In this document: piece by piece, positions 1 through 64,000 of the stretch
Layout of the letters: each line of letters opens with the position of its first letter
Position numbering within the stretch: the stretch's first letter is position 1
From: Cunninghamella blakesleeana
Taxonomy: Eukaryota; Mucoromycota; Mucoromycetes; Mucorales; Cunninghamellaceae
Reading direction: 5' to 3'
NCBI GenBank assembly: GCA_017871115.1
Contig: JAFCIZ010000001.1
Location: 1,655,501 to 1,719,500 of the forward strand
Length of the DNA: 64,000 nt
Position numbers and translations under genes: made by a program
The notes under the pieces: model-generated
What the model was told of the DNA's origin: nothing
Seen by the model: the letters and a program-made list of their open reading frames with translations, nothing else
Databases searched by the model: none

Positions 1-2
1 AT

Positions 3-806
3 GCATCTTCAATTGCCGGAGTTAAAAGTTGGTACGAAGTAGATTATGTCGAAGGAGAAGATTTTGAATTTGATGAAAATCATAGTGAAATATTTGATAA
101 TAATAATAACGATGATAATAATAATGATAGCGATGAAGATGAAGAAAATAAAGGACACAGCAAGGAAATGGATATTCAAAATATTGATCAACAATCACCC
201 TTTTCTGAATCTAGTCATAACATGAAGTTGATCTATAATCGTCCTAGGTCCATTGCTGGAATATCTGCCTATCAACAAGCCAAACCACCTATCCATTTAT
301 CACTTGAAAAACAAAAAATGGGAACAGAAAAAAGATTGGAAGATATTCTTTTGACGTCACATATGGATACGGAAACATATTTACTCTATGAACAATTAAG
401 AAAACAACATGCAGCATTAGCAAATAAATATAAACAACTGCAATCTTTAGCAAAGGAGTACGAAGACATGGCAAAACAACTTCGTAACACTTATGCCCGT
501 CGGTCAGCTGAATTTGGGCAAATTGAACGTCAATTTAAATTGATAGTGGATGAGCAAATGGAAATGGAAAAACAATTAAAGCATGTAGAAGATGATAGTG
601 CAAAACTTCATTATGAACTGAATGTTTTGAACGAAAACTTGGTGGAAAGAGAAGAAAATGTAGCTGGGTTTTATAGTAAATTGGAAATATTGGAAAGAAA
701 AATGAAAGATGATCAACAATCACTTACCACCATGTTTATTATGGGTAATTTCTTCAAGTATTACTGGCAAAAAATTACAGATTTTTTGGGTAGGCCAAGA
801 TCTTAG
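3..806 (+). CDS. Coiled-coil protein, 3' part only
   Basis: The reading frame is open from the left edge of the window (base 3) to the TAG at 804-806, so the start lies outside. The visible 267 residues begin with a short ordered stretch, then an acidic Asn/Asp/Glu-rich run, then a linker. A long charged segment from roughly residue 115 to 235 has heptad-like spacing of Leu, Ile and Met and should form a coiled coil. The last 25 residues are more hydrophobic (FIMGNFFKYYW), possibly a short membrane or partner-binding tail. An internal ATG at 168 is unlikely to be the true start because the frame is open upstream. I do not recognise the family. A tethering or scaffold role would fit the coiled coil, but that is inference. 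Confidence 0.75.
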   Translation, partial: ASSIAGVKSWYEVDYVEGEDFEFDENHSEIFDNNNNDDNNNDSDEDEENKGHSKEMDIQNIDQQSPFSESSHNMKLIYNRPRSIAGISAYQQAKPPIHLSLEKQKMGTEKRLEDILLTSHMDTETYLLYEQLRKQHAALANKYKQLQSLAKEYEDMAKQLRNTYARRSAEFGQIERQFKLIVDEQMEMEKQLKHVEDDSAKLHYELNVLNENLVEREENVAGFYSKLEILERKMKDDQQSLTTMFIMGNFFKYYWQKITDFLGRPRS

Positions 807-1353
807 TATTCTTTATTATTATTATTATGTATTTTTATTTATTTATTATTGTTCTTATTACTAATATTACTAAATTAATTACTATAATTACTACTATTAT
901 TAATATTATTATTACTATTACTATTATTATTTTTATTGTTATTATTATACTACTGTTTTATTTTTTTCATTCTAACCAAATATAAATTTTTAATTTTAAA
1001 TAATAAAAGAAAAACAAGAAGTATATGTGCATGTATTTTTGTTTTTTTTTGTTTTTTTGTTTTTTTGTTTTTTTTTTATTTATTTATTTCACATTGAAAT
1101 GACTTTCATCTATGCATAAATAAAATCATAAATAACTAAATATACCTGTGTGGTTATATTTATTTGTTGTGGTTAATGATTTGCTATTAAATAAGATAAG
1201 GGAATCAAAAATGTTTATTTTTATTTTCTAATTTTTTTTTTTCAACCCCTTCTTTTTTTTTCTTTTTCATTTTTTTATTTTGCTTCTTCTCTTTCTTCTT
1301 CTTCCTTTTACCTCCTTTTTTTTTTTTTCATTAAAAATAAATATAAAAAAAAA
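807..1353. other. Intergenic, low complexity
   Basis: No coding signal is visible. The first half is TTA/ATT-rich, followed by T-runs broken by single G or A. The pyrimidine-rich stretch just before 1354 probably belongs to the promoter and 5' UTR of the next gene. Confidence 0.6.
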
Positions 1354-2022
1354 ATGGATAAACACCATAACCAAGAACCTGATGAAAATGAACCTGATGA
1401 AAATGAAGATGAACCCGATGAAAATAGTCATACTACCCATACTAAAAGCAACCATAATCACAACCCTACAAACACTAATAATTATAATCCAAATAGCACA
1501 AACACAATATCATCAAATCAATCCTCGGCACCTTCTGGTGGCAGCACTATTTTAATTGTACTTGTTATTGTCATTGTTTTATTTATTGTTGCCTTTTTAT
1601 ATTTTACAAAGATGCATCGATATATTGGACATTATTTATTCTCTAAAAAAAATAAAAATCAACCATCGACAACGGCCAGTAATTTACAGAACAATTATAA
1701 TCATCACCCTATTGATAATAACAACAACAATAATAATAATAATAATAATACAGATAGTTTATTAGAAACAGGTTTAATGGCCCATCATCATCTTCAAAAT
1801 GAAAAATCATCTTCATCCAACTCTTTACTAAATAATAACACTAATAACAACATTCACCATATCGATGCAGCAACGATAGGTTTAATAAATCGCATGGATG
1901 AAAAAACATTAATTATAGACCCTACCATAAAAATGGATGAAAAAACGTTACACTCGGAGGGCAACGTTTCTAATATAAAAATAAAGGTTAAAAAAAAAAA
2001 GTTACCACATGTTTCTGACTGA
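1354..2022 (+). CDS. Single-pass membrane protein, function unknown
   Basis: An uninterrupted 222-residue frame. The N-terminal 60 residues are hydrophilic, with a tandem PDENE-type acidic repeat (residues 9-24) followed by Asn/His/Thr-rich sequence. Residues about 65-84 form one strong hydrophobic segment of Ile, Val and Leu, followed by KMHR and further basic residues, which suggests a single membrane span with the C-terminal side in the cytosol. The rest is low complexity, with a run of Asn and a repeated MDEKTL motif (two copies near residues 190 and 205), and ends in a Lys-rich stretch. There is no signal peptide and no recognisable domain. The layout resembles a type I/III membrane protein of the cell surface, but I cannot assign a function. 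The lack of introns makes the model simple. Confidence 0.65.
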   Translation: MDKHHNQEPDENEPDENEDEPDENSHTTHTKSNHNHNPTNTNNYNPNSTNTISSNQSSAPSGGSTILIVLVIVIVLFIVAFLYFTKMHRYIGHYLFSKKNKNQPSTTASNLQNNYNHHPIDNNNNNNNNNNNTDSLLETGLMAHHHLQNEKSSSSNSLLNNNTNNNIHHIDAATIGLINRMDEKTLIIDPTIKMDEKTLHSEGNVSNIKIKVKKKKLPHVSD

Positions 2023-2157
2023 TAATAAACCATTATTATTATTTAGTATGTTTTAAAGAATAAAGGTTTAGATTAAATAAAATAAATACATCGATTTTAT
2101 TACAAAGTATGTTCAAGGGATATGAAAAATTGCCTAAAATTGCCATTTTTGTAAACC

Positions 2158-2171
2158 AAACTCCGCCGATC
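2158..2171 (+). promoter_or_regulatory. GC-rich promoter box CTCCGCCG
   Basis: The motif CTCCGCCGA sits about 100 bases before the TAD2 start codon in otherwise almost pure A/T sequence. The same core (TCCGCC) is found on the coding strand before the GT32 gene (about 38757) and before the Kre9-like gene (about 20490). That makes it a plausible activator site, but no factor is known. Confidence 0.3.
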
Positions 2172-2265
2172 TTTTATAAAAAAAAAAAGTTGGAAAAAAA
2201 TTTTATTTTCTTCGCCCTTTTTATTTAATATAAAAAATATCAATATTATATAATAATAATAAATC

Positions 2266-3331
<1,066 letters not shown>

Positions 3332-4126
3332 ACTATTCAAGAAACAATAGCAGCAACATAAACAATATCATTTATTACATTACTTCATTATATTCATTTT
3401 TAATTTACTATCAGCATTTATAATCATTTGTCACTAATAAAATTCAACTATCAAATTATTTAGAAAATAAATAATAAAGGCATTATTATGTATACTCTTA
3501 TGTGAGTTTTTTTGGAATTCATAATAGGAATTCTACGCAAAGTCATAGATATAGTAAAAGAATAAAGTAAAAGGAAAAAAAAAGACGCGTAAGAAATAAT
3601 TCTTCAAAGGATTTTGTATTTAAAAATTCATTGACTATAAATGCATAAAGTGAAAAAAGAGCAATGATTTAAAAAGTAAAAGGAACCAATTATATAAAAA
3701 TAAATGAAAATAAAATATATTAGGTTTTAAAAGTAACCATTTTTGAAATGTATCTTTTTTTATTAATATTCTTTTATAAAAATTTTATAACTACTAATAG
3801 TAAATGGTCATTTGATCATGTTTTATTTAATTCTAATTTGAAATAAATATAGTGCACAAGGATAATTTTAATACCACAATATACAATAACGTAACAAGTA
3901 TATATGATTTCATAGCTAGTTCAACGTTATGAATAATCGTTATAGAAAAAAATGAAGTTACTAAAAGAACGATAAAAATAGTATAAATATGAATATAATA
4001 ATCACAGCAAAAAAAAAAAAAAAAAAAAAAAAAGAGAACAAAAAAAATATGATTGAGTTAAATACATACAAGATAAAAATAAAAAAAAAATAAAAATAAT
4101 AGATTGAAAAATCATTGCCATATACA

Positions 4127-4162
<36 letters not shown>

Positions 4163-4164
4163 GA
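3332..4164. other. Intergenic between converging genes
   Basis: This is the 3' flank of TAD2 and of the PP2C gene, which converge here. I see poly-A and TA runs (A-run at about 4008-4033, TA-run at about 4131-4158) and AATAAA-like signals, but no gene. Confidence 0.6.
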
Positions 4165-6179
4165 TTATTCTTTTTCAGTAGCAACGGGGCTTGCTACAAC
4201 AGCAGGAACAGCTTCTGGAACCAAATCAACTTTTTCATCAATGACGGTGTTTTTTTGACCTTTTTCAATTCCATCTTCTTGAACGCTGTCTTTTATTTTT
4301 ATTTCATTTCCAAGAGAGTCTAAAATTGTTTTTGGAATGCGAGAAGCGACCCAATTATACCATTCATCGACCGATTTTCCATTCAATATTGCTACAATAA
4401 TAATTGACATATTATCACATCCTACACCACCTACTTCACTATCAGGTGCTAAACAGTGGTCCATAATTGATTCACAAATTTCTGATAATGCTTGTTTTTC
4501 AGCAATTCTAGCGCGAATATAGTCTACTACTTCTTGATTTGTCATACAATCCCAAATACCATCACAGGCTAATACAAAGAATTCATCATCATTTGTAATT
4601 TCATGCTCAATAATATCAGGATCACCTATATAAATATTAATGTAAGGATAAAAATAAAATAAAAATAAACAGTGCATAATAAAATAGAATGAGCAATATT
4701 TTTATTAATATATACACGTTTTTTTCTTTCTTTAATAAAATAAAATAAAACAAAATAATAATGGTAATAATTTTACTTACAGGTTACAATTTGTTCTTCT
4801 GCAGGTAAATGGTCGTTTTGTTTAAATTCAAAATCACCAATGGCGCGAGACAAAGCCAAATTACCTATTTATGTGACAATCAAATATATAATTATAAAAA
4901 TAATCGATGATTAAAGTTAAAAAAAAGTCTCGTAGTCCATTGTGCTGTTTATCTAGTTCTTATAAATTGAATTACCATTAACTCGTCCAAATTCAACAAA
5001 ACCGCCAGCAGCAATAATCCGTTGTGATTCTAAGCGATCTACAGGCTTGTGATCGTAAGATAAAGCTTTACTGGTACCATCAACACTAATAATTCCTCGT
5101 GAATCACCAGCGTTAGCCTAAATAATTTATATATAAAAAATAAAAAATGCGTTTAAAAAAAGAAGGTGAATAATTACAAATATATAACGATAAAAGCAAA
5201 TGATGTTTATTATAGTGTTGGTTATTACTTACCACAAATATTTTGTTATCAGGTGTTACAAGAGCAGTAACGGCCGTGCATCCAGAGGGATCATAAGTAA
5301 AGTTTTGATCTATTTAAAATAATCAAAGCGTTGTTGTACTTAATAAACTCATAGTTTGTGTTACAGTAAATATATAAATATATCTTTTTTTTTCGTTTGT
5401 TGATTTTTATTTTCCAGTTTGGTGCATGAGTGTAATATGATTTTTCTTCCTTTACCATTTTTCAATTCCTTATCAATAGTTAAAAAAGCATCTTTTAAGG
5501 CTTCACGATATTGCTTTTTATCAAAAAATGAACTTTCTCGAACTTTGCGATGTAAAATCTCGCCAGTATATTCTGCAACAGTTGATCCTATATAAATTTT
5601 AAAATATTAATAGTAATAAAGAAATATACTGATTAATATTAGTTACCATCATATCAACATTTATAAATATATATATACATCTAGCTTTACCTCCATGGCC
5701 ATCATAAACACCAAAGAAACTAGCATCTGTATCTTCTAATTTTAATATTGCAGCATGAGCATCTTCCATAGCTATATTCAAATTAACAAAACGCATATAT
5801 AATTAATAGTTTTTCTCTTTCCTTTATTTTTTTTTTTTCGAAATAATTATAATATTCTTGGTACATGAAATGTTTTTAAAGCAGGCATAAATGATAATAA
5901 TAATAATAAAGTAAAAAAAAAAGACTTACTTAATCTCCATCCTTGCATACTTTTTTTCATAAGTGTTATCCATGTTTTTTTTTTTAAGATAAAATAATAA
6001 ACATAATAATAAATAATAAATATATTAAGTAAACTATTTGAAATTGCCTCAAATTTCCTTAGTTTCAATTGATTTTTTTATATTATTTTAGTTTACCATG
6101 AAAGACCAAATAAGTATTTATCATTTGAATCGCTATGTGATTTTTTATCGATTATTGGTTCTGATAAAGTTTGTCCCAT
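4165..6179 (-). CDS. PP2C-type Mg/Mn-dependent protein phosphatase (Ptc2/Ptc3 type)
   Basis: Eight exons on the minus strand: 6179-6097, 5949-5930, 5771-5691, 5587-5456, 5309-5233, 5117-4976, 4864-4781 and 4625-4165, giving 359 residues. The start is MGQTLSEP, typical of the Ptc2/3 group, with Gly2 as a possible myristoylation site. All PP2C motifs follow in order: MQGWR and MEDAH near residues 29-40, VYDGHGG at 56-62, ANAGDSR, DHKP, SRAIGDF, ACDGIWD and CDNMS. These carry the metal-binding Asp residues. The tail after the catalytic domain is acidic and Val/Ala/Pro-rich. In yeasts these enzymes dephosphorylate stress-activated MAP kinases and checkpoint kinases. Exon 2 is only 20 nt and encodes the conserved MQGWRL motif, which makes the phase assignment secure. 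Confidence 0.93.
5930..5949 (-). other. 20-nt microexon of the PP2C gene
   Basis: Flanked by AG and GTAAGT on the minus strand. It supplies the last base of Cys28, the six residues MQGWRL and the first base of Thr35. The conserved PP2C motif MQGWR(L/P)TMEDAH is only restored if this exon is included. Confidence 0.85.
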
Positions 6180-6967
6180 ATTTCTTTTAGGTTGGTGTTA
6201 TTATGTAGAAGCAATAGAAAATACGTAAATATATACATAAAAGAATAAAATAAAAATAGATAAAAAGGGTAAAATAAAGATAGTTAAAACACATGAAATA
6301 TTCCTTTTTTTATGTTGCTGTTGTTGTTCTTCTTCAATTATATGTTATTCTTCTTGTTTATAATAAATTTCCATAGCTACTTTAGCTTCTTTTTCTTTCC
6401 ATTTCTTGTATATATTTCAATAACAATAATAATATATAAAAAAGAATGATATTTACTTTTTCCCTTTTCAAACAATTAAACTTAAAGAATCAATATGAAA
6501 ATATGGTAGGTTCTATTTATATATATTTTTATAATGGATTAAATATATATATGAATATATATTTATGTAGTAAAATAGAAAAATAATAATACGAAAGAAA
6601 AAAAAATAGTGACATGGAATTTTTTTGTAAAAATGTAGATGTTTTTAAATCTCCGAATCAAAAATTTTTTAATAAAAGAAAACAATCATTTTTTTGTGCA
6701 ACTATATTTACCCAAAAAAAAGTTTTGTAAAAACATTAATGCCTTTTATTAGAGACTTTAATAAATATATACTTATTTATTGAAATAATAATTGAAAATA
6801 ATAAAAAAAATTACATAAAATATTAAGTTTGCTTCTAAAAGTAACTATATTCATTAATAATAATAATAATAATAAAATAAACAAATAAATAACATAGTAA
6901 TAGAAAAATAAATATATAGAAAAAAATAAAACGAATATTATATATATAAATATATATATATCGTTAA
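6180..6967. other. Intergenic, AT-rich
   Basis: Lies between the PP2C start and the kinesin stop, both on the minus strand, so it holds the kinesin 3' UTR and the PP2C promoter. Only AAT/TA runs and T-runs are visible. Confidence 0.6.
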
Positions 6968-9900
6968 TTAAGAATCAATAATATTATCTATTGGAAATTT
7001 TTGATCAATTTTGCTAATCCAGTCAATCATATCTGCTTTTGTGGTGGATTGAATTGTATATGCATTGTTACTGGTATATAAGGCAAATACATTAGCTCTC
7101 TATAATTTAGTATAAATAAACAATAAATATACATAGAGTTTATTAATAATTATGTTATCCTCGCCATAAAAAATATTGCTTATTTTCTTACCTGAACTAA
7201 TTTTTCCAATTCCGGGTTATAATCTATTCTTACAGACGTAACGTTGATAATACCGATTTCATTTTTTTCTCCTTCATCACTATAAATACTTATATATGGT
7301 CTAAGAAAAATATAAGATATAAAAATAATTATATTATTATTAGCACAGAATAAAATTACTATTTGATAATTATCATCATCATGTTAATATTTATATTTAC
7401 CTTCGCATCACAAACCATCTCTTTGTCCATATATCCCCTAAGGCATCTTCTTGATACATAAGGTATCCTTTCTTTGTTATATTGGGTCTAAATAAAACGC
7501 AAATAAATATATAATAATAAATATTAATTAATAAAGATTATTAAGTAAAGCCTATTTGATGTTTTTATATATACACATATATATATATAGTTTTTTTTTT
7601 CTTACGATGGAGTTATAAGTTTAACTTCAGAGAGTAGGTTGACAGCATTTTCGAATCCATTGAAATGTGTTTGATCAAATACATAATCTTGATTTCCAGA
7701 TATAGGTGGATCTTGACATATCTGTATCTATTATTTAAATAAAATAAAATAAAATAATAACGATAAATAAAATAATCATTATCATAATAGTAATAATCAT
7801 AATAATATTAATAATTTATACATACCTCTTGATCAGAGCCGAATTTAGTTTTCCATAATTCAATTGTTTTTTTCAATAAAAACAATTTCTTTTCTTCGTC
7901 TACTGGGGTCATTGAAGAAGAAGAAATAGGTGGAGAAGGTAAAGAAGTGACGGATGATATTGAGTTCATTGTTGATGAAGATGTAAGGTTAATATTATGT
8001 AAAGGCTTTTTTTGCAAGGCCAATACTAATTTTGTACGCATGATTTCTTCTTGTTGTTTCATATTATTACGAATCATTTTATAATCATTTACTAGCGAGA
8101 CTCCTCTTGGTCGCCATGAACCTAAGAATAATTCTTCACCACGAATATATTTGGATGCTGTATTTAATCGCCATAATTGATCAACCCGTCTTGTCATAGG
8201 AGGAGTTAATTGGACAGAAAACACACCACTTGATTTTGTTAATCGTTTTGTATTTTTACCACCGACAGTACCAACGCCTAATAATTTTTTAAATCGTGAA
8301 GTCGCATACCCAGATGTATCTCTTCCTGTCACACGGACTGCAATATCCATACTAAATTCAATCGGCTTCCCGCATCGCTTTGCTTCTACTTCCCATTTCA
8401 CATTTAATAAAACTCTTGTTCTTGATGGTGTCAATTGATTTAAAAATAGACAATCATGTTGTGAACTATCCCAAGCTCCCTGTACTGTGATTTGACTTGT
8501 GCCATCTTTATTATAAGTTGCTGAATTTTTAAAATGTTGTTGACCTAATAATTTAATGGGTATAAATTCATGTGAAGTTGAGTCAATGGTTCTGCCTTTT
8601 GCTGTTGTTTGTCTAACATTGCCAATACTTATTTTTGAAATATTTAACCATTCAAATTGATGTCCAGAAGTATGGTATAATGTAATGTTAATACGTCTTT
8701 GTAATCCTTGTCGTAATGTAAATACTCCACGATCTAGTGAATGTTCTGATAAAACTTCTACGGGTTGATACTCGCCATTATGTAATAATTCAGATATTTG
8801 TACCCAAGCTAAAACATCGTGTCTTTCTGTTACTAGTAACTCTTCTTCAGGACGACGTTCTATTACAGAAACAGAAGATGGTATAGGTGATGGTGGTTCA
8901 ATGGTATTATTATTATTATTATTATTATTATTTTCTATATGTTCATTATTATTGTTGCTTATATTTTTATTGGTTGACGATGTATCTGAGGTACGTCTTT
9001 TTTCGCGCTGTTCATCCCATCGTTCTAGTTGACTTAGAACTTTTGATTGAGTAATACCGTAAACTTCAAAAGGTAATATTCCATTTGATAATATATCTAA
9101 AACACTACTTGTTACGGTTAAGGATATTGTCTGAGAGTAATTTAATGATATAGTATCTTCATTAAACCCAACGGCTGGTGTTGTTGCATAAACTTTTTCT
9201 GATATTGAATCTGTTGAAATACCACCAAAGGATGATAATTTAAATTGCACATGAACTTGAGTATAATCTGATTCCAACATGCCGCTTAGATTTTCTAACT
9301 GAATTTCAAATAATAATTGCTGTCCTACTTTTAATTCTTGCATATTATCTTCATCTTCGTTGTCATCATCATCTTCGTCATCGTCATCTTCTCCATCATC
9401 ATGTATGCTATGGTCAACATTGTTGTGATTATTTACATTACTATTATTATTATTATCATTCATAGGCTCAAACCCATGATGTATATCTAATAAATGATTA
9501 GTTGAATCCATATCAGAAAATGGTAAAGGACGAGCTTCAGGACCTTTTACAGCTACCGAAACAGCAATTGGTGTTACAGTGACTCTTAAAACACCTTTTA
9601 CTTGACCAGTAGATAATTGAATCACAGGAACATCACTTGTATATTTTTGTTGTGTTACTAGATTTCTTAAACAAAGAGTAGCGCCACCAATAAAAGAATA
9701 TTTAGGACAGGGATTTTCAAAAAATGGATCTTCCCAATTAAAATGTTTACAATACTGGGGTCGATCAATAAAATTGTATAAATTTCTCATTTTTTGCAAT
9801 CTTGTTTTTAATTTATCTAAGGACCAAACATAAATCACTTGATTTTTACGATCCAGCACACGTATACCAACACATGGCTTTTGAGAAGAGATAAAAGAAG

Positions 9901-12800
9901 TATCTTCATCTGTCTCAAATTGATGTAATGCTGACGTAGGTTCCCAAAAAGATAACGGATTAGAGAATGGATCATCATTAATAATTGTAAATTGATACAC
10001 TACATCTTTACGAAGTTCTTTTGCGATGATATTAGCTTCTTTAAGCATCATTGCATTAGTTAGCACCACTTCAGCCATGGATACATAACGCAATCGTTTC
10101 CAATGATTCATTACTTTTTTAATTAATAATTGCTGAGCATCTGTAAAAGTAAAAGGAGAAGTTGAAGTTGAACCATTGCCATCTATGGATACCGGTGAAT
10201 TGATAGCTGTTTGTTGAGAGAATTGACGAGACATACGATTGATTTTAGCTTCAAATTGGCGTTTTTGATCATCCAATTCACGTAACATTCTTTCCTTTTC
10301 CATTTTGAATTTTTCTTCCAATTCACTGTGGGCAAACGTTAAATCTGTTGAAACACTCTCCGTACCATCGTCGATCATTGTTGGCGTTGCAGAATTTCTA
10401 TAAGATTCACGTGAAGAATCGTCATCATCATTTTCAGTTCGACTTTCAGACCTTGTTCTTCTTGAGTTGCGTACACGTGTTAAATGATCATATAATTTTT
10501 CTAATTCTTCATCTTTCATACCACCAAAATTATTTTCTGTTGCATAATAATTAAGAACGGCTTCACGTCGTGCATAATTCCAATCCATGATTTCTGAGCC
10601 TATGACACTGGCAGCATCTGTTGGTGAATCAGGGCGTTCCATTTCATCTTCAAGCATTGAATTTTCTTTTCCCATCCCTTTTTCAATTACTAATTTTTTC
10701 AAGTTGCGTTCTCTTCTCACTTCTTCAGGATGATTAAATCTAAATATGTGATGGTCGCCCAGAATAATCCTATCGCTACTACGAAGCCGCTGTGGCGATT
10801 CTAATCGTCTACCATTAACCATTGTGAGTGTATCATTCCCAGGATGAAGTGTAACAGTTCCATTATTATTTTCAAATAAACAATGATCATCTTGAATATT
10901 AGAACCACTGAGACGTATATCAGCAGGCACTTGACTTTCACTACGACCGACACGAGTATCACCTATTTTTAACTGATACATAAGACATTCAGACATAAGG
11001 GGATCTTCATTTAAATTCACTAAGTGAGGCATTTTTTTAGGAGCATAAACACCAACATTGTTTTTATGCACAGCAATACCAAGTTCTGCGAGAGCCTTTT
11101 CACGTTCCACTTGAATTTCTTCTGTTTTTTTTAGTTTTTCTTCCCAAGTTTCATTCAGATTAGCCAATAGTTTTTCAGAGCTTTGTAGTTGTTCAATCAT
11201 TTCATGCTTTGTCATTTTTTTCGTATTGCCTTCCTCATCAATTATTTCAAATACTTGATTGGATGATTTCTTTAAGGAAGTAGATGGAAAACGTGTTGCA
11301 ACAGGTGATGAAGTACCCCCTCCATTTTTTTTGTAAGCACTACTAGCTGTTAATTGTTCTACTTCTTCAGGTGCATAGGTTCTTAGTCGATCACGTAACA
11401 ATTCTAATTCATCTTTAAGTTCTCGAATCATCTTTGCATTTGGATCTTCATTGACGACTGCCTTATTCTTAATCTTCTTTGCCTGATCTGCATATCTTAA
11501 TGTACTAAGTGTTTCATCATAATCAGCTGGTGAAATTGCTGCAATCTAAATATGTTTAAAATAAATAAATAAATAAATAAAGATATATATATTAGTATAA
11601 GCTATTCTATTTTATCTATTTATATGTATATCTATTTGCATTATTTATATTACCATCGCTGTTTTTGAATTACCACCCAATGAATCTTTTAATAGCCAGG
11701 TTAAGATCTAAATAAACATAAAACAAAAAGCAAAATAATAACAATAACATTAGTATTTATTTATATATATTATCTTTATAATTACTTAATTATATGTTTT
11801 TGTTTTTATATTTGAAAGAAAAATTATACTTACAGAATCACGATATGGGATAAATACATCTTTTGCTTTTCTTCCTTTTTTACCTTCTTGCATAGATTGT
11901 TCAGCAAGCCCAGCAATAACTTTACCCAAGGTTGTTAGGGAACGATTAATATTTGCACCTTCTTTCAATCTTGTTCCAGTAGCACCAGTACTATTCGCAC
12001 GTTCACTACCAGCTAAATCGACCAAACTAAATATATAAATCATTTAATAATATAAAAATTAAAATTAAAAAATTCAATGACCATGAGTAGAATGAGTTTT
12101 TGTTTTAAAAAATAATTAAAAATAAATCAAGTATACCTAATTCTTGCGACTTTTTCAGTTTCTAATTTTGTTAAATCATCTACTCTTTTTTGTGTTAAAA
12201 ATAAGGTGAAGACTGCATGAGATCTAGATGATGTTTCGTTCATATTTGTTGCTGCTACCGTTCTAGCCTATTTAAATAAATAAATAAATAAAGTTATTAT
12301 TAGTTAGTTGTATAATGTTTATTACTGTTATTTTGTATAAATGGTTGATAATTTTATAAGCCAAAGGGAGAGGAAGAGATTTAGATTTTTACCTTGTTGC
12401 CTTCATCCATTAAATGATTAATATCGTCAAAGGATTTCACTACTAATCTTGATAAATCTTCAACATAAGGGCCAGTCGATGGATGTTCACGTACTTTTAA
12501 ATTTCCTTTATTTTTTGGATTTAATAAATCACGGACTTTTTCATTGTAAATTTCTATATAAGATACTTCCACTCGATAAGTTAATTTTTCATCGTTTGAT
12601 TCTGCTGCACGGTTAATTCGATTGAATAATTCTGAGCAACATTTTGGAATAATCCCTTTATCTTCACCATAACCCATCATAGAATAAGATTTACCAGCAC
12701 CAGTCTGACCATCTAAATAATAACAATAATAAAAAAAGTATAAAAAAAAAATAAGGGGAAAAATTAATTAAACACAAAAAAAAAGTAAGCATAAACTAAT

Positions 12801-12842
<42 letters not shown>

Positions 12843-13326
12843 TGAAAAGTAATAATAATAATCTTACATGCAAAAATACAACAATTAAAACCATCAAAGG
12901 CATGATCCAAAAGCTCTTCACCCAAATCATTATAAACCATTTGTTGATCAGCATAATTTGGAGCATTTTTGTCAGCAGACCAATATGACTTGTCAAAAGT
13001 AAATGCCTTGAAATCTTCACTTTCTTTACCAGTTCGCTGATCTGGAGGCCGTGAAATAATTGTTTGATCACCTTCCATTCTAATAAGGCCTACAGCACCT
13101 CTGGCCAATTCTATTATAGTTAATGTTATCATTATTGACATAAAAGAATATATATACAATATAAGGTTATCAATCCAAAGGATGTTTATTTGTTTATTTT
13201 TCTAGTTCTATTTTCTCGTTATTGTTTCAGGTGTTCCTTTATTTTATTTTTTTAAACTGTGTATCAATCTATACCTCTTGAATTAAGTGGTCTACATCTA
13301 ACAACTACTTTAATATTATTATTCAT
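6968..13326 (-). CDS. Kinesin-3 (KIF1/Unc-104 type) with FHA and C-terminal PH domains
   Basis: Eleven exons: 13326-13275, 13110-12868, 12712-12393, 12267-12137, 12026-11834, 11707-11654, 11545-7826, 7727-7606, 7487-7401, 7300-7192 and 7099-6968. They sum to 1720 residues in one frame. The motor domain (about 1-360) starts [10 protein letters not shown] and has the P-loop GQTGAGKS at 100-107, switch I NETSSRSH at 215-222 and switch II DLAGSE from 252. A neck coiled coil follows, then an FHA domain (about 519-600, with VGRSE), more coiled coil, the KIF1-type central region, and a PH domain (about 1613-1715) starting KKGYLMYQ with the conserved W near its end. Fungal kinesin-3 carries early endosomes and other vesicles toward microtubule plus ends, and the PH domain binds phosphoinositide on cargo. 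Acidic and poly-Asn insertions interrupt the central part. The motor is encoded by small exons while the stalk is one 3.7-kb exon. Confidence 0.95.
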
Positions 13327-15057
13327 TGTTTTATCTATATATGAAGGCAAATAAAAAGAGAAAGATAAGTTAGAAGATATGTTACTTTAATAAATCCATT
13401 TATTTTTATTCTTTGGTGATATTGCTGTTATTGCTGTCGTTTTATATTTCAGACTTACAAAATTATTTAAAAGTAATAAAATAGATACGAAATATATATA
13501 AGGAGATATATAAAATAAATACAAATTTACAAGATGATGTTTTTTTTTTTAAAAAAAAGGTATATTTATATGTGTGTATATAATTTATATATATAACTGT
13601 ATTAGTTAATAATAAAATAAAAAGGTATGAAAGTATTGTTAAAAATAACAAAAACAAAAAAAGTTTCGTTACTTTTTTTTTCAAGTATAACTATCAAACT
13701 TTTCTTATTATTATTATTGGGATAATTATAATTATAATTATTTAATATATATAAAAAATAAAGAGTATAAAAAATTAAAAAGAAAGAAAAGGAAACAAGA
13801 AAAAATAAAAATCTGCAAAAAAATAGTTTTTCGGAGCTTCAATATTTTTTTAAAAAACTTCTTTTTTTAATATAAACATTTTCTGAAAGGGACTCATTTG
13901 TGATGATTCGCAATTTCATTCTTTTTTAAATTAATCTAACCTTTACCTTGGTACTTTTATAAAGCTAATATTTTTTGATTATCTTTTATTAGGTGTTATT
14001 TTTTAATTTTTTGATTTTAGTAAGAGTTACTTATTCGAATCATTTGGTGAAACAATAATTAATAAAAAGTCTGGTACCCAATGGAAGCTATGTTTTATAG
14101 TTTCAATGATGATAAATATCAACACTATTTGATATCAGACTTAAATATATATCTTTTTTACAAATATGATTCAATATTATATGAATTGATTAATTGAATA
14201 GCTTAATATAAATTTTACAGAGTATGATCATTATAAAAAAGATAATTTGTAGTAATTTTTTTTAAAAATAACTGTTACATACCTTCTAACATGTTTTCAA
14301 TATTCCTTCTGAAACGTTCCCTATATAAATATTTATTAATCAAGTATAAAGTAATTTTTTTATCATCATTATTATATACTATATTTTATTTTAAATGCAA
14401 TTAACAAGTAAAAAAAAAAAAGTTACCTTTTATTCTCTTAATTCCCCCCTTTGAAGGGGAAGATCAATTAAAACTTATTAAGACGCAGGCATATTATTAT
14501 GAAACTTTTTTATGTTGGACAAATTCAATATCCAAGTTTTTTTAGGCAGTGATTTTTTTTGTTTCAAAAATGTATATACATGTCATTGAGCTTCTACATC
14601 ACATGACTACTTTTTATTTACCATTGATTTTCCAATAACAATTACTCTTTACTATTCATAGTAAAATGATACCGCTTAATTTTTGTTAAAAGGATAGCTA
14701 ATTTACATTATAGTTACATCAAATAAACAATTGTTTGATATACGTACATTTTTATTAGTATAAAAAATGGTCAAAGCGAAACTTGTAACGCATCATTTGT
14801 ACTTTGATTTTAAATAATTACTATTTTTTAATTTTTATAACTCCGAAAAATAATTAAGCCCAGCATTTTTTTTTCTTGCTCTTCTTTCTTTTCCCTTTTT
14901 TTATCATTTATTATTTTTATTACTACAAACTATATATAATAAATAAATAATATATATTTATATACTTATATATATATATTATACGTGTTTAATATAAAAA
15001 TATAATATCATTATAAAGGATTTGTTATTTATAAATAATAGTTAAATATAATATAAA
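13327..15057. other. Intergenic between divergent genes
   Basis: Separates the start of the kinesin gene (minus) from calcineurin (plus), so it should contain both promoters. No convincing protein is encoded. A short segment at about 14279-14321 on the minus strand is framed by TATAG and GTATGT like an exon, and could be a 5' UTR exon or chance. An oligo-T/oligo-A palindrome lies at 13540-13558. Confidence 0.5.
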
Positions 15058-16366
15058 ATGGATTCAGATGCTATGGATATAGATGTTCAAACGCAAAAAC
15101 CTGTTAGTCCTGCTATTCAACGTTTAAATAATAAAAAAAACGTAACTCCAAAAATAAACTTTACTGAATATACTATGGAAGATGGTACTGTTGTAAGTAC
15201 ACAAGAAAGAGTCATCAAAGGTAATAATATACAACCCATAGAAAAAAAAAATGAAAATAAAAAAATAAAAAGGTATATATATACATATATATAGTAATAT
15301 AATATTAATTTTTTTATATACTTTTTTTGTATAATTGTTGTCATATTATTATTATAATTACTTTTATTATCAATAGACGTGCCTGGACCTGCTGTAAATA
15401 TCCCAACAGATGCTGAGTTTTGGAGCACTGAGCGTCCTGAATTACCAAATATTACATTCCTTAAAGATCATTTTTATCGTGAAGGTAGATTAAGTGAAGA
15501 ACAAGCAATCTATATTATCGAAAAAGGCACAGAATTATTACGTAGTGAACCAAATTTATTGGATGTAGATGCACCTATCACTGGTAAATAAAAATAACAA
15601 TGGGAGAACAATAATACACAAATACATACATACATAAAAATTCTTTCTTCGATGGATTAACTTTTATTTCTTTTTACTCGTCTACTGATTTAATTGCTTT
15701 AGTATGTGGTGATATCCATGGCCAATACTATGACTTAATGAAATTGTTTGAAGTAGGCGGTGATCCAGCTAACACACGCTATTTATTCTTGGGTGATTAT
15801 GTTGATCGGGGTTATTTTTCAATCGAAGTAATTAAATAAAAATAAATACGTAAAAAAAGATTTAAATAAAAAATATGCAAGGAACTAATTATATATATAA
15901 TACTATTTTTATTTATAGTGTGTTCTATATTTATGGTCATTGAAAATGTGGTATCCAAATACTTTGTTTTTACTTCGGGGTAACCATGAAAGTGCCCATT
16001 TGACGGATTACTTTACATTTAAACTTGAGTGTAAGTACTACAACAACATACAAAAAACTAGAAAGAAAAGGAAAGCAACAACTATACATAAAAATATTGG
16101 GTGATAATTTTTAATTTTTTAATAAATTGATACTATTTTTTATGAATATTTTAAAGGTCGACATAAATACTCTGAAAAAGTCTACAATGCATGCATGGAA
16201 TCATTTTGTTCACTTCCTCTTGGTGCTCTTATGAATCGACAATTCTTATGTATTCATGGTGGATTATCCCCTCGTTTACAAACATTGGAGGATTTCAACG
16301 AAGTAAAATAGAATTATAATATATATATATAGTAGACACCTGTAATTTACTTATTTTTATTTTATA

Positions 16367-16401
<35 letters not shown>

Positions 16402-17795
16402 TATTGTTATTATTAGATAGACCGATTTCGTGAACCTCCTACTCAAGGATTAATGTGCGATTTATTATGGGCTGACCCTCATGAAGATTTTGGTGAAGAA
16501 TCGACAAATGAAATGTTTACCCATAATCATGTCAGAGGATGCTCTTATTTCTTCAGGTAATCATTATACATCTACATGCACACATATATCAAAATAAACA
16601 AGTACTTAGAGTATGCTTTTATATATATTGTAGTTATGCTGCAGCTTGTGCCTTTTTAGAAAGAAATGGGTTATTATCGATTATTAGAGCTCATGAAGCT
16701 CAAGATGCTGGGTAAATATATATATAAAAATATAATATAGATATTAATATATAAAGAATGAAAAAAAGAAAAAATAATATGCTAGATCTATTACTAATTA
16801 TTATTCATATATAATATTTACTTATTCTTATTGATTTTCAGTTATCGCATGTATAAACGAAGTCGATCAACATCTTTTCCTGCGGTAATGACCATTTTCT
16901 CAGCACCCAACTATCTTGACTTGTATAATAATAAAGCAGCAGTTCTTAAATATGAGAACAATGTAATGAATATTAGACAATTTAATGCAACTCCTCATCC
17001 CTATTGGTTACCTAATTTCATGGATGTCTTTACTTGGAGTTTGCCATTTGTTGGTGAAAAAAGTAAGCTTTTATATATATATATTCTATAAAAAGAATTG
17101 GAACAGGAAAAAATAAATTAAAATACTAAAGACTAATAAGAATCGAATACCCCTTTATATTTATATTTACCTTAATTTTAACATATGTATATTTATAGTT
17201 ACCGATATGCTTATTGCCATTCTCAATATTTGTAGTAAAGAAGAATTAGCAGATAATGAACATCGATTATCCTTACAACAAAGACCTACCAATAATAACA
17301 GTGAGGATGATGCAAATAATGACGATGCCGAACAGCGTCGTACAGTTATTCGAAATAAAATTTTGGCAGTTGGAAAAATGTCTCGTGTATTTTCAGTTTT
17401 ACGTGAAAACTCAGAACGCGTTACAGAACTTAAATCTTTATCTCCATCTGGAAAATTGCCTTTGGTAAATCAAAAAATAAAAGGATTAAAAGGAATAATA
17501 AAAAGTATAATATATTATATAATAAGAACTTTAAATTAACTTGATCTTTAATTTAAATTTATATTACTTCTTTAAAAAAAGGGTACACTTGCTCTAGGTA
17601 TTGAAGGTATAAAAACAGCTATTACCACTTTCGAAGAAGCTAGACGATCCGATTTGGAAAATGAAAGATTACCACCTACTCGTGAATCAAGAGATGCATT
17701 ATTAAAAGAAGAGACCGATAATAAGATTCGTGATGCCGTTGAAGAAGAAGATAAGGAATTAAATGAGGTAGCTGATGCTATTATGATGGATGCTG

Positions 17796-17800
<5 letters not shown>
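15058..17800 (+). CDS. Calcineurin A, catalytic subunit (PP2B)
   Basis: Ten exons: 15058-15220, 15377-15583, 15703-15827, 15919-16030, 16157-16302, 16417-16556, 16634-16711, 16842-17062, 17199-17464 and 17582-17800, giving 558 residues. Metallophosphatase motifs are intact: GDIHG at 126-130, GDYVDRG at 154-160, GNHE at 186-189, then IHGG and the HEAQDAGYRMY loop. The calcineurin-B binding segment ([16 protein letters not shown]) and the calmodulin-binding helix (about 446-470, [18 protein letters not shown]) follow. An autoinhibitory-like segment comes after (about 487-515, ending [12 protein letters not shown]). It is the Ca2+/calmodulin-activated Ser/Thr phosphatase that acts on Crz1-type factors and is the target of FK506 and cyclosporin. 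An acidic Asn/Asp-rich linker precedes the calmodulin site. Residues after GNHE read SAH rather than the CRH seen in many calcineurins. Confidence 0.96.

Positions 17801-17840
<40 letters not shown>
17799..17840 (+). repeat. 42-base poly-A tract at the calcineurin stop
   Basis: An uninterrupted A-run that includes the last two bases of the TAA stop and continues for about 40 bases. It looks like a poly(A) tail fixed in the genome, or a slippage-grown run. Confidence 0.85.
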
Positions 17841-17841
<1 letters not shown>

Positions 17842-19664
17842 ATATTTATATATACATATATTCAAGAATATAATTTATTTTATTATTATTAAAAATAAAT
17901 TAATAAATAAAATAAATGATCAAAATAACAATTATTATATAAATATATGCATAATTATACAATAGAAAAATGGGTGGCGTTATTTAAATTTTTTTTATAA
18001 GAATCCATTTTTTATGTTTTTTACTTTTTTCAATGTTAAATTTTTGCATTAATATTTTCTTTTACTGTACCAATTTTTAATAATTTATAAATACTTACAT
18101 TATAGTGTAATAATCTATTTCGAACATATATATATATATATATATATATTTGATATAATAAAATTGGGTTTTTCTTTTAATTATTGTAGTTTTAAAACTT
18201 GTGTTTTTTTATTCTTGGTAAGGATTCTGCATTTTTAAATTAAAAATATTATTACTTTTGTTCTATATAAATATTATTGTATAATTAAATCGACTTATAA
18301 ATGTATTCTGTTTTTCAAGCAAAATAGATATATTGCTCTTATTTATGATTCTTAAAAGGTTATCTTTACTAATTACTAGAACTGGTTTTTTATGATACTT
18401 ATTAGTTACCTTTTATAATTACTGGTGTTATTAATCTATGATTCATTTTAAATATTTTTTATAATTGCTAGTGCTGGTATATTGTTATTTATCCCTAACA
18501 ATGAGTTTTTTATTATTATTGATAGCAATGATATTACATTCCTAATGGTTTTTTAACTTTCACTTGACTTTTATTATTTTCAGTTGTTTATTTTTATTGT
18601 ATTTGGATTGTATTAATGATTCTCAGTTAATCTTTTATTCCTGGAGTAGGTTTATTCTTGGAAATAAAGGTACTTTTTTACCTAAGATGTTGATCCATTT
18701 TTAAATGAAAATGCCATTTCTTTTTTTATTAAGTTAACAGTCTTTTTATAAATAAAAGTGCTAGCTTTTTTATTAATCAATTTTCTTATCTTTGGTAATT
18801 TAAGTATAGATATTGGCTATTTTTTTAGCAATTTAATTTCTGTTATTTTATTTTATCCAAGTTGTTAGCCTAGTTTATTATTAGTCTTTTTGTTTATTAA
18901 AGTTACTGTAGGTAATTTTTTTTTTATTGATATAAAATGCAATACTTGAAATCAGGCTTTAACGTATGCTCTTACTATATTTACCGCTTTATTGTAATAT
19001 AATGAGGGATAATGAAAATCCTAGTAGCAACTTCATTTTTAATTATTTATTAGGTGAATTCTACTGTCTTATTTTTTAAAACAAACAAATATTTATTTAT
19101 TTATTTTCTAATTTGTTTTTTATTTCGGTTATTACGTGTTTTTTTTTTTTTTGATTTTTTTTTTTTTCTCGAGCGTATTTTATTTTATTTCCAACTAAGC
19201 GTCATTTATCTAGTCTATTATTTTTACATTCTTTTCGATAAAATAAATATATTTTATGGCCTTTTTTTTCATAACTTTATTTTAGCATGATTTTTGAAAA
19301 GTAGCTGTGTTTGAACATTGCATAAAAAAATATCCTTGATGGTTATTTAGACTAGTCTTTAAAATAAGTTTCACTCACGTATATTTTTTATAGCGATTCG
19401 AATGAATTTATGTAAAACATCAATGTTTTATAATAATATATTTTATTAGCACCATATAAAATATTATTTATGTGTATTTTTTTATATATAGAACGCTTTT
19501 AAAAATAAAATATAAAAATATAAAAATACATTGCTTAAAATATCTTAAAATTAAAATTAAAATATAAAGAATGTTGAATATTAAAAAAAGTTAAGTTTTT
19601 ACATTTTTTTTATTTATGGTTTCAATAGATAAATTAGTAAATATTAAATAAATTATACAGAAAA
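17841..19664. other. Long gene-free stretch, T-rich, possibly decayed
   Basis: About 1.8 kb with no exon structure on either strand. From about 18180 to 19460 the plus strand is T-rich with loosely repeated phrases such as TTATTATT, AATTACTGGTG and AATTGCTAGTG. It may be an old mobile element or duplicated sequence worn beyond recognition, but I see no defined ends or target duplication. Confidence 0.4.
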
Positions 19665-20284
19665 TTATTGAATTTTCACTGGGAAAGTTGCACCACCATT
19701 TAGATGCCATTGGCTACGGAATATAATAATGACATGAACGGTTTTGCCTTTGAATTTTGAGAATTCTATTGGTACAGGGAAAGTATAATTGCCTATCGTG
19801 GCAGGTCCACCTAAAATCATAATGGTAATAGTAAAGATATAAATATATATACCCGAAGATTAAATAGTTAGTAAATTTTATAAATAAAATAAAAAAAATA
19901 GTAATAATAGTAATAACGATGATAAATATATATATATATATATATATATGTATATTTACCTGCAATTGTTACCCCTCTATCTTCTTCTAAAAATATAGTT
20001 GCAGTATAATCATCTGTAAAACCTTGAGTATCCCAAGATATAGTTTCATTCGATCCTATTCTCCATACTTTATTATAATGTGGTTGAATTATATCTATAA
20101 CATATATGTATATTATATAAAAGATAATAAATTTAAATTTTAGTTAATATTATAAATTTATTGTGATTTTAGATATATGTATGAATATTTGTATGCATTA
20201 TTCACCTTTAATAGATACACTGGCTACTAATGTAAAAGTATAAAAAATAGCAACTAATACAAGAAAATATTTTGAAAGAATCAT
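19665..20284 (-). CDS. Small secreted protein with Kre9/Knh1-like domain
   Basis: Three exons: 20284-20206, 20094-19960 and 19810-19665, giving 119 residues. The N-terminus is a clear signal peptide (LVLVAIFYTFTLVAS, cleavage probably near residue 20). The mature part has the pattern of the fungal Ser/Thr-rich GPI-anchored membrane family (Kre9/Knh1 N-terminal domain): a PxxxxVWRIGSNETISW core, then TATIFLE, and near the end TVHVIIIFRSQW. Related proteins take part in beta-1,6-glucan and cell-wall assembly or are surface proteins. This one lacks the long Ser/Thr tail and a GPI signal, so it is probably freely secreted. The start is chosen because the signal peptide begins at once. The TCCGCC box about 200 bases upstream may belong to its promoter. 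Confidence 0.8.
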
Positions 20285-20485
20285 GATATGTATTTGTATA
20301 TGTATATATGTATATGTATAAATAAATAAATTAAGTTTAAAAATATAAAGAGAAAAGAAAGAAAAAAATAAATTTTATATAAATGTTCAAACGTTTATAT
20401 ATGTGTGTGAGTATCGAAGAATTGTCATTCATTTTTTTTTTTTTATTTATATAAATAGAATAACGTCAAAAAAAAAAAAAAAAAA

Positions 20486-20496
20486 AACGGCGGAGA
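20486..20496 (-). promoter_or_regulatory. TTCTCCGCCG box upstream of the Kre9-like gene
   Basis: A GC-rich island in A/T sequence between the PDI stop and the Kre9-like start. It shares TCCGCC with the TAD2 and GT32 upstream regions. It lies in what could also be the PDI 3' UTR. Confidence 0.25.
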
Positions 20497-20515
20497 ATAA
20501 TTGAAATCAATCAAA

Positions 20516-22379
20516 TCAGAGTTCATCATGAGCATGGTGTTGTTCTTGATATTCTTCTTCATGAGGTGTATGAACTCTATCGGATATTTTCAATTCACCA
20601 TTATATGACCATGCTTGCACTCTTCCAGTAGAAATCTGTCCCAACCATTTAATGATATTCTTTTTATCCCAAGCACCAATATAAGGTCGATAAAGTTGCT
20701 TACTAGGATGAATAATGAATAATCCGGGAAAATCTTCTACTAAATCCAATTGTTTCATAATATCGGATGCTTTTTCACTTGTCACCCACCCGAATCTAAA
20801 TAAGGCATTCGTATTTTCATCATTGATGTCATTTAATAATTTAATATTTTCATCCTTTTCATCTTCTGATACAATTACAATAGTACAAATGGTGTTACCA
20901 GCTTCAATGCAATGTTGTTTCAATTTGTCATTAGATGCTAATTCTTCAACTATATTATATATAATATTAAAAAGTAGGTAGAATTTAGTACAGCTGTATT
21001 TAAATATACATGTGTATATTACATATGGTATATATGATTTATGCCGGTGTCCTTTTTTTTTATTGATTTTTGTGTTTTGTTTCTATCTTTTATTTACCCT
21101 TTGGTTTGACAGGAGGTTCTTGATTATCCATTTTTTCTTCACCCTTAGCTTTTTGTTTATTGTTATTATTATTGTTTTTGTCGCTGCTATCTTTATTTAA
21201 AGCATAAGTACTAAGATAGTCATAGAGAGGTTGGTATTTAAGTTCACCATCATAAACAATAGCATCTTCACCAGGAGGAATAATTAATAGAGTTGGATAT
21301 TTATCTACACCAAATTCTTTAAGGACGCTCGATTCTGACTTTCTAGCTTCTCCCATTAATAATCTTCCATTACCATAATCTACAGATAAAGCTTTATACA
21401 TAGGTGATGTAGTTGATTTATCGGTAAAAAGTATAACCTTTGGTAATGTAGAATTCTATACAATATAAAGAAATTATTAATAAATAAAAAGATAAGTATT
21501 ACTAAATGAAACCGCTATAATTGTGATTATGATTATAATTTAAAATGGATAAACTATAAAAAATCTATATATTTACATCTGTGCCTAAAAAGTCCTCCAA
21601 AGTAATACTGATTTTTGATTTGACTTTTGCTGCATCTCCTTTAATTAGTCGAACATTAGAAGGTTGTAAAGACAACAAATGATCAACAATTGGTTTTGCT
21701 TCTCTAGGTCCTTGATAATCTATTTAAAAATAAATATAGAAATATAGAAATAAATAAAGGTAAACATACGCTTTAATATATTACACTTTTGTCTATGATA
21801 TATTGTACCTGTTGGTTTCTTTGTTCTAACACCCTTCTTATTTACTGAGGGACGGAAAAGTTTAATGGTAGGGAAGCCTTGAATGCCGTATTGTCCACAT
21901 AAAGGTTTGTTTTCATCTTCATCGCAGTTAATAGCAGCAACTGTAATAAAGTTCTTCAAATTATTTGCTGCTTTTTTCCATGTTGGAGCAAGTCTATTAA
22001 CGTAGAAAAGGAAAGAAAAAAAAAATGAAGATGAATGTTAGCTAAACGCGCCTATATATATATATATATATATTAAATATAAATATATTTATGCGAATGC
22101 AATAATAATTACTTTTGACAGTGACCGCACCAAGGTGCATAAAATTCAACAGCTACAAGTTTCTAATTTCAAATAAAAAACAAAAAAAAAAAAAAAGTAG
22201 AGTAAATATTAGTATTATATTTTTATTATTATAGTATTTTTATATATACATACATCATTATCCAAAACTTCTTTTTTAAAATTTTTTGAAGTTAGTTCAG
22301 TAACGGCATCATTTCTTCCATAAAATGCAGTAGAAAGAGCAAGGTTAGCAAATAATAAAAGACTAGCTTTCAATAACAT
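20516..22379 (-). CDS. ER protein disulfide isomerase-like protein (one CGHC site, HDEL)
   Basis: Six exons: 22379-22254, 22162-22113, 21993-21809, 21719-21577, 21455-21098 and 20949-20516, giving 431 residues. It begins with a signal peptide (LLLFANLALSTA) and has one thioredoxin domain with the active site APWCGHCQ (Cys54, Cys57). The two later thioredoxin-like regions have no CxxC. The C-terminus is HDEL, the ER retrieval signal. An Asn/Lys-rich linker (about residues 255-275) separates the last two regions. One redox site plus HDEL places it near the Mpd1/P5 branch of PDI rather than classical PDI with two sites. It should form or rearrange disulfides in secretory proteins. Exon 2 (50 nt) carries the active site; its phase is confirmed by the motif FYAPWCGHC. 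Confidence 0.92.
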
Positions 22380-22778
22380 TTACTTGTAGATTTTATCGAG
22401 ATTAAGCAAATATAAAAGTGAGTAGTGGAAGAAAATAAAAAATGTAAAAACCGCATTTGAATTTTTTAAAAAAATTTGGCGGCAATTATAAAAAAATGTG
22501 GAAAATCTTTATTGGTGAATGAAATTTTTTTTTATTAAAAATATAACAATTAAAAATATTATAAATATGACAATAAATGAAAATCAATAGTATATAAGAT
22601 TTATTAAATATTAATATATATTTATATATATATATAAGTATATATCAATCTATATTAGTTTTTTCGGTTTATAATGAAAACAATGTATTATATATAAATT
22701 TTTAATGAAACGTATTATATGCCCAATCCAGATTTAAGGTTCAAAAAGAAGAAAAAAAATGTGTTTTCCAGGAACAAA
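22380..22778. other. Intergenic; PDI promoter
   Basis: Contains a GC-rich patch GGCGGC at 22478-22483 about 100 bases before the PDI start, and otherwise A/T. No gene is seen. Confidence 0.5.
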
Positions 22779-25171
22779 CTATATTTTTCCAAATTGAGTT
22801 CTTCGTTTTTCGGCACGTACTTGTTTCCTTTGTTGTAATTCCAAAATATGAGGTTCACAATATATTTTTCTATCATACATATAATAAATATCTGTAATTG
22901 GAATTCCACATCTCTATAAATAAAATAAAAACAATAAACAATAAGTAATTATATATATACCCTTTTTTTTCGATGCTTTTTCTTCATGATATTTTTATCT
23001 AATCCCTTTTCTTATAATTTTATTATTCTATCCTCTTTTATATTATTCTTTTTTTTCTTCCTTACATTGCAAGTGAAACATGGCGGATGGAAACGCCAAC
23101 CTTCATTAGTTTGAGCGCATGGACCTTCTATAGGATCATCACATGTACGACATAATGAGTTATTCAACTGGTGGTAATGGCGTTTACAATATGGTGCATC
23201 ATCATATACATAAAATGTATTATCAGGAAATGATTCATGGCAAGTCTAAGATAATTTAAATAATAATGTATAATACAAAAGTATCAAAATATAAATTAGA
23301 TAAAAATCAAACTAATCCAATATATATAAGAAAAAGTCTAAATACCTGGCAACCTATGATTATATATAATTATCGTAATAGTTGTAATTATAGATTAGTT
23401 ATTAAATATAACACTAATAATAATCTCATTATACTTTCGTCATTTTTTTTTATTATTATAAATATTATTTTGATCAATTACCAAAACAGTTGACATGCCA
23501 TTTTCCTTTAAGTTCATTTGATGATATAGCTTCTCTTTCTACAGGTTTCCCACATCCACGACATTTAGGTAAAGTCATCTTACGGTAGTCTTTACGACAA
23601 TATACCCTACCTTGATGTTCTCGGTAACTTGACTTTTCAGTAATTGGTTCTTGACATTGATAGCATCTTACATGTCCAGGATGATAATATTTTCCTAATA
23701 CTTTAATTGGTGCCACATCATTGTCTATTGGCCCTTCACTATAATTATAATTAAGAGTATAACATATATAAAAAAAGTAGTTATATGTTATTATAAGTAT
23801 TATTTTTTTTTATATTTTATTTTTTTTATTAAATAATGACGGTTATTACACTATTTATTTTTTATTTATCAATCCCTTACCAAGTAGCACAATGGACTTT
23901 CTTTTTTACCAAAGTAAAATCGCGTTGGCAATACAATTTATCTTGATGTTCATGGGCACGCATTAAATCTAATGGAACTCTACATACAATACATGTAAAA
24001 CATCTTTCATGATACCTCTATTTTAGAAAAAATAAAAGAATAAAAAATACATATATGTATTTTGATATATTAATTAATAAATAAAACTATTCATTTATTT
24101 ATTCTCCTTTATACTTTCGCGTCCTTTTTTTTAAATATATATATATATTTTCTGCCTTGCTCTAATAATTTATATTAAACCTCTTTATTATGATTACCTT
24201 TTTTTCATACATAAGAGAATCATCATTTCTGTGGAATGATTTATGACATACAGCACAACCATCTACAGGGGGTGGTGAATTTCTAACTGGTGTACATTGA
24301 TCAATAGCTTCATTCATACTATCCATTAAATCTGCCATTAAATTGTCTAAAGATCCACTAGCTAATCCAATAAAATATAAATAAGTAAAAAAATATCCAA
24401 ATCATTTATTAGTGTTTATTTCAAAGCTTTTTTTTTTCTTTCTTTTTTTGGTACATATATATAACTATATATTTATAGATGATTGATGATTTTCATTTAC
24501 CATTTTTGTGCGCATTTCCAATTCCGTTTGATGCATCATTATTTGGTCTAAAATAAATAATATAGAAAAAAAGAACATGAATAAATTGCGATATAATTCC
24601 ATTTTTTTATTTTTATATCTTTTTTTATTCTTTTAATACTATGAAATAAAATAAAATAATAATATGAATATACATTTTTTACCTTTGTTTATAAGTGTCA
24701 TAAGAAGAAGAAGACAGGGAAGAAGAAGAATTATCATATTTATTCTGTTGATATAAGTAACGATCTGAAGAAGGTGTAGAGGGTGGGGACTTGGCTGGGT
24801 TATTATAATTGCTGTTATTGTTATATAAAGAAGAAGAAGTAGAAGAGGTTGAGTAAGGTGATTGACTTGAAGGATAGTTATTCATACGGGTTGAAGATGA
24901 TGTTGATTTAGATGCTGGTATATATGGATCTAAGTTTTCAGAAGAATATATATTATGAGTAACGATAATAACTACAAAAATAAACGAGGGCTGTGTATGT
25001 CTATTTGATATATTTTTTCTTACCTTTTTTTTGTGCAGGTAGTATTGGTATATTAGGAATAGGTGGCATATTAGAACAAATATGGGTTCCTAGATTTCGA
25101 AGCATAACGTTTTCACCACAATCAGAACATTTTATAAAAGGTATAAGCTGAGATATTCTTTCTGTGGTCAT
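22779..25171 (-). CDS. Paxillin-like protein with four LIM domains
   Basis: Nine exons: 25171-25024, 24971-24683, 24547-24501, 24361-24198, 24017-23881, 23738-23482, 23353-23346 (8 nt), 23245-23066 and 22913-22779, giving 454 residues. An N-terminal small Cys/His module (CSDCG...HIC, about residues 15-32) is followed by a Ser/Tyr-rich disordered stretch. A motif resembling the paxillin LD motif (LDNLMADLMDSM, about 166-177) comes next. Four LIM zinc domains begin at about 197, 259, 321 and 382 with the usual CxxC..HxxC pattern. The family links Rho signalling, actin and polarity sites (Pxl1 in yeasts, paxillin in animals). The 8-nt exon supplies Gly-Cys-Gln, including a zinc-binding Cys of LIM3; without it the frame breaks. 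Confidence 0.92.
23346..23353 (-). other. 8-nt microexon of the LIM gene
   Basis: On the minus strand the segment ATAG|GTTGCCAG|GTATTT is framed by splice sites. Joined to its neighbours it gives ...NCFGCQTCHESF..., the exact LIM spacing CFxCxxC. Skipping it leaves the flanking exons out of phase. Confidence 0.85.
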
Positions 25172-25492
25172 TATTATTAGGTTAGAATTAAAAAAATATA
25201 AAATATAAAATATATAATAAAAAAGTAGTAAAAAGAGTAAAAGAAAGAGAATGAAATAAATAAAAGAAAAAAAAATGAAAATTAAATATATTATAAAAAA
25301 AAGGAGCTACAAAATTTTCCTTTTTCTAATTCGTTCCTCGTTCAACAAAACGTTCGTGCAACCTTACACTATTTCTTTTTTTGATTTGACAGTAAAAAAA
25401 TAAAAAAGTAAATAATCATAATATATATATCTTAATAATCGCCTGAAACTTACATCAAAGTAAATTATTTTATTTTAAGTATTTAAAAGAAT
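25172..25492. other. Intergenic, no gene
   Basis: Promoter of the LIM gene and 3' flank of NUP85. A/T-rich, with nothing further to call. Confidence 0.55.
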
Positions 25493-28400
25493 TTAATTTT
25501 GAAGTACAAGTAGATAAACGTCTATTAAACTTTTAATAATTATATCTTGATCTTCTTTTTTTTCTTTTCCAAGATATTGCCCTAAAAATTCTATGCCTTG
25601 ACTATTTTTAATGGTAACGGCATTAAATAAGCGATCTTTTAATGAATCCATGATATTCTTCGGTAAAGGTACAGTATTTTCTTATTTAAATAAATAAATA
25701 AATACCCAGAAAAAATAAAAAAAAAATAAAAAGGAAACTTGTAATTAAATATATGCACATATGTATATATGTAGATTTGTTTTTATTTTATTTTATTTTT
25801 TTATTATGTTTTACCTCTCAATAATACAATTGATTCCATAAATAGCATTGGTAAAATGGAGAGCGGTGTTTCAGACGAAATTATTAGTTGGTTCATTAAT
25901 TGGAGTGCCTGGTAAAAGTTTTCTTTCTATAAATATATATTTATACATATAAAATATATTAAAAAATATTAAAAGTTTAAAACAAATTGACTTTTTTTTT
26001 CCTTTCCTTATATATATTTATATATATATATATATATTCTATCTAAATTCGTATCACTTACTTCCGTTAATGTGTGTACTCGACAATAATCAAAATAAAA
26101 TGTAGCCATAGTTCCATTACAGAGATTTTTATAAGAAGGTTCTAGATCTTTAAGATAGTTTAATTCCCTAGTTTTTACATATTTCCGTAACAATGATTCA
26201 AAAATAAAATCTAAATCCGAAAAATTCCCAAGCAAACAATAATAATGAATAGCTTTATCATATAACTCTTGATTTAAGCATTGTGATGCCATTTTCTATT
26301 AAGATTGAGTATATTAAAAAAAAAGATAAGTATATATTGATGGGTTAATATATTTATTTAGTTCTTTGTGATTCTTATGATTTAATCTTACCTTATATAT
26401 TTGTTGACGCCTTTGAATTAAACCATGTTGAGTACAATAATCAGCCAATTCTTTACTAACGTCATTGTTTATTAAGGGTAAATTTTCAATCGCCTATAAC
26501 ATCCATGCATAAATATATATAAATATATATTGTTATTATTATTATTAATATTATTTATATATATAGACTATAAATAATAATAATAACAATAATAATAATA
26601 TATAAATATATATATATTATTATTATTAATATTATTATTATTATTATTATTATTCTGTTTACCTTGTTGATTTGATTTCTGCCAGCCATACCACAAGTAC
26701 TCATATAATCAAAAGCAATTCTCCATAAATCCTTTTGTGCCACCAAAAAATTAGCATAAGTAAGTATAAAATAAGCTCTAGTTTCTACTTCAGCTAATTG
26801 GTGTTCATCCCCCATATGAATATAAAGTGGCTGATTATTAAAAATACTATCCAATTGATTATTTTGTAAACTATATCTATCCAATATATCCGTCATATGC
26901 GCTAATAACCACCAATCCAATGCAGAACATTGTTCTAAAGTTGCATAAATGTTGCCTTGTAATAAGGTTATGAGACCAATGTGTTGATCTAATTCATTTT
27001 TATTTTTGGTCCCGTAATTTTTTAATTGTTGTGAAATAGTTTGAATATGCTTGAAATTGTTCCTTATTGTTTCATTATCGTTATCATCATCGTGTGATTT
27101 ATTCATTTGGGAATAAATATTATTATTATCATAATAAACAGAAGCTACAATGGCTTCTACTAAACTTGTAGAATGCTGGTATATTTCTTTTAAATCGCCT
27201 GTCATGATGTTTAAAAGATTGATGGAATGGGTAGCTAAAATGGAAGATGTAGTGGTTTTTAAAGATTTAATTTTTGTTTGGCTTTGTTTGGTGAAAGAGC
27301 GCCATTTACTTTTTTCGTACATAGAATACTCATTGCTATTATTGTTATTATTATTTATTGCATATTGTACATTTGTGTTTGTTGGTATATATTGTTGATA
27401 AGATTGTAAACTGGATATTAATATTTGTAAAATAGATTTTTCATCATCATTATTAATCTGTTGTGAAGTAATATGAAGTAATTGTATCAAGACGTCGAGT
27501 TCACCCCGTAAAATTAATCTAAAAAAACGAGAGAAAATGTTCAATAAGACAACCCGTTACGTATTTATAAAAGTGTATTTGTAATGCTGGGTATTTATAT
27601 ATATTAAACTCACTTGTACACTAACGGCCAAAATAAAGAATGATTTGATGGAATAGAATAGTTAAAAATACCTTGAATATCAAATTTTAATAATGATCCT
27701 ATTTTTATCATATGAGTATATTACAAGTTATTAAAAAAAGATGTTAATCCTTATAATCTCTTATACTATAAAATAAACATTTACAAAACCTTCAATTTTT
27801 CTATATCGTTATTATTATTATATTACGTTTATCCAACTGGTTCAACCAATTCATCAAATTTATACTGATTTCTTTTCGATTATCAGAAAAAAAAAGGATT
27901 TGAAATAGGTGCCAGAGTGATGTTATATTAAGAAAAAGTGTTCTTTCTGAACTTGCTTTCAATCCAGCATCCTATTATTTTATCAAAATAATGATAAAAA
28001 AATAATAGTAATAAAGTATATATATTAATAAGTATCAATCCCATCCATCGGTAAAATAGACTATTATTATTTTTATTATTATTATCATATAATTATTTTT
28101 ATTATATTATTGATATTATTATTACTATCATTATATATATATATATATATATATATTGTTCTGTTCGCTTACATATTTAATATCATTTATATATTCATAT
28201 AAAAGAGACGTGTAAGCTTGAACAAAAGAACTTAAACTTGACGGGGGATCCAAAGAGCTATTTGTTTTATAAAAAATAGTTAAAACTTTTTAAAAAAAAA
28301 TAGACGACTATTTTATTTTATTTTATTCTCAAAATATAACTCTTTTACCTTATTCCATCAACAGCTTCGGCATCTGGTGAATAGATACCATGAAAAACTC

Positions 28401-28573
28401 GATACACTTGAGCTGTTTTATGATAAAACTAAAAAAATATACTTAGTTTTATATCTATAAATATTTTAATTATTATCATATGTAATTATATTTTCAAAAT
28501 AGAAATAAATAGTATATATTACTTTTAATCTTTTTTGATATATATGATGCGCGTTAATCGATGTATTTTCCAT
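25493..28573 (-). CDS. NUP85: Nucleoporin Nup85 (Y-complex)
   Basis: Ten exons: 28573-28523, 28428-28349, 28257-28173, 27971-27827, 27698-27614, 27518-26663, 26493-26392, 26295-26062, 25926-25815 and 25680-25493, giving 645 residues. The protein is all-helical with no catalytic motif. Recognition rests on the ancestral-coatomer-element features of Nup85: the FWPLVYKLILRGELD turn, the WWLLAHMTDIL segment, the LAEVETRAYFILTYANFL helix followed by LWRIAFDYMSTC, and the pattern of helical pairs to the C-terminus. Nup85 is part of the Nup84/Nup107 scaffold of the nuclear pore. The family is divergent, so the assignment is from motif pattern, not from strong identity. A poly-Asn insertion (about residue 210) is lineage-specific. 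Confidence 0.8.
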
Positions 28574-28858
28574 TTATAAATATATGTATATAAAAAGCGT
28601 AAGTTAAGAAAAAGCAAAAAAAAAAAAAAAGAAATAGAAATATAGATCACTTTGTACTTTAAATTTTAAATCCGACAAAAAAATATCGTGACCATTAATA
28701 TTTTTTTTTAAAATTCAATTTTTTTTTTCACCTATTTCTCTTTTTTACACCACCTTATAATTTTTTAAACTTTTGTTGTTTTTATTTTTATTTTTAAAAG
28801 TGTAGCTTAAAAAATAAAAATTTATTTGACAGATACCAAATAAAAAATAAAAATAAAA

Positions 28859-30112
28859 ATGTTAAGGCTTGGAGCTAAAAGGTTTCTTCAAGTAAATATT
28901 CAACAAAAACAACGCTTATTAGCAGTTCCTAATCAATGTCAACAAACACAACTTTTAACACATGCCCTGAAACAATGGACACCTTTCCGATCATTCAACA
29001 GTAGTAAAAAAGCTTTTATGGAAGGAACCAGTCATACCTCTTCTTCTTCAACACAAGCTGGTGCAGAATTTGTAGGCGGATTTAGTACACATGGAAATAT
29101 ACTTGGAAATGCCAAAAACCTATCAGCACCTTCAACACAATTTAAAACCAAAAAACCTACTACACCCGGTAAACGTTGGTTAAAACGAGTCCCTCGTGAT
29201 CATTTATATAAAGGCAAAGCCGTTCGTTCTTTAACTTTAGCTAAACGTAGTACTGGTGGACGTAATAATACAGGTCGTATCACTATTCGTCATCGTGGTG
29301 GAGGTCATAAACGCCGTATTCGTATCCTTGACTGGCATCGTATGGTATCTGGAGAACAACAAGTACTTCGTTTAGAACATGATCCTGGTAGAACCGCTTG
29401 GATTGCTTTATTACGTCATGAAGAAACTGGTAAATTATCTTATATCATTGCTCCTGAAGGATTAAAGCCTGGTGATAAAGTCATTAGTTATCGTGCTGAA
29501 GCAAAAGAACAATCAAAATTACAACAACAACAATTAAAAAAATTACAACAACAACAAGAAGATAAAGAAAATGGATTAATAGCAGAAAATGACCAACTCA
29601 TTAAAGATAACCAAGAGGAAGAGGAAGGTGAACATAGTATTACACGTACAGCTGCTATTGATATTGGTAATTGTATGCCTTTAAAAATGATACCTGTAGG
29701 TACAATTATTCATAATATCGGTTTAAAACGTGATGGCCCTGGTATTATTGCTCGTTCTGCAGGTACTTATGCCCAATTAATTCAAACTGGAGAAACTGGT
29801 TATGCCCAAGTAAGATTATCAAGTGGTGAAGTACGTTTAATTCCTGTCGATGCTTGTGCTACAATAGGTGCTGTCAGTAATCCTGACCATCAACATGAAA
29901 TGTTAGGTAAGGCCGGTAGATCAAGATGGTTAGGTATTCGTCCTACCGTAAGAGGTATGGCAATGAACGCCTGCGACCATCCTTTAGGCGGGGGTCGTGG
30001 GAAGTCAAAAGGTAATAAAGATCCTCGTTCTCCTTGGGGTGTTTTATCTAAAGGTGGTAAAACGAGAAAAACACCTAATGCATTTGTCGTTAAACCAAGG
30101 CCTAGACGTTAA
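28859..30112 (+). CDS. RML2: Mitochondrial large-subunit ribosomal protein uL2m
   Basis: One uninterrupted frame of 417 residues in an otherwise intron-rich region. The first 90 or so residues are basic, Gln/Ser-rich and fit a mitochondrial targeting sequence. The uL2 signature blocks follow: KRSTGGRNNTGRITIRHRGGGHKRR (split here as STGGRNN and RHRGGGHKRR), then IPVGTIIHNI, ARSAGTYAQL and the C-terminal peptidyl-transferase loop HPLGGGRGKSKG with the conserved His. A Gln/Glu-rich insertion of about 55 residues sits between VISYRAE and DIGNCMPL. The protein is near the peptidyl-transferase centre of the mitoribosome. Start: the first ATG of the frame. Confidence is high. Confidence 0.96.
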   Translation: MLRLGAKRFLQVNIQQKQRLLAVPNQCQQTQLLTHALKQWTPFRSFNSSKKAFMEGTSHTSSSSTQAGAEFVGGFSTHGNILGNAKNLSAPSTQFKTKKPTTPGKRWLKRVPRDHLYKGKAVRSLTLAKRSTGGRNNTGRITIRHRGGGHKRRIRILDWHRMVSGEQQVLRLEHDPGRTAWIALLRHEETGKLSYIIAPEGLKPGDKVISYRAEAKEQSKLQQQQLKKLQQQQEDKENGLIAENDQLIKDNQEEEEGEHSITRTAAIDIGNCMPLKMIPVGTIIHNIGLKRDGPGIIARSAGTYAQLIQTGETGYAQVRLSSGEVRLIPVDACATIGAVSNPDHQHEMLGKAGRSRWLGIRPTVRGMAMNACDHPLGGGRGKSKGNKDPRSPWGVLSKGGKTRKTPNAFVVKPRPRR

Positions 30113-30923
30113 ATATAAAATGGATTATATATATAGGTGTATATCTTTTATTATTACTTTATGAAAGAATAAAGTTATAATACTAATAATAATAACTGCC
30201 ATCTCTTGGTATATTTATATATTTATTAAAATAATACATATAATTATTCTCTTTAAATAAATAGACTTTTTAATAATAATAATAAAGGTTTTTAAATTCA
30301 CAGTCATAGAAAGAAACTGAAATTTTTAAAGTTTGATAGGTTTTGATAAAGAACAGAAAAGTGGAGATTTTTTGAATTCAACATTTCTTTTGTTACACAA
30401 TAATGGAGGTAATTCAGTTCTGAGCCGGTTTATTTAATTTTAACTTCATAAAATTTATTAGTAAAAAAAATATACACTATACTGATTTTTAGCCTTTCCA
30501 AGTATATAAAACGTAATTATAATCTATACAATGGCTGCTGATATTACTATTTTTTAAATAGTTATAGTATTTATCAAAGTAAAAGCAAGTTAATGAACTT
30601 GATTACGTATTTAAAGAGTACTAACATGAAATATAACCTAAATCCAATTATTAAAAAAGAAATGTTAATTAACATTGTAAAAAAGAAAAGAAAACGCGTA
30701 CCTTTTAGTTAAAGTGCATGGAACATCTAAAACAATCTAAATAATATGATATAATATTTAATCAAACTAATACATTTCCAGGATAGTAATATTTTTCAAT
30801 TGATTGGCAAAAATTAATTCAACGTAATAAAGGTAGATATTTAAACTATTCAATTTATTTAGTAAGCGTCTAATTACGATGATGCTTGCAGCTAATACCA
30901 TTTTTATTTAATATGCCATTTAT
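30113..30923. other. Intergenic, no gene
   Basis: 3' flank of uL2m followed by mixed A/T sequence. No exon-like segment was found on either strand up to the ATT microsatellite. Confidence 0.55.
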
Positions 30924-31054
<131 letters not shown>

Positions 31055-31220
31055 TTTTCATTTTATCATAGAGCGTTATTTAATAAAAAAAAATACAACT
31101 ACAGCAAAAAATATAAGAGTTTAAAATTTTTTTTGTAATAATAATTATATTTTTTAATCATATTTTTATCGCTCTTTACCCTTTTATAATTAAGAAAATA
31201 AGCTCAAACCTACTTTTGCT
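31055..31220. repeat. Left arm of an inverted repeat flanking the homing-endonuclease gene
   Basis: Starts TTTTCATTTTATCATAGAGC and contains the non-repetitive core TACAACTACAGC. It aligns with the reverse complement of 35193-35355 over its whole length, with roughly 80-85% matching bases by eye. The core is not low complexity, so the match is not chance A/T similarity. Confidence 0.85.
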
Positions 31221-31369
31221 AAATATTTTGCTTTTTTTGCCACCTTTAAGTCTATTTTTTATCGCTTTGTTCTACATGATTTACTAAAAGCCAATTAAAA
31301 TAGTGAAAAAAGTAAGGCTATTAGGTATAAAATTACAGCCTTCAATATTTAAATGGAGTGCTTCATTTA

Positions 31370-34300
31370 TTACTCATTCATGTGGCGATCCAAGTTATCT
31401 TTACGAGTGAATGCTGCATCACAGTTTGGACATTTAAATGGTTTTATCTATACCAATAAAATAACAAATGTACCAGTATGGTATATAAATACAACTATTT
31501 CAAAGAAATACCAATTAAGTAAAATAAAATTATCAAAACTATTGTTTAAAGCCTACGTCAGTGTGTGTTAATGTGTGTCTGTCATGGTGACTTTTATATC
31601 TTGAGTTAAAACCACATTCTTGACAAACAAATCCTTCTTCGTTCTATAATAATATAATCATCCAAATATTAAAAATAATATTAATAATGATGATGGCGAT
31701 GGTGCAAAAAATAAGTAGATAATAATAATCAGCCAAAACAATTGAAAAGAGTAAAAATATTAAATAAAACTTACATCATGAACATTACTGACGTGTTCCA
31801 TTAATAACTCTTTCAATTGGTATTCTTGTGAGCATTTCTTGTATTTACATTTGAACATATACATTTGCTATTTAAATCAAGTCAAATAAAAATAAAAAAA
31901 TCATTTCATTCAATAGGCTAATGACCCCATTTTTATATATTTATTTTATAACTATACTGTATTAGTATATGTATATATACTATATTAAATGATTTGTGAA
32001 TGGTGTATTACATGCTTTCCACTATTTATATGGTAACGAAGACTTGAACTGAAACTAAAAGTCTTGATACATTCTTTATTAGGGCATTCAAGCTTTGGAT
32101 ACTATAATATATTAAATTAAAGAGAATGATGGAAAAAGAAATATAATCTATTATCGCTAAATAATAACACTATTGGAATATTATTTAAACTTTATATAAC
32201 TTACATCATGTTGGTCTCTAAGATGATCTTCCAGAGTAATATTCTTAATAAATAAAAAATCACAGTTTTCCTCGGAACAAGTTTTATATAGCTTGTTATG
32301 GTAAAAACAAAATTAAATAAATTAAATAAATATGCAATTCTATATATATTTTATAATGACCTATTTCAAATACCTTTTTTATTGAGGAAGGCATAATTAA
32401 GTTTTCATTTATTTGTCGAGTAACTGCTAGCTTTGAATATTGCCCTATTATTTTGTGTTCATTTGATAAATCCGTAGATGCTTGAATATTTTTCAGTCTT
32501 TCAGTAAATTGAATTAAGTCCATATCATCGCAGAATTCAATTGGTTCCAATTGACAGGCTGTAAGCCATTCATTTACAAGAAATATATTAGATTCGTAAT
32601 GGTCTCTATAATATTTTAATACACGACAGCAAAGAAAAAAAAGTTATAAAAATCAATAGAGCATCATATTATATATGTATATATAATATTTTGAAAACAT
32701 ATAATTACTGCCCAATAACTTTAACGAATGGATCGCTTGAATTTCTAGTATATTCATGTATCGTCTTCCGCATATCATAATGTAAACCAAATTTTTTTAT
32801 TGATATGTAACCGTTTTTTAAAAGATAATGTAACATAAGACATTTATGATCTAAAGGGACTTCATCATTGATCATGTTTTCTAGAACAAATATTGTTAGA
32901 TACTTGTTGGTTACATTGGTAAAAGGTATATACAAGTGGCTAGGTCGAACACTACGTTCATCTGCTATGTAGTTGTATTCCATTAAGTCAGAGTTGTCTG
33001 AATCATTACCTTCATCAATGTCTGCTTTCTTTCCATAATCATGAATTGTGCTGTTACCATTTATATATATTAATTTATCTTGAATCCATGTTAAAAAGGC
33101 TGTATCTCTTGAGCATAAATATATGCCAGATGCATGTGTATGTCTTAAACGTTCATTAGCTTCTGAGCACTCTCTCCCAATCCACCCATCTGCCGTAAAG
33201 TACCCCAAGATTACTGCAAATAAAGCTACTGAATACTGATAATAATCTTCATGTAACTTAACTTGCTCAATAAAATCTTCATAGCTAATATTGGTGTTTT
33301 CAGAATCATGTAGTGAAGTAGGAATTTGTGGCGACGGTGGTAATAGTTTCGTATCAAGTTTATTAGTATCACAATTAATCAAGTTTGAAGAGGGTCCGCC
33401 AAAACTTTCTATTATATGAAGAATCTTTTCATCTCTGATAATCCATCTAACACAGCCAAGCTTTCCACCATTGTATTTACTCACCTTTTTGTTGTCAGTA
33501 ATTTGAAATCTGAATGAATGTAAAAACAAACATACAGAAGAATATAATAAGGGTTGATTGTAATGATATTAGTAGGGGTGCCAATATACCAAGTATTTTT
33601 TTTATTATAAAATCTTAACAATATTTAGTTGCAATATAAAATATACTCAAACCTTAAATGAATCCTGGTAACACCAATTTTAATTAGTAATTTGTAAAGA
33701 AAGAGAACTGAAGTGGATCTAAAACTAATTCCCATAACAGTACTGCCATCAAGGTGCATCCCATCACCAAAGTATAATCCAAGAAAGAGAAACATAAGTA
33801 ATGACCTTGTATTGAAAAATGAAGAGTCTAACTTGTATATACCATTTGGATTTAATACGATAGTATTAGAATCATTTTTTTCCTTTATATCTAATGATAA
33901 AATAATAATAATAATAAAATAAACTGAACCTTTATACTATGCTTTATACTGTTCAAGTTTTTTATTTTTTTATTTTTATTTTTTTATTTTTTTATTTATT
34001 TTGCATAATTGCTATTTTTATCTTCAGTTAGAATAGTAAAAGTATTAGTAATATTAGACTTACCAGTGATTTCAATTTTTCCTTTACCTTTAATGATGGA
34101 TGATTCGATTTCATCTTTTAATGTAATAGGTACATTTTTATTGCGTGTATTCATATCGGATGTATCTTGATCGGTTATGTTAATACCAGATTCAAATTCT
34201 TGAGAAAGTAGGGTAATGGATGTAGATGAAGGTGTTGAACTAGATTCAGCAAATGAAGTAGACATTGAGGATGTAGAAGGTGCGTATAATTTTTCTACTT

Positions 34301-34595
34301 TTATTTTTTTTCTGGTAGTGGTTGTTGTAAAAGAAATATCTTTTTTTATTCGTTTGCCTTTTTCGGGTACGGGCAGGAAATCGTCATCACTAGAATAGTT
34401 ATTGCTGTACTCCTCAATTGATTCAAGTTTATTTTCATCATCACTAGAATAGTTTTTAGCTTCAGATTCATTTGTGATTAAGCTACTTGAGGTAGCTTGG
34501 ACTTTGTTTGAGTCCATGGTATGAATATTTTCTGTTGGTGGATTAATTGTAGTATTTCTTTTTTTAATTCTTGCTGAACGGCGTGGTGCAGTCAT
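31370..34595 (-). CDS. LAGLIDADG homing endonuclease-like protein with five C2H2 zinc fingers
   Basis: Nine exons: 34595-34064, 33890-33653, 33509-32709, 32605-32374, 32291-32205, 32101-32012, 31867-31775, 31643-31557 and 31447-31370, giving 745 residues. Residues 1-177 are Ser/Thr-rich and disordered, starting with a basic stretch (RRSARIKKR) that looks nuclear. Motif 1 is LFLGLYFGDG (about 212-221) and motif 2 is VILGYFTADG (about 356-365). Both keep the acidic residue that binds the catalytic metal in this family. Between and after them are the mixed alpha/beta pieces expected of a two-domain enzyme. Residues 602-745 are five C2H2 fingers, one per exon, all in phase 0; the last lacks its second His. 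The order resembles yeast HO endonuclease (intein-derived LAGLIDADG plus zinc fingers), but no HINT splicing motif is visible. It may be an active homing enzyme, a domesticated DNA-binding protein, or a mobile-element gene. Confidence 0.82.
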
Positions 34596-35192
34596 TGTAA
34601 TAAAATAAAATAATGTATTAACTTTAAAAGAAAAAGAGAGAATAAAGATAAAAAAGAAATGAAAAAATAAAAAGAAAAAAATAGCTATATGTATATATAA
34701 AAAAAGTAACTGATTTTGAATTTTTTTGCATATATTTATGTAGGTGCAGTTTTTTAAATGACTTTAGACAAGCTTTTTCTTTATCACTTTTATATATGTA
34801 TTTTTAACCATATATATTAATTGTTTTTTAGTTCATTGTTCTTTTTCATATAACTATAGTAACTTGTTTTTAATTATCAATTAATAGTATTGCATTATAT
34901 TTGCTATTAGTATTTATCTTTTTTATTTCTATTTTTTATTAAAATGGGCCCTGATTGCTTTATTTTATTTTATTTTATTTATTGTGTCTTAGGTTCAATT
35001 GTATAGTCTTATTGGTCTAATTTTTTATTTCTTTGTCTATATTCAAGTATAAAATATTATTATTTTATTTTATATCATGCAAACAAAAAAAAAAATCTTA
35101 AATTAATATATTTATTTATTTTTATTTTTATTTTTTGCTTTCGTATGCAATAACTTAGTGCGTTTACGCTATAATAAAAAACTGTTTTAAAA
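34596..35192. other. 5' flank of the homing-endonuclease gene
   Basis: Presumed promoter region, T-rich on the plus strand. No other gene is seen before the right inverted repeat. Confidence 0.5.
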
Positions 35193-35353
35193 GTAGTGAA
35201 AATAGGTTTGCACTCATTTTATTAATAAAAGGGTATATAGCAATGCATATATGTTTAAAAAATATAATTATCATTACAAAATAAAACTTAAACTCTTATA
35301 TTTTTTGCTGTAGTTGTATTTTTTTATTAAATAGCGCTCTATAATAAAATGAA

Positions 35354-35355
<2 letters not shown>
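35193..35355. repeat. Right arm of the inverted repeat
   Basis: The reverse complement matches 31055-31220 in the order TTTTCATTTTAT, GAGCG, TACAACTACAGC, TATAAGAGTTTAA, GTAATNATAATTATATTTTTT, ACCCTTTTAT and CAAACCTA. Differences are scattered substitutions and small gaps. Confidence 0.85.
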
Positions 35356-35385
<30 letters not shown>

Positions 35386-35476
35386 CAATAACAATAATAA
35401 TAATAACAATAATAATAATAACAATAATAATAATAACAATAATAATAATAACAATAATAATAATAAAAATAATAAT
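35356..35476. repeat. AAT/AAC microsatellite
   Basis: Interrupted AAT with AAC units. It is the mirror partner of the ATT array at 30924-31054, so the whole frame is microsatellite, arm, gene, arm, microsatellite. Confidence 0.9.
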
Positions 35477-35906
35477 AAGCTGTACACATTTTTAACTGTA
35501 ACATACAAGTATGTTAAAAAAATGGGGAAGATAAATATCAAGATAAAATATTTAATAGTAATAATCAAGTTTTTTTTTTTTTTTTAAAAAAAAAAAAGAA
35601 CGATAATTAATAAATAAATATATAAGGATATAATTACTTTTTTATCAGATATATCACTTTAGATTAAATAAAAGATTAAGTCAAAATTTGATGTTTTAAA
35701 TAAATATATTTATTTAGTTTAATTTGGCAGGTTCTTTTTAAAGAAAATGCGGCGTTTTAATTTAAATAAAATTCAGTGAGACCACGTAATAATAAGAATA
35801 ATAATAACAAAAATCAAGTCCGGTCAATTTTTATAATTTTCCTCTCTTTTTTTCTTTTTTTATTTTTTTAAAAAAAAAAAGAAAAAACTCTAATTACAAC
35901 TACAAC
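35477..35906. other. Upstream region of the GT31 gene
   Basis: Holds a T16/A12 palindrome at 35570-35597 and a GCGGCG patch near 35750. No gene is seen. Confidence 0.5.
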
Positions 35907-36743
35907 ATGAAAGCATTAATATTAGTGTTTATTCTCTTACCCTTTATTTATTATTATGGAAAATATATTTATGTAATGAATGCGCCTAATATGGGTGTTC
36001 CTGTTGATTGGGAATGCAGCTATCCTGTAAAAACTAAACCATACAATCCTAAAATATTTATAGGAGTATTCACAATTGAAGACAATTATTATCGAAGACA
36101 AATTATACGGGATACTTATTTAAAATATAAAAAGACCGACGACATCATATTTAAGTTTGTTATTGGTAGAACAAAAACGAAAAAAATACTAGAGGAAATG
36201 GATCGTTATCATGATATATTACCTTTGGATATAGAAGAAAATATGAACTATGGGAAAACGTATGAATATTTTGCAACTATATCTGAAACCTTTAAAAATT
36301 ATCCACTTGATTTTGTTATTAAAGCAGATGATGATTCTTATCTTAATCTTGATCTTATATTTCAAGATCTTTCCATAACACCTAGTAATATGACCTATTG
36401 GGGTTATTTGGTTGGTGATACATTTATGGGTGGCGAGTGCTATGGACTTTCTTTTGACTTAGTAAATTGGATTAAAAAGTCAAATGTTTCTAGAAAATAT
36501 AAAAATGGACATGAAGATTCTCAAGTACAAAAATGGTTTAATTGGGGTAACATCAACAATAATATCACTTATCAAACTAGAAATTGTTTAATACATGATG
36601 ATCCTTTATCAAACTCTGTATATGCCAAGGAAATAACAGATAAATCCATCGTTGTACATTATATTAAAACAAATAACAGATTTATTAACATATATTATCA
36701 GATGCTAAATTTAACTCATAGTATAGAAACAGCTAATAATTAA
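35907..36743 (+). CDS. GT31-type galactosyltransferase (beta-1,3-GalT fold)
   Basis: Single exon, 278 residues. Residues 2-22 are a hydrophobic signal-anchor, so this is a Golgi type II membrane protein. Family GT31 features are in order: IGVFTIEDNYYRRQIIRDTY (compare the family's R..IR.TW), FVIGRT, DIEENMNYGKTYEYF, the metal-binding DxD as KADDDSYL (Asp 141-143), GGECYGLS, and the GHEDSQV motif corresponding to the catalytic ED(V/C) motif. It should transfer a sugar (galactose or a related hexose) from a UDP-sugar to glycans of secreted or wall proteins. Donor and acceptor cannot be told from sequence. It is shorter than animal members and has no introns. The start is the first ATG and opens directly into the anchor. 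Confidence 0.88.
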   Translation: MKALILVFILLPFIYYYGKYIYVMNAPNMGVPVDWECSYPVKTKPYNPKIFIGVFTIEDNYYRRQIIRDTYLKYKKTDDIIFKFVIGRTKTKKILEEMDRYHDILPLDIEENMNYGKTYEYFATISETFKNYPLDFVIKADDDSYLNLDLIFQDLSITPSNMTYWGYLVGDTFMGGECYGLSFDLVNWIKKSNVSRKYKNGHEDSQVQKWFNWGNINNNITYQTRNCLIHDDPLSNSVYAKEITDKSIVVHYIKTNNRFINIYYQMLNLTHSIETANN

Positions 36744-37319
36744 TTTAATATCACCTTTCATTAATAAAACAGAATTTTTTTTTTTTAAAAAAAAAAAACC
36801 TGTGTGAGAAGAGAAAAATTGAACTGGATCAAAAAATACGTAGCCAATTTATATAGAGATATATAATTAAAGTTTGATATTAAACGTATTCTTATTGCTG
36901 AGTATAATAATTGTTCATTTTTTATTATATAAATATATAAATATTATTCTCAATAATTAAACAATTTTTTCTTTGAGAACACAAGATATATAACAAGTAA
37001 ACTATTCTACATTTGGATTATTTTAAAATTCAAAAAAGGAACATCTACAGAAAAAAAAGAACTTATTCCCAAAAAGGAACTTCATAAACTCCCAAAGAAT
37101 CAATTAATTTATTTTTATTTTATAAAGTTGTTTCTTTAAAAAATAATAGAAATAAATAATAAATAATAATTTACGTATTCGTTTTTTTTTTTTTTAAAAA
37201 AAAAAAAACAAGATGAAGTATGATAATAATAAAGTAACAATGATGATAAAAAATAAAAATGAATATAAATAAATAAAATCAATAAATAATAGGTATGTAA
37301 ATCTTTTTTTTTATTACTT
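36744..37319. other. Intergenic between converging glycosyltransferases
   Basis: Contains two oligo-T/oligo-A palindromes, 36775-36798 just past the GT31 stop and 37182-37208 past the GT32 stop. No gene is seen. Confidence 0.6.
36775..36798. other. Perfect T12A12 palindrome, possible 3'-end signal
   Basis: Twelve T followed by twelve A, about 30 bases after the GT31 stop. The RNA could fold into an A-U hairpin. Similar elements occur at several other gene boundaries in the window. Confidence 0.4.
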
Positions 37320-38498
37320 TTACCACCCAGTAACATTTTTATGTCTATTTTCTAAAAAGTTAAATAAATGATCAGGACCTTTTTTCCAACGATAAGCAAA
37401 AGTACCAAGTAAACGATCTTTGGAAAACTCAGTTTTAGGTATGGAAGGAGCACAAGCCAAAGAATCGACAAAGCACCAAGGTAAAATAGAGAAAGGACGA
37501 ACGCCATTTTGTAATAAACGGCGATAAATACGATAATACAAATAATTACCCCAATCCATAGTATTATCATGAGGTAAAAAGCCTTTAGCCATTTCAGTCA
37601 GCATTTCACATAAATAAGGGGATTGTTTCCGGAACCGCATGAAAGCGCCGTTAAAAGGAAATCCATCTGGTAATAAACAATCCCATTGAACCAACCATTC
37701 TCTTTCAAATAAAGGTGTCATGTCCCGTATAAATAAAGAATCCATATCGAACCACAGCCCACCGTATTTATAAAGAGCCAACAATTGAATCAAGTTGCCA
37801 TCTAAATAATATTCACTAACATCTGTTGCATCGAAATAGGACGAATCTTCCATAGGCGTTCCTTTTGATAATTTTTTTGGGTCGTAGATCAAGAGTTGTA
37901 ACCGATCCCCGACTTGTTTTTTAATTTCTTTGATGACAGGTGATTCAGATATATCACTATTAGACCATAAATAAACTCTAGATGTTTTTATGTGTTGTGT
38001 AGCAAAAAAGGACCGTAAGGTAGCTAGTTGTTTTGAGCCCACAGGAGCATGATCTGCTCGCCAGTAGGTGTGGTAAATCATATCTTCACGTTTCACTTTT
38101 GGTAACGGTTGAATACTAGAAGCAAAATCATAACAAGTGATATCATTTAATAATAATCCAGTATTAGGTGTTATATCATAATTGTAATCTTGCTTTCCAG
38201 TAAGATAAGGGGAATCTTCATGTAAGTTATTAAAACATCCATGCAAAGGTTTATTATACACATCGTCGGCCTGGGAGATCCATTTACGCAAATAAACATG
38301 AATATTTAACTGTACATCATATAATATAAAAAAGCACAAGATGCCAACAATAGTAATAAGAGTAATCCATTTTATGATTGTCCAACTTCTTAAACGTTTT
38401 GTTCGAATATATATATTGTTGGGATTATTGACTCTGATATAGTGAGGTTGTTTAAAAGATGAAATGTATGACTTGATATAGGAAAAGACTGAGGTCAT
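37320..38498 (-). CDS. GT32-type glycosyltransferase with DxD motif
   Basis: Single exon, 392 residues. It has a cytosolic basic N-terminus and one membrane span (about 41-60), then a lumenal catalytic domain, the type II layout of Golgi enzymes. The sugar-binding DxD region is clear: LIQLLALYKYGGLWFDMD, with Asp 251 and 253, the hallmark of the Gly_transf_sug/Och1 family. Upstream IYHTYWRADHAP matches the family's 'P..IHQIW' position. Members transfer mannose or galactose in fungi (Och1, Sur1, Csg2-dependent MIPC synthases) and alpha-1,4-galactose in animals. The long lumenal domain with FNGAFMRF and WGNYLYYRIYRRLL resembles the alpha-1,4-GalT/GlcNAcT type more than Och1. The substrate is not determinable here. 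Confidence 0.9.
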   Translation of the reverse strand: MTSVFSYIKSYISSFKQPHYIRVNNPNNIYIRTKRLRSWTIIKWITLITIVGILCFFILYDVQLNIHVYLRKWISQADDVYNKPLHGCFNNLHEDSPYLTGKQDYNYDITPNTGLLLNDITCYDFASSIQPLPKVKREDMIYHTYWRADHAPVGSKQLATLRSFFATQHIKTSRVYLWSNSDISESPVIKEIKKQVGDRLQLLIYDPKKLSKGTPMEDSSYFDATDVSEYYLDGNLIQLLALYKYGGLWFDMDSLFIRDMTPLFEREWLVQWDCLLPDGFPFNGAFMRFRKQSPYLCEMLTEMAKGFLPHDNTMDWGNYLYYRIYRRLLQNGVRPFSILPWCFVDSLACAPSIPKTEFSKDRLLGTFAYRWKKGPDHLFNFLENRHKNVTGW

Positions 38499-39649
38499 GC
38501 TCTTGATGTATTTCTTTTATATATATATATATTCTTTCGTTTCTTGTTATTGTTATTGTTGTTATTATTATTATTAATACTATTATTATAATAAATATAT
38601 ATTACGCTATAAATACATGTATAAATTAATATTAAAAGAATAAGAATATATATATATATATAAAAGATGTAACTAAAAAAAAAAAGGAGAAAAGAAAAAG
38701 TAAAAAAATAAAAAAAAATAAAAAATGGAAAGAGATATTTAAAAAAATAAATTTTAGGCGGAGTAATTTTTTTTTTTTAATTTAAATTGACTGAGCAAAA
38801 AAAATATCAATAGCAATTGGTCATGAGGAACTTTGAATTTTTTGATTATTGTTTTACTTTGAACAAATATTGGAGTTCAGTTATATTTATTATAATTATT
38901 ATTTTAAATGAGTAGTAGCATTTTTTTTTTTTTTAGGAGTTATAAATAACAAATATAAAGTGTGATTATTTATTATTTTATAATTTTATGTTGATTTCGA
39001 TTTTATATTAAATAGTTTTGCTTAGAAGTTTTTGGGTGATCCATGGGAAAAAAATTGACCACGTATAAAAAAGAATTATGCTACGTATTGATCTGTTATT
39101 ATTCCAGATATTCCAATTTATTATAAATAAATATAAATTTGTATTTAACATGATCTTATTTTTTTAAGTGTATTTTGAATATCGAGGAACATTTATAAAA
39201 ATTAATCAATGTATACAACAGAACTACAACAACAATGTATTATTAAAACCCCAAGTCAATAAAGCCACCATTTATGAAAACACATAGGTCATTATCGTGT
39301 ATATTTAAGTTGAATCTTGTATATCTGAGATCAGTGTAAAATAATAAACCTGTACATTGTTGATCCTTTAAATTTTCGGTTTGATTGGTCAATTATTCAT
39401 GAAAATATAATCATTCTATTTTTCTTTCACGTTTCTTTTTCCTTTTTTCTTTTTTGATCACATAAAAGGATAATAAAGAGTAAACTATGTTAACTTTCTT
39501 AAAATGGATAAAAAAAATCTTTAAAAGGAAGTATGGATATGTAGCACAGTTTTTTTATTATTATTATTTGTTCTCATTGTTATATGCAGTGTCAAGGTAT
39601 CTTTATATATATTATTCTCATTATTATGTGTGTGTCCGGGTGTATATAT

Positions 39650-39690
<41 letters not shown>

Positions 39691-40815
39691 AACTACCTAC
39701 GTTCACAATGTCTATGTTTATTTGATCTACTGTTTTGTTTCTTACCTGTATATAATTATCATCATACCTAACTTGTTACTCTCTTGATCGAGTATTATCA
39801 AGATTGAAGAGTTGATTATACAAGTAGTAATGATTTGTACTAGATTATTGATTTATTTTAAAATAATAACTAATAGTACTTTTTTCTGAGGGTACTCGTT
39901 TGATATATAATGGTATAGGATGTATATGTTTTTGATTATGATTTCCCAATCTAACTCTACCCAGCTTAATGTCAATACTCTATCAATAAAACACCTTGCT
40001 AAATAGTATTGTTTACTTGCTCATAATATCCATTAAATCTTTTCTGAAATATAATTCAAATTGATGTTTTAGAATGTATTAATCGCAACCATTATTTTTT
40101 TTGTGGTCAATTGTACTCCCAATACTGTTTCTATAATTTGTATTGGTATTATAGTTGATTCTAATAAAAAATCACTCACTTCCTGCAGGTTTTTTTTTTT
40201 TTTTTTTTTTTTTTTGTTTTTATTTGTTTTTGTTGTTTATTGAATTCAATTATTATTATTTATGCTTAATATTTAATTGATTTTCCATGAAAATTAAGCT
40301 ATCTATTTTGTTCCTTTTTATTCTTGTACTTCTGGTCAATTTGAGAACATTAATACCCTAAAAAACACGGGGTTTTAAAAATGAACTTAAAAGTACGGCT
40401 TTGCCTTCTCTATCCTTTTTTTTCTTAAAGTAGATTAAGAATAATAATTTGTATAAAACTATATTACTTTAATACATAATATAATAAATTATGTACAGCT
40501 ATTCTATATTTCATTGAAAAAGAAAACATTAATATTTAAATGGATCAAGTCATAAATATGTTTAGGAAAACGTTTTTTCCCCTAAAGATAAACTTTAAGA
40601 AAACAGCTATAATGTTGTCAGGTCATATTTATAGAAAGGTGTTTTTGAAAAGATAAATAAATATAAATATTATGCAAAGATCATTATTTTCATTTGAAAT
40701 AGATATATTGATTTATCATGCTTTTTCTTTTTTATTATTATTAATCTTATCTAAAATAGATGATTCTATGCAAGGTGTATACATTTAAATAAAGCATTTA
40801 TTTTTAATCAGGTAT

Positions 40816-40819
<4 letters not shown>

Positions 40820-40850
<31 letters not shown>
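40820..40850. repeat. TA microsatellite
   Basis: Uninterrupted TA dinucleotides followed by an A-run. Confidence 0.9.
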
Positions 40851-40852
<2 letters not shown>

Positions 40853-40914
40853 AAAAAAAAAAAAAAAAAGGTGTCTGAACTTTAAAAAAATAATAACTGT
40901 ATCAGGATAGTTTA

Positions 40915-40987
40915 AAGAGAGAAAGAGAGAGAAAGAGAGAGAAAAAGAGAGATTGAGAGATTGAGAGAGAGAGAGAGAGAGAGAGAC
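40915..40987. repeat. GA-rich microsatellite
   Basis: GAGAGAAAGAGAGAGAAAG-type purine run on the plus strand, about 170-240 bases before the start of the gene at 41154. It is the only GA array in the window and may act as a promoter element. Confidence 0.85.
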
Positions 40988-41153
40988 TCGGGACCTTATT
41001 ATAAATATCATCAGTTCATTAATTTTTTTTTTTTTTTTTTATTCATTTTCTCTTCTCTCTTTACCCCTTTCCATTCTTTTTATTAATTAGAATTATTTCT
41101 ATTTTTTTTTTTTTTTATTTTTTTTTATTTTTTAATTTTTTTTTTGACTCACC

Positions 41154-42114
41154 ATGGCTATAACACCATCTACCCTTTTATTTGAATCTGGTATCATGAA
41201 ATTATCCAACTATGACCCCATCAATGATAGATACCAATTAGTACGTACTTTAGAATTACCAAACCTACCATCCTTTGAACCATTGGATATGCCATTATTG
41301 ACTGACCATCATCATCACCATTCCCATCATCATTACCATGAAGAAACCTCAAAAAAGAAACATTCATGTCAACAAGATCAAACTATATCTCGTTTTACTG
41401 AATGTTTTGAAATGATGAGCCCTCCTCCTTCTTTATTATCATCATCCACGTCAAACTATTCTAGTACTTTACGATCAACAAAATCAGTTTCTTCCAAAAA
41501 ATCTATTCGTTTAATACAAAAGCCTCCTAGAAGATGTTATTCTAATCCAAATTTGTCAAAAAAAAGTAAATACCTAAATATATATACTGTTTATTTCTAT
41601 TTTAATATTTGGTGTCAATAAAAAAAAAAAATAACAGGGAGATTTCATTTTAATGTGTGTATATATATATATATTTATTTATTTGTTTATATTTACCTTT
41701 ATTTACCTTTTCTTCATAGAAACGTTAGATAGCTCAATACCAGATTTTAACCAAGAATTATTATCAACTTTTAAAGACACGCAACCATCCAAACAACAAC
41801 CACAACAGCAAGTCGTAAGAAAAAAATCTATTACAAAAGCTTTACAACGATTGACAGGATTAATACCAAATAAAAAATCATCTTCTTTGGATAATAATCA
41901 CCATGGTAACGATGATGATACCAGAAGCGAGACTTCGACTATAAGACAAGCTTGGATTAGTACAACTTGGTTGGATGAAATGAAATCATCTATGGAATCA
42001 AATCCTCCTCAATTCAGCGATATTAAACGTCAACAAACAAAATCTTGGTGGTCAATGGCTAATCCTATTTCTAATTCTAATTCAACCTCTTCAATTCCTT
42101 CTATTTGTGTGTGA
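41154..42114 (+). CDS. Disordered His/Ser-rich protein, function unknown
   Basis: Two exons, 41154-41565 and 41720-42114, giving 268 residues. It begins with an ordered-looking stretch (ESGIMKLSNYDPINDRYQ), has a His-rich run (about residues 52-62), then Ser/Pro-rich sequence, a basic motif PRRCYSNPNLSKKK across the splice site, a short helix-like block KKSITKALQRLTGLIP, and a second one (IRQAWISTTWLDEMKSS) before an Asn/Ser tail. No catalytic motif is seen. The RxxSxP-like and SxxR patterns suggest phosphorylation sites, and 14-3-3 binding is possible. The short helices might be docking sites. I do not recognise the family. Confidence 0.7.
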
Positions 42115-42124
42115 AAAAACAAGT

Positions 42125-42125
<1 letters not shown>

Positions 42126-42171
<46 letters not shown>

Positions 42172-42185
42172 TATATTATTATTAA

Positions 42186-42228
<43 letters not shown>
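42126..42228. repeat. (AAT)n/(ATT)n inverted microsatellite
   Basis: About 15 AAT units, a short spacer, then about 13 ATT units, together a near-perfect palindrome with arms of 40-50 bases. It starts a few bases after the stop codon of the preceding gene. Confidence 0.9.
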
Positions 42229-42230
<2 letters not shown>

Positions 42231-43624
42231 CTTATGATACCCATTATTCTTTCGTTTCTTGCTTTTTTTTTTCTTTTCTTTTCTGTCGTTCCTTATATAA
42301 CATTTTTTATATGTTATTAATTTTTTTTTTCTTTTTTTATTGTTATTATTTAATTTATTATTCTTATATATTATTGTTATTTCTGTCCTTCATTTATATT
42401 TATTAGTATTATATATTTATCCGTATTATATTTATCCCATATTATTCACTCATTTATTATTACTATTATTATTTTATATATATAACTTATCCACTCATTA
42501 ATTTATTATAAATTATTATTATATTATATTATTATTATTATCATATTATTATTATTTTATTATTTTTATCCTCTTAATGAATTCTTTATCTATGTTGATC
42601 ACTAAATAAAGGTTCTATATATATATATATATATCATTTTCTTCATTTTCCTCTTTCTCTTACTTTAACAAATAAAAAAACTTGGCACCCCTTTTTTTTT
42701 TTTTATTTGTTCTTTTTCCTAAACGTGTCCTTTTAGTGGTGTAACCATTCAAAAAAAAAAAAAAAAAAAAAAATTATGAACATTCATTGTCACTTTTGTT
42801 TTATTAATATTTCAAATATAAAAAATACAAATAAATAAATAAAAAACAACAGCATGGCCCTTTGTCGGTATTACTAAATCAAGATGTTTTAAAAAATAAA
42901 TAAACATTTATCATTTTGTTAAACAAGTAATAAAAAAAAAAGCTTTTCAAGAATAGTTTATTACTTTGAGGCGTAATAATAATAATAATAAATTACTATT
43001 ACCCTCATTTTCTTTTTTTCTTTTTTTTTTTAAAAAAAAATAAAATAAAATACATAGATGGCATATAAAAAGGAGTATCATAGGGGTTATCTACTATGGT
43101 TAAAAAAAAAAAGTATGTTTTTTTTTTTATAACTCAATAGTCAAGTAAATTGTAAATAGAGAAAAAAAAAAAAAAAAAAAAGGTTCGGGGCATTCCCGTT
43201 TTAATATAAAAAAAATATAAAAAAAATTAGGTGGCCCCGTGTTATAAAATTTGATCATAAACAAAACGCATATCATATTACACATATACACATATACATT
43301 AAAATTAACACTTGAAAGTTATAAATATAACTAGAATTAAAAAAAAAAAAGTTAAATATTTATACATGTCTGTCTATATTTTTTATTATGCTTAATGGTT
43401 TTAATTTTATTCATACGTAAAATATAAAAATATAAATAAAAATAAAAAAAAAAAGGAATGTAGCAAAAAATAGCAATAAAAAAAAAAAAGTGTGATCAAG
43501 GCATAATTCACAAAAAAACGGAATTATCATTATATATATAATAATAATAATAACAATAATAATAATAATAATAATAAAAATAAAAATAATAGTAATAATA
43601 ATGATAAAAAGGAAGGGAAAGGAT

Positions 43625-43658
<34 letters not shown>

Positions 43659-43827
43659 TTATATATTTATAAAAAAAATTAAAAAAAAAAAAAAAAGAAA
43701 AAAAAATAGTAACGTATACACATAATAATTATATATAACAAAAGATAATAATAATATTAATAATAATAATAACAGTTAACAAAGAATACCAATAATAGTA
43801 ATAGGAATAATGTTTATCAAAAGATTT
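42229..43827. other. Intergenic between converging genes
   Basis: 3' flanks of two converging genes. Long A-runs (about 42751-42772, 43159-43181), AAT arrays near 43540-43600 and TA arrays near 43623-43668. No gene is supported. Confidence 0.55.
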
Positions 43828-45456
43828 TTAAACAATTTCAAACATTAATGGAGATTTAGGCCTATCATCACCACAAATAAACGGATCCTTTCTTCTTGGT
43901 AAAAAGCCTCTTGGTTTCAATGGTGAAAATAATTTTCTTGATCGCATCATATTCAATTCAGCTGCTATCATTCGTAGATGATCGGGGTTTGCTCGGGTAT
44001 CGCGTGTATAGGTATTTGTATCAGGATTAAATCTTGGTTGAGTGGTTGCTTCTGATCTTCTTTTTTTGGACGATCTTTTTCTACGTGGTGGTAATGGCAT
44101 TGGAATAAATTTTTTATCTTTTTTCGACATCATTAATTTTTCCCCTAACAGTTGACTTAAACTATTATTGTTATTGTTGTTATTGCTGTTATCATTTGAA
44201 TGAAGTTGGGTATCTAACGATGGCGAAGTGGATAATGACGTTGGTAAAGATTTTGTTGTTGAAGGAAATACAGTTTTATCATTATTAATATATTCATCTT
44301 CTTTATTATTATTTTTATTATTATTTTTACTATTTTTATTACGAGTATTACTATTATTAGTTGTTAAAGGAGTGTTTGGTAATACAGGTGGTTGTTGGGC
44401 AAGTGATTGACGTAGTTTAGCAATGGTATCTATCCATTTAGACCTGTCTTGATCTGGCGGTGATGAAGACATGGCATACGACGTTGTTGTAGACGTGGAT
44501 GGTGTATGTGATTTAGTAAAAGAAGGTATTGATTTTCTTTCCGTTAAGCCTTTGTTAATTTGTAATAAGTCCTCTGAATCTGATGCGTTTTCATCTACAA
44601 TAAACTCATTACTATTCTGACTAGAATGTCTATCTACTGCTCTATGCTTATCTACTTTTTCTCCATTATACTTTTCACTATTATTCCCTATTTTCTTCGC
44701 TCTCCCCGTTGTTTTACTTAGAGGCGGTGAAAAGTCGCTTTCTTCATCCTCTTCTAATTCTTCTTCGTCTTCCAGCTCTTCTTCGTCTTCATCTTCATCT
44801 TCATCCCCAATAGTAAAGTTCCCAAAAGTTGAATCAATATCTTCTTCGTCATCAGTAAAGAGTGAGGGTGATGTTGTTTGGTCAATAGGATCAGAAGAAT
44901 TGTTGAATAAATTCGCTTTTCTTCTTTGGTAATTTAGTTTTGCCATTTCTTGTTGTCTTATGACCGTCATCGGATCACTAAGGGAAGGAGGTGGCATATG
45001 TAATGGTAATATTCCAGTCAGAAAATCAATAGATAAAAAGTTTTCAAAAGGTGAATGAACCTATATAATAGTTTAAAATAGTCCAAATATAAAATAGAGA
45101 ACAGCATACAAATGTTAATATACACCTTTTTCTTTTTTTTTCTAGTTTTTGATATATGTGCTTAAATAAAGAAGTTGAAAACTTACCAATTCTTCTTCAT
45201 CCGGTATACTTTCTTTACTGTCAACTGCGACCCAATTTTCAACATGAGACATTCGTCGAACAGGACGTCTTCGTTGTGGTTGTGATTGTTGTCTCTTTTT
45301 CTTTTGTCTCTTTTTTTTCATTAATGGTGGAATAGCACCATATGGCTGAGGCGCTTGAGCTGTCAGCTGCTTCACTATTTCTTTATATGAAAAAGACATA
45401 TCGTTGTTAACACGAGGAATGGGGACAGGATCTGACCTCGAGATAGTGGTAGACAT
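43828..45456 (-). CDS. Acidic/basic disordered nuclear-type protein, function unknown
   Basis: Two exons, 45456-45187 and 45060-43828, giving 500 residues. The N-terminus is Pro-rich, then a strongly basic block (KKKRQKKKRQQ) and RRRPVRRMSHVENW, followed by ESIPDEEELVHSPFENFLSIDFL. The centre is highly acidic (repeated DEDEDE/EEL) and Ser/Asn-rich. The C-terminal third has a second basic block (PPRRKRSSKKRR) followed by a better-ordered segment NPDHLRMIAAELNMMRSRKLFSPLKPRGFLPRRKDPF, which is probably the conserved part. Two basic blocks suggest nuclear entry; several SP/TP sites suggest kinase control. No domain is recognised; a chromatin or transcription role is a guess. Confidence 0.7.
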
Positions 45457-45926
45457 GTTAACATCAAAAATAAATAAAATATAATAGTATAAATTTAAGA
45501 GATGGTTTTCTTTTTTTCAAAAAAAAAAATAAGAAGAAAAGAGGGTAGATAAAGAAAAAATGAGAAGAAAAAAAAAAAAGGTTCAATTTAATAAAAAAAA
45601 AATATGAAGAAAGAGATATGTTATTTTTTTTTTCAAAAAAAAAAAAAGTATTATTATAGAAAAAAGTAGAGGAAAAGGAAAGAAAGGGAAAAAAAAAATT
45701 CAGAGACAATGGTTTTTTTTTCTTTTTCAAATAGCGATGGCAGCTGACAAAAAAGGAAACTTAAAAAAATTAAAAAAATTTTAAACGAATCATTTAATAA
45801 AAAGTAAAAATAAAATGACATTTATTAAAGCAAATGAAAAAAAAAAAAATGAAAAAAAAAAAAAATGAAAAATACACTACGTACGTAACATTAACCCATT
45901 ATAACAAATCCTAATATATATATATA
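45457..45926. other. Intergenic, poly-A/T
   Basis: Dominated by A-runs and T-runs, including two T...C...A palindromes (about 45507-45528 and 45628-45646). No gene. Confidence 0.6.
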
Positions 45927-47806
45927 TTACCAAGTCATATCATTATCTTCATCTCTAACATAATCATTAATAAATTCTTCGATAGCTTCGAAATAACCAA
46001 TCTAAATCAAATAATAGTAATAAAAATAGAAAATAGGGTTATCGTTTGGCCGCTATACATATTACGAGAACTATTTAATTAATCTTTTTTTTTTACCTGT
46101 AAACATGTATCATTATGAGTCCCATTTTCAAACCCTTTCCAAATTTTACCTCCAGCAGTTTGTGCTGCTTCATATAATTTGACCATATGTGAAGGGGGGA
46201 CTAATTCATCTCTTAAACTTGATAAAAATAATATAGGTACATTCTGTACGTTCGGTATCGTTTTATAAGTTTGCCATTTTTGATTACATAAGTATACTAA
46301 ATGACGAAGTGCTGGAAATACATGAGGGATTAAAAGAGGCTACAGATAAAAAAAATAAATTAAAAATAAAAATCAACCAATTAATTCATGAGAAAAAATA
46401 AAATAAAATAATATAAAAAGTCTGTCCATTTTTTTCTTTTTATCATGCTAAATAAATAATCTCTTTTCTTTTTCTTCATCTTCTTCCTCCTTTTCTTACC
46501 ACACTTAAAAATGTATTTTCAATAATCAAACCATCAAAATCATCTTCATTTTTTGATACAATATATATAGCTACAGCACCACCTAACGATTGACCATATG
46601 CAACGAGTTGAGTATGACTTAGTATAGGATGATTTTTAATATAATCTACAATAGTCTATTAAATAATAAATAAAAAGGGAAAGGAAAGTAGAGAAAAAGC
46701 TCAAACGTATTAAAACACTAAACTCTATGCATTTCCTTTTTTTTTATTATTATTTTTTCACACACAACACCCCAACGAAAATTTATATACACGTTTTATT
46801 TTTATTTTTTTATTTTTTTTTACCTGAGCATCAATTTGTAACCCCTTTTCATTTGCTTTTCCTTCGCTTAACCCATACCTATGTTATATATATATATATA
46901 TGTATCAATCATAGTCATGATTAATAATAATAAATCTCTGTACTCAATCTCTTATATACATATATATGTATATATCATCAATACAAATTTATTTTACCCT
47001 CTATACGATAAGATAACAACGTTATAACCTAATTTTTGATATAAAACTTGGGCAATTGGAAGTCGATGTCCCTATTTCCGTAAAAAGAATAGAATTAAGT
47101 TTACCCCATCAGATTACTGCAAAGTCTATTATCCTCATTTTTACTTTATATATATGTATTTGTATATTTATATATGATTATTATTATTATTATTAATTTT
47201 ATTATCATTTATTACCATATTTCCCGCATTTGCCTTTATATGCCAATGAGTGATTAGAACAATAACAATAATAAAAAGTTAAGGTATGGTAAATAGATTG
47301 ACACCTATATTTTTATATTTTTAAATATATGAAGAATATGTGTGTTTTTTTTTAAAAAATATATATATATATATATATGTATATAATTACGTGAAAGCAT
47401 AAAATTGTTGGTGCACGTATAGCTACACTTTCGTCTCGTTGAATAAGAATGTAACTTCGAAGTTTAACACCATCTTTTGTAACTAATACTTCCTCATTAT
47501 TTGGTAATCCATATTCTGACGGTTTAGTAACCTATCCAATATTCGTTGACAATAAAATATGTAGAATATAATGAATGAGATAGGATAATATTGGTATTTT
47601 ATTTTTAGATTCTGAATCAATTTTTTTTTTTTATTGCAAGGATCGTATCTTTTTAATTTATTGGCTGTCTTGTCTACCTTCGTTCTGGAACCTGATGGAA
47701 ATCCGGATGTATATAAAAGATCACATTGATAAATATATAATAAAATAGATATTGAAACAGTTGTAATTGCTATAAAATAAAATATATATAAAAGAAATAC
47801 AATCAT
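45927..47806 (-). CDS. Bem46/ABHD13-type alpha/beta hydrolase
   Basis: Eight exons: 47806-47678, 47531-47391, 47233-47216 (18 nt), 47071-46998, 46878-46824, 46655-46500, 46339-46097 and 46001-45927, giving 296 residues, the normal length for Bem46 proteins. An N-terminal hydrophobic span (about 3-24) anchors it to a membrane. The family signatures GSRTKV, CFHANAGNMGHRLPIA and LSYRGYGLSEG are present. The catalytic triad is Ser162 (GQSLGG), Asp235 (RDELVPP) and His266 (GTHND). The ANAGNM part of the oxyanion region is supplied by the 18-nt microexon. Bem46 proteins are linked to polarity and growth from asexual spores in fungi; the natural substrate is unknown. Exon phases all agree. Confidence 0.93.
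47216..47233 (-). other. 18-nt microexon of the Bem46-like gene
   Basis: Encodes exactly ANAGNM, between AAAG and GTAATA, in phase 0. Skipping it would keep the frame but delete the conserved N-A-G-N-M oxyanion motif, so inclusion may matter for activity. Confidence 0.85.
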
Positions 47807-47919
47807 CTTAAAATGTACTTGGTATAAAGCATTGATTATTAAAGAAAGAAGAATAAAAAAAAGGAAAAGAAATGAAAAGAAAAAAAAAAGGCTGGCCCTT
47901 TTTCTTAATAAAATTCTCG

Positions 47920-47930
47920 TTTAAACCCCG
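47920..47930 (-). promoter_or_regulatory. CGGGGTTTAAA box upstream of the Bem46-like gene
   Basis: Exact 11-base motif (CGGGGTTTAAA on the minus strand) about 115 bases before the start codon. The same 11 bases occur once between CDK8 and PIG-S at 50231-50241. A G4-containing 11-mer is rare in sequence this A/T-rich. Confidence 0.4.
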
Positions 47931-48090
47931 CACATTCTCTTTATTATTATAACATTTATGGAAGCTGATGGAGAAAGCTTAAAAAAATAAACAAATAATA
48001 CCCTTCTTTCTGTACTCAGTTAGAATTTATTATTTGTTTTATTAAACATTATGAATATATATATAATGCTTGAGATTTTTTCTAGTCCAT

Positions 48091-50081
48091 TTATGCATTC
48101 CTAGCTTTTTTTATTGGTCGAGAACTATGATCATCTTTCATTGCTGGTTTTGCCGATTTTATATCATTATCTTCTTGCGTTATACGTCTTAGAGGATATT
48201 CTACATTTTGTTGTACTAATACACTAAAAGAGTTTATAAATAAAAATAAATGGTTTAAGTAAATCAGCTATTTTATGAATATATAAATATATAAATAGTA
48301 TATTACTTCATCACTGGCTTAGGTTCTTCTTGGAAATAAGGATGATTTAGTGCCTTTTCCGCTGTTATACGTTTGGCAGGATCATATTCTAATAATGCAG
48401 ATAATAAATTAAATCCAGCTTCAGATTTAGCACCTGGCATCATTTGATATACTTGTTTTAAATTATTTGGACAACTATAAAAAATGAAAATGAAATAAAA
48501 ATAGAAAAAAAATCAATATATAATAGCGATGATACGAATTTATAAATATATATATATATATACGTAAACATTACTTACTGAGGGAATGAATTAAGGTAAT
48601 GAAAATCTGGTAATTGATCCATTGTTGGCCATCGATCCTCTAGTATTATAAAAAATTAAATAAAAAGTATTATATTTAATATCTTACAAAACAATTTACA
48701 TATAAAATAGTCTGTTTATATACAAATATACTTACTTGACGGTGATCCCAGTATTTCGAAAATTTTTGTTAGTTGACTTCGTTGAAATGGTACATTTTTT
48801 TTATTATCCATTTTAGCTTCTTCTCCTTTAAATATTGGTTTCAACGCTAATAATTCTCCAAAGATACATCCTACAGCCCACATATCAATTGCTTTTGTAT
48901 AATGTCTTGCTCCTAGTAATAATTCAGGTGCTCGATACCATATTGTTACAACAACTTTATCACCATTAAAAAGAGGTTGTAGCGGTTTATTAAAAAGTCT
49001 TGCTAACCCAAGATCACCTAAAGAAAATAAATCACGTTTAAAAATTAGCCATGATGCATGTTTAAACTATTTAATATTTAATATTATTATTACTATTATT
49101 ATTACTTTAATATATATATTACCTGTTTTTACAATTCCTTCACTAGTCAAAAGCACTAAAAAGAAGAAATGTAAAAAAAAAATTGTGTTAATACTGATGG
49201 TATTTGCATCCTTTTGATGTATATTACCATTTGCAGGTTTTAAATCACGATGGAGCACCCAATTTGCATGCAAGTATGCTACTCCATTAATAAGTTGCCA
49301 TAAAATGGATTTTATAACAACTTCTTGAATAGGCTTACGCTCCGTATGTAAATGATGATGGATGATTTGCTAAAATAAATAAAGTAATGAAAAAAGTGAT
49401 GATGGTAAGCTTAAATAAACATTTAAATAAAGTTATTTTAGTGAATTTTTTAAATCTTATTTTATTTTATTACCAAAAAATCATGTTCTGCATATTCAAA
49501 TACCATAAAAATAGCTTTATCTTCTAATAATACTTCTTCAAGGCCAACAACATTACGATGGCTCAACTCACGACATAACTAAATAAAATAAAAGCAGTTT
49601 TATTTTATATATTATATTATTTTTTAAAAAAAAGGGCATCAGTACTTGTTTTTATTGTTTCCATTTTTGTTATTCTTAATATCAAAATGCTATTATTATT
49701 TTTACTATTATTACCGCAATTTCTCGACATGCTGACTGTGATATACCAACGTAGTGGTGAGTATCACCTTCACGATCAGGTTTGAATTTTTTTATAGCAA
49801 ATTCACGAGGATCATCTCTAGAACATACAATAATAATAATAATATGTAAAGGTTAGGTATTTTTTCTTTTTTAAAAAATAAAATAAAAATAAAGGATATT
49901 ATATTAATATATGAATATATAGAGAGTATTTGATCTTTTTGTATTAAACTTACTTATTTTTTGATTTTGCCTTGTAAACTCGACCATATGTTCCAGAACT
50001 GATAAATCCAATAATATCATATTTATCTAATACCTTCACCCGGCGTGCATCTCTTTTTAATTTATATTCTGTCATGGACAT
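48091..50081 (-). CDS. SSN3: Mediator cyclin-dependent kinase 8 (Srb10/Ssn3)
   Basis: Nine exons: 50081-49954, 49817-49715, 49578-49474, 49369-49228, 49155-49123 (33 nt), 49017-48736, 48639-48579, 48474-48307 and 48223-48091, giving 384 residues. Kinase motifs: Gly-loop [12 protein letters not shown], catalytic Lys52 (FAIKK), the CDK8-specific cyclin-facing helix [14 protein letters not shown] in place of [30 protein letters not shown] (Asp154), DLG at 172-174, then [32 protein letters not shown]. The missing activation-loop phospho-Thr also fits CDK8. With cyclin C, Med12 and Med13 it forms the Mediator kinase module that phosphorylates transcription factors and the RNA polymerase II tail. 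The C-terminal tail is short and basic. Confidence 0.95.
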
Positions 50082-50230
50082 TTTTTTAATGAATGTATAT
50101 TTATATAGTTATCAATTAATAAGTATAATAATAGCGGTTGTATTAAAAAAATTTTAAAAAAAAGTAGGAAGAAAAGAGAGGGAGAAATATTGAGAGGTTA
50201 AAAAAATTCCTCCCTTTTTAGAATTTTAAA

Positions 50231-50241
50231 CGGGGTTTAAA
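50231..50241 (+). promoter_or_regulatory. CGGGGTTTAAA box in the CDK8/PIG-S divergent promoter
   Basis: Lies 150 bases from the CDK8 start and 101 bases from the PIG-S start. It is identical to the box at 47920-47930, so a single factor might act on three neighbouring genes. Confidence 0.4.
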
Positions 50242-50341
50242 TGTTAATGATTTTTAATCTTGTTAAAAAAATCCATTCTCTATTTTTTTTCTCCTTTCCA
50301 TTAACTATTTATTTTTCTTTTGCTTCATTAATGTGTATTTA

Positions 50342-50348
50342 ATGCGAG
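50342..50348 (+). other. 7-nt initial coding exon of PIG-S
   Basis: ATGCGAG followed by GTATTC. It is the only upstream ATG close by that gives phase 1 for exon 2, whose first codon needs one base from upstream. This is inferred from phase rather than from homology of the two residues it encodes. Confidence 0.6.
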
Positions 50349-50739
50349 GTATTCTTAATAAATTAAAAATATACGTATCAGTAAAATAAGTTATTAGTAT
50401 CTATTATTAATTACTATTACTATTACTATTATTATTATTATTATTATTACTATTATTATTATCATTTATATTTTGATTATAATAGATTCAACACAACTAG
50501 TTGTTCTTGCTTTCTGGTGCGTTGTTCTTTTAGGCGTACCTTTTTGGTGGAAGACAACCGAAGTATACAGAGCAAGATTACCTTTTAATGATATAGACTC
50601 TTGGAAAGAACGACATGTAAATAATACTTATAATTAAAAATAATAGAATAAAAAAAGAATTTTGATAAAAATAACCACAATAATAATAGTATATATACGT
50701 ATTTATAAAGAGATGTCTTAGTAATAATATTTTTACACG

Positions 50740-50786
<47 letters not shown>

Positions 50787-51555
50787 GTCAATCAACAATC
50801 AAGTAGGATTCAACATTTATTTTACCAACAACTATTAATCTTTATGTACCTGAAGAACTCTCACAGCCAGATTCTAAAATAAATATTGAAGACTTGTCAA
50901 CCTATTTAGAAAATCAGCTTTCAAAAGAGTTTAAGAACGTATCTCCTTGTGTCACTTTTCCTATTCATATTCAAGTTAACTCCTGGTCGACTGCTGATAT
51001 TACACAAGGTATGCATCAAAAAAGACTTTTTTTTAAAAAAAAGCACGTATAATAAAGGAAAATGAAAGAGATATATCTGAGAGTAGACCATTTAATTATT
51101 TATTTTTTGAATACTATGAATTATTTATAAAATTATAGATAATTTGGATACAATATTGCAAAAGCATAGTAATGCTCCTGTTGGACAATATTTTCTCTAC
51201 TTGCATTCATCAAATATCATAGCCAGCAAATCTAAACAAGAGTCAGTAAATGCTATTATTGGAAATAGTCGATCAAGTGTAATTCAATTACGCGAAATAA
51301 AAGAAGGTAAATTTTTCTATACATTTACATATTAAATTATTAATTTAACACTTTTTTTAAACTATATATATTATATTTATTTTGTTAAATGTAGATGACA
51401 TCAAGACATTAATATTATCATTAGTACCAGCTATATTTAAGCCTGAATTTACAGCCCTTGGTGACATTGCATGCCCTTCTGTTAATGTTGATAAAGTATA
51501 TAGAGTATTTATATTTATATATTATTAAAAGTGTAATTATATAATGATCACTAAT

Positions 51556-51606
<51 letters not shown>

Positions 51607-53334
51607 TGATGCCAATAGTATGCGGACATTCAAGTATTCCTCGCGTTATCAAGTTACCATTAGTCTCATGAATGATAATCCAAAATCATTGGCTGTAGAT
51701 TGGGATATTCGTGGAGCTGTAAAATGTAAGATGAATATTAATAGCTTTATTTGTATTGTTATAATTATTAAAATAAATACATAAACAAACCAAGAGCATG
51801 TAATTAATTTTTTTATAATACTGCCCTATATTAGCGTACTTATATCCATTACTAAAAGAATTATCCGATGTATCAAATTTTACTGTCGACTCACAGGTAA
51901 TTGACTGCTCTATATGTATTATCCTCAAATCAATGACAGATGATTTATGATTTAACGATTAATATTTTTGTAATTTTATGATTTATTAGATTCAAAATTA
52001 TGCACCATTATCACAAACTCCTCACTATATGGAAAGAATTGGAAAACCTGATTATTTTTATTTTACTCCAGAACAGCTGCCTCATTTCGTAAATTCTGCT
52101 GATTGGAATTTAGGTAATTTATTTACAAATACTTATTTCATATACATATATTCAATTTTTTAACATGTATATATTTTAATTTATTAATCCATTTGATTAG
52201 CCTCTAGTATCTCATCATACCCAACAATAAATTTCATTCTTTATATTCCATCTGATAATGTCACACCTTTACGCATACACGACTCTCATGGTAAATATAT
52301 ATATATATTCCAAACATACACATATTCATATAAACACAGAAATTCTAAAAAAAAAATAGAAAATAAAAACAGGAAATACTTATTATTATTTTATTATTTA
52401 TTATTTTTATGATTTTTTTGATTACAGGAAAACCATTACTTAGCAACTCATTTTTAATTCCTCGATGGGGAGGCGTAACAATAAAAAACCCACCAAAAAA
52501 CGTTACTTCTGGATCACACTATAGCATGACAAAAGCGGATTTACAACCAATCATGAAAATATTTATCTCTCAGTTACGAAGTTTAGTTGGTGTTCAAGAT
52601 GTGAAATCTTCTTCTGCTTTACATTTGTTGGTAACTATCTTTATATTTATATATGAAATACGTGAATAAAAATGTAAAGAGTGAAAAAAAAATAAATTCT
52701 AAATAGATTTTATTTTTATTTTATCTTATTCAAAAAAAAAAATAGCCTTCCAACTTCAATGTTACTTTTAAGCTCTCTACTCACTCTGGTATAACAACTT
52801 TAGAAAAGGATAACTTGGTTCGTCGAAGAATTATGGAAAACATAATAAATAGTATCTCTACTTTACATTCACTAAGTCAACTAGTATTGGAAATTCCTAA
52901 TATGGTTGTGTTGGACCATATTCAATATCAGGTAATAACAAATTAATAATGAATGAATAAATGAAATAGATTAATCGAGTGAAATATATGATCATTGATA
53001 ACCAATAAATAACTGATATATATATAAATATGTATATTTATATAAATAGGTACGTGAATCGTTAGAATCCATTCAATCAGCACGCGACGAATTAGAAAAC
53101 GGTAATTATGGAAAAGCCTTGAAACATTCTATTGATGCAATTGAATTATCAGAAAAAGCCTTCTTTGATCCAACCATGGTATCTATGCTCTACTTCCCAG
53201 ATGAACATAAATATGCTATTTATATGCCACTATTTGTCCCTATATCTGTCCCATTATGCATGGCTCTTATTAAAACATTAAAAAAACGTAGATCATCATC
53301 ATCACCTTTATCTGAAGAAGCTAAAAATAAATAA
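50342..53334 (+). CDS. GPI17: GPI transamidase subunit PIG-S (Gpi17)
   Basis: Twelve exons: 50342-50348 (7 nt), 50486-50616, 50807-51008, 51139-51306, 51395-51495, 51605-51725, 51835-51896, 51990-52113, 52201-52290, 52428-52630, 52746-52931 and 53050-53334, giving 559 residues. The N-terminus is MRDSTQLVVLAFWCVVLLGVPFWWKTT, with the first membrane span and the family's GVPFWWKTT..YRA(R/P)LPF signature. A long lumenal domain follows, with YLYPLLKEL, LHLLPSNF-like and IPRWGG motifs. A second span (about 515-535) lies just before a basic C-terminus. PIG-S is part of the ER complex that cleaves precursor proteins and attaches the GPI anchor. The first exon is inferred: ATGCGAG|GT gives the phase needed by exon 2 and the family's start. 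Confidence 0.9.
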
Positions 53335-54450
53335 ATAAAATATTAATAAATATGGATTATACATAAGTGTGTGATGTCACGTGTATCAATATAATTAGGA
53401 TCACCAATCTAGCTAATCAATAAAATAAAATAAAATGAACTGGTTAAGATTATATCAATTATATGCTATAGCTATTGTATTTTTATTAAGTTTTTACTTT
53501 ATTATATGTTAATATTATGCATAAAGATGTCATTATATGCATTATCAGAGTTTTAATTGGAATGGGTCTGTGCGTTTTTTTTTTTTTTTTTTTTTGACAA
53601 TATATGTCAAGACCGTTTGTAAAGATATAACTGTTGGCTATGAAATCTTCCAAGCCTTCAATAAAATCTTAGATTCACGTGTTGTCACAAAATATCATTC
53701 CATTTTTTATTACTTTATTATGATATGTATTTTATTTTAAATACTCAATATTATCATTTCAAAAACCCCAAGTTCCATTGGTAGCCTTGGTGCTCTACTT
53801 TTCAAATGTTATAATTTTTTATTGACATAATTCTTTTAGGTTCTAGGACTTATTTTTTGTGGAGAACCTTTGATAAAAAAAAAAAAAGCTGTATTTAAAT
53901 TTTTATTGTATAACATAGATTCTACTTGACTACTCCAACAATAAATACACTTTTTCAATATTATATTATGTAAAATATAAAAACAATTCACTATTTTGAG
54001 CATTTTTAAAATATTCAATTAATAAAATAAAATAAAATAATAGTTGAAAACAAAAAAAAAAAAAAAAGCTCTAATTGTACTATATAAAAAAGATGTTACA
54101 AAATAATAAACTGTTATCCAGGATAAGAAAGACAAGGTTGAACCACTATTTCTTTGTAGTAATGTTTTTTCTTTTTTTTTAAATAATATGATAGGGTGAT
54201 GAAAATAATTAAAACCCAGAAAAAAAAGATGATCTCAAGATTTTCTTAAAAGGGATTTTTATATTTTTTTTTATTTTTTTCTTTTTCTTTTTTCTAACTT
54301 TCAACTTCCTTTATTGTTATTAAAAAACAATAATACACTTTATTTACAAATATTTATATAGCCTTTATTATTTACTTACTCTATACTAAATAATATAAAA
54401 CAAACTTCACATATATTTAAACATATAAAAAACAAATAAATACATAAAGG
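53335..54450. other. Intergenic, no gene
   Basis: 3' flank of PIG-S and promoter of the dioxygenase gene. Short frames here are interrupted and show no exon structure. T-runs near 53576-53596 and an A-run near 54050. Confidence 0.55.
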
Positions 54451-56716
54451 ATGCAGTCTTTAGAAGATTATGACATATCGCCTATTACAGGTTTTTTACC
54501 TTCTGAACCACCTTTAAGAAGACTTCCAGATCCTTATTTTGAACCTTGGGAGAATATGATGGAAGATTTTAACGGTTTACTCTTAGCTGGAAGATTAAGA
54601 GAAAAAGTCCATAAGGTATAAAACTGCTATTAATAATACACATATTTTTTTTTTTGCTTTGAAGGTTTATCCTTATTTTTTCTATATTGGGAATGGATTG
54701 ATGAATAATTATATTTATGAATAAGATATACTGGTTAAACAATCCTCATTCATATTATTTATATATATTTTATTATATAGATGCCCTTATTGGATCATAA
54801 AAGATTAAATACCGTTCAAGAATATAGAAGAGCTTTCCTTATATTGTGTATGATATCACATAGCTACGTATGGGGTAAACTTGAAGAAGCTTCTGAGGTA
54901 GAATAAATAATAATAAATAATATTAATAAATAATAATAATAATTATAAAAAGAGTAAATAAGAAATGACAGTGATAGCGTGCTCTCTGTGTAACACCGGA
55001 TATTCTAAAGTCTAAAATCCTTTTTCTCACGATACATAATTTTTATCTTATATTTTATTTTAGACATTACCTGCCAATCTTGCCGTTCCCTGGACTGGTG
55101 TAGCTGATTATCTTGGCCTTTGTCCTGTTGTATGTCATGCTGCCGTTGTACTATGGAATTATAGGTTGCTTGATAATGATGGTCCTATTGATCTTAGGTA
55201 TTTAAAAAAAACAAAAAAGGAAAAAAAATTAATTTAAATTTTTTAAGGAACATTGTTCTTTATTTATTCATGAAACTTAACAAATGATCATGTTTACTAA
55301 AATAAACATTTTTTATTTTATTGGGCAATACGTATATATAGTAATTTAGCTATCCAATCCACATATTCAGGTTCTCTTGATGAAGCATGGTTTTATCTTA
55401 TCACCACTGCTATTGAAAGTGCGGGATCCAAATGTCCAGCTGCCATTTTGTCATGTATTGATCATATTCAAAATGCTAACTATGAAGGATTAAAAAAAGA
55501 ACTAACAACTATTCAAAAAGCTTTGGAAGAAATTAATGTGGTTTTACATCGAATGTTTGAAAAATGTGACCCTTATGTCTTTTATTGGAAAATTCGCCCT
55601 TATTTAGCAGGATGGGAAAACATGGCAGAAGCTGGACTTCCTTTAGGTGTTATTTATGAAGGTGTGGATTCATATTGGTCAGCTGAAACGGATGAATATG
55701 GAGACATTAGTCATTTATCTGAAGAAGAACGTTTATTACGTCAATATCGTCGTTATGCTGGCGGTAGTGCCGCTCAAAGTAGCTTGATTGCTTGTTTTGA
55801 TGTTGCTTTTGGTGTAGAACATCATCCTGTTGGTGAAAAACCTCCTACAGCATTATTAAATAACCTTAAATTAGATAATTCAACAAAAGTGGATTCTAAC
55901 GATCGTTATCGCCATTTACCTTCAACACGGCCTGTCGATGAATTGGATCAATCAAATCAATCATCTGGAGCCAATACACCCAAACCTCCTTATAAACGTA
56001 CCAATAGAAATGCATTTTTAAGAGCAATGAGAAAATATATGCCCGAACAACATCGTCAATTTTTAGAAGATTTGGAATCAGCTGCTAATATTCGTCCTTT
56101 TATGTTGCACCTTGAACAATTAAATAATACTGGAGAAATTACAAACGAAGAAGTGGAAATCATCGAACTCTATAATGCTTGCTTACATCAACTTAAATTA
56201 TTCCGTGATAAACATGTTCAAATTGTCAGTCTTTATATTGTGAACCAAGCTAGAAAAGGTCCTAATATTGCTCACGGTGGATTTGCTATGGAAAAGAAAA
56301 CGGATAATAATAATACTGCTACTGCTACTACAATAACAATGGAATCACCACCTACATCACCAACACCTGATCAAAAAGAAAAAAAATCATCCACTTTACA
56401 TAATGTACTATATCCTCAAACAGCTTTAGAAACCCATCCAAGAATTCGTGAAGGCTCACCATCGGCTAAAGTTACTCAATTCTTTCCGCAACTCGGTCTT
56501 GCTAAACATGTTGATCCAAAAACTGGTGTGGTTCGTGGTACTGGTGGAACAAATGTTATGCCTTTTTTGAAACAATCCAGAGATGAAACTAATAATATGA
56601 AGATTAAGATTGGTTCACAAGATACAAATATACCAAATGAAAAAATAAATTCTACTACTACGACAACTACTGAAAATCATGTATCATCATGGACTGATAT
56701 GTTATTAAGACGATAA
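54451..56716 (+). CDS. BNA2: Indoleamine 2,3-dioxygenase (Bna2), long form
   Basis: Four exons: 54451-54615, 54781-54897, 55064-55197 and 55342-56716, giving 596 residues. The start FLPSEPPLRRLP and NLAVPWTGVADYLGLCPVV are typical of IDO. HRMFEKCDPYVFYWKIRPYLAGW and GGSAAQSSL (about 279-287) form the heme pocket. The proximal heme ligand is His430 in FRDKHVQIV. It opens the indole ring of L-tryptophan to N-formylkynurenine, the first step of the kynurenine route to NAD. A low-complexity insertion (about 305-355) and a C-terminal tail of about 150 Ser/Thr/Asn-rich residues make it longer than yeast Bna2. The tail still contains a block (AKHVDPKTGVVRGTGGTNVMPFLKQSRDET), whose GTGGT loop is the IDO loop that closes over the substrate. 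Confidence 0.95.
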
Positions 56717-57301
56717 AAAAATTGAAATGTTATAATTATTATTTATTTTAATAACTTCCATTTATTATTATTATTATTTTTTATTAACTTATTAACTTAT
56801 ATACATAATGCTTTTTAATTACTATTAGTATTATTATCTCTATATATTAATGGATATTTTTATATTTATTATTATTATTTTTTGTATTGATATTATTATT
56901 TCGTATAACCATAACCTTACCAGTAAATATTCTTTTATTTTTTCGTTGTGGTAATAAAATATTTCCCACGGATTTGACGACCTGAGAACTGTTTTTTGTT
57001 TTTTATCATGCTAAAAAATTCCAGTGGATCACAAATAAAACCCTATTTTATTTTTTGAAGATTTAAAATTTCTAAAAAAGATAAAATAAAAATAATTATT
57101 ATTGTCATCTCATAAAAAAAAGTTTATCGTTATTCCATCATTACAACAATTGTTACATAAAAAAAAAAAGGAAAAATATAAAAGTTAATTTATTATATGA
57201 TGTCAGAAATTTTAAAAGACTTTTTAATGATAAATAAATAAAATATTCGAACATAAATATTATAAATAATATAAAAAAAATGTATACATTAATATTCATG
57301 T
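56717..57301. other. Intergenic between converging genes
   Basis: 3' flanks of BNA2 and the ClpX gene. A/T-rich with ATT runs. No gene. Confidence 0.6.
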
Positions 57302-58929
57302 TCATATCTGAGTCATCTGTTGTTGTTGTGATAATAATGAAATAGAATGTGTAGTATCAGGTATATTATCGTCATCAGCAATCATCTTATCGCCCAATGA
57401 TGATTGTCCATTTTTAAGGTACAAAGGCTGTTTTTTCTTATCGATTACATTGCTATCAATAATGACTTGCTTAATATTACTTCCTGGTGTATCAAACATT
57501 GGGTCTAATAATACATTTTCCATAATTCTTCTCAATCCACGTGCACCTGTTTTCTTTTCTAATGCAAGCTCTGCAATACGTGATAATGCTGTTTGACTAA
57601 ATCGAAGTTCAACCTTATTCAAAAAAATTAAAATAAAAAGTAAGGTCAGTTTATGAATTATAAAGCTTTAATCTTTTATTAATCATCAGTATTATCATTA
57701 TTATATCATTACTACCATTACTAAATCAATTAACTTACTTCATTTAAATTAAAAAGACCCTCATATTGCTTCAAAAGTGAATTTTTTGGTTCTGTTAATA
57801 CTCTTACAAGATCCTCCTTTGTAAGATTATTTACATTCGCTAATACAGGTAATCGACCGACAAACTCAGGAATTAAACCATATTGCACTAAATCTAAATA
57901 ATGGTAGTAGTAGTTGTGTAAAACCAATTATATAAAGTTAATGAAATTACTTCATATGTATATATATATTAAAAAAAGGAAGAAATATTCTATATATATT
58001 TAATATTTACCTGCTGGTTCTACTATATCAAGTGCATGGAATGAAGATCCACCATTATTAAAGGTCATATCATCTGCGGATCGAACTGTGGATTCAAATC
58101 CTATTGACTAATATATAGAAAATAACAATAATTTAATCGCTGGTCTTTTATTATTTATTTATTTCCTTTTCATGTGCTTTTTTTTCATTCTATTATTTCA
58201 TTTTTTTTTATCACTTACTCCTTTAGCAACTCTATCATTCACTAATTTATCTAACCCTATAAAGGCACCACTGAGGATAAATAAAATATTGCTTGTATCT
58301 ACAGAGTAAGATTCTCCTTTGGCACCTGGACCTGATATACCATTACCACCCATTGGTATATTTCCATTGCCACCACGTCTATAATTTGGAGCGTTACCAG
58401 ATTTATCTACAATATTAACTACTGTACCTTCTAACATTCTTAATAATGACTATAATAAAATAGTCATGATATATATATATATATATATTAATTGATAATT
58501 TCAATATTAATACTTTTTAATAATTTTATATTATATACTATTTTACATACTTGTTGAACACCTTCGCCAGATACATCACGTGAACCAAGCCCAGCGTCTG
58601 ATCTTCTAGATATTTTGTCAATTTCATCTATAAAAACTATACCAGTTTCGGCGCGTTTAACATCATAATCACAAGACTAAAGTCAATCAATTAATATATG
58701 TATTAGTGTATAATACAATTTCATTTGTACTTTGTTATTTTTTACTATATGTTTATTTAATCACCTGTAATAAACGATGTATAACCAATTCGACGTCTTC
58801 ACCAACATATCCTGCCTGCGTAAATGGAGTTGCATCACTACTCTGTTTTATAAAAATAATTTTATCCATATTTTAGTTATATAAAGCTAAACTAATAATC
58901 TTATATAAATATAAATAAATTTATACAAG

Positions 58930-58960
<31 letters not shown>

Positions 58961-60329
58961 GAACTTACTGAAAATGGAACTTCTAAAATTTGTGCAAGAG
59001 TTTTAGCCAAAAGTGTTTTACCTATGGAAGTATAAATAATAAATAAATAAACATATTACTAATTACATGAGATATACACGAATAATAAAATTTCATGTAT
59101 ATGTTTAGTTTATATATATTTACCACTTCCTGTCGGTCCAATTAATAAAACGTTACTTTTATCATGCAATATCGTGTCATCTTCATACCCAGCTGGTGAA
59201 TTTATATTTCCGTTATCGTTATTTACAATTGCTTCTGATTTAGAATTCTGAGTAGTAGGGTTAATCCAGGTAGCCCTCCGTTGATTACCTAAAAAAAATG
59301 AAAAAGAAATAATAGATGAAAAAAATTAAATAATAATAATAAGTAATTTATATATTTTCATTTTTATTCTCTCACGTCTTTTAGTAGTACAAAGATAAAA
59401 TAACAAAATAACGATATTTTTGTACACTCCGCATAAAAAACTTCCCCATACTCTTCTTTTTTAAAAAATGTCCTAATATTCTTTTAATTCATATTATTTT
59501 ATATTTACCAAAGGATAAAAATTGCTCTGATGGTTCCAGACCAGATGATACACTTCCAGGTAAATTTTGGTTTGAGGAATTATAGTAGTCTTGGGATAAA
59601 TTTGAATGATGATGTTCAGTATGCTGTTGTAAGTCTGCATGAGGTTGAGTTAAAGGGGGATGTGTTAATGTTGGTGTAGAAGTACCCATAGTAGTAGAGC
59701 TATTTGTAAAAGCATTCATGGATGACTCTTGTTGCTTTCTTTGTTGATCGTTTTGCTGTTGCTGAAAAGCCAAGTTAGCACGCACTCTATTATAATGGTT
59801 GTATATAGCCACAGCAAGTATTTTCTTTGCTCTTGATTGCCCAATAATATAGTCATCCAAGTGTTTAACAATCTTACCAATATAAAAAATAGATGAATAA
59901 TATAAACATAATAATAATATATATATATATATATATATATTAGTTTATTTCATTTATCAACCAGTAATATATTTATGTACATATTTTCTTTTTTTAAAAA
60001 AAACTTACAGTACGTGGATCAGAAAGTCTTGCAATTTCAACTGATTCGTCATTATTAGAAGCAGCTTGAGAAGAACTATTATTATATTCTCTACCTCCAC
60101 CATCAGTATTACCATTATAGCTTATTCCATGATATTGGCGTAATAATAAATATGGTACATCAGATTGTATAGATGGGATTAAGTAGTTTGGTATAATTTT
60201 ATGTGCATAGTACTTTTTCCCTTGAAAAGTAGTATTACTTGTAACTATGGATCGCCTAACGATAGAGTTGTAAAATCTTGAAGAAGTTCTAATATTATAA
60301 ATAGTAGAATATTTACAAAAAGGTATCAT
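57302..60329 (-). CDS. MCX1: Mitochondrial AAA+ unfoldase ClpX/Mcx1
   Basis: Ten exons: 60329-60009, 59872-59509, 59288-59124, 59021-58969, 58842-58765, 58676-58551, 58449-58219, 58107-58011, 57893-57739 and 57613-57302, giving 633 residues. The N-terminus is basic and Ser/Tyr-rich (mitochondrial presequence). The ClpX core starts [17 protein letters not shown]. Walker A is GPTGSGKT (about 279-286), split by an intron between its Gly and the Gly-Lys-Thr. Walker B is IVFIDEID (Asp344, Glu345). Further motifs are [18 protein letters not shown] and [21 protein letters not shown] (sensor 2 Arg). No four-Cys zinc domain is visible, as in yeast Mcx1, which activates heme synthesis (ALA synthase). 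A Gln/His-rich insertion follows the first helix. Whether a ClpP partner exists cannot be told here. Confidence 0.95.
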
Positions 60330-61302
60330 CTCAAAAAAATAATAAACGCTATAATAAAAATAACAAATATATTAATGCTAAATAGTAATAATATTTAAAA
60401 AAAATTAGGAAGTAAAAGAAAGGGAAATAAAATTGTGTGAGAACAAAAATTAAAAAAAAATAGGGGAAATTTATAATGCATTTTTTAAAATCCAGCCCCA
60501 AAAAATGCCAGCTTTTGAAATCATATGCTTGACACTATATTACTTAAATTTTAACATTAGATTGTAAAAATAGTAAACTAGATAAAATACATAAAATAAA
60601 ACATCAATAATAGATAATAATTAGCGTTACTGATAAACGTGAGGTTAATGGGAAAAGCTGTATTATCCAATAGTATTGGGATAGTTATTTAATTGCGAAG
60701 CCATTTCAACATTAAAGTTAAAATCAAACTTGTATAAATTTTTTTTATAAATTCAAAATTATTAATATTAATCATATTTTAAAATCTTGAATCAATTGGA
60801 TTATCATTTATCTAAACGAATCAATATTTAGCTAGACTACATATTTTTGAATATATTAACCAATATTCAAGAAAATTCAAAAAAAAAAAATTGGTATCCG
60901 TAGTTGAAAGGATTATGCTATTGATGTGTTAAAATATCTTATACAATGGCTCTTATTCATGAAGATAAATCAACATTTAATCTTAAAACTATTCTTTAAA
61001 CAGTTTCTTCAGTTATTTAAGTAATATATGGAAAGATAGAAAGCTGATTGTGTGTATTTATGTATTTATTAAAAAATTTAAACATGAGAATTTCCTTTTA
61101 TAGATACCCATAATTTCTTGTAGAGTGTACGCATTAATGCTTGAATTTTTAAAGAAAACCAACTGGCTTTGAAATTTTTGGTGGCTGGAGGTCTAAAAAA
61201 TATTGTGACATTTTTTAAAAAAAAATCAAGCAAATCTCTTTTTTTTTTGCTTCTTTTTTATTATTATTTTTATTATTTTAAATATAAGTCAAAAAAATCA
61301 TA
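60330..61302. other. Intergenic between divergent genes
   Basis: Promoters of the ClpX gene (minus) and NHP2 (plus). Mixed A/T sequence. No exon-like segment is supported. Confidence 0.55.
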
Positions 61303-62005
61303 ATGGCCAAAGATAAAAAAGAAAAGAAAGAAAAGAAGGTGAAGATGGATGTTGATACTGAAATTGTTCGTTACGTCTCACCTATTGCTCATCCTATGGC
61401 TGAAGATAAACTTAGTAAAAAAATATTTAAAACCATCAAGAAAGGTAAGAATAATAATTAATAAAAACATTAAAAATAATCTCTATATATAAAGGCATAT
61501 TTATAAAGTAACTTGTTTTAAAAAAAATATCTTTATATTACTATTAAAATTTATATAAATAGCTAGCAAAGCTAAACATGTCCACAGAGGTGTTAAAGAA
61601 GTAGGAAAAGCTCTTCGTAAAGGTGAAAAGGGATTGGTTATTATTGCTGGTGATATCTCTCCTATTGATGTCATTGCTCACGTCCCAGTTTTATGTGAAG
61701 ATCATAGCGTCCCATACGTATTTGTACCTTCTAAAGAGCAATTAGGTGAAGCTAGTTCAACAAAGCGACCCACTTCTGTTACTATGGTTGTTTTAGGTGG
61801 TAAAAAGAAAGACCTTTCCGCTGCTGAAGACTATAAAGAACTTTATGAAGAATGCTTTTCTCAAGCAAAACAATTGGTAAGTGAAGGCTAATTATATATG
61901 TATATGCGTGTGTATATTTAATATTGATTTTAAAATGATCCCTTTTGATTAATTCTTTTAATATATAATGTATTACTATTGTAGGATGAAGCTTTAGTTT
62001 TTTAA
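61303..62005 (+). CDS. NHP2: H/ACA snoRNP protein Nhp2
   Basis: Three exons: 61303-61444, 61563-61876 and 61985-62005 (21 nt), giving 158 residues, the usual length. The N-terminus is Lys-rich (KDKKEKKEKKVK), then the L7Ae fold: KKIFKTIKKASKAKHVHRGVKEVGKALRKGEKGLVIIAGDISPIDVIAHVPVLCED, broken here only for description, with the RNA-binding RGVKEV/KALRKGEKG loop and the C-terminal PTSVTMV and YKELYEEC helices. Nhp2 is a core part of box H/ACA particles that guide pseudouridylation of rRNA and snRNA. The last exon adds only DEALVF and the stop. Identification is secure. Confidence 0.95.
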
Positions 62006-63507
62006 ATTAACAATAACAACAAAGGTTTTTTCCCAGCTATCCAAATTTTATATTTTCATGCATCATGAATATTTTTTTACAATCATCATAAACCATCGTA
62101 TATCATTTTTCAGTCTGTATTTCTTTGAACATAATTTAATATTTTATTATATATTTATAAATATTTTCTCTACTTTTTTTTTTGGCATCCGTAACATCCT
62201 TTTTCGATATCAAATAAATTCAATCATAAACTAAAAGAAAAAAAATAATCAATTAAACACAGTATAAAAACTATACTTTTATTTTTATTTTTTATAAATA
62301 TATATAATTAAAGAACTTAATATTCTTTCTTTGACTTAATGATCGTTTTTAAAATATAAGATTCTATAAGAATAAACGGTATCAATGTACAGAAATGGTT
62401 TTTTATTGGTTTAATCAAATATATATATAATTTGTATGTTATTTTTAAATGAATCAGTAAATATTAATGGTCACCATATGACAATCGATTCGCATATAAA
62501 GAATAATTACGTTACTAAATTATTAAAATTTCGCATTAATTTATTTAAAACATTTTAAGATAAAGCAGTATTTAACTTAAATATGAATCCTTAAATAAAT
62601 TAGGTAATATTTGAGAATATCGTATGGAAATTGGTGAGGGTTTAGAGAATAACGCTGCCAGCGATCTATTAAAATTTCTAATCAATTGGATAGTTAACCA
62701 TGGAGATAGGTGAAGCATGGATGTTTAATAAAGAACCTTACTACTCGCACATTATAGGATATATTGGAGTCTTAAATAGGGCTCATGCATTGTAATTTTC
62801 TTTATAAGCTTTCTGTTGCCAAACTAGAAGTACCATAAGTAAAGTGATAGAATTATTATAAAGTAGAAAATAAAGTAAATATATGAAAAAATAATATATA
62901 TATGGACATTCTTAGTTTTTTATTTTTGAATTTTTTTTTTCTACTCTTTCTTTATTTTTTTTATAATCCAAGATATTGGCCATTTTTACTCATAAAAGAG
63001 GTCTTATTATTATTCAAATACTGAAGTTTTTTATTCAAGAAGTTGAAAAGGGCATTTTTTTTTAATATAAATGTTATTTTTTTTTCACACTTTATGTATA
63101 AATAACCATTATTACTATGAAAATTAATTTGCATATAAAAAATTAAATATATTACTGAACTGTTAAATTTTTAAGTCAATTGGTTTAAAAGCCTTGGAAA
63201 CTAATCAATATGTATTTGGGTACTATTTTGTATATTATTTTAAACCTTTTTATAAAATAAAGAAATAAAAAACTTCTTATTAAATACCTCCATAACCGTT
63301 TACAATTTTTTTTTAATAAAAAAATTGATAAATGTATATGTAGATTATTATTCTCTAGGTGGTTTTTACCTTAAAAAAGATCCACAATGATGCACTAAAA
63401 ATCACAAGTGCTTTTAGTATTTTTCTTCGAAATTAGTCTGAATTTAAAATTCTACTTTTTTACAAACTTGATTTGTTTTTTAAATTTTTTGTTTCTTTCT
63501 ACATATT

Positions 63508-63556
<49 letters not shown>

Positions 63557-63592
63557 AATTAATTGTTGTAATTATTTTTATTTCTCTTATCG
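62006..63592. other. Intergenic with one higher-GC island
   Basis: Mostly A/T sequence. At about 62620-62795 the base composition becomes more balanced and two overlapping short frames appear, both beginning MEIGE. This could be a decayed gene fragment or a non-coding RNA. A TA microsatellite lies at 63514-63555 just before the next gene. Confidence 0.5.
62620..62795 (+). pseudogene. Possible decayed coding fragment
   Basis: One frame reads MEIGEGLENNAASDLLKF... then LINWIVNHGDR and a stop; another reads MEIGEAWMFNKEPYYSHIIG and so on. The LLKFLINWIVNH segment recalls the C-terminal helix of hemerythrin domains, but the rest of that domain is not seen. It has no splice sites and no complete frame. 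A chance open stretch or a structured RNA are equally possible. Confidence 0.2.
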
Positions 63593-63932
63593 ATGTCTTC
63601 TATTGATAAAAGATATTCATCACGCGATCGCGTTATATCTAGCGGTGATGATGATAATGATAGCGATACTAATATGACTGAGCGTTCACGACATGACAGA
63701 CATTATAAACGCTCACATAGACCTTCCTCTTCACCGTCTGATGGTAAATAGCCTATAACTCTTTTTTATTATATAGCTATATTTCTTTTTGAATTTTTCT
63801 TTAATAATGATTCACTAACTAAGTGAAATATATATATTTATAATTTGGTACAAGTAGATAGAAAGCGTCAACGATATTCCAAGCAACAGCGTCAAGAAGA
63901 TGATGAACGTTCTAAATCTAATTACCGTACCG
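63593..63932 (+). CDS. Arg/Ser-rich protein, 5' part only
   Basis: Two exons are visible, 63593-63743 and 63858-63932, and a GT donor follows at 63933, so the gene runs past the right edge. The first 75 residues are rich in Arg, Ser, Asp and Lys (RYSSRDRV, RSRHDRHYKRSHRPSSSPSD, KRQRYSKQQRQEDDE), as in the N-termini of many splicing factors and RNA helicases. No domain has been reached, so the family is open. The start is the first ATG after the TA array and is followed by a consistent frame across the intron. Confidence 0.65.
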
Positions 63933-64000
63933 GTAAAATAAAAATTATATATAATGCATATACAGATTATTATTAAGCAATGTGGTCATAAAATAACATT

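Follow-up and report, generated by a model that had tools for sequence, protein, structure and literature searches.

A predicted nuclear gene of Cunninghamella blakesleeana combining a divergent LAGLIDADG-type domain with C2H2 zinc fingers and a RAD16-like first exon

The window analysed here, that is, the whole 64,000-nucleotide stretch of C. blakesleeana DNA, carries a gene (gene A) whose predicted protein unites a RAD16-like N-terminus, a very divergent two-repeat domain of the LAGLIDADG type and a C-terminal row of C2H2 zinc fingers. The preferred reading is that of a host-resident nuclear DNA-binding protein that has most probably remained an endonuclease; it would be HO-like and would have been fused independently of WHO and of HO, the enzyme of mating-type switching in Saccharomyces and its relatives. 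A probability of roughly 0.6 is assigned to this reading in its hedged form, and, since the reading of a non-cutting protein overlaps with it, the confidences attached to the different readings do not sum to one. According to the proposed scheme, the two divergent repeats in one chain would form a monomeric unit recognizing and cutting DNA, and the C-terminal fingers would add affinity for the target or a choice of target, as is thought for the tail of HO and WHO. The RAD16-like N-terminus, together with the 5' flank, would supply nuclear localization and perhaps expression. The fusion would have been kept, presumably under purifying selection, for so long that A and B could diverge as paralogues and a further copy could decay.

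When the minus-strand exons were joined and translated, a single open frame of 745 amino acids with a stop at 31370 was obtained, and the nine-exon model of an earlier reading made from the letters alone (the sequence-only reading) was reproduced. The GT-AG rule is obeyed at all eight introns; the weakest junction of the model is that of intron 4, which ends in AAG and not in CAG or TAG (exon positions in Table 1). Exons 5 to 9 encode one finger apiece, the fifth being truncated, and are separated by phase-0 introns. On this prediction, gene A is an intact split gene in the nuclear genome. It lies between an ORF at 28844-30109 and an ORF at 35808-36740, which, judging from their translations, would be uL2m-like and glycosyltransferase-like, respectively.

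Table 1. Positions of gene A, its predicted parts and the neighbouring repeats in the window
Feature	Position	Strand	Basis or remark
Gene A: RAD16-like N-terminus / LAGLIDADG-type / C2H2 protein, 745 aa, nine exons	31370..34595	-	spliced translation and relatives
Exon 1, coding for residues 1-177, a basic N-terminus rich in Ser and Thr	34064..34595	-	RAD16-like exon homology
Exon 2	33653..33890	-	spliced translation
Exon 3	32709..33509	-	spliced translation
LAGLIDADG-like domain with two repeats, encoded by exons 2 and 3	32709..33890	-	hhalign against archaeal intein/I-DmoI profile
Exon 4: linker from LAGLIDADG region to fingers	32374..32605	-	spliced translation; joined to fingers in P0002
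Exon 5	32205..32291	-	spliced translation
Exon 6	32012..32101	-	spliced translation
Exon 7	31775..31867	-	spliced translation
Exon 8	31557..31643	-	spliced translation
Exon 9	31370..31447	-	spliced translation
LAGLIDADG motif 1 FLGLYFGDG, residues 213-221, exon 2	33760..33786	-	FLGFFCGDG in paralogue B
LAGLIDADG motif 2 ILGYFTADG, residues 357-365, exon 3	33185..33211	-	kept in P0001; LLGFILADG in B and P0003
Zinc finger 1, residues 606-629, exon 5	32208..32279	-	C2H2 pattern
Zinc finger 2, residues 636-660, exon 6	32012..32086	-	C2H2 pattern
Zinc finger 3, residues 667-690, exon 7	31778..31849	-	C2H2 pattern
Zinc finger 4, residues 698-718, exon 8	31563..31625	-	C2H2 pattern
Truncated zinc finger 5, exon 9: C, C, one H	31382..31432	-	second His absent
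5' flank and exon 1 start, start codon included, common to A and RAD16-like gene	34540..34660	-	77%, query bases 2-112 of 121
Dispersed repeat copy (context, not part of gene)	31044..31221	+	inverted with respect to copy at 35194-35366
Dispersed repeat, second copy (context)	35194..35366	-	same repeat as 31044-31221

Monomeric LAGLIDADG enzymes possess two motifs, each with a conserved acidic residue, at a distance of about 90-150 residues. The pair of motifs noticed in the sequence-only reading is found in A at the spacing of 144 residues given there, the spacing in B being 112 residues, and the acidic residue it had pointed out, an aspartate, is present in both motifs of A and also of B; in the relatives P0001 and P0003 the acidic residue is found in motif 2. 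The claim that such a double motif and C2H2 fingers occur in one nuclear gene was borne out, albeit with four complete fingers instead of five. In the fifth, C726, C729 and H742 are followed by the stop, so that the second His is missing; even so, residues 724-744 are matched by PF00096. In A this profile reached 31.6 bits against a cut-off of 25.2, and for the C-terminus of A its E value was 1.6e-10.

The Pfam comparison suggested at the outset gave the fingers and stayed below the cut-off for the nuclease part: LAGLIDADG_3 (PF14528) scored 14.1 bits in A against a cut-off of 22.5 (E=0.059), with no stretch significant alone. In neither P0001, nor the stretch of B scanned, nor the two halves of A scanned apart was a LAGLIDADG profile of Pfam matched; the six-frame scan of the genome gave no match to PF14528, and nothing relevant was found in NCBIfam, PHROGs and PDB sequence searches. 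Because a direct Pfam match was barely present, profiles were built from LAGLIDADG intein regions collected from eight archaeal genomes, namely, a single-repeat profile of 56 repeats and a two-repeat profile of 15 regions, I-DmoI included. They were compared with a family profile made of A, B, P0001 and P0003, three of whose four rows were kept by the hhalign filter.

Against the two-repeat profile of archaeal inteins and I-DmoI, the family profile aligned colinearly over both repeats with a probability of 86.7% and a score of 44.5, the best of 300 column shuffles reaching 24.6 and the reversed profile 13.5. With PI-SceI added to the template, both repeats were again aligned (51.2%, score 35.2; best of 200 shuffles 21.5). 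The outcome depends on the template, and several scores come close to those of the best shuffles. These are 28.9 for the template without I-DmoI, whose row was removed without realignment or repeated shuffles and where only repeat 2 of A was aligned; 27.1 (30.5%) for the single-repeat profile, again with repeat 2 only; 23.4 for PI-SceI alone; and 26.6 and 21.7 when A or B alone served as query. In HMMER searches with the single-repeat profile, B, P0001, A and P0003 scored 10.6, 10.4, 7.4 and 6.3 bits, respectively, motif 1 of A alone -1.4 bits, and the best shuffle among the 25 matches listed (400 shuffles run) 4.4 bits. The absence of any LAGLIDADG profile match, which the sequence-only reading had named as speaking against its proposal, is nearly the case for single sequences, while profile-to-profile comparison including paralogue B aligns both repeats with two of the templates used. 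Since PF14528 stays below its cut-off, A is termed LAGLIDADG-type on the profile-to-profile evidence and not as a member of the Pfam family. That the predicted protein is a very divergent representative of this type is supported mainly by the profile comparison and by the conservation of both motifs between the distant paralogues A and B. With the archaeal intein endonuclease domains and I-DmoI it has in common two repeats in one chain and profile similarity along both; it differs from them in that no intein or organelle context was seen and in that its family lies much further from the archaeal profile than does PI-SceI, with a score of 44.5 against 73.7.

Searches of a set of 5.8 billion proteins gave three relatives, P0001, P0002 and P0003, and no further ones, prokaryotic relatives included; full-length candidates used as queries gave none. 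Among viral contigs there was no relative of exon 3 or of the A3 alignment, and among phages none of exon 3. P0001, a 245-aa ORF, is 76% identical to exon 3 of A, with motif 2 intact. P0002, a 286-aa protein of Cunninghamella echinulata, is 72% identical over 311 columns (28 gaps) corresponding to residues 433-743 of A, of which about 450-468 are unaligned; it joins the end of the LAGLIDADG region to all finger exons, and its last finger likewise ends without the second His. Its annotated start lies downstream of both motifs, so that the nuclease part would be either mis-annotated or decayed in C. echinulata. P0003 (193 aa) is 95.3% identical to exon 2 of B over 192 residues.

Paralogue B was found in the same genome (31.9 Mb in 12 contigs searched). 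Its model comprises 754 amino acids in nine exons with GT-AG introns, an open frame and both motifs. Three finger-like patterns of B were recognized with a looser pattern than that used for A, and all are below the Pfam cut-offs; short exons of 36 and 48 bases in the finger region encode no finger. Over the region compared, A and B are 26% identical, both motifs being among the conserved stretches. They share two introns, one following repeat 1 (HLR|F in A, NLS|F in B) and one beyond the domain (GQ|D in A, AQ|D in B), each in phase 2 in both genes, and the finger introns are of phase 0 in both; B lacks intron 1 of A, which precedes motif 1. A decayed A-like copy with several stops is found at about C1:1571.8-1572.9 kb (about 4298-5363 of locus L051), some 114 kb from A; it was matched by A and not by the stretch of B searched, and it implies that members of the family can die. 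Open copies in the genome number at least one of A and at least one of B. As P0001 and P0002 share parts of it and the same architecture recurs in paralogue B, the predicted architecture of A is beyond chance. The phase-0 layout of the finger exons in A (31382-32279) and B (5502-6480 of L050) would permit an exchange of fingers.

The N-terminus, which had been described as Ser/Thr-rich only, is indeed so, and it proved to be homologous to the first exon of another gene of the same genome (C6:1419467, locus L052). Residues 1-133 of A are 42% identical to the start of that gene, and the protein score of the two first exons is 181, while none of 500 shuffles exceeded 109; for the N-terminus of B the score is 73, the best of 300 shuffles being 92. 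The C6 gene encodes SNF2 and RING domains according to Pfam and has RAD5 as best PDB sequence match; we call it RAD16-like after its domain order, which is that of RAD16. At the DNA level, the local alignment runs from 34727 to 34167 of the window and from 2350 to 2913 of L052, and, apart from A itself, the sequence comprising the 5' flank and the exon 1 start (Table 1) was found nowhere in the genome but at the C6 gene. It was considered as a third paralogue and rejected as such, being the RAD16-like gene with SNF2 and RING. Homology of A to the RAD16-like gene concerns the first exon and the 5' flank; the SNF2 and RING domains carried there were not found in A by Pfam. Because of this homologous exon, A appears to be a chimera drawn from three sources. 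Most simply, exon 1 would have been acquired by A after the split from B, and from the RAD16-like gene rather than in the reverse direction. The shared first exon and 5' flank have the appearance of an exon capture.

Whether A would still cut DNA is judged from the motifs. LAGLIDADG-fold regulators and splicing factors devoid of cleavage exist, and with motif surroundings very divergent from those of known enzymes, A might be a DNA-binding regulator descended from a LAGLIDADG enzyme that has lost cutting. Non-cutting relatives often lack at least one acidic residue, however, while here A and B have each retained it in both motifs despite their low identity, and P0001 and P0003 have it in motif 2. 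The loss of cutting is considered less likely than its retention, which is favoured because the aspartates of both motifs survive in A and B.

According to a published account (PMC7282813), HO has kept an intein-like region and has Cys-X-X-Cys fingers that are nearest to Ash1 and of an atypical GATA type. As described in the same account, WHO proteins are fusions of LAGLIDADG and zinc fingers without exteins, and both intact and decayed members of the family are known; most WHO genes are clustered downstream of FBA1, in some cases accompanied by duplicates of its 3' fragments, and WHO10 insertions contain gene fragments (PMC7282813). The family of A is like WHO in this fusion and in comprising decayed as well as intact members. 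In outline, with an endonuclease-type domain and a zinc-finger tail, A resembles HO; it differs in its classical C2H2 fingers, eight introns, RAD16-like exon 1 and lack of a Hint match. With Pfam, no Hint or Hom_end match was obtained in the whole of A at E up to 1, nor in a 350-aa stretch of B lying outside its N-terminus, at E up to 10, which agrees with the earlier observation that no HINT domain is visible and that A is distinct from HO. Having no Hint region, and C2H2 fingers in place of Cys-X-X-Cys fingers like those of GATA and Ash1, the predicted protein falls outside HO/WHO on these two counts, and the LAGLIDADG/C2H2 fusion would apparently have arisen independently of them. Nor does A read as an intein, as Hint is not matched and the domain is followed by the fingers and not by the rest of the RAD16-like protein.

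A further reading, which we regard as unlikely, is that of a selfish, WHO-like homing endonuclease gene that would spread by cutting the allele without the gene and being copied there in the course of repair; separate integrations would then have given A, B and the relic. It draws on the combination of a LAGLIDADG-like domain and zinc fingers without exteins, as in WHO of Torulaspora and Lachancea, on the decayed copy some 114 kb from A, on the position of B between two tandem genes and on the host exon shared by A, which is reminiscent of the gene fragments in the WHO10 insertions (PMC7282813). Evidence for homing is weak, however: unlike in WHO, no duplicated fragment of either neighbouring ORF tested lies next to A; the uL2m-like and glycosyltransferase-like ORFs gave no second match in the window, and for the latter a weak match was found in L051 (28.8%, E=0.018). 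The tandem genes around B (C1:201600-214800; L095, L050, L094), which we presume from their translations to be cytochrome P450-like, can be aligned with each other along some 2.4 kb (67.5% DNA identity), and not over a short 3' fragment; B could have been inserted between the two members of a tandem pair, or its location could be coincidental. The identity of 26% together with the common intron positions of A and B argues for an old duplication rather than recent spread, and the open copies found number at least one of each. That A is no LAGLIDADG protein at all, but belongs to an unrelated zinc-finger family with two short G-D-G-like motifs similar by chance, is improbable, as the colinear two-repeat alignment lies well above the shuffles with two templates and both motifs belong to the segments that A and B have conserved, even if no curated LAGLIDADG profile exceeds its cut-off and the AlphaFold models (pLDDT 40.4 and 42.2) are too low in confidence to inform on the alpha-beta saddle fold.

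Cunninghamella is placed in the Mucoromycota. Among the matches listed from literature on LAGLIDADG, zinc fingers, HO/WHO, Mucoromycota and Cunninghamella, a body of text mostly outside the subscription journals, no earlier description of a nuclear family combining LAGLIDADG-type and C2H2 parts was present. If the preferred reading of A as a host-resident, HO-like protein is true, the same two functions would have been fused independently in Mucoromycota, and nuclear homing-type enzymes would have been re-targeted and kept by their hosts more than once. A natural zinc-finger-guided meganuclease would then be at hand for study, and the RAD16-like first exon suggests a route to host expression and nuclear entry. 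A bolder version, put forward tentatively and with little confidence, would be a second and independent origin of an HO-like system, in which a LAGLIDADG nuclease was joined to C2H2 fingers, received through exon shuffling a 5' end from a RAD16-type repair gene and was domesticated in Mucoromycota for a programmed chromosomal cut, for instance, at a switch or rearrangement locus; A and B would be specialized copies, and the phase-0 finger exons would allow a change of target.

Inverted repeats lie on either side of the gene (Table 1), and a reading of these as terminal inverted repeats of a transposon was rejected because both belong to a dispersed repeat whose other 14 loci are without a match to A. 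The repeat occurs in at least 16 places in the genome, the flanking pair included, and A-like coding sequence was absent from the other 14 in a tblastn search of protein A over about 1.5 kb on each side. Identity between the two flanking copies is 86%, and between one of these two and the other copies it is 71-81% over the main match, the flanking pair being closer to each other than to the rest. Both adjoin TTA microsatellites, and several copies of the repeat share, as judged by eye, sequence upstream of the microsatellite.
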